From the IMG/VR virus record IMGVR_UViG_3300018432_000001, positions 62,001 through 126,000 of that record: a stretch of DNA of 64,000 bases. One strand, given 5' to 3'. A model generated the notes under the pieces. That model worked only from the letters and a program-made list of their open reading frames with translations, ran no database searches and was not told the DNA's origin. This document shows positions 1-64,000 of the stretch, piece by piece. The position numbers were made by a program, and so were the translations under genes. This DNA is from a virus. The first letter of the stretch is position 1. Every line of letters begins with the position of its first letter.

Positions 1-273
1 GCGGCGTCGACCGAGGCGATGATGGAGCTGGCGCGACTCGCGCACGCGACCGATCTCGCTCTGGATAAGGCCCCCCTTCACCAGAGCGGCTTGCCGTACC
101 AGCTCGATGAAGACGCGGTACGCCGCGACCTCGAACAGGCAACGGCCGTGCAGCGGCGCGCCATGGCTGTGCAGGCGCTACACATGCTGGCCCATGATCT
201 CCCCGGTGCTCGACGAAAGGCAGCGCAATGGAAAACGGACCTGGACACCACTACCGATCTCACTACCGACTGA
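1..273 (+). CDS. C-terminal part of a gene cut by the window edge
   Basis: The frame is open from the first base and ends at a TGA at 271-273, giving about 90 residues of an alanine-rich, mostly helical protein. The first ATG inside the window (19) has no ribosome binding site, so the true start probably lies upstream of the window. It overlaps the next gene by 46 bases in a different frame, which suggests translational coupling. I do not recognise the family. Gene status is moderately supported by the coupling and by amino-acid composition. Confidence 0.5.
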   Translation, partial: AASTEAMMELARLAHATDLALDKAPLHQSGLPYQLDEDAVRRDLEQATAVQRRAMAVQALHMLAHDLPGARRKAAQWKTDLDTTTDLTTD

Positions 274-719
274 TCGTCGACGGCCCCGGCGTCCGCGATG
301 TTCTGGGCGACGCGCGGCATGTCGCGCTCGCCGAGAACGCGATCTGCGCGGAGATGGACGGGTGCGCGTCCTGTTTCGAAGCGATCGTCGATGATCTCGC
401 GGTCGAACCGACGGCGCTCCTGACCGCGCGTCGGTTCGGGTCGCTGATCCTCGGGTTCGCCGAGGGCATCACCCCGATCGGCTCCGATGAGGAAGCGCAG
501 GAGCTGCAGGCGATCATCGCGCACCTCGCAGAGTCACGGGGGCTCGCGGCCGAGCTGCTGCGGTTCTGCGCCATGAACATGATCGCTGCCCACCACGCGC
601 ACGACGCCCACCCGCACAGCCATAGCCATGGCCATGGGGAGAAGACGAAGAAGCGGAAGGTAGTGCGTCATCCGGGGCGGCGCGTGCGCACGAAGGAAGA
701 GCGCCAGGGAGACAGCTAG
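228..719 (+). CDS. Hypothetical protein with a histidine-rich tail
   Basis: This ORF encodes 163 residues. The first 120 look like a compact acidic helical domain with a Cys pair (CASC near residue 46). Residues about 121-137 are a run of alternating His (HHAHDAHPHSHSHGHG), and the tail is Lys/Arg-rich. The His run could bind metal, but no family is recognised. It starts inside the preceding gene and ends four bases inside the convergent gene at 716. Two minus-strand ORFs also cover the region. I prefer this frame because its composition looks protein-like and its ends mesh with both neighbours. Confidence 0.6.
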   Translation: MENGPGHHYRSHYRLIVDGPGVRDVLGDARHVALAENAICAEMDGCASCFEAIVDDLAVEPTALLTARRFGSLILGFAEGITPIGSDEEAQELQAIIAHLAESRGLAAELLRFCAMNMIAAHHAHDAHPHSHSHGHGEKTKKRKVVRHPGRRVRTKEERQGDS

Positions 720-1141
720 GAGCGCGGGGCGGTGACCGCACCGAGGAAACGGATGGCATGAACACGGCAGCCGCACGGCTGGTTCGTCTCCTCCAGGGAG
801 ACCAGGCCCTGATCGTTGACGCGGTAGATCCCGGTGTAGCCGATGAGGCCCGCGTCGCAGTCGCGGCAGCGCGGCGGCAGCTCCGCATCGATGTCGCCGG
901 TGTGGGCGCTGCCGTGTCGTTGGGCGACGATGCGTTGCATGTCGTGTGCTTTCCGGAAGCTGAGGGCGAGTATCCAGTGCTGGAGCATGACGATGACCGA
1001 CGTGATCAGCACGAGTGTGCTGGTGCTGGCAACTACGGTGTTGATCTGCTGCGGCGAGAAGACGGCGAGGGCCAGGACGGTCGCGGAACCGCCGAACACG
1101 CCGAAGGCAGCGAGCAGGCTAAGCAGGCGTATCGAGATCAT
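716..1141 (-). CDS. Small membrane protein with a C-terminal Cys domain
   Basis: The 141-residue product has two predicted membrane segments (about residues 5-28 and 36-60). A soluble C-terminal part follows with four Cys (CRDC near 93-96, CGC near 123-125), which could bind zinc. A short two-span protein could be a holin or membrane anchor, but nothing here decides that. It is the last gene of the leftward arm and meets the plus-strand gene tail to tail with a four-base overlap. Confidence 0.6.
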   Translation of the reverse strand: MISIRLLSLLAAFGVFGGSATVLALAVFSPQQINTVVASTSTLVLITSVIVMLQHWILALSFRKAHDMQRIVAQRHGSAHTGDIDAELPPRCRDCDAGLIGYTGIYRVNDQGLVSLEETNQPCGCRVHAIRFLGAVTAPRS

Positions 1142-1197
1142 GGAGTGCCGTCCTTGCTGGTCGTAGATTCGCCGGAGTCTGAGTCGCAGATTCGTCG

Positions 1198-2070
1198 CTA
1201 GTCGAGCTCGCCGAAGATCTTCTCGGTCTTCCTGCAGGCGCTCATGAATTCATTGATGCCCATGGTCGTCACTCCCAGCAGCCGCACCATCGTGGAGGGC
1301 AGCAGTGTCGCCACCGACAAGTGGGTGGTCTCGTCCATCCAGTTGTCTTCCTTCGGGTCGAAGCAGGCATCGATGATCTGCTCCAACACCTCGACGGGAA
1401 ACTCGCCGTGGAGGCGCTCCATGTCCTTCGCGAGGCGGTCGCGTTCGTCGCGGCTGGGATTGCGTCCCCCGAAGAGCGTGTGGAGAGCGCCGCTGGCGGC
1501 GTTGTAGACCATGATCGAACGCTGATGAGGAGTTTTCGTGTCGTCCGCGAACAGCAGGCGCGCGGCGCGGCTGGGATCGATGCAGACCGTCCGGTAGAAC
1601 TCGGCGTAGTCCTCCCCCCATGCTTCGATCACTGACTGGCGTCCCTCCTGGAAATGGTTCACCGCCTTGTCCACCCACCGGTTGATGTCGGCCTCGGAGG
1701 CGGTGGCGCCGGAGTAGATGCCGTGCGGCAGGAGGAACGCGATCCGCCGCATGATGCGCGGATCGATCGAATCCAAGCGTCGCTGCATGGCCACCGAATC
1801 GGGGACGAAGCAGCTCTCGATGACCGTCGCCAGCGCGAACGTGTCGATCGGTTCGTCGAAGATCCGGCGCATCCGGGAGGCGAGGGCCCGGATCTGCGCG
1901 GGCCCCGGCAGTTTCTGGAAGCCGGACATGATGGCCTGCTGTGCGGCGACCGAGCGGAGCATCGCGCGTTCGTTCTTCGACCACTGGTCGAGTTCGGGTT
2001 CGGCGGCGGCGGGGTCGGTAAGGACGAGGCGGAAGAAGCGGACGACAGCCGGGTCGGGTGGGTGGTTCAT
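1198..2070 (-). CDS. Hypothetical protein abutting a tRNA
   Basis: The ORF encodes 290 residues of a soluble, mainly helical protein with no family I recognise. Its ATG (2068-2070) lies one base beyond the mature 3' end of the tRNA-Tyr on the same strand. There is no room for an ordinary ribosome binding site outside the tRNA. Translation would have to begin on a leaderless or tRNA-processed message, or from a later start, and no good later start is visible. The long clean frame supports a real gene. Confidence 0.65.
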   Translation of the reverse strand: MNHPPDPAVVRFFRLVLTDPAAAEPELDQWSKNERAMLRSVAAQQAIMSGFQKLPGPAQIRALASRMRRIFDEPIDTFALATVIESCFVPDSVAMQRRLDSIDPRIMRRIAFLLPHGIYSGATASEADINRWVDKAVNHFQEGRQSVIEAWGEDYAEFYRTVCIDPSRAARLLFADDTKTPHQRSIMVYNAASGALHTLFGGRNPSRDERDRLAKDMERLHGEFPVEVLEQIIDACFDPKEDNWMDETTHLSVATLLPSTMVRLLGVTTMGINEFMSACRKTEKIFGELD

Positions 2071-2071
2071 G

Positions 2072-2153
2072 TGGACCGGGCAGGATTTGAACCTGCGATG
2101 CGTGATGCAGCTGGTTTACAGCCAGCCCCTTTTGGCCGCTCGGGCACCGATCC
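2072..2153 (-). tRNA. tRNA-Tyr (GTA)
   Basis: This 82-base tRNA has an acceptor stem GGATCGG/CCGGTCC with one G-T pair. The anticodon stem is GCTGG/CCAGC around the loop CTGTAAA, and there is a long variable arm as expected for bacterial tRNA-Tyr. The T arm is canonical (GTTCAAATC). The discriminator base is A and the 3' CCA is not encoded. Confidence 0.93.
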
Positions 2154-2390
2154 TTGTCGCCCGACTCCCCCCCTGGTGAAGCCGGGCGCGCCCGCTCTGC
2201 GGGGAGTCCTACAGGTGTCCAAAGGTCACGCACGGCCTTCCCCGACAAGAAGCGACGTGAGTCTAACACGCAGTGCGGGAACGCCGGTGGTGCGTTTGGG
2301 GTGATCGGCGGCGCCTCGAACCGTGTGAAGAAGCAATGCGACGCCGCCGAAACCGTGCCGGGTGTTGCCTAATCTCACCCGCACTGCGGG
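2154..2390. other. Non-coding stretch with hairpins
   Basis: No convincing gene is seen. An 8-base inverted repeat (GACTCCCC/GGGGAGTC, about 2163-2209) encloses a GC-rich palindrome. The right end carries the nested hairpin described at 2353-2402. The stretch separates the terminase operon from the tRNA-Tyr unit and probably holds the promoter for the tRNA. Confidence 0.4.
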
Positions 2391-2402
2391 TCATTGGCAC
2401 GG
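2353..2402 (-). terminator. Hairpin after the terminase operon
   Basis: A nested structure has outer arms CCGTGCC/GGCACGG and an inner perfect hairpin ACCCGC-ACT-GCGGGT (2377-2391). It sits across the stop codon of the leftward gene at 2391. No T run follows, so this is inferred from position and symmetry. Confidence 0.45.
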
Positions 2403-2669
2403 GGGTTGCTCACCCGGAGGTGAGTATACGTCATCCGCATCGTGAGCGCATGTCATGTCCGGGACCTCGCCGTTGATGGCGAGTTCCTCGACCTGCTCGG
2501 CGATGCCGCGAATGAACTGGGCGAGTTCGACCGTGACGACGACCTGCCGGTCGTCGCCGTAGTGCGGGAGGATCGATGCCGAGAGCTGCCCGGCGGCGAT
2601 GGGGTATTCATCGCCTTCGGGGCCGCGCATGACCATCGTCCATTCGCCCAGATTCATCGTGCTCGCCAT
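2391..2669 (-). CDS. Hypothetical protein downstream of terminase
   Basis: The product has 92 residues. I chose the ATG at 2669 because AGGAG stands seven bases before it. The longer reading upstream would run back over the terminase gene. It begins eight bases after the terminase stop, so the two are co-transcribed. The mixed alpha/beta sequence ends in an acidic, Pro-rich tail. No family is recognised. Confidence 0.65.
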   Translation of the reverse strand: MASTMNLGEWTMVMRGPEGDEYPIAAGQLSASILPHYGDDRQVVVTVELAQFIRGIAEQVEELAINGEVPDMTCAHDADDVYSPPGEQPPCQ

Positions 2670-2677
2670 TCGCGCTC

Positions 2678-4192
2678 CTAGAAGAGGTCCGTGGTGGCCC
2701 AGTCGACCGGGTCGGCGTGGATGCTGATCCCGATCGGCGGTTCGATGACTTCGCCTCGTCCGTATCCAGATCCCTTGAGGAGTCCTTGTGCGAGGTAGAC
2801 CGTGGCGTCGATGCGTCCGGGGCTCTCTCGGGAACCGGGCTGCCAGGTCGTCCACTGCTGGATGAGCTTGTCATGTTCGCCTACCAGGCGGATGTCGCCT
2901 TGTACCCAGTATTGGGCAACGGGGTCCGCGCGAATGCGTTTTCCGTATCGGGCGCGAACTTCATCTATTCGGGGGATGGGGACATCAGGCGGAATGGCAC
3001 CGTCTTCTTCCAGATCGGACCATGCTGACTGGATCTGGAGCTTGCACATCTCGCCGCCGAAGTTCGTCTCCACGAAGATGACGTCGGCCATCAGCTCGTA
3101 GGACAGGAGGGCGACCTCGCGGGCCCATTCGGTGGGGCTGGCCTGGCGGGACTTGTCGTCGGTGATGTAGCAGCGGTTGTCGTCGCCGAGGAATCCGGCG
3201 ACGATCCCGGCTTCGTCGCCGCCTGCGGTGCCGGAGGGGTCGACGGCGACGGCGACGCGGAGCTTGTCGGGGAGTGGTTCCCCGGGGCGGTGGCGGGATG
3301 CTTCGATCTGTTCGAGGTTGAGCAGGGCGCCCTCAACGGGCTGGGGGTCGCACTGGAAGAGGGCGAACCAGTCGCGCTTGGACAGCGAGGACTGTAGGCC
3401 GCCCCAGTGGGCGAGGAGCGCGTTCTTGTCCTTGTGAGGGATTTTCGGGTGGCCGAGGGGTTCGCCGAGGGCGCGGCCGAGCGGATCGTTCGCGTCGACG
3501 GCGATCGCCGGGAGGCGGATGATGTCCCACTCGTCGCCTTCGCGTTGCAGGAGGCGACCGGCGATGTCGTCTTCATGCCAGCGGGTGAGGACGAGGACGA
3601 TGGGTGCGCCGGGGGAGCCTCGGGTGATGAACGTGGAGGTCCACCAGTGGTCGACGGCGTCGCGGAAGATCTTCGATTCCGCTTCATCGCGGTCTTTGTG
3701 AGGGTCGTCACAGATGAGTAGGTCGCCGTCATGGCCCGTGAGGCCCGAGCCCACGCCGACAGTTTTCATGCCGCCACCGGCAGTGAGTTTCCAGGCTTGG
3801 GCGGTCCGCTGCTCCGGGGAGATGGTCAAGCCGAGCTTGTGGCCGTGCTCGCGGACGGCCTTGCGGACGTCGCGGCCCCAGTTCTTGGCCAGGTCTGAGC
3901 CGTAAGCGGCGGCGACGACCTGGTGGTGGGGACGATGGGCGAGCCACCACAGCGGGAACTTCTTGGTGACCAGTTCGCTCTTGCCGGTGCGAGGCGGCGC
4001 GAAGATCATGAGCTTGCGCTTGCCGCCGGGCTGGCCCAGCCGCGCCAGGCGCTCGCCGATGAGGCGGTGGTGGGGGCAGATCTGATAGCGCGGTTCAAGC
4101 CACGCGCCGAGACTGGCGGGATCGTGAAGGGCCTGGACGCGCGCGGCGTAGGCGTACAGCTCCGCGTCAGACAACTTCGAAAGATCCGGCAT
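2678..4192 (-). CDS. terL: Terminase large subunit
   Basis: This 504-residue protein is the DNA-packaging motor. Its N-terminal ATPase domain has a Walker A motif (APPRTGKS, residues 65-72), a Walker B motif (LLICDD, about 158-163) and a coupling motif (TRWHEDD, about 203-209). The C-terminal RNase H-like nuclease domain opens with the metal-binding Asp of AVDPSG (Asp318). The ATPase hydrolyses ATP to push DNA into the prohead, and the nuclease cuts concatemers. Length and domain order are normal for the family. It lies on the strand opposite to the portal, and no separate small terminase is evident in the window. Confidence 0.96.
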   Translation of the reverse strand: MPDLSKLSDAELYAYAARVQALHDPASLGAWLEPRYQICPHHRLIGERLARLGQPGGKRKLMIFAPPRTGKSELVTKKFPLWWLAHRPHHQVVAAAYGSDLAKNWGRDVRKAVREHGHKLGLTISPEQRTAQAWKLTAGGGMKTVGVGSGLTGHDGDLLICDDPHKDRDEAESKIFRDAVDHWWTSTFITRGSPGAPIVLVLTRWHEDDIAGRLLQREGDEWDIIRLPAIAVDANDPLGRALGEPLGHPKIPHKDKNALLAHWGGLQSSLSKRDWFALFQCDPQPVEGALLNLEQIEASRHRPGEPLPDKLRVAVAVDPSGTAGGDEAGIVAGFLGDDNRCYITDDKSRQASPTEWAREVALLSYELMADVIFVETNFGGEMCKLQIQSAWSDLEEDGAIPPDVPIPRIDEVRARYGKRIRADPVAQYWVQGDIRLVGEHDKLIQQWTTWQPGSRESPGRIDATVYLAQGLLKGSGYGRGEVIEPPIGISIHADPVDWATTDLF

Positions 4193-4210
4193 AACCCGAA
4201 TCTACCTGAA

Positions 4211-4233
4211 TGTCCGTTTTATTCAGCTATGAG
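4211..4233 (+). promoter_or_regulatory. Late control element, copy 1
   Basis: The sequence TGTCCGTTTTAT is followed at offset 16-17 by the -10-like TATGAG. It points rightward, away from the terminase, into a gene-free region rich in hairpins. The same element precedes several virion genes. Confidence 0.55.
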
Positions 4234-4235
4234 AC

Positions 4236-4550
4236 GAGTGCGCCGCGCTGCCATCGAGGTTAGAGCCGTGAAGCAGCGCGGCGCGTAATCTCCCGCGCAG
4301 AAACCCCTGCGCAGCCTGCACGGCCGTGTCCGATGCACGCCGTGCACGGCAGGGTCCCACCCTGCGATCTGCGATTGCGCCGGGCGCCCCGCCTGAACGT
4401 CGGGACCATCGGAGCCTCCGATGCTACCTGGAGGTGTGGCCTCACTGGTGAGCGCGTCACTTCTCACCGCACCCAGCGTCTGGGCTAACGTCCGGCTCCC
4501 CCCTTGCGCGTAGGGGGCCGACTGGCGGCGAGACCACGGTATGCCAGCTA
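4236..4550 (+). ncRNA. Candidate structured non-coding RNA
   Basis: About 315 bases contain no convincing ORF but a chain of hairpins. These are a 12-bp stem (4240-4251 with 4273-4284), a 6-bp stem (4295-4312), an 8-bp stem TGCACGGC/GCCGTGCA (4317-4346), CAGGGT-CCC-ACCCTG (4350-4364), ATCGGA-GCC-TCCGAT (4408-4422), GGTGAG/CTCACC (4447-4468), CCCAG-CGT-CTGGG (4472-4484), a bulged 9-bp stem (4493-4520) and CTGGC/GCCAG (4522-4547). The late element at 4211 would start a transcript at the first stem. It does not match tRNA, tmRNA or RNase P RNA signatures known to me. High GC makes short stems common, so the claim rests mainly on the 12-bp stem, the density and the upstream element. A packaging-site role at the DNA level is an alternative. 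Confidence 0.4.
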
Positions 4551-4556
4551 CCTGGT

Positions 4557-4799
4557 TTATAGCATCTGGTCAGGGGCGTTGCTCAGCCACAAGCCGAACT
4601 CGGTGGTGCCTTCGGCGTGCACGCTGGAGTGGCTGACCATCCACATCAGCGCGGCTTGGCGCGTGTCGGCCGTGGCACAGGCACTGCACGAGCTGCGCCC
4701 CTGGCAGCAGATGATCACCGGATAGCAGTATCCGATGTCGTCGAGCAGCCGGTTGAACGACCACAGGGGACTGCCCACCAGCAGTGCGTCAGGGTTCAT
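4557..4799 (-). CDS. Small Cys-containing hypothetical protein
   Basis: The product has 80 residues with several Cys (YPVIICCQG, CSAC). It starts 11 bases inside the preceding gene, as part of a tightly packed leftward operon. The ribosome binding site is weak (CAGGGC), consistent with translational coupling. No family is recognised. Confidence 0.5.
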   Translation of the reverse strand: MNPDALLVGSPLWSFNRLLDDIGYCYPVIICCQGRSSCSACATADTRQAALMWMVSHSSVHAEGTTEFGLWLSNAPDQML

Positions 4800-5148
4800 G
4801 CCCTGATCCTAAGCGCGGAGGTGGCGCGGTGAGGTCGTCTTCGCGGATGAAGTAGGCACGCGGCGCCGTCCACCACGCGATGGTCTGACCGCCGTCGCCG
4901 GTGAACGGCGCCTCGCCGTAGAGCACGAACACACCCGGGGCCACCGTGATGTACCCCTGGGGTGGATCGCTGCCATAGTCGTCCCGGTCGCGGCGACCCA
5001 CGTGGATCTGGATGCCCGGGTCGAGCTTGCCTTCCATGTCGGTGGCCCAGTCCGCCAGCCGCAGCATCAGCCGGGACTTCAGCGCGGGAGGACACACTAG
5101 GGTGATCGGCGGCTGGAACAGATAGGAATGGTCGACCTGCTCGCTCAC
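4789..5148 (-). CDS. Hypothetical protein, GTG start
   Basis: The product has 119 residues. The GTG at 5146-5148 is preceded by GGAGG at good spacing and overlaps the upstream stop as GTGA. The sequence looks like a compact beta-rich fold (YITVAPGVFVLYGE, TIAWWTAPRAYFI). It resembles the product of the next gene upstream in length and general pattern (both contain a DYG or QYG-P-F segment followed by a TI-W/R-W motif), so the two may be distant paralogues. Function is unknown. Confidence 0.65.
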   Translation of the reverse strand: MSEQVDHSYLFQPPITLVCPPALKSRLMLRLADWATDMEGKLDPGIQIHVGRRDRDDYGSDPPQGYITVAPGVFVLYGEAPFTGDGGQTIAWWTAPRAYFIREDDLTAPPPRLGSGHEP

Positions 5149-5492
5149 ATGACCTCCGGATCTTTGAGGAGGTCGGCGGCCGTGATCGTGAATGATGGGC
5201 TGTGGAACAGCTCGTGCCACCAGCGCCAGCGGATCGTCTTGCCCCGCGAGGTGAACGGCAGCGGCCCGTACTGGTCGAGCATCGGTGCTTCCAGCGTCCA
5301 GTAGGCCATGCCACTGCAGCCGCAGGAGGAGCCGGTGCGGTAGTGCAGGCGCACATCCGTGCGGCCCTCGGAGGTGGCGCACCACGAGACCAGCGCCTGC
5401 GCGAGACGCTGTTTCACTGCTTTGTCCTGCGGCAGGAGTTCGATCAGGCGCGGATCGCGGCGCACCGATACGGACAGCACGGGATCTCTCAT
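5145..5492 (-). CDS. Hypothetical protein, possible paralogue of its neighbour
   Basis: The product has 115 residues. It starts at the ATG overlapping the HIT gene stop (ATGA) and ends in the GTGA overlap with the next gene. A Cys cluster (SSCGCSG) lies mid-protein, and the segment QYGPLPFTSRGKTIRWRWW resembles the corresponding part of the downstream gene product. The tight overlaps on both sides support a real gene. Function is unknown. Confidence 0.65.
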   Translation of the reverse strand: MRDPVLSVSVRRDPRLIELLPQDKAVKQRLAQALVSWCATSEGRTDVRLHYRTGSSCGCSGMAYWTLEAPMLDQYGPLPFTSRGKTIRWRWWHELFHSPSFTITAADLLKDPEVM

Positions 5493-5911
5493 GACTGCTC
5501 CACCTCGGCAGGCGTCGGTGTCCACGGGAGCACGATTCCGTCGCCTTTGCTTCTGGGCAGGTAGTGCAGATGGAGGTGGTCGACGGTCTGGGTCGCTTCG
5601 GCGCCGACGTTGATGATGAGGTTGAAAGGTCTGCGCTGGGCAAGGGCGTACTGCCAGGCGGCCATCCACATGTACGCGGTCGGCGAGTGGCTGACGGCGA
5701 CGCCGTGGTCTTTGGTGACGTGCAGGCGCGGGATGAACAGCACGTGGCCCTCGACGCGAGGGTTGAGGGGGACGATCGCGATGGCGTTGGTGAACTTGGC
5801 GACGACCTGGGCGGGCGCCTGACCGGTGATGATCTGGCAGAACGGGCACGGATCGCTGGAGCGGGCGTCCCCCTCGGTGGTGCTCGCTGCTTGACTGGAC
5901 GCCCGCGTCAT
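5489..5911 (-). CDS. HIT-family (histidine triad) protein
   Basis: The product has 140 residues. The triad HLHLHYLP (HxHxHxx type) lies near the C-terminus, and an N-terminal CPFC pair with the segment HVLFIPRLHV is typical of HIT nucleotide hydrolases and transferases. These enzymes cleave or transfer nucleoside monophosphates through the middle His. The start at 5911 was chosen for its ATGA overlap with the upstream stop. A longer reading from 5962 is possible. The natural substrate in a phage is not predictable. Confidence 0.85.
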   Translation of the reverse strand: MTRASSQAASTTEGDARSSDPCPFCQIITGQAPAQVVAKFTNAIAIVPLNPRVEGHVLFIPRLHVTKDHGVAVSHSPTAYMWMAAWQYALAQRRPFNLIINVGAEATQTVDHLHLHYLPRSKGDGIVLPWTPTPAEVEQS

Positions 5912-6306
5912 GCTCCTGCTTCCACAGTGTATCCGATCGATTCTCGCGTCCACATCGAACATGGACCGGTCGTGTCGATGAGGTGATACTCACCGGATTC
6001 GACGATGCCGCCGGTGGCCAGCGGGTGGCGCTGGAGCCGCGCGCAGGCCGCGATGCCGATACGAGGCCGCGCGCCGGTACGTCGCTGGCGGGCAAGGTAC
6101 CGCTTCGCGCAGCGGCGCTCGGCCTTGGTCGTGCGCGGTTCGCACAGCAGCCCGGCAGCGCGGAGCTTCGGGCCGAGGACGTCGGTGAGGCAGGCGGACA
6201 GCTGCTCGAAAGAGTCCTGCAGGCCCTGAACGGCATCGCCCAGCGCCTGCCCCACGGTATGGAGGTACGCCCGCAGGGACGCGAACGGCATGTTTGAATC
6301 GCTCAT
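5908..6306 (-). CDS. Hypothetical protein
   Basis: The product has 132 residues with a helical N-terminal half (QALGDAVQGLQDSFEQLSACL) and a basic middle (TTKAERRCAKRYLARQRR). It is the first gene of the run of four-base overlaps that includes the HIT protein. No family is recognised. The basic segment suggests nucleic-acid contact, but only weakly. Confidence 0.6.
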   Translation of the reverse strand: MSDSNMPFASLRAYLHTVGQALGDAVQGLQDSFEQLSACLTDVLGPKLRAAGLLCEPRTTKAERRCAKRYLARQRRTGARPRIGIAACARLQRHPLATGGIVESGEYHLIDTTGPCSMWTRESIGYTVEAGA

Positions 6307-6337
6307 CTATCCATGTTCGCGCACACCGGCTGCGAAA

Positions 6338-6910
6338 TCAGGGATAGAACCGCTTCGCTGCGCGCATTGCGGCGCGCTTGCACTTCCGGGCCGCCTTCAC
6401 CTGGCGGGTATTGCGGGTCACCACGGCCTTGGTGAACGAGCCGTCAGGGTCGTAGTGCATCTCCATGACCTGCGCGTGGTCGGTGTCCTCGTCGAACAGC
6501 CAGAAGTCATGGCCCTTCTTGCGGACGCGGCTGACCCACTCTCCCGGTTCGACCCATGCGATGCGGATGTCTTCCCCGGCGGCTTTGTTCCGCTTGTACC
6601 ACTCGAACTCGAAGCGGAGGTAGTCGCCGAGGGTGAGCTTGCCGTCCTCGTCGGTGTGGCGCTCGATGATGTGGACGCGTCCGATGTCCCTACCCGCCTC
6701 CACCGCTGGGACGATCACCTCATCGATCCATGTGGTGGGACGGTCGTGAATGAGGCTCAGGTCGCCCTTGAGGAACGCCTCATAGGCCTCGTCCTCATAG
6801 GCGACGCTGTAGGAGTCCAGGGTCTCCAGGCGCCACGCCGAGTCGGTGAACGAGGTGAAGTACTTGTGGAACTGCGGATCGTCCAGGTCGAAGATCTCAG
6901 TAACGCGCAT
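6338..6910 (-). CDS. DUF6879-like protein
   Basis: The product has 190 residues. The N-terminal FTSFTDSAWRLETLDSY, the central GRVHIIERHTDEDG and WYKRNKAAGEDIRI, and the C-terminal HDFWLFDEDT segments match a family common in Streptomyces and relatives. There it is usually encoded beside XRE/TPR regulators. Its biochemical role is not established. In this window the XRE-TPR gene lies about 50 kb away at 56594. It overlaps the hydrolase gene by 14 bases, so the two are coupled. Confidence 0.75.
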   Translation of the reverse strand: MRVTEIFDLDDPQFHKYFTSFTDSAWRLETLDSYSVAYEDEAYEAFLKGDLSLIHDRPTTWIDEVIVPAVEAGRDIGRVHIIERHTDEDGKLTLGDYLRFEFEWYKRNKAAGEDIRIAWVEPGEWVSRVRKKGHDFWLFDEDTDHAQVMEMHYDPDGSFTKAVVTRNTRQVKAARKCKRAAMRAAKRFYP

Positions 6911-7739
6911 GGTAGCTCCTGACGGCGTCGGCAACGATGGTCCAGAGGTCGTCCGCATTATCGTGCATGGGGAAATGGCCTGAGTTCTCGATGCCTTGGG
7001 CGATGACGCCGAGCTCCGCGAAGCGCTCGCGGTGGTGTTCGGGGAAGCCGCTGCGCTCGCCGTAGAGGTACACGGTGTCTCTGAGGTCGCTTTCGCGCGG
7101 GTGGTTGCGCTCGTTGTCGCACCAGCCGACGACCGAGGCGGCCAGATTGACGAGGAACTGGGGTTCGCAGGAGGCGAGGTCGGCGCCCCAGCGGCGCATC
7201 GCGGCGTCGTCGTCGGCGGCGACGTCGGTGATGAACTGCTCGACGGCGTCGGTGCCTTTCGCCAGGGACCGCGACGCCAGCGAGCAGTCCTCGCCGGTGA
7301 TGTTGCCTTCGATGGAGATGAAGCGGCCTCGCCGGTGCGTGGGGAGCCCATACCAGGCGCTCAAAGCGGGGAGCACCCCCATGGAGTGGGCGACGACGTG
7401 GACACGAGTTTCGTCGGTCATGTGCGCGACGAGTTCGAGCGCACCCTGCACGCATCCCGACAGCGTCGTGATGAGGCCGCCGGAGCGGTGGCTGCGGGCG
7501 AGATGGTTTTCAGGGGAGTCGCCTTGGCCGGGCAGATCGATGCTGATCAGGGCGTGGGTGCGCAGCGCTTCATGCCGGAAGGCGCTGTCGAACCAGTTGC
7601 GGTGGCAGCCGAGGCCGGGGACGAAGACGATCGGGTCGAGGAGGTTCATCTGGCCGTAAGCGATGCGGTCAGCTGCGGGCCGGAAGCTGAAGGTGAGAGG
7701 GAACACGGTCAGGTCATGGAGGTAGTGAACGATCTTCAC
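6897..7739 (-). CDS. Alpha/beta hydrolase
   Basis: The product has 280 residues. It shows the alpha/beta-hydrolase pattern: an oxyanion-hole region FVPGLGCHRNWF, SIDLPGQGDS, a nucleophile elbow AHSMG with the catalytic Ser, and a late GHFPMHDNADDLW holding the catalytic His. It probably hydrolyses an ester, amide or lactone. The substrate cannot be told from sequence. It is not an obvious LysB-type mycolylarabinogalactan esterase, because it lacks the usual GxSxG element and extra domain. It reads like a host-derived accessory gene and is co-transcribed with the DUF6879-like gene. Confidence 0.85.
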   Translation of the reverse strand: MKIVHYLHDLTVFPLTFSFRPAADRIAYGQMNLLDPIVFVPGLGCHRNWFDSAFRHEALRTHALISIDLPGQGDSPENHLARSHRSGGLITTLSGCVQGALELVAHMTDETRVHVVAHSMGVLPALSAWYGLPTHRRGRFISIEGNITGEDCSLASRSLAKGTDAVEQFITDVAADDDAAMRRWGADLASCEPQFLVNLAASVVGWCDNERNHPRESDLRDTVYLYGERSGFPEHHRERFAELGVIAQGIENSGHFPMHDNADDLWTIVADAVRSYHARY

Positions 7740-7748
7740 GCAGACGTC

Positions 7749-8072
7749 CTATCGATGGCGCATTCGGTTGACGATCCGGGCGGGCACGCGCAGATGCCTG
7801 CCTGACCCAGGGCTGCTGCAGCAGTCCCGGTCGCTCCAGGTGCCCTTGAACAGCCGCTTGGAAGTGTTCCGGCCGCCTTTGGGGCACGGCTTCCACTTGC
7901 GGATCAGACCGTGAACGAACCAGACGATAACGAACGCGCTGACGCCGATGATGAGCGCGTTGCGCAGCTCGGGGTAGGTCGTGACAGCCCACCATAGGGC
8001 GCTCCCGAGGGCCTTGACGACCATCAGCAGAAGAGCGCCGAAGGCCCCGAGGGCATTAAGAAGGCCGTCCAT
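7749..8072 (-). CDS. Membrane protein with a basic Cys tail
   Basis: The product has 107 residues with a hydrophobic N-terminal stretch (about 8-30), a second membrane segment (about 38-62) and a basic C-terminus with CPKGG and DCCSSPG. It begins at the TGATG overlap with the upstream gene, so the two are coupled. A holin-like role is possible but unproven. Confidence 0.65.
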   Translation of the reverse strand: MDGLLNALGAFGALLLMVVKALGSALWWAVTTYPELRNALIIGVSAFVIVWFVHGLIRKWKPCPKGGRNTSKRLFKGTWSDRDCCSSPGSGRHLRVPARIVNRMRHR

Positions 8073-8608
8073 CAGCTGGCGTTGAGGGCGCTGTTGATCT
8101 GGGTCTCGGCTTCGTTGAGGGCGCCCGCGAGCTGTGGGGCGCCTTCGGCGGCCTCGGTAACTTGGCCGAGGATGCCCATCACCATGCTCACGGCCTCGGT
8201 CTTGGCGTGCTCGGCGACGGCCTGCAGGTTCCCGAGGAACTCGGTGATGCCCTGTGCTTTCGCACTGGCGGTAACGCATTGCTCTTGAGCTTCCTGCGCA
8301 TAGGACAGGGCCTGCTGGGCGACGTCGGCGACGTGGCCGCCGACGGCTTCGGCAGTGGCCGCATGGGCCTGTGCGGCCGAAACGTGGGCTTCAGCGGCGG
8401 TGACGGTGTTGTTCGCGGCCGTGGTGACCGTGTCGCTTTGGACACCGACAGCCCCGAGGGTCTCGATGAGGGTGTTGATGGCGGCGGTGATGGTCGCGGC
8501 GGCATCGGTGAGGTGTTCAGGGATGCGGGCCATTTCCCCGGCGAGGGTCTCGGCTTCGGCTTTGGCGGTGGTGACGGTGGTGAGGTGATCGTTCGCGGCG
8601 CCGCTCAT
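8072..8608 (-). CDS. Alanine-rich coiled-coil protein
   Basis: The product has 178 residues, almost entirely Ala, Thr, Glu, Gln and Val in heptad-like order, so a long helical coiled coil is expected. It is the first gene of the leftward arm and is divergent from the virion operon. It is coupled by TGATG to the membrane protein. The role is unknown. A structural or scaffold-like function is possible. Confidence 0.6.
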   Translation of the reverse strand: MSGAANDHLTTVTTAKAEAETLAGEMARIPEHLTDAAATITAAINTLIETLGAVGVQSDTVTTAANNTVTAAEAHVSAAQAHAATAEAVGGHVADVAQQALSYAQEAQEQCVTASAKAQGITEFLGNLQAVAEHAKTEAVSMVMGILGQVTEAAEGAPQLAGALNEAETQINSALNAS

Positions 8609-8727
8609 GACGTCCTTTCAGGTACTGGGTGATTCGTGAGGATATCGCACACCAGCATGCGACCGGTTTTCGCCCGATACCAGAGACAAGTACGTTTTTG
8701 AACTAGTTCGTGGTGCATTTACTCTTT

Positions 8728-8742
8728 TGTCCGGTTTATGCT
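8728..8742 (+). promoter_or_regulatory. Late control element, copy 2
   Basis: TGTCCGGTTTAT (8728-8739) overlaps the -10-like TATGCT (8737-8742), which ends six bases before the GTG at 8749. This would give a leaderless start of the virion operon. Confidence 0.55.
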
Positions 8743-8748
8743 GTTGTG

Positions 8749-9228
8749 GTGGATGACTGGCTGACGATCGCGCTTGCCCTGGCCCTGACGGCCAGGATCA
8801 CGCGGCTGATCACGTTCGACACGATCACCCAGCCGATCCGCGATCGGCTGCCCGGACTACTCGGTGCCCTGGTGCAGTGCCCCTGGTGCTCGGGGTTCTG
8901 GGCCGCCGTCGCCGTCGCCTTCTCCTGGCACTGGTGGGCCGACCAGACCTGGTGGCAGATCAGCGCGCTCATCGGCGCGCTCTCCTGGTTCGCCGGAGCC
9001 GTCTCCAACGCCGCGATGCCCGGCCAGCATGAAGTGGCCATGGTCGGACCCGTCGCGCTGCTCAACGCCGACGAGCCGGTCCGCGAGACCGTCGAGCGCG
9101 TCGAGACGACCAACGAGATCCACATCGACACGCGCGAGGAAGCCGATCCCGAGGAGATCGCCCGGATCGTCGTCGATGCCTTGCAGCGCGCCAAGTGGGG
9201 CCCGAACAAGGCGGGCGGGTCTGACTGA
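8749..9228 (+). CDS. DUF1360-like membrane protein
   Basis: The product has 159 residues. N-terminal membrane segments enclose the signature CPWCSGFW, typical of the DUF1360 family, which is often found in actinophages near the portal. The C-terminal third is acidic and soluble. I start at the GTG at 8749 because upstream codons overlap the control element and no ribosome binding site exists. GTG 8746 is an alternative. It ends in a TGATG overlap with the portal gene. Function is unknown. Confidence 0.75.
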   Translation: MDDWLTIALALALTARITRLITFDTITQPIRDRLPGLLGALVQCPWCSGFWAAVAVAFSWHWWADQTWWQISALIGALSWFAGAVSNAAMPGQHEVAMVGPVALLNADEPVRETVERVETTNEIHIDTREEADPEEIARIVVDALQRAKWGPNKAGGSD

Positions 9229-10967
9229 TGGGGTTCGGCTCGCAGCTCAAAAGCCTGACCGCCGCTATGTTTCGCGGCCAACCGGCCGGTGTTCCCACCG
9301 GCCGCATCGGCATGGGCTCGTACGCGCTGCAGGGCGCCACCGCCGAATGGCAGGCCGAAGCCGCTGAGCTGTACAACGTCGTCCCCGAGCTGCGCTACGG
9401 CATCTACTGGATCGCTTCCTCGGCCTCCCGCGCGACGCTCACCGTCGCCAAGAAGCCTACCGGCGAGCAGACCACCCCCGAGACCGTTTCCCGTGACAAC
9501 CCGGCGTGGGAGCCGCTCAACGAACTCGCGCCTACCGCCCCCGAGCAGGCGATGCTCATCTACCGCATCGTCACGCTCATGAAGCTCCTCGGGCGGTGGC
9601 GGCTCGTGGGCTTCGATACCGACGAGGGCAAGCGCCAATGGGTCGTCACCTCCGAATACGACTACAACGAATCGGGCAACGGCGTCAGCGTCCACGACGC
9701 CTCCAGCGGCGTCAACTACACCCTCAGCCGCGACCAGGTGTGGTCGATCCCGATGCTCATGCCCCACCCCATCCGCTCCTCCGAGCCCGACGCCCCCACC
9801 CGCGCGCTCATCCCCACCCTCCACGAACTCATCGACCTGTCCGGACACGTCCAGACCGCTGCCAAATCGCGCCTGGCCGGTGCGGGCCTGCTCCTCATTC
9901 CCAACCAGGTCTCCACCGTCGCCCCCGGCCAGTCCAGCGGCGTCAACCCACCCGATGGCGACCCGGCGATGAACGCGCTCATGCGCACCGCCCAGGCCAG
10001 CCTGCGCTCCCCCACCGACGTTTCCCGCCACCTGCCGGTCATTTTCAAAGGCCAGCAGGAAGCCCTCAACGCCGTCCGACACCTCAGCCTCCAAACCCCC
10101 TTCGACGAACGCGTCGACTCCCTGCGCACGTCAGCGGTGCGGCGCATTGCGATCGGCCTCGACCTCCCTGCCGAGGTCCTCAGTGGACTTGGTGATCTGA
10201 ATCACTGGACAGCGTGGGCTGTGGAGGCCTCCGGCCAGCGCGTGAACATCGAGCCCACCCTCAACTTCGTGTGCAGGGAACTGACGACGAAGTTCCTGCA
10301 GCCCGCACTCAAGGCCATGGGCCTGCCCGACGCCGACCAGTACATGGTCTCGTTCGACCCGGCCGGGGCCCAGTCCGAGGCGAACAAGGGCGACTTGGCG
10401 CTGGCGGCCTATGAGCTAGGCGTCATCTCGGCCGACGCGGCGCGTAGCGCCTTGGGCTACGGCTCGGAGGACGCGCCGCAGCCCGGGTCGGTGCCGCCGG
10501 TGCAGATGGGCGTTCCCGGTGAGCGGGAAGGGGGCCTGGTCCCCAGTGCCATGGACCGCCTTGCCGACCGGCTGCGCGACCAGACCAACCGTGCCGGTCC
10601 TGCTTCGGGGACGCAGTCGCAGGTGGGTCTCGAATCGCTGGCAGCGGACGCCGGATGGGCGGCCTGCGCCGACATCGGGGCGAGGCGCGCGCTGCGCCGG
10701 TGCGGGCAGTACCTCCTGGGATCTTCGCGGGCGCTGCGCGGCCGGTACCGCGATACGCCCTTGGAGGCGATGCACACCCAGATCCGCGCTGAGCCCGACA
10801 CGGTCGCCTCTGCGCTGCGGGACGGGTTCGCCGAATTGGCCGAGGCCGCGCCGCAGTTGGTCGACCCCGTAGCCAGCTATGTCCGCTTTAGGATAGAAAC
10901 AGGTACTAAGCACGATAAGTCCGAAATGTGCAGGTATCTTCTAGAAGAGGCGACCACGAGGGGGTAG
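9228..10967 (+). CDS. Portal protein
   Basis: The product has 579 residues. It is placed directly before the maturation protease and capsid, with features of actinophage portals: an acidic, Trp-rich N-terminal region (ELRYGIYWIASSASRATL), the central HLSLQTPFDERVDSLRTSAVRRIAIGLDLP segment and a helical barrel region. Twelve copies form the ring through which the terminase packs DNA. Its start overlaps the preceding stop by one base (TGATG). Family assignment is by position and pattern. Confidence 0.85.
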   Translation: MGFGSQLKSLTAAMFRGQPAGVPTGRIGMGSYALQGATAEWQAEAAELYNVVPELRYGIYWIASSASRATLTVAKKPTGEQTTPETVSRDNPAWEPLNELAPTAPEQAMLIYRIVTLMKLLGRWRLVGFDTDEGKRQWVVTSEYDYNESGNGVSVHDASSGVNYTLSRDQVWSIPMLMPHPIRSSEPDAPTRALIPTLHELIDLSGHVQTAAKSRLAGAGLLLIPNQVSTVAPGQSSGVNPPDGDPAMNALMRTAQASLRSPTDVSRHLPVIFKGQQEALNAVRHLSLQTPFDERVDSLRTSAVRRIAIGLDLPAEVLSGLGDLNHWTAWAVEASGQRVNIEPTLNFVCRELTTKFLQPALKAMGLPDADQYMVSFDPAGAQSEANKGDLALAAYELGVISADAARSALGYGSEDAPQPGSVPPVQMGVPGEREGGLVPSAMDRLADRLRDQTNRAGPASGTQSQVGLESLAADAGWAACADIGARRALRRCGQYLLGSSRALRGRYRDTPLEAMHTQIRAEPDTVASALRDGFAELAEAAPQLVDPVASYVRFRIETGTKHDKSEMCRYLLEEATTRG

Positions 10968-10973
10968 GGCGCG

Positions 10974-12692
10974 ATGCCAGTAACCGTGAACACTGACCTG
11001 CCGCTTCACCCTGAACGCGATACCGCCTGGGATGGCGATGCCGCTCGTGCGGCAATGGCGCGCCGCTGCTCCTCTGAAGACGGCGTCATGGCCGACTGCA
11101 TGGGGCCGGGATTCGTATGGCGCGACGGCGAGGCCGACGCCTCCACCATCGGCGCCTATTCGCTGCCGGTCGCCGACGTGTTCTCCGGCGACCTCCATCT
11201 GGTCCTTTCCGGTGTGCAGGCGGCGGCCAACGCCATCTCCCCGGCCCGGGAACCCGGCGGACCGCGCGCCATGAGCGGCTCCGAATCGGAGCTGTCTTCC
11301 ATGCGCAGCGCTGTGGAGACCATCCTGCGCCGTTTCGCACGCGAATTCGACGACGACACCATCCGCGCCCCCTGGGAAGAAGAGCCCGAGTCCGAACGCG
11401 CCTCGGCCGCCGCGCCGGTGGCCGCCGCCGGATGCTGCGGCGGCTGCGGGTGCTCCGACACCAAGACCACTGACAACACCGAGGCCGAGCGGCCCGAACC
11501 GAAGCAGGAGGGGGAGGCTGCCATGTCCGACATCGCCAGCGTCCAGAACATCGAGTTGGGGCGTCCCCGCAGCCGCGTCATTCGCGCCTCGGCCACCGGC
11601 GGTGAATGGCGTCCGCCCGTCGACCACTTCGCCAACCCGCACCTGAACGAACCGACCAAGTTGACCGTCACCGCCGACGGCCGGGTCTACGGCCACCTCG
11701 CCACCTGGGACCAGCCGCACATCGGCTACGACGGCAAACTGGTCTACCCGCCGCGCAACCGCGACGGCGCATACGGCTACTTCCGCCAGTCGCAGGTCGT
11801 CACCGCCGACGGCTCTGTCGTCCCGGTCGGCATCCTCACCATGAACACCGGTCACGCCGACGAGTCGCTCTCGGCTGACGCCGCCGCCGCGCACTACGAC
11901 AACACCGGCACGATGATGGCCGCCTGCAACGTCGGCGAGGACTCGATCGGCATCTGGCTGGCCGGATCGATGCTGCCCGACGTGTCCCCGGAACTGCGCA
12001 ACCGCTTCAGCCTGGCGCGCGTCTCCGGCGACTGGCGCCAGCCCAAGCCCGGTGCGCCGCTGGAGCTCATCGCCGCCTTGTCGGTGCCCAACCCGGGATT
12101 CCCCGTGCGGCAGAACGCCGAGCTTCTGGCCTCTGACCGGCTGACGCTGGCCGCTTCGGGCCTGGTCAAAGCCGAAGCGGGCGAGATCCGCACCTTCATC
12201 TGCGCGGGCGCCAGCGTCGTCGACGAGGCCCAGCAGGCCGCGCTCACCGACGCCGTCCGCACCGCGATCGGCCCCGACTTCATCGGGCAGGTCAAGGACG
12301 CCGTCATCGAAGCGCTCAAGTCGCAGGCCGACCTCGCTGCGAAGGCACCGGAGCCTGTGGTTTCGGGTCCTCCAGAAGCACCGGCGCCCGAAAGCCCTGC
12401 CGAGCCTGCGGCCGAAGCGGCCACCGAGGCCCCTGCCGACGAAGAACTGCCCGGCCAGGACCCGCTTCCCATGCCCGACCCCGCTCCCGCCGAGGCCGCT
12501 CCGGCGGCCACCGACGCGGGCGGTGCCGGTGCACTTCCTGCCGTGGACTCTGCCGCCGCACCGGCACCGCCCGTCCCAGTCGAAGCCGCACAGGTCGCCG
12601 CCAGCGCCCTGGCCAAGCACCTGCTGCAGTACCGGTCGACCACGGCCCGGCAGAAGCTGCTCGCCGCTGCGGGTCGCGGAAAAAAAGCCTGA
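10974..12692 (+). CDS. Capsid maturation protease
   Basis: The product has 572 residues. The central domain (about 190-400) contains GRVYGHLATWDQPHIGY, NTGHADESLSADAAAAHYDNTG and GIWLAGSMLPDVSPE, a pattern I know from actinophage capsid maturation proteases. The first 180 residues include a Cys cluster (CCGGCGCSD near 158-166). The C-terminal 120 residues are Ala/Pro/Glu-rich and may act as scaffold. A strong internal ribosome binding site precedes Met184 (ATG 11523), so a shorter second product of 389 residues is possible. It cleaves capsid precursors inside the prohead. Confidence 0.8.
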   Translation: MPVTVNTDLPLHPERDTAWDGDAARAAMARRCSSEDGVMADCMGPGFVWRDGEADASTIGAYSLPVADVFSGDLHLVLSGVQAAANAISPAREPGGPRAMSGSESELSSMRSAVETILRRFAREFDDDTIRAPWEEEPESERASAAAPVAAAGCCGGCGCSDTKTTDNTEAERPEPKQEGEAAMSDIASVQNIELGRPRSRVIRASATGGEWRPPVDHFANPHLNEPTKLTVTADGRVYGHLATWDQPHIGYDGKLVYPPRNRDGAYGYFRQSQVVTADGSVVPVGILTMNTGHADESLSADAAAAHYDNTGTMMAACNVGEDSIGIWLAGSMLPDVSPELRNRFSLARVSGDWRQPKPGAPLELIAALSVPNPGFPVRQNAELLASDRLTLAASGLVKAEAGEIRTFICAGASVVDEAQQAALTDAVRTAIGPDFIGQVKDAVIEALKSQADLAAKAPEPVVSGPPEAPAPESPAEPAAEAATEAPADEELPGQDPLPMPDPAPAEAAPAATDAGGAGALPAVDSAAAPAPPVPVEAAQVAASALAKHLLQYRSTTARQKLLAAAGRGKKA

Positions 12693-12715
12693 CCGCCGCC
12701 CCACCGCCCAGCGCG

Positions 12716-13018
12716 GTGGGGTGGGTCGATCTCCCCGGTGAACGCAACTGGGTTGACCGATCCGGCGGTACCCAGTCGGACCTCAAGGCCGTCGCCTTGC
12801 ACCTGATGGCGAAGGGCATGTCGCAGTCGCATGCGATCGCCGTGGCCACGAACGTCATCCGGCGCTGGTGCCGGGGCGGTGCTTCCGGCAACCCCGGCGA
12901 CAACCTCAACTGGCCCGGCAGGCAGCAGGCCACGTTGAAAACTCGGGTCAAAGGGTGCAAAGCGGTTCTCGAATACAACGCCAAGCGAGCGCTGGCCAAG
13001 GCGCGCTCGGCCGCCTAG
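12716..13018 (+). CDS. Small head-region protein
   Basis: The product has about 100 residues, with GTG at 12716 (the start is uncertain). The core KGMSQSHAIAVATNVIRRWCRGG resembles a short helical module often found at the end of, or just after, actinophage protease genes. It is basic at its C-terminus. It follows the protease and probably contributes to head assembly. Confidence 0.6.
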   Translation: MGWVDLPGERNWVDRSGGTQSDLKAVALHLMAKGMSQSHAIAVATNVIRRWCRGGASGNPGDNLNWPGRQQATLKTRVKGCKAVLEYNAKRALAKARSAA

Positions 13019-13042
13019 CGGCACGAAAGAGGGGACGAAGTC

Positions 13043-13228
13043 GTGGGGTGTGGCTGTCAGAAGAACGCCGCCGGTGGTTGGAAGTCGAACCGGACGCGGT
13101 GGCAGGTCGTGACCCCTTCGGGTGCACGGGTGACGTATGGACGTCGTGAGGATGCGGTGCGGCATGCGCAGATCCACAATGGCACCGTCGAAGAGATTCG
13201 TCCCGGTATGACCCTTAAGAAGGCTTAG
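13043..13228 (+). CDS. DUF7196-like small protein (GCGCQK motif)
   Basis: The product has 61 residues and starts at a GTG preceded by GAGGGG. The N-terminus MGCGCQKN and the core TWQVV-TPSG-type segment match a small family repeatedly seen between protease and capsid genes in actinophages. Function is unknown. The two N-terminal Cys may bind metal. Confidence 0.7.
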   Translation: MGCGCQKNAAGGWKSNRTRWQVVTPSGARVTYGRREDAVRHAQIHNGTVEEIRPGMTLKKA

Positions 13229-13247
13229 TACACTTTCGCGAGCTAAA

Positions 13248-13296
13248 TGTCTGATTTACCGTTTGCTGTGGTAATGTCCGTTTTATCCAGTGTCTG
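13248..13296 (+). promoter_or_regulatory. Late control elements, tandem copies 3 and 4
   Basis: Two copies stand 27 bases apart: TGTCTGATTTAC (13248) and TGTCCGTTTTAT (13275). They lie in the 156-base gap before the major capsid gene. The capsid gene is the only one with a tandem pair, which fits a need for very high expression. Confidence 0.55.
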
Positions 13297-13384
13297 GGGT
13301 GTGGGTGACCAGGCACTGAACGGACCGCTGGCGTGAGGGCCGGGGACGACAGCGACGCGCCCACTCCACATCCGGAGATACGAC

Positions 13385-15136
13385 ATGACGCTCGACGAAC
13401 TCATCGAGGCGCTGAACGGTCTCGATGCCGAGGAGCGGCTCGCGCGAATCGAGCAGCTCGTCGGCGAAGTCTCTGAAGACGACCTGGCCGCCATCCGCGA
13501 CGCCGCCATCGAAGCCGCGCAGGCCTACATCGACGAAGTTCCCAGCGACGAGGCATCGATCGCCCGCGCTGAGGCCCTCGCCGTGATCCTCGACGCGATC
13601 GACCGGCGCACCGGCGATGCCGAGACCGCAACCGAAGCCACCGAAGCCGAGGAAGCCGACCTCGAAGCCACAGCCGCTCGTGCGGCCTCGGCCGAAGAGG
13701 TGGCCGAGCCCGCCCGCGAAGGCGAACTCGTCGCCGCTGATGGAGCTCCGCAGACCCAGAAGGCGAGTAATCAGATGCCGATCCCGCTGGCCCAGGCTGC
13801 CTCCGTCGCCCCGACGCAGGTGACCGCAGGCGAACGCACCGACCGTGTGAAACACACCGTCGTGGCCGCAGGCGATCTTCCCGACTATCGCGGGGGCACC
13901 GAGCTGCCGGACACCAAGGCGATCGCCGCCGCTGTCCAGGCCGGTATGACCGTCGTCTCCCGCTCCCAGGCCCCGGGCGTGCGCCAGGGCCTGTGCTCCA
14001 TCAAGCGCGAGGCACCCGACCACCTCAACTACACCGGAGCCAGCGACTGGCTCAAGGTCGACGAGGTCACCAACCAGAAGAACCTCCCGGGCAAGTCGCT
14101 CGTCGCCGCTGGCGGATGGTGCGCCCCCTCCGAGGTGCTTTACGACGTTTGTCCAATTCCTGTCTCTAGGGACGGAATGGTCGATTTGCCGACCATCACC
14201 GCGACGCGCGGCGGCGTCAAGTACTCGCGTCGGCCCGACTTCGCCCCGTTCTGGTCCCTTGTGGGCTTCGAACAGACGGAAACGGACGCTATCGCCGGAG
14301 TTGAGAAGCCTTGCTTCGAAATTCCGTGTCCTGATGATTTGTCCGAATGCCGGATGGACATCGAGGGCATCTGCCTCATCCAGCCGCTGCTCACCGAGCG
14401 CGGCTGGCCGGAGAAAGTCGAGGAATTCGTCGAGTACGCGATGCTTGCGCACGCGCACCGCATCAACGCCCGGCGCATCGAGCGCATGGTCGACATGGCC
14501 ACCTGGGCCATCACCGTTCCCGGCCCCGTCCGCAGTCCCGCCGACAACACGCTGCCCTCCACGGGCTACACCGTCGATGACCACGGCCCGGGTGCGTTCG
14601 AATCGCTTCTGAGCGTGCTCGAACTGCAGGTCGAGTTCTTCCGCTACTCCATGCGCCTGAGCCGCACCGCGCTGCTCGAAGGCATGGCGCCGTACTGGTT
14701 GCGGGGCCTGCTCCGTGCCGACATCTCCAAGAAATTGGGGATCGACAACCGCTGGGGCATCGCCACCGACGAGATCCTCGACCGGTGGTTCGCCGACCGA
14801 GGTGTCCGAATTCAGTGGGTTTACGACTGGCAGGACAGTATGTCCGAGCAGGACCCCGCTGCGTTCGGTGGTACGCCTCCGACCAAATGGCCGGAAGAGG
14901 TGTCGATCCTCCTGTGGGAGCCGGGCACGTACTTTGCCCTGCAGCAGGACGTCATCAACCTCACTGGGGTGTATGACCGAATCGACCTGCAGCGCAACAT
15001 CTACACCCGTCTGTTCACCGAAGAGGGATTCGCGGTGTGTGCCCGTTGCGGGCGTTCCATGCTCATCACCATTCCTCTGTGCCCGAACGGACTTTCCGGC
15101 TCGCAGGAGCTCACCGTCTGCTCGACGACCGCGTAA
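13385..15136 (+). CDS. Major capsid protein with N-terminal scaffold-like domain
   Basis: The product has 583 residues. Residues 1 to about 125 are acidic, helical and Ala/Glu-rich, like the delta or scaffold domain of HK97-type capsids that the maturation protease removes. The rest contains segments typical of actinophage capsid proteins (DYRGGTELPDTKAIAAAVQ, HLNYTGASDWLKVDEVTN, RINARRIERMVDMATW, FFRYSMRLSRTALLEGMAPYW). Cys residues occur near the end (CARCG). It forms the icosahedral shell. Two upstream control elements and a long leader precede it. Confidence 0.88.
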   Translation: MTLDELIEALNGLDAEERLARIEQLVGEVSEDDLAAIRDAAIEAAQAYIDEVPSDEASIARAEALAVILDAIDRRTGDAETATEATEAEEADLEATAARAASAEEVAEPAREGELVAADGAPQTQKASNQMPIPLAQAASVAPTQVTAGERTDRVKHTVVAAGDLPDYRGGTELPDTKAIAAAVQAGMTVVSRSQAPGVRQGLCSIKREAPDHLNYTGASDWLKVDEVTNQKNLPGKSLVAAGGWCAPSEVLYDVCPIPVSRDGMVDLPTITATRGGVKYSRRPDFAPFWSLVGFEQTETDAIAGVEKPCFEIPCPDDLSECRMDIEGICLIQPLLTERGWPEKVEEFVEYAMLAHAHRINARRIERMVDMATWAITVPGPVRSPADNTLPSTGYTVDDHGPGAFESLLSVLELQVEFFRYSMRLSRTALLEGMAPYWLRGLLRADISKKLGIDNRWGIATDEILDRWFADRGVRIQWVYDWQDSMSEQDPAAFGGTPPTKWPEEVSILLWEPGTYFALQQDVINLTGVYDRIDLQRNIYTRLFTEEGFAVCARCGRSMLITIPLCPNGLSGSQELTVCSTTA

Positions 15137-15151
15137 GGAAGCCGTAACTCG

Positions 15152-16588
15152 ATGCTCAGGTTCCGAGTCGATCCGCCAGCTGTACGGCGCGCGCCGTACG
15201 GCCTGCTCGACGTGGCCGAGGTCGTCGAGCGCGACGACGCGCACTGGCGCACGGGCATCGAGTACGACACGTTCGCCTGCTCGACGGCGAAGTTGTGGGG
15301 GGCCTGGTGTACCGCCGCCGGTACACCAGCGACCCTCCCCGATGCCCGCACCATCGCGATCGCGCTCACCGGCCAGCTGACCGACGGGCGCTACTCGATG
15401 CTGGGCGCCGCCGGAGACAACGAAGGCCCCCGGCAGCTGTCGTTCACCTACTACGACGACGGCGTCCCCACCGAGACGGTGTACACCACGGGCACCGCGC
15501 CGGTGGAGATCGCCGCCGACGACGAGCCACTCAACGGGCACCTCGTCGTCACCGACATCCTCACCGGGCTCCATGTCGAATGGAACATCGTCCAGGACGC
15601 CACTACCGGCGCGATCACGAACCCGGGCGAAGACGCGATCCTGTTCCGCGTACCGCAGATGGCCATCCCCGAGGGGTGCGACTCCATCACCACGACCTTC
15701 ACGGCCGTGGATGCCGACCCCGGGGAGGGCGTCGCTTTCACGGTCACGTCGGTCGGGACCGGCGACCTGGGCGAGCGCGTAGTGATCATCGCCGGTCACC
15801 AGCTCGTCATCGCCGCCGGGGACGCCGAGGGGGCGCTGGTCATCGAGACCGGCGTCGGCGTGGGCACCTGGCCGATCTCGATCCGCGACGCCCTGTCCGG
15901 GTCGTTCGTGTCCGGGTGGATCTACATCGATGCGGCCCTCGACGGGACCGCTGTGCTGATTCAGGCCACGTGCCCGGTCAAGGAGATCCGCAGCGCTCCG
16001 TGGTCGACCTTGTTCGCTCCTGCGTGGACGATCTACTCCGAGGTCGAGTGCCAGTCGATGGCGTTCGATGACGCCGCCGAGGCGGCCAGCGACGTACTGG
16101 AGCTGGCGCAGCACAAGGCCATCGAAGCAGCGTGGTGGGATCTCGCGTTCGCTCGCGCCCGTTTCATCGGTGCGGGCCTCATGGTGACTGAAGCGATCGC
16201 GGAGCTGGAGCACTACATCGCGACCAACTACTCGGGGCTGGGCATGATCCACATCCCGGTGTACATGGCCGCGTGGATGGGGCTGGGCACCGAGGGCGCG
16301 TGGATCACCGTCGGCGCCGAGCAGGCGGACGGCGGGGAGCTGCGGACGACGCGCGGCACGCCGATCGTCATCGGTTCGGGATACCCGCGCACAGCGGGCG
16401 AAACCGGCACGGGCACCGCCATCATGGCGACCGGCGCCGTCCGGCTCTACATGTCCGGTGTGGAGGCCATTGAGACCTTTGACCGGCGCACCAACCTGCG
16501 TTCGGCCGTGGCGGAACGGACTATCGCCGCCGCTGACGACTGCCTGGAACCGGCGGTCGTCTATGTCGATCCGGCGGCTTCCCCATGA
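15152..16588 (+). CDS. Virion structural protein with inserted Ig-like domain
   Basis: The product has 478 residues. The N-terminal part (FACSTAKLWGAWC) and C-terminal part (about 280-478, with MAFDDAAEAASDVLELAQHKAIEAAWW and GMIHIPVYMAAWM) look like one conserved actinophage structural family. Residues about 90-275 are a beta-rich Ig/PKD-like insertion (QLSFTYYDDG, ISIRDALSGSFVSG). Its position between capsid and tail tube suggests a second head protein or decoration. The exact role is not known to me. Confidence 0.65.
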   Translation: MLRFRVDPPAVRRAPYGLLDVAEVVERDDAHWRTGIEYDTFACSTAKLWGAWCTAAGTPATLPDARTIAIALTGQLTDGRYSMLGAAGDNEGPRQLSFTYYDDGVPTETVYTTGTAPVEIAADDEPLNGHLVVTDILTGLHVEWNIVQDATTGAITNPGEDAILFRVPQMAIPEGCDSITTTFTAVDADPGEGVAFTVTSVGTGDLGERVVIIAGHQLVIAAGDAEGALVIETGVGVGTWPISIRDALSGSFVSGWIYIDAALDGTAVLIQATCPVKEIRSAPWSTLFAPAWTIYSEVECQSMAFDDAAEAASDVLELAQHKAIEAAWWDLAFARARFIGAGLMVTEAIAELEHYIATNYSGLGMIHIPVYMAAWMGLGTEGAWITVGAEQADGGELRTTRGTPIVIGSGYPRTAGETGTGTAIMATGAVRLYMSGVEAIETFDRRTNLRSAVAERTIAAADDCLEPAVVYVDPAASP

Positions 16589-16595
16589 CCATCGA

Positions 16596-16620
16596 TGTCC
16601 GATTTATCCATGTAAGCACC
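16596..16620 (+). promoter_or_regulatory. Late control element, copy 5
   Basis: TGTCCGATTTAT at 16596-16607 lies in the 63-base gap before the major tail gene, which has its own ribosome binding site (GGGGAGG). Confidence 0.55.
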
Positions 16621-16651
16621 GCTTTGACGGTGTTCAGCGGGGAGGGCCGAC

Positions 16652-18181
16652 ATGGCTGAGACTTCTACCGTCCGAGGCCGGATGGCCCGGTTCACGCGCC
16701 TGGACGACATGGGTCGTCCGCTGTACGGACCGGGCAACCAGGCCGTCACCAAGGGCATCATTTCGGTCACCTACACCCCGAACGTCACCGAAGGCGAAGC
16801 CACCTCGGTCACGAACTTCGCGGGCGAACAGTGCATCTCGGCCCCCGCGCCGTGCGCGACCATCGACAACTGGACCGTCGGCGTCGAATTCTGCGCCGTC
16901 GACCCTTGTGTCGTCCTGATGATCTACCCGTCCTGGATTCCGATTTATGACGATTTCGGGTCGATCAAGGGTTTCCAGATCGTCGGCGGCCTGTCGTGCG
17001 ACGTCGGTTTCGCCCTGGAGATCTGGGGCCAGATCGGATCGGCAGGGTCGGCCATCCAGTGCGGACCGGGCGCCGTCTCGGGCTCCACGTACTGGCTCGC
17101 GCCGCGCCTCGTGGGCGCCGCTCCCGGCGAAATCACGATCAGTAACGAAGCGACTTCATTCACGTTCAACGGGACCACCACGAGCCCCGTGGGTTGGCGC
17201 CGTGGCCCGTACCTGGTCGACATCGTCAACGGCGTGCCCTCGGTCCTGCGCGACCCGGTCGACTCGGCCGCGCAGCTCGTGGAGTTCACCACGCAGGTGC
17301 GTCCGCCCGAGCCCACCAACGGCTGCGTGGAGCTGCCGCGACCGGTCCCGGAGGAAGCGAGCGTCATCATCGACCGCGTTCCCACCGACGACACCGGCAT
17401 GTGCGCGCGCTTGATCATCGACAACCATGGATTTGGCCCGGTGACGGTGAACTGGGGCGACGGTTCGGACCCCGAGACCAGCGGCGACTGCTCGACCATC
17501 ACCCACTGCTACGCCACGCCGGGCACCTACACGGTGTGCGTCGCCGACCAGCAGACTCCGGCAATCTCGACCTGCCGCGACATCGTCGTGCCGATGCCTG
17601 CCGACCAGCCGACCATGACGCTGGCCGTCGACCCGACCGACGACATGTGTGTCATCGCCACCATCGACATGCCGCCGCAGTCCGATGGACGCGTCGAAGT
17701 CACCTGGGGCGACGACACTGCCGCGTCCACGGTCGAAATCACGCCGGGCACGCCAGTGGAAGTGCGCCACTGCTACGCCACGCCGGGCGTCTACACCGTC
17801 CGTGCCGTGCGCGTGGAGCAGCCGGACTACTACACCACCGCAACCGTCGTGGTGCCGGTCATCGCCAACCCCATGGTGTCGGCCGCCGTCGACGGCCAGG
17901 TGGTCACGCTGACCGTTGACAACAACGGCAACGGGCTGACCACTGTGGAGTGGGGCGACGGCACCACGACCTCCGGTCCGAACACGGACGGAGGCAACGT
18001 CCAGCACACCTACGCCGCCGACGGCACCTACTCGATCACGGTCACTTCGGTGTCCAACCCACTCTCGACCACCACGGTGCAGGTCACCATCGGTGCCGCT
18101 CCAGGCCTCCAGGCCGGAGTCGATGCCGATGAAGGCGATGTGTCGGGCATGACGGTCGAAGTCACCTGGAACAACGCCTAG
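16652..18181 (+). CDS. Major tail tube protein with PKD domains
   Basis: The product has 509 residues. The first 225 match actinophage major tail proteins (MARFTRLDDMGRPL, GFALEIWGQIG, YWLAPRLVGAAPGEITISNE, PVGWRRGPYLV). They are followed by three PKD-like domains, each with a W-G-D-G or W-G-D-D motif and a HCYATPG or HTYAADG turn (about 235-320, 325-410, 415-490). The N-terminal part would polymerise into the tail tube and the PKD domains would decorate its surface. Confidence 0.82.
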   Translation: MAETSTVRGRMARFTRLDDMGRPLYGPGNQAVTKGIISVTYTPNVTEGEATSVTNFAGEQCISAPAPCATIDNWTVGVEFCAVDPCVVLMIYPSWIPIYDDFGSIKGFQIVGGLSCDVGFALEIWGQIGSAGSAIQCGPGAVSGSTYWLAPRLVGAAPGEITISNEATSFTFNGTTTSPVGWRRGPYLVDIVNGVPSVLRDPVDSAAQLVEFTTQVRPPEPTNGCVELPRPVPEEASVIIDRVPTDDTGMCARLIIDNHGFGPVTVNWGDGSDPETSGDCSTITHCYATPGTYTVCVADQQTPAISTCRDIVVPMPADQPTMTLAVDPTDDMCVIATIDMPPQSDGRVEVTWGDDTAASTVEITPGTPVEVRHCYATPGVYTVRAVRVEQPDYYTTATVVVPVIANPMVSAAVDGQVVTLTVDNNGNGLTTVEWGDGTTTSGPNTDGGNVQHTYAADGTYSITVTSVSNPLSTTTVQVTIGAAPGLQAGVDADEGDVSGMTVEVTWNNA

Positions 18182-18191
18182 GAGGGCTGCC

Positions 18192-19493
18192 ATGACCGTC
18201 ACCATTCAATGGGACGCCGATGCTCCATTGACGGCCCAGCCCGACGCGGGCACCGCAACGAAGGTGTACACGACTGCAGGGCCCGGAACCGTGACCATCA
18301 CCGACGAGGCCATCGGCGGTGACAGCGTCACGCTGGACTACACCGTGCCGCTGGAAATGACCACAGTGGTGCCGACTCCGAACACGGCCGATTCGGCCGG
18401 GACCGCCGAAGAGCGCACCATCTCGGTCGCTGGCGAGGGCTTCCCGGCCAGCATGGCGGGCACCGTGGCCATCGCCACGGGCGTGCCCGGCGCGTTCGGG
18501 ACCACGCTGGTGTCGACCTCGGCCACCACCAACACCGCCGGGATCTTCACCGACGTCGACGTGGTGGTGCCAAGCGATGCTGCCGCCGGTGACTACCACC
18601 TGGAAGTCAGCTTCGGGGCCATCGTGGACCTGTCGGCTGCGATCACGCTCACCAACACCGAGCTCGCTGCGCCGACGTCGCTCGCGTCGCCGTCGCAGAC
18701 CTCGACCACGGTCACCCTGACCTGGGCGGCAGTGACCGACGCCGAAACGTATGTGGTCCGTTCCTCGCCTGCAGGCGCTGGTACTTGGGTCGAGCGTGCC
18801 CCGGTGGCGGTTCTGACCGACACGGTCTCGGCGCTCACCGCGTTGACGAGCTACGACTTCCAGGTCAAGGCGCAGGCCACGGGCTCGACCGATTCGCCGT
18901 GGTCGACCACGCTCACGCAGTCCACGACCGCGCAGCCGGTGCTGGACGCACCGGCGAACCCATCGGCGGGCACGCCGACGACCACGACCATCCCGTTCTC
19001 CTGGGATGCGGTCACCGACGCCGAAACGTACACCGTCGAATGGCGGATCAGCCCGGCCGGAGCCTGGACCGCAATCGACAGCATCGCCACCACCAACACC
19101 ACGGTCAGCGGCCTGGACCCGAATACGACGTACGACCTGCGGGTCAAGGCCGTCGCTGATGGATTCACGGACTCTCCGTTCTCTGCAGTCGTCACCGAGT
19201 CCACCGATTCGCTGGGCACGTTGGCCGCTCCGACCGGTATCGCCAGCCCGTCGCAGACGGCCACGACGATCGACCTCACGTGGGACGCGGTTCCCAATGC
19301 CACCAGCTACGGCATCGAACGGTCGCCTGCGGGGGCCGGGACGTGGGTCGAAGTGCAGACCGCTGGGACGAACGCTGCGACGGTGACCGGCATGGTCGCC
19401 AGCACTTCATATGACTTCCGGATTTCGGCTCGCGCCGCCGGATGGGTCGACTCGGACTGGTCGGCCACGTTCACCCAAGCCACCACCGCTTAA
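18192..19493 (+). CDS. Tail-associated protein with three fibronectin III domains
   Basis: The product has 433 residues. Residues 1-155 form a beta-rich, IPT/Ig-like region. Three fibronectin type III domains follow, beginning at the LAAPTSLASPSQTS, LDAPANPSAGTP and LAAPTGIASPSQTA segments. Each ends in a SPWSTTLTQSTTA-like strand. Such domains occur on phage tails and capsids and are thought to bind carbohydrate or stabilise the virion. It follows the tail tube gene by ten bases. Confidence 0.75.
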   Translation: MTVTIQWDADAPLTAQPDAGTATKVYTTAGPGTVTITDEAIGGDSVTLDYTVPLEMTTVVPTPNTADSAGTAEERTISVAGEGFPASMAGTVAIATGVPGAFGTTLVSTSATTNTAGIFTDVDVVVPSDAAAGDYHLEVSFGAIVDLSAAITLTNTELAAPTSLASPSQTSTTVTLTWAAVTDAETYVVRSSPAGAGTWVERAPVAVLTDTVSALTALTSYDFQVKAQATGSTDSPWSTTLTQSTTAQPVLDAPANPSAGTPTTTTIPFSWDAVTDAETYTVEWRISPAGAWTAIDSIATTNTTVSGLDPNTTYDLRVKAVADGFTDSPFSAVVTESTDSLGTLAAPTGIASPSQTATTIDLTWDAVPNATSYGIERSPAGAGTWVEVQTAGTNAATVTGMVASTSYDFRISARAAGWVDSDWSATFTQATTA

Positions 19494-19511
19494 GCAGAGA
19501 GGAGAGCCGCT

Positions 19512-21737
19512 GTGCCTATCGTGTTGCAGCCTGTCGACCAGCTCGCGCACAACGAGCTGGCGCAGCGGCTCGCCTGCTGGGCCAAAGCCGAAGACGGCTT
19601 CACCGACAATGCCCTGATCTACCAGTCCTGCTGTGTCTCCCCCACCGGGCAGACGCTGGGCCGGTGGGTCGTTGACGAAGCGCTGTGCGCCGAGTACGGG
19701 CCGTTCGACTTCACCGCCAACGAAGGCGACGTTATTGTCTGCCCGACGCCGGGTTCGGCCGAGTACACCAACTACTACATCTACGACGACGACGTCCACG
19801 CTATCGACCCGAACACCTGCATCGAGCAGCTGCTCGCGGCGCCGACAGGCCTGAACTCGCCCACGCAGGGACCCACCACCGTGGACCTGGCGTGGGACGC
19901 CGTCCCTGACGCTCAGCGGTACGTCGTCCGCTGGTCTTTGGCTGGTCAGGACGACTGGACGGAGCTGGCGCCCACGTTCCTGCTGACCGCCGAGGTCACG
20001 GGCCTGACCGACGAAACGAGCTACGACTTCCAGGTGCAGGCGATCGCCGTGGGCTTCGTCGACTCGCCGTGGTCGGCCACGCTCACGCAGGCCACCACCT
20101 CGCTGGGGACGCTCGCAGCGCCTACGGGGCTCGCGACCCCATCGGCCACCGGTACCACCATCGACGTCACCTGGAACGCCGTCGACAACGCCACCGGGTA
20201 CACCGTGGAATGGTCGCCCACCGGCGCTGGAACGTGGACTCCGGCGACCACGGCCACGAACTCGTACACGATCACCGGTCTGACCTTGGACACGTCCTAC
20301 GACATCCGCGTCAAGGCGACCGCACCGGGCTGGACCGACTCGCCGTATTCGGCCCAGATCATCGGCTCTACCGAGGCGCAGCTCGCCACTCCGGCGGGGC
20401 TCGCGTCGCCCTCGCAGACCGGCCTGACCGTGAACCTCACGTGGTCGGCGGTCACCGACGCCAACGAGTACGTCGTGCGCTGGTCTCCGGCCGGTGCGGG
20501 CACCTGGACTGAACTGGCGCCAGTAGGCATCACTAGCGCGACGGTGTCCGGTTTGACCGCCTCTACCAGTTACGACTTCCAGGTCAAGGCCCAGGCCGAG
20601 GACTTCGTCGACTCCGCGTGGAGCACCACGCTGACCCAGTCCACGGCGGCTGTCCTGGCGACGCCGGTACTGACGAGCCCATCGCAGACGGACACCACGG
20701 TCGCTTTGACCTGGGGTGCAGTGCCGAATGCGACGTCGTACACCGTGCAGTGGTCGCTGGCGCCGTCCGGTTCCTGGAACGCCATGCCGGACGTGTCGGG
20801 TACCGGGCAGACCGTCACGGGCCTGACCGCTGCCACGTCCTACCGGTTCCGGGTGCTGGCGCACGCTGCCGGTTGGACCGACTCCGCGTGGTCGGCCGAG
20901 CTGACTCAGGCGACCGATGCCGCCCTGGCAGCGCCGACCGGGGTGAACAGCCCATCGCAGACCGCCTCGACGATTGACGTCGCATGGACTGCCGTGGCGG
21001 GCGCGGACGGGTACACCGTCGAATGGTCCCCGGCGGGTGCGGGCACGTGGACGCCTGCGACGAACGCGGACACCACATACACGATCATCGGGCTCGCGGC
21101 CGACACCGCCTACGACATCCGCATCAAGGCCACCGCGACCGGGTTTGCCGACTCGGCGTACTCGACGGTGCTCACGCAGTCGACGCTGGAAGTGCAGCTC
21201 GCTGCACCGACCGGGTTCGCGAGCCCCTCGCAGACCGACACGAGCATCAACACGTCCTGGGACGCCGTTGACGACGCCGAGTCCTACGTCGTGGAGTGGT
21301 CCCCGGCGGGTGCAGGCACGTGGACCCCGGTCCCCGCTGCCACGACTACCCAGGAGATCACGGGTCTCTCAGCCGCCACCAACTACGACCTTCGGGTCAA
21401 GGCGATCGCAGACGACCACATCGACTCGACCTACGCAACGCTCACGCAGGAAACGCATGGGCCGCTGCTCGCGCCGACCGGTCTCGCCAGTCCCTCCCAG
21501 ACGTCGACCACGGTCGACCTCACCTGGAACGCGGCCATCAACGCCGATTTCTACGTCGTGCGCTGGTCGCCTGCGGGGGCCGGGACCTGGACTGAGGAAC
21601 CGCAGGTGTCGGGGACCTCGGACACCGTCTCGGGGTTGACGGCCTCGACTTCATATGACTTCCAAGTCAAAACCATTGCGGACGGTTTCGCCGACTCTGG
21701 CTGGTCCGGCTCGCTTACCCAGTCAACTACCGCCTAG
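19512..21737 (+). CDS. Virion protein with seven fibronectin III domains
   Basis: The product has 741 residues. A 110-residue N-terminal domain (MPIVLQPVDQLAHNELAQRLACWAK, then TLGRWVVDEALC) is shared with the next gene. Seven tandem fibronectin type III domains follow, about 90 residues each, all opening with an LAAPTGL-S-PSQT-like strand and ending YDFQVKA-SPWSTTLTQ. The repeats are similar at DNA level too, so copy number may vary. The N-terminal domain probably anchors it to the virion and the repeats project outward. Confidence 0.78.
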   Translation: MPIVLQPVDQLAHNELAQRLACWAKAEDGFTDNALIYQSCCVSPTGQTLGRWVVDEALCAEYGPFDFTANEGDVIVCPTPGSAEYTNYYIYDDDVHAIDPNTCIEQLLAAPTGLNSPTQGPTTVDLAWDAVPDAQRYVVRWSLAGQDDWTELAPTFLLTAEVTGLTDETSYDFQVQAIAVGFVDSPWSATLTQATTSLGTLAAPTGLATPSATGTTIDVTWNAVDNATGYTVEWSPTGAGTWTPATTATNSYTITGLTLDTSYDIRVKATAPGWTDSPYSAQIIGSTEAQLATPAGLASPSQTGLTVNLTWSAVTDANEYVVRWSPAGAGTWTELAPVGITSATVSGLTASTSYDFQVKAQAEDFVDSAWSTTLTQSTAAVLATPVLTSPSQTDTTVALTWGAVPNATSYTVQWSLAPSGSWNAMPDVSGTGQTVTGLTAATSYRFRVLAHAAGWTDSAWSAELTQATDAALAAPTGVNSPSQTASTIDVAWTAVAGADGYTVEWSPAGAGTWTPATNADTTYTIIGLAADTAYDIRIKATATGFADSAYSTVLTQSTLEVQLAAPTGFASPSQTDTSINTSWDAVDDAESYVVEWSPAGAGTWTPVPAATTTQEITGLSAATNYDLRVKAIADDHIDSTYATLTQETHGPLLAPTGLASPSQTSTTVDLTWNAAINADFYVVRWSPAGAGTWTEEPQVSGTSDTVSGLTASTSYDFQVKTIADGFADSGWSGSLTQSTTA

Positions 21738-21750
21738 TTAGGAGATAGCC

Positions 21751-22638
21751 ATGCCTATCGTGCTCCAGCCGATCGATCAGATCGCTAAAAAGGAGTTGGC
21801 TCAGCAGCTGGCCTGCTGGGCGCGGGCCGCCAACGGCCTGACCGACGTCGCCGTCCAGTACGGTACCTGCTGCGTCTCGCCGACCGGCGAGACGTTGGGG
21901 CGTTGGACGATCCCCAACGACCTCTGCACCACGTACGGTGAGCTTCCGTTCACCGGAAATAACGGGGAGACGATCGTCTGCCCGCCCGTCGGGTCGGCCG
22001 AGTACGTCTCGTACTACATCTACGACGAAGACGTCGACCCGATCGACGTGGACACCTGCACGCCGCTGGTGGCGCTCGATGCGCCGACTGCGCTCGCGGC
22101 CGGGACCCCGACCGACACCACCATCCCGCTGACCTGGGTCGCCTCGGCGAACGCCAACGGATACACGGTGTCGTACTCCTCGGACTCGGGCACGACCTGG
22201 CTGGAGGTACAGGCCACCGGCAGCCCGTTCACGCTGACGGGGCTGACGCCGGAGACGACGTACACCATCCGCATCCGCGCGACCGACTCGACGAATACGT
22301 TCGCGAAGTCGCCGTGGACGAGCACGGTCACCGCCACCACGGAGTCTTCGCTGCCTGAGCTGGACGTCCCAGAGAACCTGGCGACCGGTACTCCAGCGGC
22401 GACCGAGATGCCGCTGACCTGGGATGCGGTCACGAACGCCGTGTCGTACCACGTCCAGTACAAGACGACGGCATCGTCGACGTGGCTGGACTTCGCGACC
22501 GAGCCGGTCACGCCGTCGACCACGGTCACGGGCCTGGTGACCGCAACCAGCTACGACTTCCGGGTGCGCGCCAACGCCGACGACATCTCGTTCTCGGACT
22601 CGGACTACAGCGCGCCGGTCACCGAGACCACCGCGTAA
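21751..22638 (+). CDS. Paralogue of the preceding protein with two fibronectin III domains
   Basis: The product has 295 residues. Its N-terminal 110 residues closely parallel those of the upstream gene (MPIVLQPIDQIAKKELAQQLACWAR, TLGRWTIPNDLC, GSAEYVSYYIYDEDV). Only two fibronectin III domains follow. The pair looks like a tandem duplication with divergence in repeat number. The start has a GGAGATAG ribosome binding site 13 bases after the previous stop. Confidence 0.75.
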   Translation: MPIVLQPIDQIAKKELAQQLACWARAANGLTDVAVQYGTCCVSPTGETLGRWTIPNDLCTTYGELPFTGNNGETIVCPPVGSAEYVSYYIYDEDVDPIDVDTCTPLVALDAPTALAAGTPTDTTIPLTWVASANANGYTVSYSSDSGTTWLEVQATGSPFTLTGLTPETTYTIRIRATDSTNTFAKSPWTSTVTATTESSLPELDVPENLATGTPAATEMPLTWDAVTNAVSYHVQYKTTASSTWLDFATEPVTPSTTVTGLVTATSYDFRVRANADDISFSDSDYSAPVTETTA

Positions 22639-22644
22639 GCGACA

Positions 22645-22689
22645 TGGAGGTGCCCGGCTCTCCTCGAAAGAGAGAGCCGGGCACCTCCA
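22645..22689 (+). terminator. 18-bp perfect hairpin between tail genes
   Basis: Arms 22645-22662 and 22672-22689 are perfectly complementary around a 9-base loop. A moderately T-rich stretch follows. It sits between two genes of the same direction and could reduce read-through from the abundant structural genes into the next unit, or protect an RNA 3' end. Confidence 0.7.
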
Positions 22690-22721
22690 GTTCCAACTTA
22701 TCGTCCCTTTTGGAGGGGTAT

Positions 22722-23474
22722 ATGCCGAGTATCAAGTGGTACCCGGACCGTACGGTACCGCGCAAGGGCAAGGCCCGCGTCATCGATGTGCCGCAGGCGT
22801 ACACGCTGTCCTTCGGGGATGGCAACACGATCGCGAAGGACGCCGACGACGTCTACCCGTACACCTATGCGGCGGCAGGCCCGTACGCGTTGAACGTGAC
22901 GCTGGTCGGCGAGACCGAACCGGCGGCGTCGCTGCTGCTGAACGTGCTGGACGCAACGGTCCCGAACGTGACTATCTCGGCTCCGGCCAACACGCAGAAG
23001 ATCCGGGTGGCGTTCAACGACCCCGAGATGCCCGTCGTGGGCCGCTACACGGTGGACTGGACGTCGACGGAGAGCGAAGATGTGCTCGCCGAGCCGGACA
23101 AGTACGTGGAGCGGCTCTTCGCGCCGGGCACGTATCCGATCCGGGTCACCGACCACTGGTCGGGACTGTCGGTGGTGCAAGACGTGGTGGTGGCGGCGGT
23201 GGCTGACGATCCGGGTTTTAGCCTCGCCGAGGACACGTCCGATGTCTCGCGGATGACAGCAGAGCTCGAAGTGCTCGCGGTTCCCTCGGCAGAACCCGAA
23301 GAGACTCTCACCGTCGACTGGGGCGATGGCCAAACCGAGACGCTCGCCGCCATCGTGGGCACAACGGCCTCACATGCTTACGCCTATGACGATGAGTACA
23401 TGGTGGAGCTCGCGTACACCGCTGAGCCCGCGAAGAACACCACGCAGTTCGTGTGGCTGCCGTTCACGGATTAG
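22722..23474 (+). CDS. PKD-domain virion protein
   Basis: The product has 250 residues, with the start at 22722 after TGGAGGGG. It is built of three PKD or Ig-like units (LSFGDGNTIAKD, YTVDWTST, LTVDWGDGQTETL with HAYAYDDEY). It follows the hairpin and is followed by another strong hairpin, so it is its own small unit. The likely role is virion decoration or a tail accessory protein. Confidence 0.68.
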   Translation: MPSIKWYPDRTVPRKGKARVIDVPQAYTLSFGDGNTIAKDADDVYPYTYAAAGPYALNVTLVGETEPAASLLLNVLDATVPNVTISAPANTQKIRVAFNDPEMPVVGRYTVDWTSTESEDVLAEPDKYVERLFAPGTYPIRVTDHWSGLSVVQDVVVAAVADDPGFSLAEDTSDVSRMTAELEVLAVPSAEPEETLTVDWGDGQTETLAAIVGTTASHAYAYDDEYMVELAYTAEPAKNTTQFVWLPFTD

Positions 23475-23489
23475 TCCCGGAAGCAAGGA

Positions 23490-23522
23490 GCGGCCCTGAC
23501 GTTGCGCACGTCAGGGCCGCTT
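23490..23522 (+). terminator. Strong terminator hairpin
   Basis: AGCGGCCCTGACGT and ACGTCAGGGCCGCT form a perfect 14-bp stem with a 5-base loop, followed by TTGT. It ends the block of PKD and fibronectin genes. Confidence 0.8.
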
Positions 23523-23525
23523 TGT

Positions 23526-23599
23526 CGCGGGGAGCGGATTTGAACCGCCGACCTTCAGGTTATGAGCCTGTTGAGCTACCGAACTGCTCCACCCCGCTG
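23526..23599 (-). tRNA. tRNA-Met (CAT), initiator-like
   Basis: This 74-base tRNA lies antisense to the virion operon. The anticodon loop is CTCATAA. The acceptor and D arm (GCGGGGTGGAGCAGTTCGGTAGCTC) are those of bacterial initiator tRNA, and the first base pair is a mismatch (A1 with G72). The three G-C pairs normal at the base of an initiator anticodon loop are not intact (A29-T41). It may be a diverged initiator or a re-purposed elongator. No 3' CCA is encoded. Confidence 0.85.
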
Positions 23600-23730
23600 C
23601 GCGTCTCTGAGTGTAGCTGGTGTGCGGTGACGTCCTTTTCGAGTTGGTCCATGAGGGCGACCGACGAGGTCGTGCCCACGTACAGGCACGCCATCCGAGA
23701 ATTCGGCAAAGAGTATACACAACACCCTCA

Positions 23731-23752
23731 TGTCCGTTTTGTCGTCTATAGT
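23731..23752 (+). promoter_or_regulatory. Late control element, copy 6
   Basis: TGTCCGTTTTGT at 23731 is followed at offset 16 by TATAGT (23747-23752), the best -10-like hexamer of the set. It precedes the fibre gene, which has an AAGGAGG ribosome binding site. Confidence 0.65.
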
Positions 23753-23792
23753 ATGAATGACGTGGGTTTTTATTGCTAAGGAGGTCAGGCTG

Positions 23793-25361
23793 ATGGCGAT
23801 CGCCCAGTACTCCGACCTGTTCTGGTATCCCTCAGGCACGCTGGCCACCGGCATCCAGGTACGCATCTTCGAACTCAACGACAACGTGTTCGCCCCGCTC
23901 TTCTCCGACCCCGCCGGAACCATTCCCCTTGCCAACCCGATGACCACCAGCGCCACCGGCACCATCTCGTTCTACGCCGAGCAGGGCGAGTACTGGATGC
24001 ACGCCGACTCCGAGAGTTTCCGGATCGGCGTCGGCCTGTCCCCGGTGACCCCGGAGACGATCGCCGCCATCGAAGCGGACGTGGCTGCGCTGCAAACCGA
24101 CATGACAGCGGTCGAAGGCGACGTCACGGGCCTGCAAACCGCCGTAGCTACTGCGCAGGGCGACATCACGGCACTTCAGGGTGATGTAACGGCAGCGCAA
24201 GGGGACATTACTGCCTTGGAAGGGAACGTCGGAACCCTCCAGACCGACATGACCACCGCGCAGGGCGACATCACCGCGCTGCAGACCGGTTTGGGCACCG
24301 CGCAGGGCGACATCACCGCGCTGGAAGGCGACATGGCTACCGCGCAGGGCGACATCACCGCGCTGGAAGGCGACATGGCTACCGCGCAGGGAGACATCAC
24401 CGCGCTGGAAGCGGCCATCGAGGTCACGGAAAAGGCGGCAGCATCCACACTGTCGACAGGCGTCTCTGCCGGTGGTGAGTTGAACGTCAACGGTGTGAGT
24501 TCTTCGGCGATTGATATCGCTCCGCTGGTCGGGTACATCACGTCGTTCGACATCGATCCGTTCAATCCTGCCATCACCCGCATCGAATACCCCGGCGGGA
24601 CTGTGGAGATGGACGCGGGCGCGCTCTCGCGGACCGCAACGGCGTGGTTGATGGACGTCAACCAGGTGATTACGCAGCAGGCGACGCCGCCCACGAATTC
24701 GCAGCGTCGCACCCACATCTTCTTGGGTATCACCGCGCAAGTCGGCGGCGTCATCATCGTCGACCAGACGTTGCAGACCATTCTGCAACAACCCGCCAAC
24801 CAACTGTCCGACCTGCTGAACTCGCTCGGCGCGTTCAACATCTCGGGGAACATCATCTCTGCCAACGGCGCGAACCTCATGATCAACCAAACGGCTGGAA
24901 CGATGTTCGCCCAGTCGTTCAACCACTTCATGGGCCCCGTGCAGACCAACGACCCGCATGTGAACACGACGATGGCGCAGACCCCGGCGAACTTCCGGTA
25001 CGCCACCCGCGACCCGAACACGCCGTTCGGGCTGCTTCGCAACACCATCGACGTCGCGAACTACGACAACGCAGGCGTCATCACGCCGATCGGCGGCGGC
25101 GCGAACTCCGCGACGATTCACCGCGTGTACCTGTTCGCGAACAACACCGCGAACGAGCAGATCGCCATCCAGTACGGGCAGAGCGTCTATGCGTCGCTGT
25201 CCGCAGCCGTCAACGCCATCGGTTCGGGCACGTTCGTGCAGAACCCGCTCATGAACGCCGCTGCCCTGCTGGGGCACATCTGCGTCATCCGGACCGCAAC
25301 CAGCCTCGCCGACCCCGCGCAAGCCATCTTCGAAACCGCCGGAAAGTTCGACACCCCGTAA
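23793..25361 (+). CDS. Coiled-coil tail fibre or baseplate protein
   Basis: The product has 522 residues. The N-terminus (MAIAQYSDLFWYPSGTLATG) and the ISFYAEQGEYWMHADSE segment are typical of phage virion-attached N-domains. Residues about 100-215 are a regular coiled coil of 14-residue units (TAQGDITALEGDMA) with alternating hydrophobic positions, expected to trimerise. The C-terminal 300 residues are beta-rich and Asn-rich, probably the receptor- or cap-forming end. I chose ATG 23793 because AAGGAGG precedes it. An upstream ATG at 23757 lacks one. Confidence 0.78.
   Translation: MAIAQYSDLFWYPSGTLATGIQVRIFELNDNVFAPLFSDPAGTIPLANPMTTSATGTISFYAEQGEYWMHADSESFRIGVGLSPVTPETIAAIEADVAALQTDMTAVEGDVTGLQTAVATAQGDITALQGDVTAAQGDITALEGNVGTLQTDMTTAQGDITALQTGLGTAQGDITALEGDMATAQGDITALEGDMATAQGDITALEAAIEVTEKAAASTLSTGVSAGGELNVNGVSSSAIDIAPLVGYITSFDIDPFNPAITRIEYPGGTVEMDAGALSRTATAWLMDVNQVITQQATPPTNSQRRTHIFLGITAQVGGVIIVDQTLQTILQQPANQLSDLLNSLGAFNISGNIISANGANLMINQTAGTMFAQSFNHFMGPVQTNDPHVNTTMAQTPANFRYATRDPNTPFGLLRNTIDVANYDNAGVITPIGGGANSATIHRVYLFANNTANEQIAIQYGQSVYASLSAAVNAIGSGTFVQNPLMNAAALLGHICVIRTATSLADPAQAIFETAGKFDTP
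24297..24422 (+). repeat. Tandem 42-base repeats encoding coiled-coil units
   Basis: Units at 24297-24338 and 24339-24380 are identical, and 24381-24422 is a diverging third copy. Less similar copies extend back to about 24114. Each unit adds exactly 14 residues (two heptads) to the fibre shaft, so changes in copy number would lengthen or shorten it in frame. Confidence 0.85.
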
Positions 25362-25372
25362 GGAGATAGGTC

Positions 25373-26212
25373 ATGCCGGTCATCAACGTCGCGCCGACCG
25401 TCGCGGACGGTGAGGGAAACGCGCTGTACCCGTGCGAGCCGTGGCCGATCAACCCTGTGTGCTGCCCAGGGTGGCCTGCCGACCCGGCCGAGTGGGACCC
25501 CGCGCATTATGACGCTCAGTGGCTGGCCACGGTCGAGCTCTGGCGCGCGGTCGCCGGAGTCATCGGGCTGTGCCGGACCACTGAGCTGCCGTGTCTGGAC
25601 CAGTGCGTGGCGCGCCCGCTGGAGGCGTACTGGATGCGTCCCTACCGGGACGTCAACGGCGCCTGGTTCAACTCCAAGTGCGGATGCCGCGATACGTGCT
25701 CGTGCTCGCAGCTGTGCACGGTAACCCTCCAGGGGCCGGTGTACTCGATTGAGTCGGTCACCGTCGACGGCGTCGCCCTGGAGAGCGATGAGTGGAAGCT
25801 GCTCACCAACAACCGGCTCGCCCGCTGCGGCGGATGCTGGCCCGCCTGCCAGGACTACTGCACCGAGGACGGTCTCGTCGTCACCTACCTGCGCGGCATT
25901 CCGCCAGGCCTGGACGCCATCCGCGCCGTCAGCATCCTCGCCTGCCGCCGACTCCAAGAATGCCCACCAAGTGGCGGCGACTGCGGCACACTGCCCTCCG
26001 GCGTCACCAGCATCAACCGTGAAGGGCTGAACATGCAGCTGGACTCGACCATCGGGGCCGGGGAAGACGGCGTCATCCACTTCACCGGCATCGCCCGGGT
26101 TGATCGATGGATCGCTTCGATCAACCCCTACGGCGTCACCTCGAACCCATCCGTGTGGTCGCCCGACGTCGACACCTCGCAGGTCTGGCGCACCGGCACG
26201 GTGACGCCATGA
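25373..26212 (+). CDS. Head-to-tail adaptor, Cys-rich
   Basis: The product has 279 residues. It belongs by pattern to actinophage head-tail adaptors (N-terminal PWPINPVCCPGWP and the middle LEAYWMRPYRDVNGAWFNSKCGC). It has about 18 Cys, many in pairs (CGCRDTCSCSQLC, CGGCWPACQDYC). It joins the portal to the tail. The Cys may form structural disulfides or bind metal. It starts 11 bases after the fibre gene and ends in ATGA with the next gene. Confidence 0.75.
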   Translation: MPVINVAPTVADGEGNALYPCEPWPINPVCCPGWPADPAEWDPAHYDAQWLATVELWRAVAGVIGLCRTTELPCLDQCVARPLEAYWMRPYRDVNGAWFNSKCGCRDTCSCSQLCTVTLQGPVYSIESVTVDGVALESDEWKLLTNNRLARCGGCWPACQDYCTEDGLVVTYLRGIPPGLDAIRAVSILACRRLQECPPSGGDCGTLPSGVTSINREGLNMQLDSTIGAGEDGVIHFTGIARVDRWIASINPYGVTSNPSVWSPDVDTSQVWRTGTVTP

Positions 26213-26433
26213 TCCCGTTGATCGTGAGTCTGGTCTACACCGTTGCCATGCTGTTCACCGCACGCATGCTCTACCGCAACGCCGTCACCAGCGGCTTCGA
26301 CGTCACCACTCCCGCGCGCCTATTCATGGGCGTCGGCTTCGCCCTGATCTATGCGCTGGCATGGCCGCTGCTGCTGCTGGGCATCGGGGCGGTGCGTTTC
26401 ATCGTGCACCGCGCCAAGGGAGACGTCGCGTGA
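26209..26433 (+). CDS. Small membrane protein
   Basis: The product has 74 residues with two membrane segments (about 3-20 and 38-64). It starts at the ATGA overlap with the adaptor gene and ends at the GTGA overlap with the next gene. A membrane protein inside the head-tail connector block is unusual. It could be a holin or superinfection protein carried within the late operon. Function is unassigned. Confidence 0.65.
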   Translation: MIPLIVSLVYTVAMLFTARMLYRNAVTSGFDVTTPARLFMGVGFALIYALAWPLLLLGIGAVRFIVHRAKGDVA

Positions 26434-27095
26434 ACGTCCTGGACTACCTCGAAGACGAGCTGCTGTCGTGCCTGTGCTCGATGCTGCGCACCGAAGGGCG
26501 TCCAGCTTGCGAGTGCCATCACTTCGGCGGTGACGTGCCGCCAGTCGGGGACCGCTGCCAAGCCAACACTGCCGGAGAGAACGGTCAAGTCTGGGTTCGC
26601 CGCATCTCGCAGGCGATCGAGGTCGATCCCGAAGACATCACGTTCGGTGGCCTCCCGTGCGCGAGTTCCTGGCAGGCGCAGATCGAGCTGGGCATCTACC
26701 GGTGCATCACCGCCATCCCCGACGACAACGGGAATGCACCATCACCGGCGGCCTACGACGCCGACCGGGATCTGCTCGTCGCTGATCGGGCGACCCTCGC
26801 GCAGGTGCTGTGCTGCTGGCCACTGGTCGGTGAGGCGCCCACTCCGGTGCCCTTCGACCTGCCTATCTCGGTGATCGCGGCGCAGATCCTGCCACTGGGG
26901 CCCACCGGAGGGTGTGCCGGTTCGATCTTGACGCTCGTTGTCAACGCGCCGCTCATCGTCGAAGAGCCCGTGGCGCAGCTGGTCGCCGGTGTCGATGCCG
27001 ATCCTGCCGACCCGAGTGGTCAGACCGCCGTGGTCACCTGGCGAAACGAACCTGCGGAGGAGGTCTTCATTTCGCGTCCAGCCGGAGGTGGTTAA
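26430..27095 (+). CDS. Head-tail connector or tail completion protein
   Basis: The product has 221 residues. The GTG at 26430 is preceded by AAGGGAG and overlaps the previous stop. The N-terminal LDYLEDELLSCLCSMLRTEG and the later QAQIELGIYRCITAIPDDNG resemble head-tail joining proteins in position and pattern. There are about ten Cys. The last 40 residues, PLIVEEPVAQLVAGVDADPADPSGQTAVVTW, resemble the tail-protein C-terminus at 18090-18180 and may be a shared linker domain. Confidence 0.65.
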   Translation: MNVLDYLEDELLSCLCSMLRTEGRPACECHHFGGDVPPVGDRCQANTAGENGQVWVRRISQAIEVDPEDITFGGLPCASSWQAQIELGIYRCITAIPDDNGNAPSPAAYDADRDLLVADRATLAQVLCCWPLVGEAPTPVPFDLPISVIAAQILPLGPTGGCAGSILTLVVNAPLIVEEPVAQLVAGVDADPADPSGQTAVVTWRNEPAEEVFISRPAGGG

Positions 27096-27577
27096 TGGTC
27101 ATCCGGTTGCGCGTAACGCGCGTCGACATCAACATGGCCGAAGCCAACCGGTTGCTGAACTCTCCGCAGGGCGAAGTGGCGTCGTTGGTGGTGCTGACGT
27201 CGCAGCGGGTGCGGGCGATGTGCGTGCAGCAGACCCCTGTGCAGGACGGCGACATGAAGGCCAGCTACGGGTTCGCGCTGCGTGTGCGGCCCTTCCGGTA
27301 CATCATGGGCCGCGTTATGAACTTCGACGAGGCGGCGCTGTGGGTGCAGATCGGCACCGGGATCTATGGCAAACGGGGACGACCGATCACGCCGAACACG
27401 AAGCGGTTCCTGCGGTTCGAAGGCAAACGAGATGGTGCGCTGCTGTATCGGCGGTCGGTGAAAGGACAACCGGCAAACCCGTTCATGTTGCGTGGCCTGA
27501 TCAGGGGGACGTCGGGGCGCCAGCGGTGGGTGATCACGCCCGGTTCGGGGGTGCGGAACATCGGGTCGGGACCGTGA
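27095..27577 (+). CDS. Tail completion or neck protein
   Basis: The product has 160 residues. It starts at the TAATG overlap with the preceding gene. The basic protein has the helical N-terminus and beta core (TPVQDGDMKASYGFALRVRPF, WVQIGTGIYGKRGRPITP) seen in HK97 gp10-like neck proteins, which join the tail tube to the head. The assignment combines position and pattern. Confidence 0.68.
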   Translation: MVIRLRVTRVDINMAEANRLLNSPQGEVASLVVLTSQRVRAMCVQQTPVQDGDMKASYGFALRVRPFRYIMGRVMNFDEAALWVQIGTGIYGKRGRPITPNTKRFLRFEGKRDGALLYRRSVKGQPANPFMLRGLIRGTSGRQRWVITPGSGVRNIGSGP

Positions 27578-27593
27578 CACACCGGAACCCAAA

Positions 27594-27616
27594 TGTCTGA
27601 TTTAGTCGCATTAGTA
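27594..27616 (+). promoter_or_regulatory. Late control element, copy 7
   Basis: TGTCTGATTTAG at 27594 is followed by ATTAGT at offset 16. It lies in the 55-base gap before the tail assembly genes, with a predicted short leader to the GTG at 27633. Confidence 0.5.
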
Positions 27617-27632
27617 GGGTTAGATCCTTTAT

Positions 27633-28145
27633 GTGACTGATGATCTGTTTACCTCGCGTCCGCTGGCCGATGCCCAGAAGCAGTACGCCAAGACCAGCCC
27701 CGCCGCGCAGCCGCAGAACGGGGCCCAGCCGCAGCGGGCCATCCGGCCGCAGCCCATTCTCGACATCAACCTCGACGATGTTCCCGAGACTTCCTACGCC
27801 GAATTCGTGTTCCAGCTCAAAGGCAACATCTACACCCTCGGCATCGACGACGACACCGTGCTGTTCGACATCGCCGAGATGAGCATGGACGAGGTCAGCC
27901 CCACCGACCTCTTCGAGTACTTCTTCGAACGCACTTTCCGGCGCGCCGTCGACGAGAACGGCGACGAGATCGACGACGGCCTCGGCGTGCTCCTGCGGGC
28001 CACCGCCGCCCGCCCGCGCGACAACTCCCGTCCGGTGCCCAGGCAGCAGCTGCTGCGGATCATGAACACGGCCGTCGAGGACTGGATGGGCGAGCTCACC
28101 GACACGAACATGCGGCCTAAGCGCCGTTCGGGTCGCCGTCGTTGA
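27633..28145 (+). CDS. Tail assembly chaperone
   Basis: The product has 170 residues. It is the first of two small ORFs directly before the tape measure, the invariant position of tail assembly chaperones in siphoviruses. It has a Pro/Gln-rich N-terminus, an alpha/beta core (FVFQLKGNIYTLGIDDDTVLFDIAEM, SPTDLFEYFFERTFRRAVDENG) and a basic C-terminus. The partner ORF lies in the -1 frame and overlaps by four bases. Chaperones coat the tape measure and guide tube assembly. Confidence 0.78.
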   Translation: MTDDLFTSRPLADAQKQYAKTSPAAQPQNGAQPQRAIRPQPILDINLDDVPETSYAEFVFQLKGNIYTLGIDDDTVLFDIAEMSMDEVSPTDLFEYFFERTFRRAVDENGDEIDDGLGVLLRATAARPRDNSRPVPRQQLLRIMNTAVEDWMGELTDTNMRPKRRSGRRR

Positions 28146-28672
28146 TCTCCTCGTTCGCCACCACTGTCCACATGCCTGGGATCTCGCCCGACCGCGTGCT
28201 GCTGCGCATCGACGACGAGGACTTCGAGTTGCCGGTTCCAGGCGCGCAGCGCCTCCTGGACATCGGTGCCTCCTACGGATGGCGCCATCTCATGCCCGAC
28301 GGCCTGGTCACGGTGGACAAGGAGCGCATGTACGAGCGCCTGAAAGACCCCGAGGACTTGATGAGCTGGAAGCGGCTGCACGTGATCGCGCAGCCGCTGG
28401 GGCTCTATCTCTACGGGTTCCCGTTCTTCGTGGCCTCGCGCGCGCTGGGAACGCTGCGGCACTACCTCACGTCGTTTCGCATGTGGTCGGTATGCAACCT
28501 GCGGATCGATCTGGCCACGGCGAGCGCGGCCGACTGGTGCGCGGCGGCGGTGACGTGGCTGGTGCAGACCGGTGACAAGGAGGAGAAGCGGCTGGAGATG
28601 TGGGCGCAGCTGACGACGCCGGGGGTGTTGCCCATGGAAGCGCCGGGGGTGAGCCCCGATTGGATGGCTTAA
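28142..28672 (+). CDS. Second tail assembly ORF (-1 frame)
   Basis: The product has 176 residues if it starts at the TTG of a TTGA overlap. It is in the -1 frame relative to the chaperone, the frame used for programmed fusion in many siphoviruses. The frame is open only back to a stop at 28118-28120, and no classical slippery heptamer lies between that stop and 28143. Separate translation by coupling, or an atypical shift, are both possible. The protein is helical and Trp-rich, as expected for this position. Confidence 0.7.
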   Translation: MISSFATTVHMPGISPDRVLLRIDDEDFELPVPGAQRLLDIGASYGWRHLMPDGLVTVDKERMYERLKDPEDLMSWKRLHVIAQPLGLYLYGFPFFVASRALGTLRHYLTSFRMWSVCNLRIDLATASAADWCAAAVTWLVQTGDKEEKRLEMWAQLTTPGVLPMEAPGVSPDWMA

Positions 28673-28702
28673 CTAACCACAAGACGTACCATAATACCCG
28701 TA

Positions 28703-28724
28703 TGCCCGATTTGTGATCTAATGA
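28703..28724 (+). promoter_or_regulatory. Late control element, copy 8
   Basis: TGCCCGATTTGT at 28703 is followed at offset 16 by TAATGA. It is 16 bases before the GGGGGGG ribosome binding site of the tape measure gene. Confidence 0.55.
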
Positions 28725-28739
28725 GAACTTGGGGGGGTT

Positions 28740-31700
28740 ATGGCAGTAATTGCGACTGCAGAAGTTCGCGTTGTCGCCGACACCTCCCGGTTCCTCTCCA
28801 ACCTGCGGCGCCAACTGCGCGGTGCCTTCAGCCAAATCGGCGCCCAAGCTGCCCAGCAGTTCACCAACGCCTTCAACCAGAACATCGGCAACCAGTTCAC
28901 CGGCGGTCTTCGCCGCGCAGGCCAGCAAGGTGGCGTCTCCTTCACCGACGGATTGCGCACCGCCCTGCGCCGAGGGCTGCGCGGCATCCAGATCCTCGGC
29001 TTCCTCAACCTCGCCATCGTCCAAGGCCTCCAAGGGGCTGCGCAGCTGGTCTCCAGGGGGTTGCGCGTTGCCTTCGTGGAGGGTGGCCGTGGCATCGTCA
29101 CCGCGTTCCAGAACGCCGTGGTCAACCCCCTACGCACCTTGATCGGGAACCTCTTCGGCCGGGCGCTGAACGCCACGCTGTCGCGTCTGGCACCCCTGTT
29201 CGCCGCTGCCGGAGCCGCAGCCCGCAACGCCTTCTTCAGCCAGATGGCCGGAATCGGCGCGGCCATCACGAATTTCATCAACAGCCCCGTCGGCCAGGCA
29301 CTGGGTCGCATCCCGGCGCTGTTCCGCGCCGCAGGCGACCTCGCTCGTGAGGCGTTCTTCCAGCGTATGGCCGGAATCGGCGCGGGCATCATGAACATCA
29401 TCGAAGGGCCGATCGGGCGCGCCGCCACCCGCATCGGGCAGCTCTTCGGCGCGGCCGGTGACCTGGCGCGCGAGTCGTTCTTCCGCAGTATGGCGGGCAT
29501 TGGCGCCGGGATCACGAACTTCATCGAGAGCCCGGTCGGCCGGGCACTGGGCAGGCTTCCCGCGCTGTTCCGCGCCGCAGGCGACCTGGCCCGCGAGGCG
29601 TTCTTCCAGCGCATGGCGGGCATCGGTGCGCTCATCACCAATGTTCTGGAAAGTCCGATCGGACGTGCCCTGGGTCGCCTCCCGGCGCTGTTCCAGGCGT
29701 TCGGCACCCGTGCCAGTGATGCGTTCGGGCGCGGTCTGCTGCGGTTGCGCACAGCGGGTACGACGGCCGTCAACAACATCACGCAGGCGATCAACCGTGC
29801 AGGTCCACGTATTCAGGCAGCGGCCACCCGTGCGTTCGGTCCCGCTGCGCAGAGCGTCCAGCGGGCCTTCAACCTCATCCCCTGGGCACGCATCGGCCAG
29901 GGCATCGGCCAGTTGTTCGGCCGGGGTGTCGGCGATGGAGCTGAGGAGGAGACGCAGCGGCGCGGCCAGAGCATCGGCGCGCGCTTCGGATCGGCCATGA
30001 CCCGAGGCCTCACCGCCGGGCTGCGCGGCCTCAGCACCGCACTTGCGTCCATCTCGCTGCGGCCCTTGCAAGCCTTGGCCGGAATCTTGGGCAACGCCAC
30101 CAGCGAGATGATCTCCATGGCGGCTCAGGCCCTGGTCGTGGTCGGCCTCCTGGAGTCGCTCTCAGGCGCCCTGTTCGCACTCCCCGCCGTGCTCAACGTC
30201 GTAGGCGCCGGTGTCGCCACCGTCGCCATCGCCTTCAACGGCTTCGGCGCCGCTATCGGCGCGGCCTTCGAAGACACCGCCGCCTTCGAAGAGGCGCTTG
30301 AAGGCCTCGCTCCAGCGGCCCAGAGCGTCGCCCGCGAGTTCCAGGCCATCGCCCCCGCGCTCACCGACATGCGCCTGGGCGCGCAGGAGGCACTGTTCTC
30401 CCAGCTCGCAGGCACCATCACTGCCGTTGCCGATAACCTGCTCGGCCCCCTCAGCGAGGGCCTGAACCTCGCTGCCGCGTCTTTCGGGGGGATCGTCGCC
30501 GGGATCGGCGAGTTCCTCGCCCAGAGCGCCACCGCTGGCACCGTTACCGCCACGTTCGCGACGCTTTCCGCCATCTTCGACGCGCTCGCGGTGTCCACAG
30601 TGCCATTCCTGGAGGCGATGCGCCTCCTGGCCGACACCTTCCTGCCTCGAATCGCCGAAGCAGCCGGTCCCCTCGCCGGGCTCGGCGCCCAGTTCCAGGC
30701 CTGGACTGAGCAGGTCGTCGCCTCCGGCGACGCCATGGCCGCCTTCGACTTCGCCATTCAGGTGTTTCAGCAGCTCGCCGGGGTAGTCGGCAGTCTCGCC
30801 GGGATCTTCCAGGCAGTCTTCTCAGCTGCCGAGCTCGCCGGTGTCGACGCGCTGGGCGCCATCGGCGAAGGACTCGAAGTCGTCCGCACCACCTTCGAAT
30901 CGTTCGAGGGGCAAGCGGCCCTGGCAAACGTGTTCGCGGCCATCGGCACCACCGTGCAGGCCCTAGCGCCCGTCTTCGCCACCCTGGTGACCCAGCTCGG
31001 CCTCGTCTTCCCGATCGTCGGGCTGATCGCCGAGGCGCTGGGCCCCAGCTTGTCGGTCGTCCTCGAAGGACTCGGGCAGGCCCTGCTCGCCCTCGGCCCC
31101 GGCGTCGTCGAGGTCTTCGCCGGGATCGCCGCCGCCGCTGAAGCCATTGCCCCCTCCCTCGCCCCCCTTGGCGCGGCCATCGGCGCCGTACTGACAGCGA
31201 TCGCACCGATACTCCCTGTGATCGGCGAGCTGATCGGGATCGTCGTCACCCTCGGTGCGCAGATCCTCTCAGTGTTGGCAAGCGCGATCATGCCGATCGT
31301 GCAGGCGCTCGCAGGCGCCCTAGCTCCAGTTTTGCCCCTTATTGCCGATTTGTTCACCAGGCTGGTCACGGCGCTCGCGCCCGTGATCGAGGCTCTGGGC
31401 GCCGGGCTGGCAAGCGTTATCGCGACCCTGCTGCCGCCGATTCTGCAGCTCGTCGCCGCGCTCGCGGAGGCCTTGATGCCGATCATCGAGGCGCTTTTGC
31501 CCGTTTTGACCCCAATTATTGAGATTTTCTTCCAACTGGTCAATGTGATCGGTTCGTTGCTCGTTCCCATCATTTCCCTGCTTTTGCCCATTATTGAGGC
31601 ACTTAGTCCGGTTTTGCAGCTGGTCGGGCTCGTCCTCGCTCCCCTGCTGGAGCTCTTCTCGGCGATCCTGGAGCCGATCACCACGCTGATCACGCTGATC

Positions 31701-32528
31701 GCGGGCCTGCTCACGCCCGTGATCGAGTTCCTGGCCGAGATCATCGGCGCGATCATCGGTGCCGCGCTGACGCCGCTGACCGCCGCCTTCGGGTTCCTGG
31801 CCGACATCCTCGCTGACCACGTCATTCCGTGGTTCGAGGAGAGCACCGCGATCCTGAAGCTGTTCTGGGAGACCGCGATTGAGCCGCTGATCGAGTGGAT
31901 CGGTCGGCTCAGCAGCGGGGTCACCGAGCGATTCGGCACTATCCGTGACGCAGTGACCACTCTCTGGAATCTGTGGAAAAACCGGTTCGACCTCATGGAG
32001 AGCCTGATCGAGACCGTGGTCGACGTGGTCTCCGACGCGGCAGGCAACATCGGTGACTTCTTCAGTAACATGGGCGACACGATCAGTGACGTCTTTGACA
32101 ACATGCTGGACGGCCTGCGCAGCGCCCGCGACACCATCTCCGGCATCGTCGACTCGATCGTCGGATTCGTCCAGGACGCCATCAACACCGCCCAGAACCT
32201 CGGCGACATCGACCTCAACCCGTTCGCCAACGGCGGCATCGTCAACGGACCCACCGCCGCGCTCATCGGCGAAGCGGGACGCGAGGTCGTCATCCCCCTC
32301 ACCCGGCCCCAGCGCGCCGCCGAACTCGCCCAGCAGTCGGGACTCATCGATCTGCTCGCTGCCCAAGGCGCTCTTGGTGGAGCTTCCATCAGCGGCACAC
32401 CAGCCGGTCCTGTCGTCGGTGAGATGCACGTCCACTCCCAAAACGCCGATCCCGAGCAGGTCGCTCGCAAGGCGCTGCGAATCATCGAGCGCCGCATGGG
32501 CGGCCGGGGATTGGAGCGACTCTCATGA
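28740..32528 (+). CDS. Tape measure protein
   Basis: The product has 1262 residues. It is a long hydrophobic, Ala/Ile/Leu-rich helical protein that sets tail length, which would be about 190 nm at 1.5 angstrom per residue. Residues about 156-319 are four tandem 41-residue units. Residues about 460-1030 contain long apolar helices likely to act on the host membrane. The C-terminal segment NGGIVNGPTAALIGEAGREVVIPL is a tape-measure signature. It ends in ATGA with the next gene. No peptidoglycan hydrolase motif was seen. Confidence 0.95.
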   Translation: MAVIATAEVRVVADTSRFLSNLRRQLRGAFSQIGAQAAQQFTNAFNQNIGNQFTGGLRRAGQQGGVSFTDGLRTALRRGLRGIQILGFLNLAIVQGLQGAAQLVSRGLRVAFVEGGRGIVTAFQNAVVNPLRTLIGNLFGRALNATLSRLAPLFAAAGAAARNAFFSQMAGIGAAITNFINSPVGQALGRIPALFRAAGDLAREAFFQRMAGIGAGIMNIIEGPIGRAATRIGQLFGAAGDLARESFFRSMAGIGAGITNFIESPVGRALGRLPALFRAAGDLAREAFFQRMAGIGALITNVLESPIGRALGRLPALFQAFGTRASDAFGRGLLRLRTAGTTAVNNITQAINRAGPRIQAAATRAFGPAAQSVQRAFNLIPWARIGQGIGQLFGRGVGDGAEEETQRRGQSIGARFGSAMTRGLTAGLRGLSTALASISLRPLQALAGILGNATSEMISMAAQALVVVGLLESLSGALFALPAVLNVVGAGVATVAIAFNGFGAAIGAAFEDTAAFEEALEGLAPAAQSVAREFQAIAPALTDMRLGAQEALFSQLAGTITAVADNLLGPLSEGLNLAAASFGGIVAGIGEFLAQSATAGTVTATFATLSAIFDALAVSTVPFLEAMRLLADTFLPRIAEAAGPLAGLGAQFQAWTEQVVASGDAMAAFDFAIQVFQQLAGVVGSLAGIFQAVFSAAELAGVDALGAIGEGLEVVRTTFESFEGQAALANVFAAIGTTVQALAPVFATLVTQLGLVFPIVGLIAEALGPSLSVVLEGLGQALLALGPGVVEVFAGIAAAAEAIAPSLAPLGAAIGAVLTAIAPILPVIGELIGIVVTLGAQILSVLASAIMPIVQALAGALAPVLPLIADLFTRLVTALAPVIEALGAGLASVIATLLPPILQLVAALAEALMPIIEALLPVLTPIIEIFFQLVNVIGSLLVPIISLLLPIIEALSPVLQLVGLVLAPLLELFSAILEPITTLITLIAGLLTPVIEFLAEIIGAIIGAALTPLTAAFGFLADILADHVIPWFEESTAILKLFWETAIEPLIEWIGRLSSGVTERFGTIRDAVTTLWNLWKNRFDLMESLIETVVDVVSDAAGNIGDFFSNMGDTISDVFDNMLDGLRSARDTISGIVDSIVGFVQDAINTAQNLGDIDLNPFANGGIVNGPTAALIGEAGREVVIPLTRPQRAAELAQQSGLIDLLAAQGALGGASISGTPAGPVVGEMHVHSQNADPEQVARKALRIIERRMGGRGLERLS
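29205..29696 (+). repeat. Four tandem 123-bp units in the tape measure
   Basis: Units start at 29205, 29328, 29451 and 29574. Each encodes 41 residues of the pattern AAGDLAREAFFQRMAGIGA, then I-N-IESPIGRALGRLPALF. Units 2 and 4 are nearly identical at protein level. Gain or loss of a unit would change tail length by about 6 nm. Confidence 0.9.
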
Positions 32529-33736
32529 TAACCGACCGCGCCGGATGGATGAGCTTCGACGGCACCGAGGTCATCAACTCCGCACGTCTGGCCGCCTACC
32601 TCGCGCACAGCCCGTGCGACCCCGGGGCGGTCACCATCTGCGTGCCGTGCCCCGAGCTCGTCGCCGAAGTCTCTGACCCCCCGTTCATCTCCCCCCAGGC
32701 CGATGTCGCCCCCTGGTACGACCTGGCAGTACCGGTGTCGGCCGAATTCCTCGGCATCGGCGGCGTCGACATCGAGGGCCTGTGGATGCATCCTTCCGAG
32801 GTCGTCGACGGCGTCATCGTCCGCGACATGACCATCCGCGTCATCCTCGCCGGACTGTCCGAAGCCGCCGTGTCGTACGGCTTGGCGTGGCTGTCGATGG
32901 CACTCACCGGCTCCTACTGCCCCACAGGCTCGTGCATCGGCGGCCAGATGTGCGTCGCTGTGGCATGCCCGACTGCGACCGCACCCGACCCGGTTCGCAC
33001 GCTCGTGGACGTCTCAGCGCTGGAGCGCCCGCAAGTCCTGTCGATCTGGCGCTCAGGACTGGTGACGTTCTGGGAGGTCGAGTTCGTCATGCGAAGCCGC
33101 AATGTCGGATTGTTCCAGGACGCGGACATCAACCTGGTGTTCAACGCGGCGAGCGCGGAGCGGACCACCGTCAACCTGCTGGACGCCTACGAGAACTGCG
33201 CGATTGTCACGCCGTGCGCGACTGATCCCGAATGCCCGCGCCCGATCATCCCTGAAGTGCCCGAGGCGCCCCTGGACGCCTGCTACCCGGTCGAAGACTT
33301 CGAGGCCTACCACCAGATCGCGTCTGTGGAGGGCACGAGTGTCCCCTCCTGGCTGGAGCTGGTGCCGGTGATCCGCATCCGCGCCGGAGACGCGGACCTG
33401 CGCAACGTGACCATCCGGTTCTACCAGAACCCGCTCGGTCTGGACTGCACCGATCTGATCGCGGTCGATCCGTGTATGGCCTGCACCGACATCACGGTCT
33501 TGTTCGTTCCTTCCGGGGGCGAGACGGTCATCGACGGACGCGTCTCACGCGCCCAAACCGTATGCCTCGGCGGCGATGTCGACGTCCCGGCACTCTACGG
33601 ACCCGGCGGTCGCACGTTCTCCTGGCCGACGTTCTCCTGCGGCTACGGACTCTGCGTCGAAGTACTCGCCGCCGTCGGCGCCGACATCGAAGCGCAAGTC
33701 GACGTCGCCCTCTACACCCGATGGGAAGCCGCCTGA
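32525..33736 (+). CDS. Minor tail (distal tail) protein, Cys-rich
   Basis: The product has 403 residues. It directly follows the tape measure with an ATGA overlap, the place of the distal tail protein. The sequence is beta-rich with about 19 Cys, several in pairs (CVPC, CPTGSC, CMAC, CGYGLC). It probably forms the ring that caps the tail tube and receives the fibres. No enzymatic motif was seen. Confidence 0.72.
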   Translation: MITDRAGWMSFDGTEVINSARLAAYLAHSPCDPGAVTICVPCPELVAEVSDPPFISPQADVAPWYDLAVPVSAEFLGIGGVDIEGLWMHPSEVVDGVIVRDMTIRVILAGLSEAAVSYGLAWLSMALTGSYCPTGSCIGGQMCVAVACPTATAPDPVRTLVDVSALERPQVLSIWRSGLVTFWEVEFVMRSRNVGLFQDADINLVFNAASAERTTVNLLDAYENCAIVTPCATDPECPRPIIPEVPEAPLDACYPVEDFEAYHQIASVEGTSVPSWLELVPVIRIRAGDADLRNVTIRFYQNPLGLDCTDLIAVDPCMACTDITVLFVPSGGETVIDGRVSRAQTVCLGGDVDVPALYGPGGRTFSWPTFSCGYGLCVEVLAAVGADIEAQVDVALYTRWEAA

Positions 33737-34953
33737 TGGTGTCGCTATCGCCGCTGCTGGGATGCGCCGGGCAGTACCGTGTGGAGGTCTACCTCCTGCA
33801 ACGCACTGACAACAACGACAACCCGCTGCCGGTACCGGAGATGCGGTTCATCGGCGTCCTTGAAGGCATCACCCAGGTCACCTGGACCCGGCGGCTTCGC
33901 GCCTTCTCCGAAGCGATCATCACGCTCGACTTCAACCAAGCGTCACCGGAGTGCTGCCGCCTGTTCGACATCGTCGCCAACTCGGTGCGCGTGGCGCAGC
34001 TGCGCATCTGGCGTGACGACGTCCAAGTGTGGGAGGGCGAGGTGATGCAGGCGATCGAGACCACGGGTTCCACCGTGAAAGAGATCAACGCCCGCGACGT
34101 CATCCAGCGCTTGGAAGACACCGTCAACAACTTCGACCTCGAATACCTGGAGATGCCCGTCACCGACATCGCGTTCGACATTATCGAACGAAATCTGCTC
34201 AACCCAGCGTTCTCCGACCCGCTCGACGACACCCTCATCCTGCCGCAGATCGTGGTCGAAACCGTCACAGACCCCGACGACACCATCAACTACCGTCCGG
34301 GCGCCAAGGTCGCTACTGTCGGGGAGCTGCTGCGTGCCCTGGGACAGTCGTACGGATTGGACTTCACCGTCATCAACCGGTCCCTCCGTCTGCAGCGGCG
34401 ACGAACCACCCAGGACCAGACCTACGCCAGACTGAACACCCATCACCTCATCGGCGAGGCCGAAGCCCGCTCGAATGGCAACGAAGCCGCCACCAGAGGC
34501 TGGGCCACCACCCAGAAAGAAGACGACACTGAACCACGGGGCCTGGAAACCAACGAGTACTGGCCTGGCATCACACAGAACTTCGGCGTCACCGGCACAC
34601 GGTACGGACGCATTGACGTGCTTAACCGGGTCCAGGACAACAACGCAGACGTAGGCGACGTCCTGTCCTCGGCGAAACGTGCCGTCTGGGGACGCAACCC
34701 GCCGCCGTCGGAGATCCTGCTGCCGACCACGGCCCAGCTCTCCCCATCCGCACCGCTGACAATGCCCGAACTCGTTCCGGGCCTGAGATTCGACTTCTTC
34801 GCCGAGGAAGGCCTGTGTAGGCCCATCCGACAGGGCATGCGGCTCCTGGGGGTGGAGGTCACGTGGACACCGTCAGGTGCCAACACCGAGGAAGGCGAAG
34901 AAGTTGCCGTGGAACTGTCGACGCTGTCGGACGTTACCGGGGTAGAGCCATAG
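33736..34953 (+). CDS. Minor tail protein (baseplate hub-like)
   Basis: The product has 405 residues. It starts in a TGATG overlap with the previous gene. The N-terminal GVLEGITQVTWTRRLRAFSEAIITLDF and central GELLRALGQSYGLDFTVINRSLRLQRR segments match the tail-tip family placed second after the tape measure in actinophages, related to hub proteins. A strong hairpin starts at its stop codon and ends the virion operon. Confidence 0.75.
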   Translation: MVSLSPLLGCAGQYRVEVYLLQRTDNNDNPLPVPEMRFIGVLEGITQVTWTRRLRAFSEAIITLDFNQASPECCRLFDIVANSVRVAQLRIWRDDVQVWEGEVMQAIETTGSTVKEINARDVIQRLEDTVNNFDLEYLEMPVTDIAFDIIERNLLNPAFSDPLDDTLILPQIVVETVTDPDDTINYRPGAKVATVGELLRALGQSYGLDFTVINRSLRLQRRRTTQDQTYARLNTHHLIGEAEARSNGNEAATRGWATTQKEDDTEPRGLETNEYWPGITQNFGVTGTRYGRIDVLNRVQDNNADVGDVLSSAKRAVWGRNPPPSEILLPTTAQLSPSAPLTMPELVPGLRFDFFAEEGLCRPIRQGMRLLGVEVTWTPSGANTEEGEEVAVELSTLSDVTGVEP

Positions 34954-35008
34954 CAAGAACGGACCCACCCGCTTTCGCGGATGGGTCCGTTCGAAGGTCT
35001 TGCTATGG
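34948..35008. terminator. Bidirectional terminator
   Basis: Outer arms CCATAGCAAG/CTTGCTATGG enclose an inner hairpin, ACGGACCCA/TGGGTCCGT plus CCGC-TTTC-GCGG. The structure spans the ends of the convergent genes at 34953 and 35003. TTCTTTTCTT follows on the plus strand. Confidence 0.85.
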
Positions 35009-35149
35009 GTTCTTTTCTTGACGCTTCGACTTCACGAACACGTCTAGCGCTTCGACCATCAGGGCGTTCATCGGGCGCTTTGTCTCAGCCGCCATCACCT
35101 TGAGATCCGTGTGGAGTTGATCGGGGAGCTCAATCGTCGTTCTCTTCAC
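35003..35149 (-). CDS. Ribbon-helix-helix DNA-binding protein
   Basis: The product has 48 residues, with GTG at 35149. The N-terminal strand KRTTIELPDQLHTDLKVMA followed by two helices is the ribbon-helix-helix fold of CopG/Arc/ParG proteins. It overlaps the gene before it by 20 bases and is third in the parA operon. Small RHH proteins often bind plasmid centromeres and autoregulate, so a ParG-like role is likely but inferred. Confidence 0.7.
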   Translation of the reverse strand: MKRTTIELPDQLHTDLKVMAAETKRPMNALMVEALDVFVKSKRQEKNP

Positions 35150-35630
35150 CAGATCCCCAATCGTTCTCCCTGGCGTTGACACGCTCACAAGCTTCACCGT
35201 AGTAGTACTCGGCGTAGGGATCTCCCGCGAGACCGCGCTTGAACGTTTCCGCGATGATGTCGGCAGCCGGGCGCTTCTCCACCTGCGACTTCTTACCGAT
35301 GGTCTCGATGACCCACACAGGCCACCGGTGGCTGACGCTCGAACGTTCCAGCTGAGGGTGACCGTGGTGTGCACGCACGCTGTCAAGCATGCCGATGATC
35401 TCAGCGGCAGTGTTCTTAGCAGCGTTTTCTGACGTTTGTCCGTTCGTGCGTGCACGCGTGCGTGCACTACTGGACGAACCGGACTTCTTATCCCTCTTCA
35501 GCTGCTCGCTTGCCTGCGGTTCCTCGGTTCGAACCTCGACAGTTGGGGGTTCGGCGCTGTCGGTCGGTTCCGACATGGGGGGGATCTGCGGGGGAGGGGG
35601 GGCCGGGACGTTCATGTTGTCACGCGCCAT
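35130..35630 (-). CDS. Partition operon protein of unknown family
   Basis: The product has 166 residues. The ATG at 35630 has AGGAGGAAAG before it. The first 75 residues are disordered, Pro/Glu/Ser-rich and then basic. The C-terminal 90 residues form a helical domain (AAEIIGMLDSVRAHHG, KRPAADIIAETFKRGLAG). It lies between parA and the RHH gene. It could be a ParB-like adaptor, but no ParB motif is visible. Confidence 0.6.
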   Translation of the reverse strand: MARDNMNVPAPPPPQIPPMSEPTDSAEPPTVEVRTEEPQASEQLKRDKKSGSSSSARTRARTNGQTSENAAKNTAAEIIGMLDSVRAHHGHPQLERSSVSHRWPVWVIETIGKKSQVEKRPAADIIAETFKRGLAGDPYAEYYYGEACERVNARENDWGSGEENDD

Positions 35631-36495
35631 TGGGGCTTTCCTCCTGCTCTTCCATGCCACGGGAGATGACCACGTCAGTCAGCGCGTCGATGGACTCGAT
35701 GACACCTTCGCGCTCGGACGGACGGAATGAGGTGATCGGCAGGCTCTCCGATTGGGTCTCGGCCAGTCTGGCGCGGAAGGGGATGACGTGGGGGAGTACC
35801 GGCACGGGTGCGCCCTGGTCGATCGCCTTGAATGAGATGGGCATCTCTTCGATGTACCGGTTGTGGAGCTTCAGGCGGATGTCCGCCTTGTTGATGATGA
35901 CCCCGCCGAACTTCAGGTTCGGCACCATCAGGTGCTGACGGAAGTTGGAGACGAAGGTGGCCATGCGCAGGCCCCCCTTGATCTCGTTCCGTTCGGGGAT
36001 GACGGTGATCCAGACGCGGTCCTCCTCGCCGTCGAGCGCGGCGATGCAGTTCTGCACGAGGTGTCCCAGGCTCGGGTCGGCGTTCAGCAGGACGTGGTCG
36101 TACATGTCGGCGGGAAGGGCGTCGAGGGCGCGGCGCAGACGGAACTGGGCACCGGCCTTGTCGGTTTCGTGAAGCCGGTCTTCGAGCATGTAGCCACCCT
36201 GGGCGACGTGGATGTAAGAGGCTTCGGGGACATCCCATCCGCAAGCGGTGATGGCGTCGGTGATGGGGCGCGGGTTGTGGTGGTCGAGCACTTCGGCCAT
36301 GGTCAGGCGCGTGGGGTCTCCGGCGTCGAAGCGGTCGGCGGTGTCGTCCTGCGGGTCGACCTCGACGACGAGCACGCGCTTGTTGCGTCGGGCGAGGGCG
36401 TGTGCGATCTGGACGACGCCGAACGTCTTGCCCGAGCCGCCCTTGCCGTTGAGGAAGGCATCCCGAGGGGGGCGCACAAAGAGGTTAGAGGACAT
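35620..36495 (-). CDS. parA: ParA-family partition ATPase
   Basis: The product has 291 residues. The deviant Walker A motif GKGGSGKT (residues 17-24) has the signature Lys, and VEVDPQDDTADRF (about 45-57) is the switch region. ADPSLGHLVQN and GVIINKADIR fit the ParA/MinD fold. ParA uses ATP-dependent DNA binding to position plasmid copies. Together with the RHH gene it points to an extrachromosomal, plasmid-like prophage. It is divergent from the tail fibre genes. Confidence 0.9.
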   Translation of the reverse strand: MSSNLFVRPPRDAFLNGKGGSGKTFGVVQIAHALARRNKRVLVVEVDPQDDTADRFDAGDPTRLTMAEVLDHHNPRPITDAITACGWDVPEASYIHVAQGGYMLEDRLHETDKAGAQFRLRRALDALPADMYDHVLLNADPSLGHLVQNCIAALDGEEDRVWITVIPERNEIKGGLRMATFVSNFRQHLMVPNLKFGGVIINKADIRLKLHNRYIEEMPISFKAIDQGAPVPVLPHVIPFRARLAETQSESLPITSFRPSEREGVIESIDALTDVVISRGMEEQEESPNGA

Positions 36496-36667
36496 GCTGA
36501 ACCTTTCCGATCATGTGAATACATGAGCAAATAAATATTGATGCGAACATGAGGAATCTACACCCTACGAACCAGTCAGGGTTTTGGGCTATTTCGTGCC
36601 GGGCATGGATGATTTGCGCTACTGATGAGAGGATGTATTTGTTCTAGTTGACCGTTTTGGGGGAATC
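36496..36667. promoter_or_regulatory. Divergent control region of parA and fibre genes
   Basis: This stretch of 172 bases is relatively AT-rich (AAATAAATATT at about 36529-36539). It has a short inverted repeat CATGT-GAAT-ACATG and the hexamer-rich word ACATGAG twice, candidates for a centromere or operator. Degenerate late-element matches occur at 36606 (TGGATGATTTG) and 36649 (TGACCGTTTTG). The GGGGGAATC before 36668 is a ribosome binding site. Confidence 0.4.
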
Positions 36668-38527
36668 GTGGCGAGATGTGGTTGCAACGCCGCTAGTGCG
36701 ACAACGTGCGACGCGATCGTGCTGTGCGTGGCGGCGAATCTCGGTCCGGGTCTGCGGTACGACAGCATCACCGGCCTGTTGTCGGTGCGGATCTCTGGCG
36801 ACGTGGGCAACGCGGCCAGCTTCGGTTCCGACAGCGGCATCTATGTTCCCGGCGGCGACACCGTTCCCGATCCGGCCTCGGGTCGCCGGACGATCGCCGG
36901 GCTTCCCGTTCGTGCGGCCGGTGGTGCTGCTACCGGGGGCGGCTCGATGACCCCGTTCGGTTCCCCCGAGGGCATAGATTACGCGGTAGCCAACCGGCTC
37001 GACATCATCAACATCTCCAACTTCGCCCTTGCTGACGGCGTCTCCATCGCCCGCTGGGATGGCCCGGGGGCGGACCTGGAGAACCGGACCGACAACCCCG
37101 CGACTATCGACACCCAGTTGATCAGTTCGGTGCAGCTGCCCAGCCTGCTGGTCGACGCGGGCGCGCGTGACACGCCGACCGGCCGCGACTCGGGGGCTCC
37201 GGCAGTGTTGTTGAGCCCGGACGGGGGGTGGTTCGGGTTCTACGCGAACAACTTCACCCCCATGACGCTCACTGATGCCCTGTTCAAAGTCGCTGCTCGG
37301 GCCGTCGTGTACCTGCCGGTCATCGGAAGTCAGATCGAGTCCGATACGGAACGGCACCTGGCCGGTGCCGCTCGGGCGATCCTCCAGGCGCAGTCGCAAG
37401 CCTGGACCCTGTGCGGCGTCCCGGGCTATATCGACGACGGCGCGGGAAACATCATCCCGAGTCCGATCAGCACCTGGGTCGGCGATATCGCCGCCGCCGG
37501 GATCACCCCGGTCGTCGACTTGTTCGACGACAGCGCTGGAGGCTTCGTCGTGACCCCGGCCGAAGTCGTGGCAACCGGCGCCGAATGGGTTCGCCTCGCT
37601 CAAGCCGAAGGCGGTACCGGTGGTACCTCGCGCGCACGAATTCAGACGTTCCTTGACGCGGGCCTTCAGGTGTATGTGCAACCCCGCAGCTCACGGCAGT
37701 GGGATGCCGAACAGCTGTGGGACATGGGTGTCCGCGCGGTCTCGTCGGACTCCCCGGTCTACACCCGGGGTGCCCGTGGTGAAGCGGGCGATCTGGACTA
37801 CCGCAAAGAAATCGTCATCCCCGGGCTCATCACCCGCACCATGATGGAAGGGTCGCTGACGCGCCGTACAAACCTCGGTATGGACCCCTCCGATATCGGC
37901 TGGGCACGCCAGTCGGACGTTGGCCGGAACTTCAGCGCCCAGTTCGGTTGGGAAGGCGGCATCGGTGCGCACCTGCACTCGCAGCTACTCGGCGAGCTGT
38001 GCCCGTACGAGGTCACCGCGAACTACCGGCTGCGCCTCCGGTTCCGCGTCGACCCCACCCAGGCCAGCGCACCCGCCGGGGCGCTACCCAAGCTGGGCAT
38101 CTTCTTCAACTCACCCGACGACCGGGACATCACCTACTTCGAACCCGATGACGGACCAGAACACGTCAATGGGTACTGGTTCAACATCCGCGTCGGCACC
38201 TCCAACCCCGGCCTGGTCACGATGGGCAAGTTCAACAACGGGAACTTCACCGTCTTGGACACTTCGATGGACTTCCCCACCATCACCATCGGCAGTTGGA
38301 TCAACTTCAATATCACCGTGACGCCAACCACCGTCTCGCTCGGCGTCGGTGTCAGCGGCACGGAGTTGTCGGCCACGATCAACGACAGTGACCACCGGGG
38401 ACCCTACGCGTTCTACGCGTGGGAGGACGACTACATCGCGCCTGCCGACAACGCCGGATTCGCGCACGGGTACAGCGCCTACGAACTGTTCGCGACGACG
38501 TCGCCGATGTACGAGGACCAGTCCTGA
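36668..38527 (+). CDS. Tail fibre with phosphodiesterase-like barrel
   Basis: The product has 619 residues. N-terminal MARCGCNAASATTCDAIVLCVAANLGPGL is an attachment domain shared with the next gene. Residues about 80-400 follow the pattern of a glycerophosphodiester phosphodiesterase TIM barrel (YIDDGAGNIIPSP, AAAGITPVVDLF, TFLDAGLQVYVQPRSSRQWDAEQLWDMGVRAVSSDSPVY). I cannot find the catalytic His-Arg or the metal-binding Glu-Asp pair, so it may bind rather than cleave. Residues about 420-619 look like a jelly-roll lectin domain (YRLRLRFRVDP, GPYAFYAWEDDY). It probably contacts cell-wall teichoic acid or glycans. Confidence 0.72.
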   Translation: MARCGCNAASATTCDAIVLCVAANLGPGLRYDSITGLLSVRISGDVGNAASFGSDSGIYVPGGDTVPDPASGRRTIAGLPVRAAGGAATGGGSMTPFGSPEGIDYAVANRLDIINISNFALADGVSIARWDGPGADLENRTDNPATIDTQLISSVQLPSLLVDAGARDTPTGRDSGAPAVLLSPDGGWFGFYANNFTPMTLTDALFKVAARAVVYLPVIGSQIESDTERHLAGAARAILQAQSQAWTLCGVPGYIDDGAGNIIPSPISTWVGDIAAAGITPVVDLFDDSAGGFVVTPAEVVATGAEWVRLAQAEGGTGGTSRARIQTFLDAGLQVYVQPRSSRQWDAEQLWDMGVRAVSSDSPVYTRGARGEAGDLDYRKEIVIPGLITRTMMEGSLTRRTNLGMDPSDIGWARQSDVGRNFSAQFGWEGGIGAHLHSQLLGELCPYEVTANYRLRLRFRVDPTQASAPAGALPKLGIFFNSPDDRDITYFEPDDGPEHVNGYWFNIRVGTSNPGLVTMGKFNNGNFTVLDTSMDFPTITIGSWINFNITVTPTTVSLGVGVSGTELSATINDSDHRGPYAFYAWEDDYIAPADNAGFAHGYSAYELFATTSPMYEDQS

Positions 38528-40350
38528 TGGCCCGCTGCGGATGCAACACGGCCATGTCGACCACGTGCGACGCGATCATGACGTGCATTGCCGACAACCT
38601 CGGTCCTGGCCTGGACTTCAACGAGTCGACCGGGCAGATCGACTTGGAGATTTCCACCGACGCCGGAAACACTGCGACCATTGGGACCGACGGCGGATTC
38701 TACGCCCCCGCTTCCACCGGGCCTGGTGAGATCGTCTGGCCTGTCACTGTGGCGACGCTGCCCGAGCAGGCCATCGGTGCGACCGGCGGCGGTATCGGTG
38801 TCGGCCCTTCAACGTCGCCGTACCTCATCGAGTACTGCATCGCCAACGGCATCGACATGTATTCCACCACCGTGCTGCTCGGGTCCGACGGCGTCGCGCT
38901 GGAAACCATTCAAGGCGCTGGCAGCTCGATCACCGCCTTCACCGACAACCCCGGGTCGATCACATGGGGCCAGTCGTCGTCGTTGACGATGACCGCGATC
39001 AATTACGACGCCGGGACCCGCGATAACCCCACCGGCGACAACTCCAATGCGCCCGCAGCGCTGCAGATCCCGTACGGGGGCTGGGCCGGGTTCTATCAGA
39101 ACCAGTACACCGGGCGTCAACTGGCAGAAATGCTGCGGCTCGTCCGGGGCCGGATGGTTGTGGACCTGCGCGTCAACCGCAATGGGGTGACACCCGATGA
39201 GATCGAGGCAGCGATCGTCACTACCGTGCAGACAGTGGTAGATGCGGGCGCCCAGGACTGGTGCATCATCAATGTTCCCGGATACCTCGATGACGACTCG
39301 CCTTCCCCGATAGGAACGTGGGTTCCTCTTGTAACCGCAGCGGGGATCACGGCGGCGGTCAACCTGATCACGGAGGCGAGCGCGACGGGCATTCAGCCGG
39401 TCGCCACCATCGTCGCGTCGGGGGCGACCTGGGTCTCGGCCATCCGCGACGACGGCATGGACGGCACCTTGAACGATGCGCGGATCACCGAGCTTGTCGC
39501 CGCCGGACTTCAGGTGATGGCACGTACGACCTCGCGGCAGTACTGGACGACCCACAATTTCACTACGTTGGGTGTTCGGGCCGTCGAAGGCCAGGACGCG
39601 GTCTACGCCCGAGGCTCCCGTGGGGAGACCGGGGACCTCAACTACCGTCAGACGCTCATTCCCGGTTTGGGTACGCGAACTGCCATCATCGGCGCGTTGA
39701 CGCACGTCACCGATGACCAGCGTTCGCTGTGGCACGGCGGTTTCGCCCGGCTGGACCTGTCGGGTCGCTGGTTCCCGATGCGGTATGCGTGGAACGGGCT
39801 ACTCATTCCTACTGAGGCCAATCAGCTGCTGGGCACCATCTGCCCGATCCCGAACGCCACCGACTACGAGATCCGACTACGGGTACGCCGCGATCCGGCC
39901 GCTGTTATGAGCTCCAGCCAAGAGGTCGGCATCTTCTTCGCGATCCCCGATGACCGCGACATCACCACCCCCAGCGGCACTACGAACCCGGTCAAGGACG
40001 GGTACATGGCCCGGTTGACGTCCCAGAGCACGGGAACGTCGTTCCGGCAGCTGTCCATCCGCCGGTTCACGAACGGTGGCTTCACCACCATCGCTACCGA
40101 GAGCAACACCGTCGCGTTGCCCACTGACTCGTGGGCCGATCTGACCGTGCGCGTGGAGGGGTCCCAGCTGACGTTCATCGTGACCGTGGCAGGGGTGACA
40201 CGGACACTGTCGGTCGCCGATGCCACTTGGCGGGGGCCCTACGCGGCCTACGCCTGGCGCGATGAACCATCGGCGGCGTCGGGGGCGTACCCGGGATTCG
40301 TCCACGGTTACACCAATCCGGAAGACCTGGTGATGTACGCGCCGCTCTAA
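38527..40350 (+). CDS. Paralogous tail fibre
   Basis: The product has 607 residues. It begins in a TGATG overlap with the preceding fibre. All three regions correspond: the attachment domain MARCGCNTAMSTTCDAIMTCIADNLGPGL, the phosphodiesterase-like barrel (NVPGYLDDDSPSPIGTWVPLVTAAGITAAVNL, GVRAVEGQDAVYARGSRGE) and the C-terminal jelly-roll. The barrels have diverged in the loops where specificity would lie. Two fibres with different binding faces would widen or secure host range. The order suggests tandem duplication. Confidence 0.72.
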   Translation: MARCGCNTAMSTTCDAIMTCIADNLGPGLDFNESTGQIDLEISTDAGNTATIGTDGGFYAPASTGPGEIVWPVTVATLPEQAIGATGGGIGVGPSTSPYLIEYCIANGIDMYSTTVLLGSDGVALETIQGAGSSITAFTDNPGSITWGQSSSLTMTAINYDAGTRDNPTGDNSNAPAALQIPYGGWAGFYQNQYTGRQLAEMLRLVRGRMVVDLRVNRNGVTPDEIEAAIVTTVQTVVDAGAQDWCIINVPGYLDDDSPSPIGTWVPLVTAAGITAAVNLITEASATGIQPVATIVASGATWVSAIRDDGMDGTLNDARITELVAAGLQVMARTTSRQYWTTHNFTTLGVRAVEGQDAVYARGSRGETGDLNYRQTLIPGLGTRTAIIGALTHVTDDQRSLWHGGFARLDLSGRWFPMRYAWNGLLIPTEANQLLGTICPIPNATDYEIRLRVRRDPAAVMSSSQEVGIFFAIPDDRDITTPSGTTNPVKDGYMARLTSQSTGTSFRQLSIRRFTNGGFTTIATESNTVALPTDSWADLTVRVEGSQLTFIVTVAGVTRTLSVADATWRGPYAAYAWRDEPSAASGAYPGFVHGYTNPEDLVMYAPL

Positions 40351-40361
40351 CGGTTGAGGAG

Positions 40362-40403
40362 GGGTCCGGAGCCTGCCGCCGGGAGTGATCGACTCCGGAA
40401 CCC
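40362..40403. terminator. Hairpin between convergent genes
   Basis: GGGTCCGGAG pairs with CTCCGGAACCC (one bulge) in the 57-base gap between the fibre gene and the leftward gene at 40408. Confidence 0.55.
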
Positions 40404-40407
40404 TCGG

Positions 40408-40674
40408 TCAGGGAAGGTCGTTGTGGATGATGCCGTATCGGGTGATCCCGAATTTCGTGCCTTCGATGGTGATGTTCTCGCCGACGTCAGCGCCGACCGC
40501 GTCGTAGAACTCGGTCGTGTCGCATTCGGTCAGCTCCCCCGTGACGTTGTTGTAGATACCGATCGATGACACGGTGTAGTGAGAGGGGATGGCGACGTCG
40601 CAACCCAGGGCGGCAGCGAGAAAGTCCCTGATGAAGCTCGCGCGGATCAGGGCCGGGGTGGTTGTCGGCGTCAT
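40408..40674 (-). CDS. Small hypothetical protein
   Basis: The product has 88 residues. I chose the ATG at 40674 because a promoter (TTGCGT, 18 bases, CACAAT) ends six bases before it. The reading to 40710 would lie inside the promoter. It has a mixed alpha/beta sequence with a beta-rich C-terminus (ITIEGTKFGITRYGIIH). It is the last gene of the leftward accessory arm. No family is recognised. Confidence 0.55.
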   Translation of the reverse strand: MTPTTTPALIRASFIRDFLAAALGCDVAIPSHYTVSSIGIYNNVTGELTECDTTEFYDAVGADVGENITIEGTKFGITRYGIIHNDLP

Positions 40675-40680
40675 GGCCCT

Positions 40681-40710
40681 ATTGTGACTGATGATCACAG
40701 CCTGACGCAA
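40681..40710 (-). promoter_or_regulatory. Promoter for a near-leaderless transcript
   Basis: On the minus strand, TTGCGT and CACAAT are separated by 18 bases. The -10 hexamer ends six bases before the ATG at 40674. Confidence 0.5.
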
Positions 40711-40742
40711 TCCGCATTCGTGTCACGTTTTCGCGGCGCGGC

Positions 40743-41282
40743 TCACTTTACGCGTGGCATCCGCTCGCGGCGCACGACCGCGTGCTGGGGCCACTCATCG
40801 CCCGAGTCGTCCCATGTCCACAGAATCCCCTGGTAGTCGTTGCCGGTGAACCAGTTCCGGGCCAGCGCCCACAGGCTCGTGGTGGGCACGTGCTTGAAGT
40901 CGTCGCGCTCGTCGGCGCGGACGAGTCCGTGGCGGATGATCGTGGGCCGTTCCAGGCCGTGGGGGTTCTTGGCGAACTTGGGGCCGATGAGTTCGTAGTA
41001 GGCGGCGCGGTCGGGTTGGAAGCCTTCACCCATGGTGGGGAGGTCGTCGGGGCTGCCCATGGCGGCTCGCAGGGTTTTCGGGGCGTCGTCGAGTGGTTTC
41101 CAGACGGCTTTGGCGTCGGCGCTGGCGGGTCCGAACTCCCAGCCGCGCTCGGGGGAGAAGCGGAGGGTGCGGCCGAGGTACAGCGGGCTCGGGGTCCCGT
41201 GTCGGCCGATCCAGTCGACGGTGACATCGGAGGTGTAGGTGCCCTCGGTGTCAGTGGCGAAAACGTCAGGCGCAGCAATCAT
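40743..41282 (-). CDS. Hypothetical protein with a motif resembling RNA-ligase-like DUF5565
   Basis: The product has 179 residues. The stretch YYELIGPKFAKNPHGLERPTIIRHG resembles the conserved core of DUF5565 RNA-ligase-like proteins. The Lys-containing nucleotidyl-transfer motif expected upstream (K-W-D-G type) is not evident, and the N-terminal 60 residues do not match. It may be a degenerate or structurally related protein. The gene has its own sigma70-like promoter six bases before the ATG. Confidence 0.55.
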   Translation of the reverse strand: MIAAPDVFATDTEGTYTSDVTVDWIGRHGTPSPLYLGRTLRFSPERGWEFGPASADAKAVWKPLDDAPKTLRAAMGSPDDLPTMGEGFQPDRAAYYELIGPKFAKNPHGLERPTIIRHGLVRADERDDFKHVPTTSLWALARNWFTGNDYQGILWTWDDSGDEWPQHAVVRRERMPRVK

Positions 41283-41288
41283 GCCCTC

Positions 41289-41316
41289 ACTATATCGCTT
41301 TGTCGCGTTTTGTCAG
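41289..41316 (-). promoter_or_regulatory. Sigma70-like promoter
   Basis: On the minus strand, CTGACA and TATAGT are 16 bases apart. TATAGT ends six bases before the start codon at 41282, leaving GAGGGC between them. Confidence 0.6.
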
Positions 41317-41335
41317 TGACGGTGCGGCACCGAAC

Positions 41336-41782
41336 CTATTGGGGAGGCAGCCCCGCACCGTCTCTTTCACCGTATAGGGGTTCGCCGAGGAGGTGCACAT
41401 CGTGTGCGATGATCTCGTTTATCTGCTCGGCCATCGATGCATGGGCACCTTCCGAGATCCATTCGAGCGTGGAGCACAGATCGAACCAGGTGGTGAGGAG
41501 CAGACTGGTCGGCGGCGGCAGCGTGTCCGGATCAGTGCCGCGTATGCCCCTGAAGGCAAATGCGTTCATGGCGATGTAACCGGTTTCCAGGTGCGTGAGG
41601 GTCAGGCGGCTGAATCCGTCGCGGGGGCGCCAGTCATAGGACAGCTCATCATTCTCAACATGCTTGCGGTGCATGTAAGGAGGATGATGGATGTGGATGT
41701 CGTTGATGTACCAGTTGAAGAACCCGATGGTCTTGGAGCGGATCTCGTCGGGAAGTCGCAAGCGCTTGGCGGGGCTGTCCAT
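41336..41782 (-). CDS. Hypothetical protein
   Basis: The product has 148 residues. The ATG at 41782 lies six bases after a TATGAT hexamer (41789-41794), so a leaderless transcript is likely. A longer reading is Arg-rich and unconvincing. It has aromatic and His-rich segments (INDIHIHHPPYMHRKHVEND) and a helical C-terminal half. No family is recognised. Confidence 0.6.
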   Translation of the reverse strand: MDSPAKRLRLPDEIRSKTIGFFNWYINDIHIHHPPYMHRKHVENDELSYDWRPRDGFSRLTLTHLETGYIAMNAFAFRGIRGTDPDTLPPPTSLLLTTWFDLCSTLEWISEGAHASMAEQINEIIAHDVHLLGEPLYGERDGAGLPPQ

Positions 41783-41820
41783 ACGCGCATCATATGAGTG
41801 GTTTGCGTCTGATCGTCGGA

Positions 41821-42186
41821 TTACTCGCCGGTGATCGCGGCTTGCCGAGCGGCGCTGATCTGGTCGCGCATACCCGTAAGTCGGTCGATTTCGGCGTCGA
41901 GGTCGTCCATGAGCTCGTCGAGGACGGCTGAACGGTAGGTCAGGAGCCATACGGCGACGTCACCGATGACGTAGTAGCGCGTGGGACCGGGACCGGCGAT
42001 GACCTCTTTGACCGGCCTGGGGAAGTGGGGATGGGTGCGCGCCCACACGTTGACGGTGCTGGTGTCGCGGCGCGCCATCTCGGCGATCTCGGGGACAGAG
42101 ACGAGTTCAGCCTCACGCCCCCGGTAGGTCTCGTCGAGCCAGCGCGTTTCGAAGCTCTTGGCGGGGCGGGGGCGGGGGCGGGGCAT
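41821..42186 (-). CDS. Helix-turn-helix protein
   Basis: The product has 121 residues. Residues about 28-75 (LVSVPEIAEMARRDTSTVNVWARTHPHFPRPVKEV, then YYVIGDVAVWL) are a winged helix-turn-helix of the excisionase/MerR-like kind. A C-terminal coiled coil follows (LDELMDDLDAEIDRLTGMRDQI). It heads no operon of its own but stands just after the nuclease gene. A regulatory role is likely. No integrase is present for it to serve as excisionase. Confidence 0.7.
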   Translation of the reverse strand: MPRPRPRPAKSFETRWLDETYRGREAELVSVPEIAEMARRDTSTVNVWARTHPHFPRPVKEVIAGPGPTRYYVIGDVAVWLLTYRSAVLDELMDDLDAEIDRLTGMRDQISAARQAAITGE

Positions 42187-42198
42187 GGTGCTCCTTCG

Positions 42199-43269
42199 TC
42201 ATTCGATGCGGTAGTGCCCGTCGACGCGGGTCTGCGGGACGTATTTTCCGAGTGATCGTAGTATTTTCGCTGATGCGGGTCCGTCGTCTTTGTCGTACCC
42301 CGGCCGGTACTTCAACTGGTGGACGGCGCCGTTCGCGTCGTAGGGTCCCTCTTCGAGCCCGAGGTGGTTGATCACCTCCATGACGTGGGCTTTGCTGCGT
42401 TTCGGTTTGTCGACGTTCGCGCGCAGGCGAAGGAACTCCATGAGGTCGTCTTCGGCGGCGCGCAGCTGCTTACCGAAGTGTGCTCCGGCTTCGACCAGTT
42501 CGGTTGCCGCCTCGTCCCGGAGGGGGTCGGCGTTGTCTTTTCCCAGGCAGCCGGATTTGAATTCGCAGGAGATGCACGGGGAGTAGGGCGCGAACGCGTC
42601 GGAGGTGTGCTTGCCGAACCAGCGCGGTGCGACCTCGTCCCCGGCGAGGGACAGCCCGTGCTCGAAGCGGGCGGTGGCCGCTTGGACTTCCGCGTCGGTC
42701 CAGGCGCGGGTGGTCATCTCCCAGTTGTGCTCGGGGTCTTCGATGTCGATGTAGTAGATCCAGTAGCCGCGCATGGGCGCGCCCGTGTGGTATTCGGCCA
42801 GGAGGCCGCCGACGCGGCACTGGTCGAGGTGGGAGCGTTTCGGTTCGCCGCTCTTGGCGGCTTTCACGATGTACTTCGCGCCGGTTTTGAGTTCGAGAAT
42901 GGCGAAGGAGCCGTCGGTGAAGATGACGACCATGTCGGGATGGGCGACCAGGGGCCCGGCGCTCACTTCGGTGCTGTGGGCTTCGTCGTCGATGAGGACT
43001 TCCTCGACCTCGGGGTCGGCCGCCCACTGCTCGGCTAGCAGCCGCAGGTAGTAGTTGTGGATGGCGGTCCCGATTTGGGCGCGGAGGTTCAGGCGCACGG
43101 TGATTTCGTCGGTTGCCGGGGTGCGCCGGTACCGCAGCTGCACTTGGCGCGGGCATTCGTGCAGGGCCGAGGCGTGGATCTTGCCGTCGTTGAAGTGCTC
43201 GCGGTTGCGGCGCGAGGCGGTGCGCCACGCCTCCGTGGCGTGGCGCACCGCGTGCTCTCGGCTGATCAT
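42199..43269 (-). CDS. Cas4/RecB-like Fe-S exonuclease
   Basis: The product has 356 residues. PD-(D/E)XK motifs are visible: Asp112 in AHPDMVVIF, Glu126 and Lys128 in ILELKTG, and Gln150 in DQCRVGGLLAEY. Cys39 together with Cys232, Cys235 and Cys241 (CISCEFKSGCLG) fits the 4Fe-4S arrangement of Cas4 and AddB nucleases. It should be a 5' to 3' or dual-polarity DNA exonuclease acting in recombination. It overlaps the RecA-like gene start by four bases, a pairing known from actinophage recombination modules. Confidence 0.88.
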   Translation of the reverse strand: MISREHAVRHATEAWRTASRRNREHFNDGKIHASALHECPRQVQLRYRRTPATDEITVRLNLRAQIGTAIHNYYLRLLAEQWAADPEVEEVLIDDEAHSTEVSAGPLVAHPDMVVIFTDGSFAILELKTGAKYIVKAAKSGEPKRSHLDQCRVGGLLAEYHTGAPMRGYWIYYIDIEDPEHNWEMTTRAWTDAEVQAATARFEHGLSLAGDEVAPRWFGKHTSDAFAPYSPCISCEFKSGCLGKDNADPLRDEAATELVEAGAHFGKQLRAAEDDLMEFLRLRANVDKPKRSKAHVMEVINHLGLEEGPYDANGAVHQLKYRPGYDKDDGPASAKILRSLGKYVPQTRVDGHYRIE

Positions 43270-44540
43270 TCAGGGTCCTGGTGTGGTTGGCCGCTGCCGG
43301 AGACACTGTCCGTGGCGTTGAGCTCTTCCTTGCGGTTGTTGACGTACCCGATGACGTCGTCGAGACGCTCGTGGAGGGCGGCGTGAGCCTCGAACTTCTC
43401 CAGTTCGTCGTGTTCGGCGTCGAGGATCTTTTCGGCCGCGTCCATCCATTCTTCGACACGGGAATTGATGGTGAGGGAGCCCCACGCGTACGGCACCTCA
43501 TCCGCCGCAGCGGCCGGTGCGGGGGCGGGGGTACCGGTGGCGAGGGCGTTGATGGCGGTCTTTACCGTGTCCTTGACTTCTTCGGGCCACCAGGCGCCGT
43601 CGCGGACCCACAGCCACGCTTCGCGCAGCACGTGCTGGTCGGCGGTCTGCAGCTGCTCCAGGTAGGCGCTGGTTTCGGCTTCGAGGGTGTTGTCGATGCC
43701 GTCCAGCTCGGTGAGCATGAGGTCGGCCAGTTCGGGGCCTGGGTCGATAAACACGGTACCGGTCGGCATCGGGTATTTGAAGTCGACCATGCCGTCGTCC
43801 TTGGGGCGCAGTTTCACCAGCGCGGTCTTTTCGACGATGGCGCGGTGGACGTCGGTAGCGCCCTGTTTCACGTTCGCCTTGTGCTCGATGTCGGCCTGGG
43901 CGAGGTGGCGGTCCATGCGGAAGATGAAGTCGGCTTCGTGGGTGATGCCTTTGCGGGCGTCCACCTTGACACCGATCTGCTCCTGCTGCTTGTTGAAGGA
44001 GTTGGCCTGTTCGAGGCAGCAGATGACATGCGCGTGCTGGCGCAGTCGCAGGAGATTCATGAACAGGGCCTTCTCCTCGGCCTTGACCGGGCCCCAGCCG
44101 CGCAGCTTGGCTTTGCCGTCGGTGGTGGTGCCGCCGTACTCCTCGGCGCGGTCCTTGAAACCGTGCGGGTCGTTCCAGAAGCGGGTCATGCCGTCGATGA
44201 TGACCACGATCGGAACCGTGGCCACGGCGGCGGCGTCGGCCAGCTCCCCGACGATCTTGGTGAGCCGGTCAGGGTTGGCAGTGGGGAACTTGATCGGCCG
44301 CCAGGTGAAGCCGGTGCCGTCGGGGCGGCGGGCGTGGTGGCGCATGCGGTCGCCGTCGGCTTCGATGGCGACGATGTGGCCCCCGTGAGGGGCGGTCAGG
44401 CGGTGGGCAATGCGCAGGGCGAGCTGCCCTTTGCCGGTGCCGCCTTCGCCGTAGATGAGAGCGTAGATGTTCAGGCGGGGGCACTGCTGGATCGGCAGTG
44501 CGGTCAAGTCCATGGGGACTTCACGGGTGATGGTGGCCAC
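43266..44540 (-). CDS. RecA/Sak4-like recombination ATPase
   Basis: The product has 424 residues, with GTG at 44540 preceded by AGGAG. The P-loop GEGGTGKG (residues 31-38) carries Gly after the Lys where Ser or Thr is usual. VVIIDGMTRF is the Walker B region. The core fits phage RecA-like single-strand annealing ATPases (Sak4 type). The C-terminal 120 residues are acidic and probably flexible. Neighbouring exonuclease and SSB genes support a recombination role. Confidence 0.8.
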   Translation of the reverse strand: MATITREVPMDLTALPIQQCPRLNIYALIYGEGGTGKGQLALRIAHRLTAPHGGHIVAIEADGDRMRHHARRPDGTGFTWRPIKFPTANPDRLTKIVGELADAAAVATVPIVVIIDGMTRFWNDPHGFKDRAEEYGGTTTDGKAKLRGWGPVKAEEKALFMNLLRLRQHAHVICCLEQANSFNKQQEQIGVKVDARKGITHEADFIFRMDRHLAQADIEHKANVKQGATDVHRAIVEKTALVKLRPKDDGMVDFKYPMPTGTVFIDPGPELADLMLTELDGIDNTLEAETSAYLEQLQTADQHVLREAWLWVRDGAWWPEEVKDTVKTAINALATGTPAPAPAAAADEVPYAWGSLTINSRVEEWMDAAEKILDAEHDELEKFEAHAALHERLDDVIGYVNNRKEELNATDSVSGSGQPHQDPE

Positions 44541-44551
44541 GGGGGCTCCTT

Positions 44552-44812
44552 TCAGAAGGTGAGCGGTGCGACGGTGACGGTGGTGCCATCGGCGCAGTGA
44601 CTGACGAGAGGCTGCCCGCCGATCAGGCGCGCGAGGGCGTTCTCGTCGTTCACGTCATCGGGGTCGGCCGGGCCGTGAAGCGCGAGCTTCCAGCGGGCTT
44701 CGCTCAAGGCTCGGTCGGGTTCGACCTGGCGGCCGTAGTAGGTGCGTTCGCCGCTGACGATGATGACCTCGAAGGAGCGCCAGCGGGTGGTGCGGTGGTG
44801 GTAGGCGTCCAT
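44552..44812 (-). CDS. Hypothetical protein in the recombination operon
   Basis: The product has 86 residues, with ATG 44812 two bases after the SSB stop. It is a compact alpha/beta protein (SFEVIIVSGERTYYGRQVEPDRALSEARWKLAL). Its position between SSB and the RecA-like ATPase suggests an accessory role. No family is recognised. Confidence 0.65.
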   Translation of the reverse strand: MDAYHHRTTRWRSFEVIIVSGERTYYGRQVEPDRALSEARWKLALHGPADPDDVNDENALARLIGGQPLVSHCADGTTVTVAPLTF

Positions 44813-44814
44813 GG

Positions 44815-45264
44815 CTAGAACGGTGCGCCGAAGTTGTCGCCCGCGCCGGGGACGGGCGGTGGTGCTGGAACGTAGGTGGATCGGGTGTCGCCGCCCCCGG
44901 TGCGGGGGGTGTCGGTGATGGTCGCGGTGGCGTAGCGCAGGGCCGGGCCGGTTTCGTCGATGTCGACTTTCCAGCGGCGGATGGTCTGGCCGTCTCGTTC
45001 GTAGGAGTCGTCGACCAGTCGGCCGCGCACCCACACGTGCATGCCCTTGGTAAAGGTGTGCGCGATGTTCTCGGCGTAGGCGCGCCAGGCGGCGCAGTCG
45101 AAGAAGAGGGTGGTGCCGTCCTCCCAGGCGTCGGTGTGCTGGTTTTTCAGCCGTGGGGTGACGGCGACGGAGAAGTTGACGACGGGAATGCCGGAGGGGA
45201 TGTGGGCCAGTTCAGGGTCGCGGACGACGCGTCCGACGAATTCGACGATGGGTTCGCCAGCCAT
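44815..45264 (-). CDS. ssb: Single-stranded DNA-binding protein
   Basis: The product has 149 residues. The OB-fold begins MAGEPIVEFVGRVVRDPELAHIPSG and continues through VNFSVAVTP and FFDCAAWRAYAENIAHTFTKGMHVWVRGRL, typical of bacterial SSB. The C-terminus ends DNFGAPF, a variant of the usual acidic DDIPF tip. I start at 45264 (AAGGAAG before it). A reading from 45289 would place the start within an operator-like palindrome. It protects single strands during replication and recombination. Confidence 0.93.
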   Translation of the reverse strand: MAGEPIVEFVGRVVRDPELAHIPSGIPVVNFSVAVTPRLKNQHTDAWEDGTTLFFDCAAWRAYAENIAHTFTKGMHVWVRGRLVDDSYERDGQTIRRWKVDIDETGPALRYATATITDTPRTGGGDTRSTYVPAPPPVPGAGDNFGAPF

Positions 45265-45276
45265 GTGACTTCCTTG

Positions 45277-45320
45277 GGTAGTTTCGGACATGCATGATGC
45301 GCATGTCCGATGAGACTACC
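45277..45320. promoter_or_regulatory. Palindrome upstream of ssb
   Basis: Perfect 9-base arms CGGACATGC (45285-45293) and GCATGTCCG (45301-45309) are flanked by GGTAGT and ACTACC. It is just before the ssb ribosome binding site and looks like a dimeric repressor operator. The arm contains the ATGTCCG core of the late element. Confidence 0.55.
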
Positions 45321-45371
45321 TTTGGGAGCTGACATCGGGTTTGTCCGAGTTTTGCTCGGCGTGGTGTGCGG

Positions 45372-45665
45372 TTACGGCAGTAGCGCAGCGACGAACAGCT
45401 TTCGGCATGCCGCCAGCGGTCCCTCCTCGACGGTGTCAACGGGATGACGCAGGTCGACAGTGCGGAAGACGCTGGCGTTGGTGGGGATGAGGTACCCCTG
45501 CACGCGGGTGCCGATGGTGTGCAGCGGCGAGGGTACTGCCGAGGCGTAAGCGTCCGATACGGCGATGTGCACGGCGATGACATAACCGGGCACCACCTCG
45601 CGAGAGATGACGGCAACGAAAGCTCCTGGCCGGTCAGCGCGCTCGGCAACGTCCCCGGGACTCAT
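45372..45665 (-). CDS. MazF/PemK-like toxin
   Basis: The product has 97 residues, with ATG overlapping the antitoxin stop (ATGA). The opening SPGDV, the RPGAFVAVISREVVPGYVIAV strand pair and the TRVQGYLIPTNASVF segment fit the PemK/MazF barrel of mRNA interferases. It is slightly shorter than usual. With the RHH antitoxin just upstream, this is a type II toxin-antitoxin pair that could stabilise a plasmid prophage or block other phages. Activity is inferred. Confidence 0.7.
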   Translation of the reverse strand: MSPGDVAERADRPGAFVAVISREVVPGYVIAVHIAVSDAYASAVPSPLHTIGTRVQGYLIPTNASVFRTVDLRHPVDTVEEGPLAACRKLFVAALLP

Positions 45666-45874
45666 GCGGCGTCCTGTCCACGCAAGGCCGCATCGGATCG
45701 CCACTGCGGACCGTCACCTGTGGCTTCACTGATGTCAGCCAGTCGCGCCGCCTCCACGCGGAGCCGAGCCAGATCATGCGTGAGGACGGCTTCGCTGATG
45801 TATTTGGAGGCGTTCCCCGAGGCCATGGCGATAGCCCACACGTCATCGTCAATACTGATCGTACGTCGTTTCAT
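45662..45874 (-). CDS. RHH antitoxin
   Basis: The product has 70 residues. KRRTISIDDDVWAIAMASGNASKYISEAVL is a ribbon-helix-helix DNA-binding domain. The acidic/Ala-rich C-terminal half would wrap the toxin. The start at 45874 lies just inside the palindrome that it probably binds to repress its own operon. Upstream codons (TTG, ATG) fall inside that palindrome and are less likely. Confidence 0.75.
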   Translation of the reverse strand: MKRRTISIDDDVWAIAMASGNASKYISEAVLTHDLARLRVEAARLADISEATGDGPQWRSDAALRGQDAA

Positions 45875-45883
45875 ATCATGATT

Positions 45884-45903
45884 GTACATCAAGTCTGATG
45901 TAC
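45884..45903. promoter_or_regulatory. Toxin-antitoxin operator
   Basis: GTACATCA-AGTC-TGATGTAC is a perfect inverted repeat with 8-base arms, ten bases upstream of the antitoxin start. It is well placed for autoregulation by the RHH protein. Confidence 0.65.
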
Positions 45904-45935
45904 TCTGCTGTGGGGGTGTTCCCGGGCAGCAAAAA

Positions 45936-45966
45936 GGGGGCTGGGGTGATCCAGTCCCCAGCCCCC
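45936..45966 (-). terminator. Intrinsic terminator
   Basis: GGGGGCTGGGG and CCCCAGCCCCC form an 11-bp stem with a 9-base loop. On the minus strand it is followed by TTTTT. It ends the leftward transcript of the gene at 45977. Confidence 0.9.
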
Positions 45967-45976
45967 AACCCCAGAG

Positions 45977-46882
45977 TTAAGTTGATGCGATCTCGACGTT
46001 CGTCCAGATCGGAGCCGGGTTGGGCATGATGCCGTCCTCCGGCTTGAGCTCGTATCCCTTGTGCAGGTGGTAGTACGCGGCGAAGCCTTTCGCGGCCACA
46101 TCGTCGACCGCTTCGAAGCACGGAACCACGCCGTTATCCCACCCGAACGCGGGCATCAGCCACCGGTAAGAGAGGTAGCCCACCTCCCGCCAGTGCAGAT
46201 CCACGCACCCCATGAAGGAATGGGGAACGGGCCCGGGGGCGACGGCGACGTCCAGAAGCACCTCAGTGGCCATGCCGGTTGCTTCGCCTGCGCTGACCCG
46301 GATGACTAGGTCCCCGTGCGGGAAGTAGGCCACAGTGCACCCGGCCGCGAGGGCAGTGCGCCCCCGGCGCTGGCGTCTGCGCCGCAGTTCAATGATGCCT
46401 TGGTCGAGTACACCGGGGCCTTTGCTGCGGTGTCGGCCTTGCGTAGAGTGTGGGGACATCAGAACCTGAGCCTTTCGCGTAGAGGTGGTTCTGGTGGGCC
46501 GCTGCCGGATGTCGCGCCCGGCGGCGGCCATGCAATGTGATTGTCGCTCATGGCAAAACGGTAACGGTCCCGAGTGGATCACCCAGTCAGGTAGGTCACC
46601 TGATTCCAGCCAGCGGTTCATCTCTCCTTCGACTTCGCGCACGTCGATGCCGGTGTGCATCCAGAAGTTGAAGTTGGCGATGTGGAACTTCGCGAGGAAG
46701 TGGCCTTCGCCGAAGCTGATGGGGGCGTGCGTGCCGTCGCATTCACAGCAGTGCGGCCAATGCAGGCCGTAGACCCACATCGTCTGCAGGCCGCTGTGCG
46801 ACCGGACGGTGGTCATGGCCTCGAATTGGCCGCCACCGATGGTGAACGTGCCGCCGGGTCCCCGGTGTAGTTCATCGAACAT
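45977..46882 (-). CDS. Hypothetical protein, possibly two domains
   Basis: The product has 301 residues, with ATG 46882 preceded by GAGGAT. The N-terminal 120 residues are beta-rich with His and Cys (GLHWPHCCECDGTH). A basic, low-complexity linker (RQRPTRTTSTRKAQ) follows, then a second domain (about 170-301) with similar aromatic patterns (GCVDLHWREVGYLSYRW). The two halves may be repeats of one fold. A second start inside the linker (Met about 150) is possible. Function is unknown. Confidence 0.55.
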   Translation of the reverse strand: MFDELHRGPGGTFTIGGGQFEAMTTVRSHSGLQTMWVYGLHWPHCCECDGTHAPISFGEGHFLAKFHIANFNFWMHTGIDVREVEGEMNRWLESGDLPDWVIHSGPLPFCHERQSHCMAAAGRDIRQRPTRTTSTRKAQVLMSPHSTQGRHRSKGPGVLDQGIIELRRRRQRRGRTALAAGCTVAYFPHGDLVIRVSAGEATGMATEVLLDVAVAPGPVPHSFMGCVDLHWREVGYLSYRWLMPAFGWDNGVVPCFEAVDDVAAKGFAAYYHLHKGYELKPEDGIMPNPAPIWTNVEIAST

Positions 46883-46979
46883 GCATCCTCCGACTCGGTG
46901 CCGTAAGCGTCTGGGCACCGACGGTCATCGTACGACAGGGGCAAGCAGATGTGTACCTCGTTCACCAATGCGATCTACA

Positions 46980-47708
46980 TCAGCGCGGGCCCAGGGGGGA
47001 GAGGTCGATGATGCGCATCCATACGATGCCGTCGAGCGGTCCTTTGTACTCCTCGTCGAACCAGTCCAGGAACGCACCGCCTGCGGCCATGTGGCTGGGG
47101 TCGTCCCCCACATAGACCCCCAGGCCCGGCTCGTGCACCCACTTGCCTTTCACCTGGTAGGTCCGGGAGGGACCGAATGCGTCGACGATCGGCTTCGCCG
47201 TGGGACCGAGGTTCGCGTTGTCGCGCAGCCCATAGGTCTTGACCTGGAACTGCAGGTCGACCTTGACATACTCCAGACCCTGAGGGAGCCGCTTGCGCTC
47301 CCCGAGCGCGATCGCATAAACGTGCTGGCGCCATTGGGACCGCAGCCGGGAGGCGACGTTGCGGTCGAGGCTCTTGTTGGAATTCAGCCACCCGCACGGG
47401 GCAGCGGGGATCTTGATCTGCCACTCACCCGGCCGCAGACTCCCCTCGACCTCACGAGGAGTCCCTCGGGTAACCAGGGCCGCCAGCCGCGTCTTGATCT
47501 TCGCCCACAGCCACCGGCGGTGATTGGGAGCCAGCTTGCGGCACAGCCTCCGGACCGGCACCTCCAGACGCTGGTCGCGGACGATGCCGTAGAACGGCTC
47601 AGCGCGCATCTCGGCATTTAGCTCAGCATCAGACTTCACCGTGAGCGCCCACGTGGCCTCCCAGGCCTCGATCTGAGCAACCAGGTCCAGGAACGCCGCC
47701 CCGTTCAC
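46980..47708 (-). CDS. RusA-like Holliday junction resolvase
   Basis: The product has 242 residues, with GTG at 47708 in a GTGA overlap. The segment VKVDLQFQVKTYGLRDNANLGPTAKPIVDAFGPSR, then YVGDDPSHM, matches the RusA order (D-N, K, D, late DD). These Asp residues bind metal and cut four-way junctions. The N-terminal 120 residues are an extra helical/basic region not usual in the 120-residue E. coli enzyme. It fits a recombination or packaging-prep role. Confidence 0.75.
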   Translation of the reverse strand: MNGAAFLDLVAQIEAWEATWALTVKSDAELNAEMRAEPFYGIVRDQRLEVPVRRLCRKLAPNHRRWLWAKIKTRLAALVTRGTPREVEGSLRPGEWQIKIPAAPCGWLNSNKSLDRNVASRLRSQWRQHVYAIALGERKRLPQGLEYVKVDLQFQVKTYGLRDNANLGPTAKPIVDAFGPSRTYQVKGKWVHEPGLGVYVGDDPSHMAAGGAFLDWFDEEYKGPLDGIVWMRIIDLSPLGPR

Positions 47709-48079
47709 GGGCCCGGGACCGTGAAGCTCAGCTCGGAGACGGCCGAGAACGAGCCGTCGGCCGCGCTGATCTCGGTACGCCGTCCCATGATCGTGCGGGG
47801 GATGTCGCACCGGTACATGAGGCCGCCAGCGAACTTGAACATGAGGTCGCACGCCACGGTGACGTAGTAGCGGGGCCAGTCGTCTTCGCGTCGGTCGATG
47901 AAGCCGTGGAAGGACAGCTGTTGTTTCCCCAGACAAGCGCCCATGTCGAGGTCGCCAATCTGATCGGCCAACGTCGCGTACTCCTTGAGCGTGCCCTCGA
48001 AGTCGTCGAAGCCCCGCTGGATATCCTCCCTCGTCGCCTCAGGGAAGGTGTAGCAGTCGTCGATGTAGATGCGCAGCAT
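47705..48079 (-). CDS. Hypothetical protein
   Basis: The product has 124 residues, with ATG 48079 preceded by AAGGAAAG. It is an acidic alpha/beta protein (RIYIDDCYTFPEATREDIQRGFDDFEG at the start, RYYVTVACDLMFKF in the middle). It is coupled to the RusA-like gene by a GTGA overlap. No family is recognised. Confidence 0.65.
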   Translation of the reverse strand: MLRIYIDDCYTFPEATREDIQRGFDDFEGTLKEYATLADQIGDLDMGACLGKQQLSFHGFIDRREDDWPRYYVTVACDLMFKFAGGLMYRCDIPRTIMGRRTEISAADGSFSAVSELSFTVPGP

Positions 48080-48095
48080 CGCGTATCGCTTTCCT

Positions 48096-48515
48096 TCAGG
48101 ACGCAGCCGGAGCGGGGTGCTCGGGCGCCGGTGGGGTTACAGCGACCAGCACCTTGAGCGACCGGTGGTTGGTGGCGACGACCTCGTTGTGGTCATCGCG
48201 GAACTCAGTGACCACCTTCATCGTCATCCCACCCAGGTCGGTGCCGTTGAAGAAGGTCATCGGCAGCAGCTGCAGCAGCGCGTGCGCGGAGTCGACACAG
48301 GCAGCGAGGGAGGGGTAGGGGAACGTATCGACCCGCACCCGGAACGTCAGGGCGCACCGGCCCGGGTCGGGCTCCAGCACCAGATCGCGCAGACCCCCGC
48401 GCTGCAGCGCCGGACCGCGCAGGGCCGTGACGTCGTTGACGGTCGCGTAGAACGCTTCAAGCACCCGGCGCCCCTCGGGGACGAACAGGTACGTGTGGTT
48501 GATGTGCAGTTGCAT
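48096..48515 (-). CDS. Hypothetical protein
   Basis: The product has 139 residues, with ATG 48515 after GAGAGG. The sequence is beta-rich with a Pro-rich tail. It shares a general pattern with the next gene product (an opening strand with an aromatic pair, then VTEFRDDHNEVV). No family is recognised. Confidence 0.6.
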   Translation of the reverse strand: MQLHINHTYLFVPEGRRVLEAFYATVNDVTALRGPALQRGGLRDLVLEPDPGRCALTFRVRVDTFPYPSLAACVDSAHALLQLLPMTFFNGTDLGGMTMKVVTEFRDDHNEVVATNHRSLKVLVAVTPPAPEHPAPAAS

Positions 48516-48690
48516 CGGTGTGCCTCTCAATCAGGGCAGCGTCGATCTCGCGCCGGACGGCACGGGCCTCAACGCGCTTCGTGCGTCGCTTGCGGGTGGA
48601 CCGGCGGCTGTCACTGCCGCCTTCACAGCAGATGCCCGCGCACAGGCGCCACCAGGCGCGGCGTCCGGGCAACGGTGCATGATCGGCCAT
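48457..48690 (-). CDS. Small basic hypothetical protein
   Basis: The product has 77 residues and overlaps the following gene by 59 bases in another frame. It is Arg-rich, with SRRSTRKRRTKRVEARAVRREIDAALIERH. It could bind nucleic acid. The long overlap makes this less certain than its neighbours. Confidence 0.4.
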   Translation of the reverse strand: MADHAPLPGRRAWWRLCAGICCEGGSDSRRSTRKRRTKRVEARAVRREIDAALIERHTDATAHQPHVPVRPRGAPGA

Positions 48691-48749
48691 AGCGTTTATG
48701 ATGCTGCGCCGAGCCCCTGCAGGGCGTTAGGCTGCTGCGCGTATCGGTC

Positions 48750-48791
48750 ATCGGCCGGGCCGCAGCAGCCGAACGGGCTGCCCCGGCCGAT
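48750..48791 (-). terminator. Terminator hairpin
   Basis: ATCGGCCGGG pairs perfectly with CCCGGCCGAT, with an inner GC-rich stem, right at the stop of the leftward gene at 48791. Confidence 0.65.
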
Positions 48792-49258
48792 CAATCCTGC
48801 AACCACCCCAGCTGACGTGCCGTATTCTCCAGCACCCCCATCAGCTCATCGCCGATGGCGAATCGGTCCTGCTGGATGACCAGGCTCTTAGCCAGGTCAC
48901 CGTCGTCGTGACGCTGGCTGGCGGCGTACCAGTCGGCGAGCATCTCGCACAGATCCAGCAGCGTCATGCCGCGCACGCCGTCCTCGAAGTGTTCGGGGTG
49001 GTGCCGGTTGTGCGCATAGTGGTGTTCCAGGGCCGGGCCCAGTTCCGCGAGGCTGGCCTTGTACTCCTCGCTGCCGTACGTCATGGTGCGCAGCCGTTCG
49101 GTGCAGCGATCGAACGCCGCTTTCTCCGGTTCAGCCAGCTTCGAGGCGTCGTGCGTGTAGGAGCGTTCCAGCAGATCGGCGATCATGGTCCCGAGGTAGC
49201 TTCCTACCTTCTGGCTGTGGGCCAGGGTGTCGGCGGCGCTGTCGTAGTCCTCAGGCAT
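48791..49258 (-). CDS. DUF5662-like conserved phage protein
   Basis: The product has 155 residues. The pattern LEHHYAHNRHHPEHF, then GMTLLDLCEMLADWYAASQRHDDGD, is conserved in a phage family of unknown function usually called DUF5662. The His/Asp-rich helices recall HD-domain metal sites. It is coupled to the downstream genes. Confidence 0.78.
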   Translation of the reverse strand: MPEDYDSAADTLAHSQKVGSYLGTMIADLLERSYTHDASKLAEPEKAAFDRCTERLRTMTYGSEEYKASLAELGPALEHHYAHNRHHPEHFEDGVRGMTLLDLCEMLADWYAASQRHDDGDLAKSLVIQQDRFAIGDELMGVLENTARQLGWLQD

Positions 49259-49457
49259 CCGCTGCCGCCTCCAGCCGGGCGGCGGCTTCTTGGGCTTGTT
49301 GCACCAGTTCGGTGACCGGTGAATAGCGTACGGGCGCCAGGTGCACCACAGCGTTCATCCGGTCGCGCTGCGCGAAGTACTGTTCGGAGGCGTCCAGCGC
49401 GCGGGCGATGGCCCTCCGATCCTGGTCGCTGCCGGAGGGCTGCTCGGGTGTGTTCAC
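49251..49457 (-). CDS. Small helical protein
   Basis: The product has 68 residues, Gln/Ala/Glu-rich and probably helical. It overlaps both neighbours (eight and four bases), so it belongs to a tightly coupled operon. No family is recognised. Confidence 0.6.
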   Translation of the reverse strand: MNTPEQPSGSDQDRRAIARALDASEQYFAQRDRMNAVVHLAPVRYSPVTELVQQAQEAAARLEAAADA

Positions 49458-49741
49458 GTTAGGTCCCTTTCCCCGTCGAGGTAGTAACCGGGGAAGTATA
49501 GGACTGATTCGACGGTGCCTGGGTCAGGCTTGGCGAGGAGCGCTCGCACGCTGCCGTCAGTGCCGATGCGATCGGCCACGAACCGGTCGAGGAAGACCTC
49601 CAGGCGGTCGTAGTCGCCGACGACGGCGGTTCCGGAGGCCGCTTCGCGGCCGGGGAGGTCGTTTTCGATCCACTCGAACGGGCTGAGCCGCAGGCCTTCG
49701 GCGGCGGCCGAGGCGCCCAGGTGCGGCGGGAAGATGGCCAT
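49454..49741 (-). CDS. Small hypothetical protein
   Basis: The product has 95 residues and ends in ATGA with the next gene. It is a mixed sequence with a Tyr/Phe-rich C-terminal segment (YFPGYYLDGERD). No family is recognised. Confidence 0.6.
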   Translation of the reverse strand: MAIFPPHLGASAAAEGLRLSPFEWIENDLPGREAASGTAVVGDYDRLEVFLDRFVADRIGTDGSVRALLAKPDPGTVESVLYFPGYYLDGERDLT

Positions 49742-49753
49742 GGTGACTGCCTC

Positions 49754-50053
49754 TCAGGACTGCAGCATCTCCTCGCGGAGCTGCTCGACTTCGGCTTCGG
49801 TGTAACCAGTGCAGGCGAGATGCGCGGCAACGCAGCCAGCGTTGCTCCAACCCGAGTCCTTGCGGTCGTCGGGGCTGATGCCGATCGGGACAAGCACGAT
49901 GCGTCCGTCAACGGCCAGCGGTTCATCGCAGACCGGGCAGTAGTGCTCGGCGAGCGGATGCATCTTCCCGGTGTCGGGATCAGGGTCAGCGATGTTGAAC
50001 AGTCGCGGTGCGATGTGGGGCCTGAAAGCGGCTGGGATGCGGACGAACAGCAT
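49754..50053 (-). CDS. Small zinc-ribbon-like protein
   Basis: The product has 99 residues. CPVCDEPL and, 35 residues later, a Cys/His group (GCVAAHLAC) could form a zinc site. It is similar in style to other small actinophage proteins with a Cys-x2-Cys knuckle. The role is unknown. Confidence 0.62.
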   Translation of the reverse strand: MLFVRIPAAFRPHIAPRLFNIADPDPDTGKMHPLAEHYCPVCDEPLAVDGRIVLVPIGISPDDRKDSGWSNAGCVAAHLACTGYTEAEVEQLREEMLQS

Positions 50054-50102
50054 GTGCCTCCGTTCGGGCCGGGCCCCCGAGTGGGGGCCCGGCGTCTGGT
50101 TC

Positions 50103-50489
50103 TCAGTATTCGAGGCAGGCCAGGTCGACCTGCAGGCGCGCGGTGGCGTCGGCGGCGAGGCTTTCGAGGGCCATCACCTTGCTGTCGCGGTCGGTCTTGT
50201 TGTTCGACCAGTGCTTCGCCCCGAGTCGGGCGCTGTGCAGCGCGCGCTCGAACGCGATCAGCGCGACCGCCGAGGAGCTCGCCGCAGCGAGCTGCAGGAT
50301 CTCGTCGGCGATCTGGCCGCCGCGTTCGTCGCTGAGCGTACCGGTGCGGGCCGCCTCCGTCAGCGCCGCACGGTACTTCTCGACCTGGACGGCCGTGCCG
50401 TCGTGGATCGATGCCATCATGGCCTCCCGCTCGGCGTGTATCGCCAGCGGCAGACCGGTGTAAGCCTGAGCATCCGTCTCCATGCTCAT
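50103..50489 (-). CDS. Helical hypothetical protein
   Basis: The product has 128 residues, nearly all helical (VEKYRAALTEAARTG, ADEILQLAAASSSAVALIAFERALHSARLG). Its ribosome binding site is GGAGGGAG. No family is recognised. Confidence 0.62.
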   Translation of the reverse strand: MSMETDAQAYTGLPLAIHAEREAMMASIHDGTAVQVEKYRAALTEAARTGTLSDERGGQIADEILQLAAASSSAVALIAFERALHSARLGAKHWSNNKTDRDSKVMALESLAADATARLQVDLACLEY

Positions 50490-50567
50490 GCTCCCTCCTC
50501 TGTTGTGTTGTTTTACCTGGACAATAGGGTCTTCCCCCGCTTGTCACTCATGAAGATCCTACACATG

Positions 50568-50605
50568 CGGATCGGGCCCGTCATCGCAGTAACAGGCCCG
50601 ATCCG
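50568..50605 (-). terminator. Terminator hairpin
   Basis: CGGATCGGGCC and GGCCCGATCCG make a perfect 11-bp stem just past the stop of the gene at 50623. Confidence 0.7.
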
Positions 50606-50622
50606 TGCCGGGAGCGTCCCGC

Positions 50623-51156
50623 TCACCTCATGGCGTTGCGGTGGGCTTGGCGGTTGATCCAGCGCAGGGCTGACTCAGCGTCGAGGAAGAGGATGCGGTC
50701 CTCTGTGGGGTGCAGGACCGCTTCGAGGTCGCCTTCGTTGACCTGGTGGAGGACTTGGGTGGCGTTCATGCCGGTCATGGCGGCGAGTTGGTCGGCGGTG
50801 GGGTCACCGATGAAGCGGATCTCTCGGCGGGCTCGCCGCCTCGGGCCTGGTGGTGAGCCGTCCATCCCGTGTTTGAGAAATCTCTTGATGCGCCATTTCG
50901 GGTACTCGTAGATGATCTGCTCGCGACCGGCGACGATCTTGCGGCCCCGTTCGCGCCGGGCGTCCTTGAGCCCGCAGGCGTTGGCGTTGGCCCCCTTCTG
51001 CAGGGTGTCGCGGCTGTACCAGCCGAGGCTGCGGTCGGCGGCGAACTCCTGAGGAGTCAGCCACTCCTCTTCGAGGAGGTCGCGCGCGGCGGCGACCTCG
51101 GGTGGAATTTCGATGCGGGTCTCCGGTCGCTGGGAAGCGGTAACAGTGCTGCTCAT
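50623..51156 (-). CDS. DNA-binding regulator with two helix-turn-helix regions
   Basis: The product has 177 residues. Residues about 35-60 (LTPQEFAADRSLGWYSRDTLQKGANANACGL) and 125-165 (PTADQLAAMTGMNATQVLHQVNEGDLEAVLHP, then FLDAESALRWINRQ) both look like helix-turn-helix units of the excisionase type, joined by a very basic segment. A TAGACT hexamer ends seven bases before the ATG, so the message is probably leaderless. It is divergent from the two small plus-strand ORFs and may control the region. Confidence 0.62.
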   Translation of the reverse strand: MSSTVTASQRPETRIEIPPEVAAARDLLEEEWLTPQEFAADRSLGWYSRDTLQKGANANACGLKDARRERGRKIVAGREQIIYEYPKWRIKRFLKHGMDGSPPGPRRRARREIRFIGDPTADQLAAMTGMNATQVLHQVNEGDLEAVLHPTEDRILFLDAESALRWINRQAHRNAMR

Positions 51157-51163
51157 ATCGGCG

Positions 51164-51169
51164 AGTCTA
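51164..51169 (-). promoter_or_regulatory. -10 hexamer of a leaderless promoter
   Basis: On the minus strand, TAGACT ends seven bases before the ATG at 51156. No ribosome binding site is present. Confidence 0.5.
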
Positions 51170-51243
51170 GCCCGCGCAGATGGCAACGGCCCCTTCACAA
51201 AAGGAGACAAAACACCCACGAAGGCTGTGACATGATGAGATCT

Positions 51244-51378
51244 ATGAACCGTATTGGGCTGTTTTGCAGGATAGCGTGGTCGCTCATCGGCGCCATGGTC
51301 GGCATCCTCACCGTCACCGTTATCATCGGCCTCGCCCTGGCGTTCGCAACTGCCGCTTTGGCCACCATGCTTGGTTAA
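51244..51378 (+). CDS. Small single-span membrane protein
   Basis: The product has 44 residues and is dominated by one membrane segment (SLIGAMVGILTVTVIIGLALAF). Earlier in-frame ATGs at 51232 and 51235 are alternatives. It lies alone on the plus strand, divergent from the regulator at 51156. A holin or other small membrane effector is possible. Confidence 0.5.
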   Translation: MNRIGLFCRIAWSLIGAMVGILTVTVIIGLALAFATAALATMLG

Positions 51379-51387
51379 ACTCCGCGC

Positions 51388-51558
51388 GTGGGACAACACA
51401 GCCAGAAACCGTCACCGTATCCAATCAGCGACCGGCTTCGCCTTCGCCACCGGCTGCGCCTGCGCATCCCCAGCGGCACCGAAGTACCCCTGGGCATCTT
51501 GGTCCTCACCTCGGTGATCGGCCTACTGCTGGGCTTCCTGCTGGGCCTGCTGATATGA
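51388..51558 (+). CDS. Small membrane protein with basic N-terminus
   Basis: The product has 56 residues read from the GTG at 51388. The N-terminal half is strongly basic (DRLRLRHRLRLRIP). The C-terminal half is a membrane segment (LGILVLTSVIGLLLGFLLGLLI). It starts nine bases after the previous small membrane gene and overlaps the convergent gene by 36 bases. A basic region plus one span is seen in pinholins and superinfection proteins. The role is open. Confidence 0.45.
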   Translation: MGQHSQKPSPYPISDRLRLRHRLRLRIPSGTEVPLGILVLTSVIGLLLGFLLGLLI

Positions 51559-51930
51559 CCACCGCCGCGCCCACCAGTCGACGGCCGCGCCCACCCCCAG
51601 CACCGACCCGATGTAGGTGGCGCCGACAGCGCCCACGCCCCACCAGAAGGGCAGCAGCGGCGGCGCTACTACATCGACCAGGAGCACCGGCGGTGCGACG
51701 ATCATCGCGCCCCAGGTGCCCACGCGCCACTGCAGCCACCCGTCCACGACCGGGTTCGGTTCCCGGAACGCCAGCGGCGTGCACGCCATGGCCACCAACA
51801 CGGGAGCCGACCACGTCGGGAATCCCGCTGCCGCCAGCAGATGGGCGGCGCACGAGGTGCCCAGGCTGATGGCGAACAGCACCATCAGCATGATCAGAAA
51901 CCAGTTGTGCGCCTTCGTCTTTTTCGCCAC
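51523..51930 (-). CDS. Multi-span membrane protein
   Basis: The product has 135 residues, with GTG 51930 preceded by GAGGAAC. Three or four membrane segments are visible (about 10-28, 35-52, 75-95, 98-118), with a Tyr/Gln-rich C-terminus. It is co-transcribed with the sulfotransferase upstream (16-base gap). No family is recognised. Confidence 0.62.
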   Translation of the reverse strand: MAKKTKAHNWFLIMLMVLFAISLGTSCAAHLLAAAGFPTWSAPVLVAMACTPLAFREPNPVVDGWLQWRVGTWGAMIVAPPVLLVDVVAPPLLPFWWGVGAVGATYIGSVLGVGAAVDWWARRWSYQQAQQEAQQ

Positions 51931-51946
51931 GGTGTTCCTCTTCCTC

Positions 51947-53200
51947 TTAGGCGTTGAACGTGCGCACCATGCCCATGTAGTCACCGAACGCACGGTCGAT
52001 CTGCTGGTCGTCGATGCCGTAGCGGGCGTGCCCGTATTCGTGTCGGCGTCCCTTGCCGTCCCTGGGGCGCTCCAAGGCCGTGTTCAACCGGTCGGCCTCG
52101 GCGTCGTCCCATTCGAGCCCGAGCCGCCGGTACAGCGCGGCCACCTCCTCGTGCGGGTCGGCCATGAGGCGGGCGTAGGGCAGATCGACGAACGCCGCCG
52201 CCCCGTGCTTCGCCCGGGGCCGCTCGCCGCCGGTCAGCGCCGCGCGGTCGTTGCGCGCCTTCTCGATACCGTACGACAGCACCTGCAGCCACGACTGGCC
52301 GATGTCGCGGGGCTGAACCTTGTGGGCGAACATGTGGAGGTGGTGCAGACTCTCGGCCATCGAACACATCGACCCGAACACGGTCACCGGGTCCCGGTGA
52401 GTCCACACCACCTGCGCATCCGGGAAGACCTCGAAGATCTCCGGGAGATGGTAGAGGTTGCCGGGGTGCTTGAGCACCCACCGCCGCTGCGGCTGACCGT
52501 ACGAGAGCACCTGCAGCGCCTGCTTGACGAACCGCCAGTCCGCTCCGGCGTCGTAGTCGCCGGTGAGGTAGCGCCAATAGCCCGGCATCGGCGCCGTCCC
52601 CAGGTCCATGATCGAGTGGTCGAGGAGGAACGCGTTCTCCTCCACCGCCAGGGGGTCGTCGATGCGGTGGATGAGGTCCCAGTCGGGCGAGAACTTCAGA
52701 TGGGCCCGCAGGGTGCGCCGCACCCGCCGCTGCACCTTCGCCTCCTCCGCGCGCGTGCGCGAGCCCGGCACCGCCATGTCGAACATCTCCCACAGCTCTG
52801 GCCCCCGGCAGCCCTTCGCCCAGGACAGGACGTTGTGCGACAGCGTCGTCCCCGTGCGCGGCAGCCCCACGACGATGATCGGCGCCTGGACGAGCACATC
52901 GACGAGCTCGGGATGGGCGGCGTGGAGCTTGGCCACGCGCTTGCGGTTGCCCATCCGGTGGGCGGTGGTCTCCAGTGCGATCCGCCAGCCCAGCCCAGAC
53001 AGGCCGTCGGTGGCGGCGTAGGCCCGCAGACGCCGCCGGTAGCCCTCGGCCACCGGTTCCTCCAGGAAGGCGAAGCCGTCCATCTCCCGGCGCATCTTCG
53101 TGTACATGCGCTCGAAGGCGCGGTCGGGGTCGCTGCGTTGGAGCAGGAGGGGGGCGGTGGCGATCTGGCCTGCATAGAGCAGGGCAGAGGTGCGTTGCAT
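51947..53200 (-). CDS. PAPS-dependent sulfotransferase family protein
   Basis: The product has 417 residues, with ATG 53200 after AAGGAG. The 5'-phosphosulfate-binding loop IIVVGLPRTGTTLSHNVL (about 115-132) and the later WVLKHPGNLYHLPEIFEVFPDAQVVWTHRDPVTVFGSMCSM (3'-phosphate site) are those of the Sulfotransfer_3 family. It should move a sulfate group from PAPS to a small molecule, lipid or glycan. This is a cargo gene flanked by terminators. It might alter the host surface or a defence-related metabolite, but that is conjecture. Confidence 0.88.
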   Translation of the reverse strand: MQRTSALLYAGQIATAPLLLQRSDPDRAFERMYTKMRREMDGFAFLEEPVAEGYRRRLRAYAATDGLSGLGWRIALETTAHRMGNRKRVAKLHAAHPELVDVLVQAPIIVVGLPRTGTTLSHNVLSWAKGCRGPELWEMFDMAVPGSRTRAEEAKVQRRVRRTLRAHLKFSPDWDLIHRIDDPLAVEENAFLLDHSIMDLGTAPMPGYWRYLTGDYDAGADWRFVKQALQVLSYGQPQRRWVLKHPGNLYHLPEIFEVFPDAQVVWTHRDPVTVFGSMCSMAESLHHLHMFAHKVQPRDIGQSWLQVLSYGIEKARNDRAALTGGERPRAKHGAAAFVDLPYARLMADPHEEVAALYRRLGLEWDDAEADRLNTALERPRDGKGRRHEYGHARYGIDDQQIDRAFGDYMGMVRTFNA

Positions 53201-53259
53201 CAAGGGGGTCTCCTTCGGGTGATAGGCCGGGGAAGCGGCCGGTGAGGTGGGGAAATGAC

Positions 53260-53287
53260 AGTGGCCGGAGGTCCCCCTCCGGCCACT
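53260..53287 (-). terminator. Terminator hairpin upstream of the sulfotransferase
   Basis: AGTGGCCGGAGG and CCTCCGGCCACT form a perfect 12-bp stem with a 4-base loop. It separates the sulfotransferase from the gene at 53357. Confidence 0.75.
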
Positions 53288-53356
53288 TATCCCCATCTGA
53301 CACCAGGTCAGATCCTTCCTCCTTGCGGACTCAGCGTAGCAGAGCGCGTGGAGTGT

Positions 53357-53818
53357 TCACTTTGTGTGCCAACGGTTCAGCTGGCCGCACCAGCATGGCT
53401 GCAACTTGGCGACGAGGCGCCCGGTGTTGCGGCGGTGGATGGAGGCGGCGACGTGCGTGCCGTGCTCGTCGATGACGGCCGACGCCAGGTGCTCGGTGCC
53501 CACCGCTGACTTCCGAGCCCAGATGCGCAACGCCTGCATGGTCGCGTCGCCGAGCATGACCGTCATCTCCACTGGCTGGCGCTCGTAGGTCTGGGGGTGG
53601 TGGAAGGTGGCGACGCCCTCCATGCGGGGGACGGTGTCGGCTTCAGAGCGCGGCCACGTCGCCGGATTGCGGCTCCACCGCTCGATCCAGACCACCGCCA
53701 TCTCCTCGCGGGTGTCGGCGTACCCCAGATTGCACATCTCGTCGAGGGCGATGGCGGCATCGTTGCCCACGCGCAGTGGCACGGGCGGGAGATGCTGTTC
53801 AGCCGGTGTAGGTTCCAC
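53357..53818 (-). CDS. Hypothetical protein
   Basis: The product has 153 residues, with GTG 53818 preceded by GGGAGG. It has an acidic N-terminus, then a helical core (ERWSRNPATWPRSEADTV) and a C-terminus with CWCGQL. It is bracketed by two terminators, so it is a single-gene unit. No family is recognised. Confidence 0.6.
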   Translation of the reverse strand: MEPTPAEQHLPPVPLRVGNDAAIALDEMCNLGYADTREEMAVVWIERWSRNPATWPRSEADTVPRMEGVATFHHPQTYERQPVEMTVMLGDATMQALRIWARKSAVGTEHLASAVIDEHGTHVAASIHRRNTGRLVAKLQPCWCGQLNRWHTK

Positions 53819-53977
53819 GGCGCGCCTCCCTTCGGTACCGCAGCGGGAAGGGGCGGATGTCGGTGCCGAGCAATGCATATGACATGGCAACCCGTTCTCA
53901 TCGCATGACGGATACGTTGCGAGCCGGACTCGGCTTTTCGCTGCTGGGCGTGTAGGCTGATCGCAAGCAAAAAGAAA

Positions 53978-53999
53978 GCCGGGGACGGTACTCCCCGGC
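53978..53999 (-). terminator. Intrinsic terminator
   Basis: GCCGGGGA and TCCCCGGC form an 8-bp stem. On the minus strand TTTCTTTTT follows. It ends the transcript of the gene at 54103. Confidence 0.85.
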
Positions 54000-54102
54000 T
54001 GGTTGGTTGTAGCAAACAAACCGGAGCCGACTCTACCGGAAACGAGAGTACCTCGTCAAATCCGTAGGGCGTGTCCGGTGTCACCGAAAGGACATGATGC
54101 CC

Positions 54103-54573
54103 TCACGCCGCCTCCGGGCCGCCGATCCCCATCGCCTCGCACCACTCGCGGTGGCGCTGCACCACGGTGAAGTCCAGGACGTACCAGCCCTTCCCTGCGC
54201 GGCGCACCATCTCCTCGGGCGCGACCGCCTCCTTACCCCCGCACAGGGCCTTGAACAGGATCTGGTCCCACGTGCCCTCGATGTCGACGGCATTCGGGTC
54301 GTGGCGCGCTGCGCAGCCGGGGATGGTGCCGATGACCGGGTGGAAGCACGAGGCGTCGACCTTGATGACCGCCCCACCGGGCGGGCGTCCGTTGAACGTC
54401 AGCAGCAGATGCGCTCCCGGCTCCAGCTTCGGCAGCCAGTTGCGCAGTATCCCCGGCACCACCATCGACGTCTTCTCGCCTTTGCAGACCGCGACGGCCG
54501 ACCGGCGTCCCATGGCCATGCCCCGCAACTGCGGATTACTCCATACCGGCGGCGGGTGCTGAACGGTACCCAT
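54103..54573 (-). CDS. Hypothetical protein
   Basis: The product has 156 residues from ATG 54573. An upstream in-frame ATG (54630 region, MSSTAVTRRYYGK) is an alternative start. It is a mixed alpha/beta sequence with Cys (SCFHPVIGTIPGCAARH, KALCGGKEAVAPEEM). No family is recognised. It is a single-gene unit ending in a clear terminator. Confidence 0.55.
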   Translation of the reverse strand: MGTVQHPPPVWSNPQLRGMAMGRRSAVAVCKGEKTSMVVPGILRNWLPKLEPGAHLLLTFNGRPPGGAVIKVDASCFHPVIGTIPGCAARHDPNAVDIEGTWDQILFKALCGGKEAVAPEEMVRRAGKGWYVLDFTVVQRHREWCEAMGIGGPEAA

Positions 54574-54854
54574 GTGTTGCAAGCTCACTTTCCCATAGTA
54601 GCGTCTAGTCACTGCTGTACTACTCATCGAAACAGACGAGGAGTCGTTATGTTCTACTAACGTGTACTGTGTCCGTATTAGACCGATTTCAAGCAAAACT
54701 AAAGGCCGGGAACTCCTACATTCCCGGCCCTGAAACTCACCGCGCAAGGACCAACACACACGGGTAGCTAATGCTGTACGGCTCCCAGGGTACCGGAGGC
54801 GAGCAATGCTCGTCAACCGGATCAGGTCGTTGGCGCGGTGGAAAGGACCACACC
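54574..54854. other. Regulatory gap before the initiator gene
   Basis: A 281-base stretch lies between divergent genes. It holds a partial match to the late element (TGTCCGTATTAG at 54670) and a 9-bp hairpin, GGCCGGGAA/TTCCCGGCC (54704-54729). The hairpin is followed on the minus strand by TTTAGTTTT, so it could stop leftward antisense transcription. No ORF is convincing. Confidence 0.4.
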
Positions 54855-56084
54855 GTGACCACCGCTGGTTTCACCATCGGTCTCCACGACTCCTGGGGCA
54901 CATTCGCGGAACTCTTCGTCCGCTACCCCCGGCCCTTCGCGCGGATGAAGCTCACCGCCGATGAGACCGCCATCATCATCCAGATGCTCTCGCACAAACG
55001 CGACCACCGCGTCAACGTCGAGTACCTCCGCGCCAACATCGAGGGCCTCTCACGCGACAAGTGCTACGCCGCCCTCAAGCGCCTCGCCGAACGCGGCATC
55101 CTCGACCGCAAACGCCTCCAGGACGACAAGGGCGTCTTCACCGGCATGCACTACGAACTGCTGCCCCCACCGGAATACCTCACCATCGCCAAGGCCCTCG
55201 CCGCCGGTGAAGACACCGCAGACGCGAACCCACTTCCTGAAACCCAGGAAATGGACAAACCTCCCGTTTCTCCTCCACTTCCTGAAATCAAGGAAGTGGA
55301 CGCCACCTGCGAAAACACCCCTGAAGTCGAACAAAACCCCAGCTCAGATCCACTTCCTGACCATCCAGATATGGCTCATCCAGATATGGCTGAGCCGACA
55401 CAAAGAGAGAGTATTAAGAAGGAGATTAAAAAAGAAGAAGAACAAGATCTCTCTCTCTCAGACCGTGACGCGCGCGCGCCCGAGACAGAGAACGAGGAAC
55501 CGGACAACAGCGGCACCCCCCCGCACGGCGGCCACCTCCTCACCGCCCGCCAAATTCTCAACGCCGTCGTCGACCGCGCCGTCGCCGCCAAGCTCGGTAC
55601 CGAACAACGCGAGCACGTCATCGGCCTCGTCGCCGACCTGCTTTCGGCCGGATGGACCAGCGCGGCCCTGCGCGTCCGCTTGGACGGCAAGGTCACCACC
55701 GGCGCTTATGACCCCTACGCCATCTTCTGCCAGTACCTCAAGTCACTCGCCGCTCAGACCCCGCAGGACATCACCGCTCCAGCGAGGGACCCCTGGGGCA
55801 CCGGCAGTGCGCAAACGCCCTCCCAGGACGACGCTGGGGGCGCTCCTGGTACCCGCCTGCTGCCCGACGGCAGCAGGGATATCCGTTACTCCTCCTGCGG
55901 CGGACGTGACTGCACCGGCGGCTCTGGAGCCGGGCGCGGCATCGGCACCTACCGCCGCCGCATCGACCCCGAAGACGGCTCCACCAAGCAGTACTGCGAC
56001 ACCCTCGTGCCCCTGAGGAGCGGCGGCGGCACCACCACATGCCACCCCGACGCGCGCCGGAGGCACGGTGACGCCGCTGCCTGA
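54855..56084 (+). CDS. Putative replication initiator with internal origin
   Basis: The product has 409 residues, with GTG 54855 after AAAGGA. Residues about 35-115 (MKLTADETAIIIQMLSHKRD, LRANIEGLSRDKCYAALKRLAERGILDRKRL) form a winged helix-turn-helix. Residues about 125-220 are disordered and repetitive (PLPETQEMD, PLPEIKEVD, PLPDHPDM), encoded by inverted repeats. Residues about 230-310 are a helical C-terminal domain. A Cys-containing, Gly-rich tail follows. DNA binding at one end, a linker holding the origin and a C-terminal partner domain is the plan of lambda O. The initiator role is inferred from this layout and not from a database match. A replicative helicase is not present in the window. 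Confidence 0.6.
   Translation: MTTAGFTIGLHDSWGTFAELFVRYPRPFARMKLTADETAIIIQMLSHKRDHRVNVEYLRANIEGLSRDKCYAALKRLAERGILDRKRLQDDKGVFTGMHYELLPPPEYLTIAKALAAGEDTADANPLPETQEMDKPPVSPPLPEIKEVDATCENTPEVEQNPSSDPLPDHPDMAHPDMAEPTQRESIKKEIKKEEEQDLSLSDRDARAPETENEEPDNSGTPPHGGHLLTARQILNAVVDRAVAAKLGTEQREHVIGLVADLLSAGWTSAALRVRLDGKVTTGAYDPYAIFCQYLKSLAAQTPQDITAPARDPWGTGSAQTPSQDDAGGAPGTRLLPDGSRDIRYSSCGGRDCTGGSGAGRGIGTYRRRIDPEDGSTKQYCDTLVPLRSGGGTTTCHPDARRRHGDAAA
55230..55374 (+). repeat. Origin-like iterons inside the initiator gene
   Basis: Three copies of TCCACTTCCT start at 55230 (first base C), 55274 and 55349. In the second, the arms TCCACTTCCT and AGGAAGTGGA are perfect around a 7-base spacer (55274-55300). The first has one or two mismatches (right arm AGGAAATGG, 55246-55254). 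The third has a degenerate right arm (CAGATATGG), and that half recurs just downstream. Spacing is 45 and 75 bases. Confidence 0.6.
55400..55448 (+). other. A-rich tract, candidate DNA unwinding element
   Basis: About 50 bases are almost all A and G on the plus strand (GTATTAAGAAGGAGATTAAA, then AAAGAAGAAGAACAAGA). This is striking in a GC-rich genome. It lies 25 bases past the last iteron, where an origin would melt. Confidence 0.5.
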
Positions 56085-56213
56085 TTGCTGCCAGCCGCGA
56101 AGCGGCGCTCCTTGACCGGAGCGCCGCAAAATGAATCCGCCTACCTTTCATATGCTGTACCCTCGCGTAAAGGTATTCGTGTTTGTGTGAGCGGTGAAAG
56201 GAAGGCGGCGAAG

Positions 56214-56477
56214 GTGAAGTTCTATCTGTGCACCAGCAGTACGGGGCGGTATCAGTCGCACGTGTCGGTGGGGCCTGATCCGTTGGGGCAGTACTGGCCT
56301 GTGTGTTGTGTGGAGCGTCCGTTGAATGTGGTGTTGGGGGAGGGGTCGTTTGCTGCGTTGCGGGTGGATGCGGAGTGCAATCAGTGTCGGTCGGTGATGC
56401 GTGAGTATGGGAACTGGCGGTGGCGATGGGAGTCGAATATGCGGAAGTGGGGGCAAACGTGGCAGGCCCGGCGCTGA
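56214..56477 (+). CDS. Small Cys-containing protein
   Basis: The product has 87 residues. I chose the GTG at 56214 because AAAGGAAGG stands before it. An in-frame GTG at 56187 is possible. Two Cys pairs (PVCCVE, CNQCRSV) and several Trp suggest a small zinc-binding domain. It lies downstream of the initiator gene and ends inside a strong hairpin. No family is recognised. Confidence 0.55.
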   Translation: MKFYLCTSSTGRYQSHVSVGPDPLGQYWPVCCVERPLNVVLGEGSFAALRVDAECNQCRSVMREYGNWRWRWESNMRKWGQTWQARR

Positions 56478-56496
56478 ACATCAGCGCCGGGCCTGC
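56462..56496 (+). terminator. 16-bp terminator hairpin
   Basis: GCAGGCCCGGCGCTGA and TCAGCGCCGGGCCTGC are perfect arms around a 3-base loop. It overlaps the end of the gene at 56477. Confidence 0.8.
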
Positions 56497-56551
56497 TGTG
56501 GGTGGTTAGGCTGTGGGGGCATCTGTCTGATGCCACACGGTCCCCTGTGTG

Positions 56552-56587
56552 GAAGGCCCGGCGTTCTGGGGTAGGCGCCGGGCCTTC
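56552..56587. terminator. 12-bp terminator hairpin
   Basis: GAAGGCCCGGCG and CGCCGGGCCTTC pair around a 12-base loop just past the stop of the leftward regulator gene. Its arms share the GGCCCGGCG core with the previous hairpin, so the two may have arisen by duplication. Confidence 0.75.
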
Positions 56588-56593
56588 GTTGTG

Positions 56594-57802
56594 TCAGGCG
56601 GCTTGGGCGATGTGGGTGTGAGCGGTGGCTTTGAGTTTGGCGATGCGGTGGGAGTTGATGCCTTCGAGGTGGGGGAGGACGCGCTGCCAGGTGGCGATGG
56701 CGTCGGTGAGTCGTCCTTGGTCGTATTGGGCTTGGGCGACGCGGGCGAGGGTGATGGCCCAGATGCGGGGGTTGGTGTCGCGGTTCCACAGTTCGAGGCC
56801 GTCGCGTGCTTTTTCTTCGGCTCCGGCGTGGTCGCCGAGGGCTTTGAGGGTGACGCCGATCTGGTTGTGGACGCGGGCGAGGAGGGGTCCTCCGGCGGGC
56901 CCGTTGGGGGCGGCCCAGCGGGGTGGGGTGTCGGGGGTGCGGTTGATGTGTTGTTCGGTGATGGTGATGGCGGTTTGGGCTTGGCGGTGGTTGCCTGCGG
57001 CGGCGTGGGCTCGGGCGGCGGTGATGGTGAAGAGGGCTTCGGTGTAGGGGTCGACGCGGCCTTTAGCGAGTCGGCAGGCTTCTTCGGCGAGGTCGATGTG
57101 TTCGGCGCCGTGGCCGAGGGCGAAGGCTTGGTGGCATTTGATGCGCATGACCCAGGCGGTGTGGGCGTGTGGGTCGGCGATGCGGGCGAGGTTGAGGGCG
57201 TTGTCGAAGTAGTGCTGGGCGGCGCCGTCGCGGCCGACGTCGTGGGATTTCCATCCGGCGAGGTAGACGGCTTCGGCGGCGGCGCCGAACATGTTGCGGC
57301 GGATGGTGTCGTTGGTGAAGGTGCCTTCCAGGAGTGGGGGGAGTTCGGTGGCGCAGAATTCGGCGACGGTGCTGCGGCCGAAGTTGCCGCCGAAGCGTTC
57401 GTCGAGGTCGGCGAGGGAGGTGACCCATTGGCGGACGCTGTCGACGTCGGTGGTGCCGACGTGGAGGTGTTTGGCGATGGGGGTGGTGGCGGCGGGGATG
57501 GTGATTCCGGCGGCGATGTAGGCGGCGTTTCTGAAGAAGCCTCGGCGGTCCACGTCAGACCTTCCTAGTGTGGCGAGTAGGGCTACGGGGTCGCCTGTGG
57601 TGTCAAGCGTGATGAGGGTTTCGGCGACGCTCTCATATTTCTCTATCAGGCCTGGGGGCGGTGGGGTGCGGCCGGTCTCGTAGTAGGAGAGGGCGACGTG
57701 GCTGTAGGGGGCGTCGCGTTTGGCCAGCTCGTTGGCCATGGCGCGGAGGCTGAGTTGGGCCGACGCGCGGATACGACGAAGGATGGCGGGGGAATCTTCC
57801 AT
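56594..57802 (-). CDS. XRE regulator with TPR domain
   Basis: The product has 402 residues. Residues 1-65 are a Cro/C1-type helix-turn-helix (ILRRIRASAQLSLRAMANELAKRD, HVALSYYETGRTPPPP). DRRGFFRNAAYIAAGITIP follows, and then about 300 residues of tetratricopeptide-like helices. This arrangement is common in Streptomyces regulators that sense a partner or peptide. In the phage it could be the lysogeny repressor or a captured host regulator. It is divergent from the gene at 58018. The DUF6879-like protein that often accompanies such regulators is at 6338. Confidence 0.82.
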   Translation of the reverse strand: MEDSPAILRRIRASAQLSLRAMANELAKRDAPYSHVALSYYETGRTPPPPGLIEKYESVAETLITLDTTGDPVALLATLGRSDVDRRGFFRNAAYIAAGITIPAATTPIAKHLHVGTTDVDSVRQWVTSLADLDERFGGNFGRSTVAEFCATELPPLLEGTFTNDTIRRNMFGAAAEAVYLAGWKSHDVGRDGAAQHYFDNALNLARIADPHAHTAWVMRIKCHQAFALGHGAEHIDLAEEACRLAKGRVDPYTEALFTITAARAHAAAGNHRQAQTAITITEQHINRTPDTPPRWAAPNGPAGGPLLARVHNQIGVTLKALGDHAGAEEKARDGLELWNRDTNPRIWAITLARVAQAQYDQGRLTDAIATWQRVLPHLEGINSHRIAKLKATAHTHIAQAA

Positions 57803-57926
57803 GGGCTGTGAACACCTTGTTAACGGGGAAGGGCTTCCGCTGGGGAAAGGGTGTGATCCAGACTAACACTCACGACTGGCTGTTCCGGCCTGGTCGCTTT
57901 AAGCCAATGGTGCTGCTCACCGTTGG

Positions 57927-57966
57927 GCCGGGCCGTGCGTCTCCCCCGTGAAAGGCACGGCCCGGC
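57927..57966. promoter_or_regulatory. Inverted repeat in the divergent region
   Basis: GCCGGGCCGTGC and GCACGGCCCGGC are perfect 12-base arms 16 bases apart, between the XRE regulator and the rightward gene at 58018. It could be an operator for the regulator or a leader hairpin. Confidence 0.5.
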
Positions 57967-58017
57967 TGTCCGCCCGACCCAGTCTCATCCGTTTCCCGTG
58001 GAGAGGAAGGCCCCGGC

Positions 58018-58638
58018 ATGGCCAGTGTAGAGCCCGTGATGGTGTCGGCGTTGGAGCCGCACGCGTTCGCGCAGTGGTCGTTGGTGTTCAACCAGCAGAC
58101 CGAGGATCGCGGGGAGATGTCGATGCTGTCGACGTGCCATGAGGGGACGCATGGGATCTGGATGTTGAATGCTCAGGTGGGGCGGGCGTGGCCGGTGGCG
58201 TGGCCGTCCGTTCGGGGGAGTTTGCTGGCCGACATGAAGTTCATCGTCCCTCCTGGGGGTACTGGCGGTTACTCTGCGTTTTGGAGGAGCTATGTGCGTG
58301 CGATGTTCTATCCGCGTCTGCTGGATCATCTGCCCGCCTGCAGGGCACGAGGAGTGAAGGAGAATGCGATGCCGAGTATTTCGACGGTGGGGACGTTCGA
58401 GTTCGGCGGCCATGTGTATGCGGTGGAGTGGCATCCAGATGAGATCCGGGTGACCGATGCCGACGGCCAGGACGTGGCGTTCATGTCACTGAGTCGGGAT
58501 CTGCAGGTGGGGGAGGCGGTGCCAGCGCGGTCGGCGCCGTCGACGTTGCTGGACCGGCTGCGTCAGGGTGCGGTCGAGGTGTTGCGGTCGGCGGCGGGGC
58601 ACGATCGTGGGCCTTGGAGGCTGTCGAAGACGGCGTGA
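58018..58638 (+). CDS. Hypothetical protein, possible nested second product
   Basis: The product has 206 residues, with ATG 58018 after GAGAGGAAGG. The N-terminal 115 residues are mixed (HEGTHGIWMLNAQVGRAWPVAWP). The C-terminal 89 residues begin at an internal Met whose ATG (58369) has AAGGAG exactly six bases before it, and they form a small beta domain (STVGTFEFGGHVYAVEWHPDEIRVTDADG). The shorter protein may be made separately. No family is recognised. It is the first gene rightward from the XRE regulator. Confidence 0.6.
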   Translation: MASVEPVMVSALEPHAFAQWSLVFNQQTEDRGEMSMLSTCHEGTHGIWMLNAQVGRAWPVAWPSVRGSLLADMKFIVPPGGTGGYSAFWRSYVRAMFYPRLLDHLPACRARGVKENAMPSISTVGTFEFGGHVYAVEWHPDEIRVTDADGQDVAFMSLSRDLQVGEAVPARSAPSTLLDRLRQGAVEVLRSAAGHDRGPWRLSKTA

Positions 58639-58677
58639 GGTGACGAGTGGGTTCCTCATTTCGGGGGTGCTGCCGGG

Positions 58678-58683
58678 TAGGCT
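58678..58683 (+). promoter_or_regulatory. -10 hexamer of a leaderless promoter
   Basis: TAGGCT ends six bases before the ATG at 58690. No ribosome binding site is visible between them. Confidence 0.5.
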
Positions 58684-58689
58684 CACGCC

Positions 58690-59622
58690 ATGAATACGCA
58701 CAAATGCGAAATTAACGCCCAAATGGTGCATTCATGTCGGGTGCTGCTCGGTGCCCGCGCCGCCGGGTACCCCGACACCCCTGACAACTTCGACGCCCAG
58801 CACCTGGCCCACGGCCGCCGCATCAAACGCAGCCTCGACCTCGCCCACGCCTTCGCCACCCCCCGCCAGCTTCCCTTCGAGGACCGGCACGTGCACCTGT
58901 GGGCCCGGGGCCACCGTGCCGGGCGCGTGGTCCACAACTGGAAGCCCGTGGTCCGCTGGAAAGACGCCGAGACGCCCGCCGCCCGCGAGCGCTTCCGTCT
59001 CGCCGCCCGGCGCGTGCACCTCCTCGACCGCCAGGTGGCGATCATCCTCCACCACGAACCGGAGAACGACCTGGGCCAGCGCGGGGTCCGCAAGATCGCG
59101 GCCGGGACTCCCGAGGAGTACCGGCGCATGTGGGCCATCGTCCGGGAGGTGTTCGCCCAGGAGGGGGCCGACGACGTTGCCTGGGGCATGGCGTACATGA
59201 ACTACCCGAAGTGGGACTACGCCGTCGCGGACCTCTACCCCGGTGACGAGCTGGTCGACTGGGTCTGGTGCAACGCGTACGGGTCCCCCGAGCGGCCGGA
59301 TCTGGCCGAGAACCTCGCGCACTTCGCGAATCTGATGCGCGCCTTCGGCATCGGTGAGGGAAAGCCGTGGGGGGTTGCGGAGTGGAGCACTCCGGGGTTG
59401 CCCCTCGACCTGGCGGCCGACTACTTCGAGCAGGCGCGAGCGTTCCTCGACACGCCCGACGCCGATGCGTTCAAGGCGTGGATGGTGTTCGACTCGCCTG
59501 GAGCGGAAAACCGGTCGGACCTGCGGTTGGGTTTCGACGCTCAGGGGGACCGGGTGGAGGACAAGCTGGAGGCCTATCAGCGGTTCACGCGCCACCGGCG
59601 GTTCCAGTGCGCCGGGCGGTAA
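58690..59622 (+). CDS. GH26-like glycoside hydrolase
   Basis: The product has 310 residues. IILHHEPEND (Glu123) and WGVAEWSTPG (Glu231) fit the acid/base and nucleophile of family 26 clan A barrels. WAIVREVFAQEGADDVAWGMAYMNYP and DWVWCNAYGS fit the intervening strands. GH26 enzymes cut beta-mannans and related glycans. No signal peptide is seen. It might be a lysis enzyme, a capsule depolymerase or a cargo enzyme. It is the only clear glycan hydrolase in the window. It has its own promoter and terminator. Confidence 0.78.
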   Translation: MNTHKCEINAQMVHSCRVLLGARAAGYPDTPDNFDAQHLAHGRRIKRSLDLAHAFATPRQLPFEDRHVHLWARGHRAGRVVHNWKPVVRWKDAETPAARERFRLAARRVHLLDRQVAIILHHEPENDLGQRGVRKIAAGTPEEYRRMWAIVREVFAQEGADDVAWGMAYMNYPKWDYAVADLYPGDELVDWVWCNAYGSPERPDLAENLAHFANLMRAFGIGEGKPWGVAEWSTPGLPLDLAADYFEQARAFLDTPDADAFKAWMVFDSPGAENRSDLRLGFDAQGDRVEDKLEAYQRFTRHRRFQCAGR

Positions 59623-59717
59623 CATCAACACACATCCGATTCACTGAAGTTGCAGGGAATGGGGTTACCGAAGAAGCTCTGCAGGCGTTGAACTGTCGAG
59701 TGTTGCAAGATCGCTCC

Positions 59718-59744
59718 GGGGCCGCCACTGCCGCTGGCGGCCCC
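59718..59744. terminator. Bidirectional terminator hairpin
   Basis: GGGGCCGCCA and TGGCGGCCCC form a 10-bp stem between the convergent genes ending at 59622 and 59753. Confidence 0.75.
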
Positions 59745-59752
59745 ATCAACGT

Positions 59753-60157
59753 CTACCGCGTGCCGCCCAGCTCGCCGAGTTCACCGAGGATGTCACCGGT
59801 GATTCCCGGGCTCGGGCCGACGTAGTTCAGGCACACGCAGAGCACGGTGTGGTATCCGGTGATCGTTCCTTCGTCGTTCCACTGGTTGGGCTGCTGGAGC
59901 GGTTTGATGCAGGCGCCGCTGCGGTCGTGGAAGTTCGCGCCGTGCCCGCACTCGCAGATCGGCCGCTTCGCGTTCAGCCGGGCCTGTTCGAGTTCGAGCT
60001 TCTTCTTCTCCAACTCGAAGGCGCGCTTGAGCTGCGCCGCTTTGAGCTCGTGGCGGCCTTTGAACCGGGCGCCGGTGGAGGGACCCAGGATCATGGCCAG
60101 CACGACGATAGTTCAGAAGAAGCCTTCGGAGAAGATCGCGTCGATCAGCGGTTCCAC
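59753..60157 (-). pseudogene. Membrane-anchored Cys protein gene with an in-frame TGA
   Basis: A GTG at 60157 has GGAGG at good spacing and reads 14 residues (MEPLIDAIFSEGFF). It then meets TGA (60113-60115) and continues in the same frame for 119 residues. Without the stop, residues about 8-28 form one membrane segment, followed by a Lys/Glu-rich coiled coil (KAAQLKRAFELEKKKLELEQARLNAK) and a Cys domain (CECGHGANFHDRSGACIK, LCVCLNY). TGG to TGA is a single change, and Trp would fit the membrane segment. A truncated protein could restart at GTG 60103 or ATG 60094, but neither has a ribosome binding site. It could be a nonsense mutation, a sequencing error or read-through. Confidence 0.65.
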
Positions 60158-60209
60158 GGTCGGCCTCCGGGGGAGTGAGGTGTCATAATCATCTTTCTCG
60201 GGAGGGTGA

Positions 60210-60243
60210 GGGCCGCGCGGGTGAGGACACGGCCGCGCGGCCC
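60210..60243 (-). terminator. Terminator hairpin
   Basis: GGGCCGCGCGG and CCGCGCGGCCC make an 11-bp stem just past the stop of the gene at 60248. Confidence 0.75.
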
Positions 60244-60247
60244 GACA

Positions 60248-60781
60248 TCAGGATTCGACGCTGGCCGCTTCAGCAGCTTCCAGCTCCGCGATCTTAGCCT
60301 TGGCAAGCTTCTCGTTCTCCACCATGGCGTCCCACGCGGACAGCAGCTTCTCGCCGTCCAGCGCCTTCGGCTCGTAGGTGCGCAGATTGAAGCCGGTCAG
60401 GACGACCGGCCCGAACACCGGGGTGCCGTGCTGGAAGGGGGTGCGCGTCTCGTTCGCGATCAGCATGGCCGCGACCGCGTTGAACCGCTCGGGGTCGGCG
60501 CGGTGGTAGTCGGCGGTGTTGCAGAAGTACGCGTGCCCGCTGGCGCGGAACTTGAAGACCGTGTCGGCGTCGCCGCCGGTGACCTTGTCGAAGAACGCGA
60601 ACCAGTCCCGGTGGTCGTCGCCCAGGCCGACCTTGTCGCAGTCGTAGAGGGTGACGTGCCGTTCCAAGTCGATGACCATGATCGGGCGCGCAACGACCGC
60701 GAGGGTGTCGCGGAAGACGGGGTCGTCGATGGCCACCTGGCGCGTCGGCTCGGTCGCGGGGATTTCGGGGGTCTCAGACAT
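60248..60781 (-). CDS. Hypothetical protein downstream of the helicase
   Basis: The product has 177 residues. The ATG at 60781 overlaps the helicase stop by eight bases, so the two are coupled. An alpha/beta core (VVARPIMVIDLERHVTLYDCDKVGLGDDHRDWFAFFDKV) is followed by a helical C-terminus (LLSAWDAMVENEKLAKAKIAELEAAEA). No family is recognised. It may assist the helicase. Confidence 0.68.
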   Translation of the reverse strand: MSETPEIPATEPTRQVAIDDPVFRDTLAVVARPIMVIDLERHVTLYDCDKVGLGDDHRDWFAFFDKVTGGDADTVFKFRASGHAYFCNTADYHRADPERFNAVAAMLIANETRTPFQHGTPVFGPVVLTGFNLRTYEPKALDGEKLLSAWDAMVENEKLAKAKIAELEAAEAASVES

Positions 60782-62294
60782 GGTCGCCTGCTTTCTTGAG
60801 TTCACGTTGGTACCAGCGTTGCAGCTGGTCTTCGGTCGCCTCACCGGCGAGGTAGTCGTCGATCCAGGCGATGGCCTGGTCGTCGAGGTGCTGCTGGGCG
60901 CGGGTGACCGCGACGTAGCACAGCTGCAGCAAGGCGGGGTCCATCGGACGCAGCTTCCCTTCGCCGTCCAGTGACGGTTCGGGGAAGTCGGCGCCGATCT
61001 TGACCCGAGGGTACTGCAGGCCCTTGGCGCCGTGCCCGGTCATGACCGTCAGATCGACCGGTCCCTTGTCGGTGTCCTTGAACTGCTTGGCGATCTTCAG
61101 CAGCTGGGCGGCACCCCACTTCTCGACCAGGCGCACGAACACGGCCAGTTCACCGGCGGTCGGGTCGGACTCGACGTAGTGCAGCACCTCCCGCCAGGAG
61201 CCGAACGTCGCCAGCTCGGGGTAGTCGCATTGCAGTCCGGCCTGCAGGTCCAGGGCCGCTTTGCACATCTTCTTGATGTTGTCCGACACCCGCTTGGCCA
61301 TGCCGACACGCCGCCCGGCCACCAGCGCCGTGTGGGCGGCCTCGACGGCACCGGAGTTGGTGCGGCACAGGATGACGTCGGGCTCATGCAGGGGGCCGAC
61401 CGTTCCACCGTCGCCTCGGCCCCTCAGGCGCAGGTCGCAGTCGAGGGCGGCCAGCCACTGGTTGGCGCGGTCGGCGATGGCCGGACCGAACCGGAACGAT
61501 TCGGTGAGGCTCAGGCGCTGGTCGGCGGGCCACTTCGCGAGCGCGTCCTGGGCACCGCGCCAGGCGTACAGGGTCTGGTTGACGTCGCCGACGGCGATGA
61601 GTTGGCACTGCTGGCGGGTGAGGACGTCGAGCATGAGCGCGTCGATGTCCTGCCCTTCGTCGAGCATGATGAAGTTGACCTTGAGCTTGGGGTTCTTCAG
61701 TGCCCACATCTTCCGGTAGTGATCGTGGGTGAATTCGGCGCGGTCGGAGTGGGGGTCTTGCAGGTCGGTCCACATGGCTTTCGCGAACGGCAGCACGTGC
61801 GCTTTCAGCGCCTTGTGGGCGTCGGGGTCGATGCCCTCGACGGGGCCCACGTGCCAGGCGGTCAGCTCGCGGTCGGCCGAGCGCGCGAAGCGCTGCACCG
61901 CGAGCTTGGCGAGGATGGCGACGCCGATGGAGGTGATGGTGCGGTCGGGGGCCGGGGCGAACGGTTTCGTGCCGAACGCGTCGGCCAGCTGTGCGCCGTT
62001 GCGCCCGGTGTCCCGGCCGCTCCAGCGGCGCGCGTAGTGGCGGCCGACGTCCATGGCCACGCTGTGGCTGGTGTGGCATTCGACGGTGCCGGGGAAGTGT
62101 TGCTTCGCGTCGGCGCGGTTGTTCTTGCCGAACGCGATGTACAGGCCCATCTTCAGGCGCCGCTCTTTGGCTTGGGCGCCCAGCAGCAGTGTCGCGGTTT
62201 TACCGGTTCCGGCCAGGGCCTGCACGGCGACGTTCTTGCCTTCCTCGATCGCGGTGACGATCCGGTCCTGCTCATCGGTGGGCGTGAAGGTCAT
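60774..62294 (-). CDS. UvrD/FBH1-like superfamily 1 helicase
   Basis: The product has 506 residues. SF1 motifs stand in order: the Q/N-terminal region FTPTDEQDRIVTAIEEGKNVAVQALAGTGKTAT (Walker A AGTGKT), a Walker B variant MLDEGQDID, motif III VGDVNQTLYAWRGA, motif IV SFRFG, motif V VMTGHGAKGLQYPRV and motif VI YVAVTRA. It is shorter than UvrD (about 720 residues) and closest in style to FBH1-like helicases that strip recombinase from DNA. It should unwind DNA 3' to 5' in phage replication or recombination. Confidence 0.9.
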   Translation of the reverse strand: MTFTPTDEQDRIVTAIEEGKNVAVQALAGTGKTATLLLGAQAKERRLKMGLYIAFGKNNRADAKQHFPGTVECHTSHSVAMDVGRHYARRWSGRDTGRNGAQLADAFGTKPFAPAPDRTITSIGVAILAKLAVQRFARSADRELTAWHVGPVEGIDPDAHKALKAHVLPFAKAMWTDLQDPHSDRAEFTHDHYRKMWALKNPKLKVNFIMLDEGQDIDALMLDVLTRQQCQLIAVGDVNQTLYAWRGAQDALAKWPADQRLSLTESFRFGPAIADRANQWLAALDCDLRLRGRGDGGTVGPLHEPDVILCRTNSGAVEAAHTALVAGRRVGMAKRVSDNIKKMCKAALDLQAGLQCDYPELATFGSWREVLHYVESDPTAGELAVFVRLVEKWGAAQLLKIAKQFKDTDKGPVDLTVMTGHGAKGLQYPRVKIGADFPEPSLDGEGKLRPMDPALLQLCYVAVTRAQQHLDDQAIAWIDDYLAGEATEDQLQRWYQRELKKAGDHV

Positions 62295-62715
62295 CGGCTC
62301 CCTTTCTGCGGGCGGCGCGGCGCATTGACTGCTGCTGACATTGCAGCCGGTAGCGCAGCACCTGCAAGTCGGTGTAGGCCAGCTGGAGACGGTGCGTCGA
62401 GGGCGCCCACGCGCACCAGCGTTCAGCGCGCAGGTGCACGTGGGTGGCGTCGTGACGCGCGGACAGGCCCGAGCTGATACCGAAGAGGTAGCCGTTCTCG
62501 GGGCTGAACTGCCACACGCTGCAGAACCAGCGGGTGGCGTCGCGCAGGACGGCCAGGATCGGTGCGACCTCGGCGCGTTCGATCGACCAGGCGGCGCCGG
62601 TGCGCCGGAAGCGGTGCTCGGGCGTGCCGTCGGCCCCCAGGGGGGCGTGCAGAATGAAACTGGCGGGGCGCATTTCGGCGCTCCAGCCGCCCATGTCCGG
62701 CTTCGGGTCGATCAT
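62272..62715 (-). CDS. Hypothetical protein upstream of the helicase
   Basis: The product has 147 residues from ATG 62715 (AAGGA before it). A reading from 62736 is possible. The sequence is rich in Arg, Trp and Cys in the C-terminal half (RAERWCAWAPSTHRLQLAYTDLQVLRYRLQCQQQSMRRAARR). It overlaps the helicase start by 23 bases. No family is recognised. Confidence 0.6.
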   Translation of the reverse strand: MIDPKPDMGGWSAEMRPASFILHAPLGADGTPEHRFRRTGAAWSIERAEVAPILAVLRDATRWFCSVWQFSPENGYLFGISSGLSARHDATHVHLRAERWCAWAPSTHRLQLAYTDLQVLRYRLQCQQQSMRRAARRKGADDLHAHR

Positions 62716-62878
62716 GGTTCCTTGTCGTGGCCTCATGTGAATAGTTCAGCGTAGACCTACCCGGCAGCGAATGCGCGTTCGACTCGCTACCGAATGTGAG
62801 GATCGTTAGCGGCCAGCATAGCGGCCCACGGGGGACAAGGAAAGGGCCCCGGAGACACCCCCACCTCCGAGGCCCACG

Positions 62879-62952
62879 TCGGGCTGACAGGATTCGAACC
62901 TGCGACCCCCCGCTCCCAAAGCGGGTGCGCTACCAAACTGCGCCACAGCCCG
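62879..62952 (-). tRNA. tRNA-Pro (TGG)
   Basis: This 74-base tRNA has acceptor CGGGCTG/CAGCCCG, anticodon stem CCCGC/GCGGG around TTTGGGA, a canonical T arm (GTTCGAATC) and discriminator A. No CCA is encoded. Confidence 0.95.
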
Positions 62953-62993
62953 GAAGGCGCCAGCGTGCGGGCGCTGGCGCCGGTCCCTGCGAG

Positions 62994-63064
62994 AGCCCTC
63001 GCGGGGAATCGAACTCCGGTCGCTCGCTTACGAGGCGAGTGCTCTGCCACTGAGCTACAAGGGC
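62994..63064 (-). tRNA. tRNA-Thr (CGT)
   Basis: This 71-base tRNA has acceptor GCCCTTG/CGAGGGC, and anticodon stem CTCGC/GCGAG around CTCGTAA. The T stem has one mismatch. The discriminator is T. Confidence 0.92.
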
Positions 63065-63065
63065 G

Positions 63066-63138
63066 AGCGGCAACCGGGGATCGAACCCGAGACCTTCTGG
63101 TTGGAAGCCAGACGCTCTACCAGCTGAGCTACTGCCGC
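63066..63138 (-). tRNA. tRNA-Gly (TCC)
   Basis: This 73-base tRNA has acceptor GCGGCAG/TTGCCGC, and anticodon stem TCTGG/CCAGA around CTTCCAA. It lies one base from the tRNA-Thr, so the two are processed from one transcript. Confidence 0.94.
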
Positions 63139-63139
63139 G

Positions 63140-63212
63140 TGCCCAAGGCAGGATTCGAACCTGCAACCTTCCGGTCCGGAACCGGATGCTCTGTCCGTTG
63201 AGCTACCTGGGC
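63140..63212 (-). tRNA. tRNA-Arg (CCG)
   Basis: This 73-base tRNA has acceptor GCCCAGG/CTTGGGC, anticodon stem TCCGG/CCGGA around TTCCGGA, and discriminator A. It is one base from the tRNA-Gly. Confidence 0.94.
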
Positions 63213-63315
63213 ATTGTGTACAGCAGTTCCGGCTGCTGCACTGCTTCCCTTTCACGCCCTACCGCCGGAGCAGCTTTGCGGCAGTACCGCTGTGCGAGCC
63301 CAAGGAGCCGGGCCG

Positions 63316-63389
63316 TACCCAGGGTGGGACTTGAACCCACACTGTGCGGTGTTTGAAGCCGCTGCCTCTGCCGATTGGGCTACCCGGGC
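63316..63389 (-). tRNA. Atypical tRNA, anticodon CAA or UCA
   Basis: This 74-base tRNA has acceptor GCCCGGG/CCTGGGT with two G-T pairs and a normal T arm (GTGGG/CCCAC). The strict fold gives anticodon stem GCGGC/ACCGC with a C-A mismatch, loop TTCAAAC and anticodon CAA (Leu), yet the variable arm is short, unlike tRNA-Leu. One base over, the loop reads CTTCAAA, a canonical loop with anticodon UCA, which would read UGA, but only GCGG/CCGC then pairs. The stem resembles that of tRNA-Trp. Confidence 0.75.
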
Positions 63390-63435
63390 GTGTTCCTCTA
63401 CTGTCACCGTCACCCTACGCGATGCGGCGGTGGTG

Positions 63436-63507
63436 TGCTCAGGGAGGGATTTGAACCCCCAACCCTCGGTATGTGACACCGATGCGCTGCCATTGCGCCA
63501 CCCGAGC
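63436..63507 (-). tRNA. tRNA-Val (CAC)
   Basis: This 72-base tRNA has acceptor GCTCGGG/CCTGAGC, and anticodon stem TCGGT/ACCGA around GTCACAT. The loop has G32 and T38, which is unusual. The discriminator is A. Confidence 0.9.
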
Positions 63508-63649
63508 CGGTCGCGGCCGGTCGCGCGCCGCCTGCTCACCATACCGCTCGTGGGTGCCAGCACCAACAGGTTTTTGGTGGGGCGCAACGGGTCGAAGGTT
63601 GCGCCCCGGATAGAGAAAGGCGATCCCACTGTAGCAGCAGGAAGCGCCG

Positions 63650-63931
63650 CTACAGCCGCTGCTGTTGCTGCTGTTGCTGCGCGATGAGCGCGGTGTTCGC
63701 GGCGGTGTTCTTCAGGTTGATGTCCTGGTTGGCCTCGCGCACCAGGCGGCTCATGCGGAACATGTCGACGAACCACAGGATGAACAGGCCGCCGAAGGAG
63801 ACGCTGTACTTCACGCCGCGCGACGTGTCGCCCAGGTAGTAGTGGTGGGCGCCGACCCAGCCGAGAGTCCAGTACCACAGGTAGGCGCGGCCAAGGGTCT
63901 TGTTCTTCTGGTAGCCGTGAACGGGGGGCAT
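63650..63931 (-). CDS. TM2-domain membrane protein
   Basis: The product has 93 residues. YLWYWTLGWVGAHHYYLGDTSRGVKYSVSFGGLFILWFVDMFRM is a TM2 domain: two membrane helices joined by a short polar turn, with the GAHRFYLG-like motif. The tail is a helix ending in a run of Gln (AQQQQQQQ) encoded by CAG/CAA repeats, prone to length change. Function in phage is unknown. It lies upstream of the tRNA cluster on the same strand. Confidence 0.85.
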   Translation of the reverse strand: MPPVHGYQKNKTLGRAYLWYWTLGWVGAHHYYLGDTSRGVKYSVSFGGLFILWFVDMFRMSRLVREANQDINLKNTAANTALIAQQQQQQQRL

Positions 63932-64000
63932 AAGAGCTCCTTCAGAGGGGCGCCGGGGCGCGGTGAGATTGTTTCACCCATGGTACGACCGAGGGCCGCC

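Follow-up and report, generated by a model that had tools for sequence, protein, structure and literature searches.

The window analysed here is a stretch of 64,000 nucleotides, comprising bases 62001-126000 of a 142,477-bp IMG/VR virus record. Its portal and tape-measure proteins gave low-identity matches to phages of actinobacteria, and the record belongs to a large uncultivated phage, probably with an actinobacterium as host. The region of interest is a gap (4193-4556) flanked by the gene for the terminase large subunit, TerL (2678-4192, minus strand), and by a small ORF (4557-4799, minus strand). TerL, 504 aa in length, was assigned by PHROG (phrog_38, E 1.9e-83) and Pfam (Terminase_6N). 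Three of its residues, Asp318, Glu375, and Asp462, which from knowledge of the motif we take to be the acidic nuclease positions, were invariant in eight relatives. Searches of viral contigs with TerL gave ten relatives with identities of 96, 95, 94, 86, 84, 73, 71, 62, 62, and 47%, and in addition two more distant ones. Other minus-strand genes nearby encode a HIT-domain protein (5489-5962, Pfam E 3e-15) and two adjacent small proteins (4789-5147 and 5145-5495), which share a PFT...I-W-W motif and are likely paralogues; for the latter two, neither Pfam nor PHROG gave a family with a useful score.

The initial annotation had described the gap as free of any convincing ORF and rich in hairpins. 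Indeed, no ORF is conserved in it, the reading frames differing among relatives, and the perfect 12-bp stem described there is present at 4240-4251/4273-4284. Compared to dinucleotide shuffles, the gap folds with a z of -5.3 on the plus strand and -3.2 on the minus strand. The 12-bp hairpin alone has a z of -3.9, and the two conserved domains, taken without this terminal stem, were no more stable than their own shuffles. Since the folding excess of the gap seems to reside largely in the hairpin, and the domains alone show none, folding energy is poor evidence at this locus and comparison between phages was needed.

Judged by such comparison, the gap beside TerL contains a real conserved structured noncoding RNA. 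The whole predicted RNA is kept in the four closest TerL relatives, L002-L005. Their alignment with the window (five sequences, approximately 233 nt), which corresponds to about four lineages since L002 and L003 are near-identical, contains 65 pairs in 10 helices and two domains, with 97.8% of the structure cells paired. Two-sided, i.e., compensatory, changes were found in 11 pairs, a count matched in 7 of 500 shuffles. The covariation score was 0.245 against 0.136 in the shuffles and was reached by none of the 500, an excess of compensatory change over shuffled controls by which structured noncoding RNAs are recognized in general. The clearest exchanges were GG/CC to CC/GG in helix P3 and AC/GU to GA/UC in helix P4.

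In two further relatives, L006 and L008 (TerL 84% and 71% identical), the RNA is bracketed by TerL and a homologue of the 119-aa gene. The covariance model R2, which covers the 3' half, matched the same site in both, with divergent and significant copies (E 4e-8 in L006 and 8e-6 in L008), and the whole-RNA model R1 gave weak matches (E 1e-6 in L008 and 3e-4 in L006). With these two included, the alignment of the 3' domain, domain B, comprised seven distinct rows with 94.1% of cells paired and two-sided changes in 17 of 28 pairs (0/500 shuffles), although rows fitted to the model lean towards the structure. Domain A, searched with model R3, was found only in G000-G003, four close lineages, and was not detected in L006 or L008. 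The RNA is absent at the corresponding place in L007, L171, L172, and L009, and the 7.4-kb contig of L007 (TerL 73% identical) holds no copy at all. The sample of homologues consists of approximately six lineages, four of which are close to one another, and the comparison of their sequences shows that all six share the site of at least the predicted 3' domain. In L006, a second and weaker domain B match (3032-3150) was seen just upstream of the better one, and tandem RNA modules are possible there. We had also considered L006 as a circular permutation, with a domain B-like part before AGCTGGCA...CCAGTCG, but this was dropped, as the better domain B match, farther downstream, follows the usual order.

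The variable pairs were used for assigning the strand. Read on the minus strand, the whole core has 13 G-U versus 5 A-C cells, all of the latter in distal P2, and domain B has seven G-U and no A-C cells; these cells are partly non-independent, L002 and L003 being near-copies. The covariation term of RNAalifold was -5.16 on the minus strand versus -0.96 on the plus strand. As the one-sided changes are mostly G-U pairs on minus, where plus would read A-C, and as RNAalifold agrees, we favour an RNA encoded on the minus strand and read leftwards in the direction of TerL, from about 4549 to 4240.

The gap had been proposed to yield a dedicated noncoding transcript, driven by a copy of a repeated late element that points into it. 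The covariation in related phages bears out the structured RNA beside the terminase, but the strand and the promoter of the proposal were wrong. The copy of the element, ATGTCCGTTTTAT, is an exact match on the plus strand (4210-4222) and does point into the gap; however, it is situated past the 3' end of the predicted RNA, antisense to it and within the promoter region of TerL, while the RNA has a putative promoter of its own at 4556-4564. The underlying repeat, ATGTCCGNTTTAT, occurs in the window in ten copies with at most two mismatches, all on the plus strand (4210, 8727, 10879, 13247, 13274, 16595, 23730, 27593, 28702, and 35879), where about two would be expected (0-4 copies in ten first-order Markov sequences), and is a candidate phage-specific promoter. 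Several of the copies immediately precede genes on the plus strand, and a TA-rich hexamer often follows 17-18 nt from where the element starts. A plus-strand late transcript starting from the copy at 4210, antisense to the minus-strand RNA, would agree with the exactness and direction of this copy, with a TATG 18 nt from its start that is kept in L002-L005 at the spacing of other copies, and with the plus-strand folding z of -5.3. We regard it as improbable, since the one-sided changes that form wobble pairs on the minus strand are A-C mismatches on plus, and since L006-L008 retain the element next to unrelated DNA.

The same copy overlaps a conserved block, AATAAAACGGACATTCAGGTAGATTCG (4197-4223, minus strand), situated directly before the TerL ATG and kept in L006-L008 (TerL 71-84% identical) despite diverged flanking DNA. 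It includes a putative -10 box, TAGATT (4199-4204), 6 nt from the ATG, which presumably fits a leaderless actinobacterial promoter; the block is a putative promoter of this kind for TerL.

The predicted RNA gene comprises approximately 310 nt (4240-4549, minus strand), with ends that we infer from where conservation starts and stops; the gene itself is supported by covariation. Its first part, domain A (4434-4549), consists of a long-range helix P1 (4537-4528/4445-4436) enclosing the hairpins P2 (4522-4513/4500-4490), P3 (4485-4480/4476-4471), and P4 (4468-4463/4452-4447), and compensatory changes were found in all four. A possible pseudoknot helix in the same domain, UGGC (4546-4543) with GCCA (4526-4523), has invariant pairs, and a search of the unpaired columns for further tertiary helices gave nothing beyond it except weak 4-bp candidates. 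Domain B (4317-4434), the part with covariation in seven rows and with homologues found by model R2, contains helices P5 (4434-4430/4419-4415), P6 (4406-4401/4391-4386), P7 (4365-4361/4353-4349), and P8 (4345-4336/4328-4318), as well as outer pairs at 4412-4410/4382-4380; all of these helices are read on the minus strand.

Before the RNA lies a putative extended -10 box, TGCTATAA (4556-4564, minus strand), which is invariant in the window and L002-L005. It is kept even in L005, which has a replacement for the small ORF that elsewhere overlaps the box with its stop codon. Conservation of the RNA begins 6-7 nt past this box, as expected for a start of transcription, and we therefore place a putative start near 4549. 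A consensus scan found neither a sigma-70 -35/promoter pair nor a U-tailed terminator for the RNA gene.

Conservation stops with the perfect 12-bp GC stem and its 21-nt loop (4240-4284, minus strand), a terminator-like hairpin with no U tract which closes the 3' end of the predicted RNA. The arms are invariant across the five aligned sequences, and the loop has the opposite orientation in L004/L005: between the window and L005, 19 of 21 loop positions are identical if one loop is inverted, compared to 11 of 22 if it is not. By this comparison 4240-4284 is a segment that behaves as a small invertible one, a perfect repeat with a loop flipped between related phages. Compensatory changes in this very stem had been proposed earlier as a check on the RNA. 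None exist, and because the arms never vary and the loop is inverted between lineages, such a test is uninformative here. The flipping of the loop within a perfect inverted repeat is a DNA-level event, and together with the nearness of the packaging genes it is what speaks for a DNA-level element (a packaging site, an origin, or a recombination site) in place of an RNA gene. The asymmetry between G-U and A-C cells and the compensatory changes in most helices favour selection at the RNA level, and make a purely DNA-level element a minor alternative with little probability.

The probable explanation, in our view, is a self-contained gene for a noncoding RNA, which lies on the minus strand, starts near 4549, comprises two domains, and ends at the GC hairpin. 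RNA polymerase would start near 4549, after the extended -10 box, and the transcript would fold into the multi-branched domain A, closed by P1, and into domain B. Transcription would stop at the GC-rich hairpin of 12 bp, short of the putative promoter that belongs to TerL itself. A weaker part of this reading is that the RNA, as a stand-alone structured molecule, may act in trans by binding a protein or RNA of the phage or of the host.

The strongest competitor to the self-contained gene, in our view still rather unlikely, is a cis-acting leader, in which the RNA would be a 5' untranslated region or attenuator controlling whether transcription of the small genes upstream continues into TerL. 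This would fit its location on the same strand and directly upstream of TerL in the window and L002-L005, and the terminator-like hairpin at its end. However, a conserved promoter-like block belonging to TerL itself lies 6 nt before the ATG, and the surroundings of the RNA are not constant. L005 has different ORFs in the interval from the 119-aa gene to the RNA; two ORFs separate the RNA from TerL in L006; and in L008 a U-tailed intrinsic terminator stands between them. Because the RNA persists in these three phages despite the altered surroundings, a stand-alone RNA acting in trans is favoured over a leader of TerL. The two small ORFs inserted in the RNA-TerL interval of L006 (3299-3852), the first of which weakly resembles ribbon-helix-helix proteins, are possibly a toxin-antitoxin-like pair.

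The initial annotation also drew an analogy to the packaging RNA (pRNA) of phi29, which sits as an RNA ring on the prohead and is required for packaging. Like the RNA here, pRNA is a small structured phage RNA; the one here adjoins a packaging gene. A part in the DNA-packaging motor would agree with the location beside TerL and with domain B being similar in size to functional pRNA, which has 120 nt (PMC11476376). In phi29, the partner of pRNA is a TerL (gp16) that no longer functions as a nuclease, and pRNA has been described as unique to phi29-like phages (PMC11476376). The TerL of the window is instead Terminase_6-like (phrog_38, Terminase_6N), not a phi29-like gp16 ATPase without functional nuclease, and its residues Asp318, Glu375, and Asp462 are kept. 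In addition, a putative small subunit, TerS, is encoded at 60743-61336 (plus strand) of G000, 664-1257 bp to the left of the window, with homologues in G001, G002, and G006. It was assigned by position only, as a homologue (28% identity, E 1.4e-23) of the protein whose gene immediately precedes that of TerL in L171, and had no Pfam match. The RNA is moreover separable from TerL in L006 and L008, and it is missing at that place in L007, L171, L172, and L009. The analogy is thus weak, and a pRNA-like function very improbable. Scarcely more credible, though a little less remote, is a new class of RNA machine, in which the 310-nt two-domain RNA would assemble with a phage or host factor late in infection and might serve in assembling heads, or in packaging beside a conventional terminase of TerS and TerL.

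Other phage RNAs were compared by their descriptions. Abundant noncoding RNAs without known function are also encoded by the actinobacteriophages D29, L5, and StarStuff (PMC5712189) and WC1 (PMC10986025), but those are known from RNA-seq and mainly from genome ends, whereas the present RNA is known from conserved secondary structure beside TerL. The ornate RNAs GOLLD and ROOL resemble it in being stand-alone, multi-helix, and without known protein partner; they differ in being often located near tRNA islands and, in the case of GOLLD, often longer than 800 nt (PMC12286853). Rfam, including GOLLD and ROOL, gave no match at the gathering threshold in the gap, the best sub-threshold E being 0.96. 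A resemblance of AGGGTGGNACC to a T-box was rejected, as Rfam gives no T-box.

A DNA search with the gap in 50,697 phage records gave no match. Viral and genome contigs were also scanned with three patterns. Among the matches listed for AAGTGACG..GGTAGCAT, at least 119, there was no new member by model R1, nor was there any among the 25 matches to AATCGCAGA..ATCGGACAC or with CCGGCGYAATCG..GCARGKTG; the best R1 score over the three scans, among the matches listed, was E 0.34. Model R2 found no copy in 200 genomes of the Rhodococcus order, a search with stricter filters and no positive control. By these searches the predicted RNA is a new, previously uncatalogued family. Few families of phage noncoding RNA have evolutionary proof of structure. 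This one is absent from Rfam and, at the DNA level, from approximately 50,000 phage records; it retains its position although the genes around it differ, and both its fold and its strand can be tested. Transcription, if it occurs, would make it a new class of actinobacteriophage RNA, whose partner could be fished for directly.

Between the RNA and TerL of L008 (5690-5960), a 13-bp GC stem and the U-tailed terminator occur together with a weak Rfam match, to Scr3920 (E 0.0026; 27.2 bits, where the cut-off is 88), that partly overlaps the RNA; the window has no Scr3920 match. This part of L008 is possibly a second RNA.
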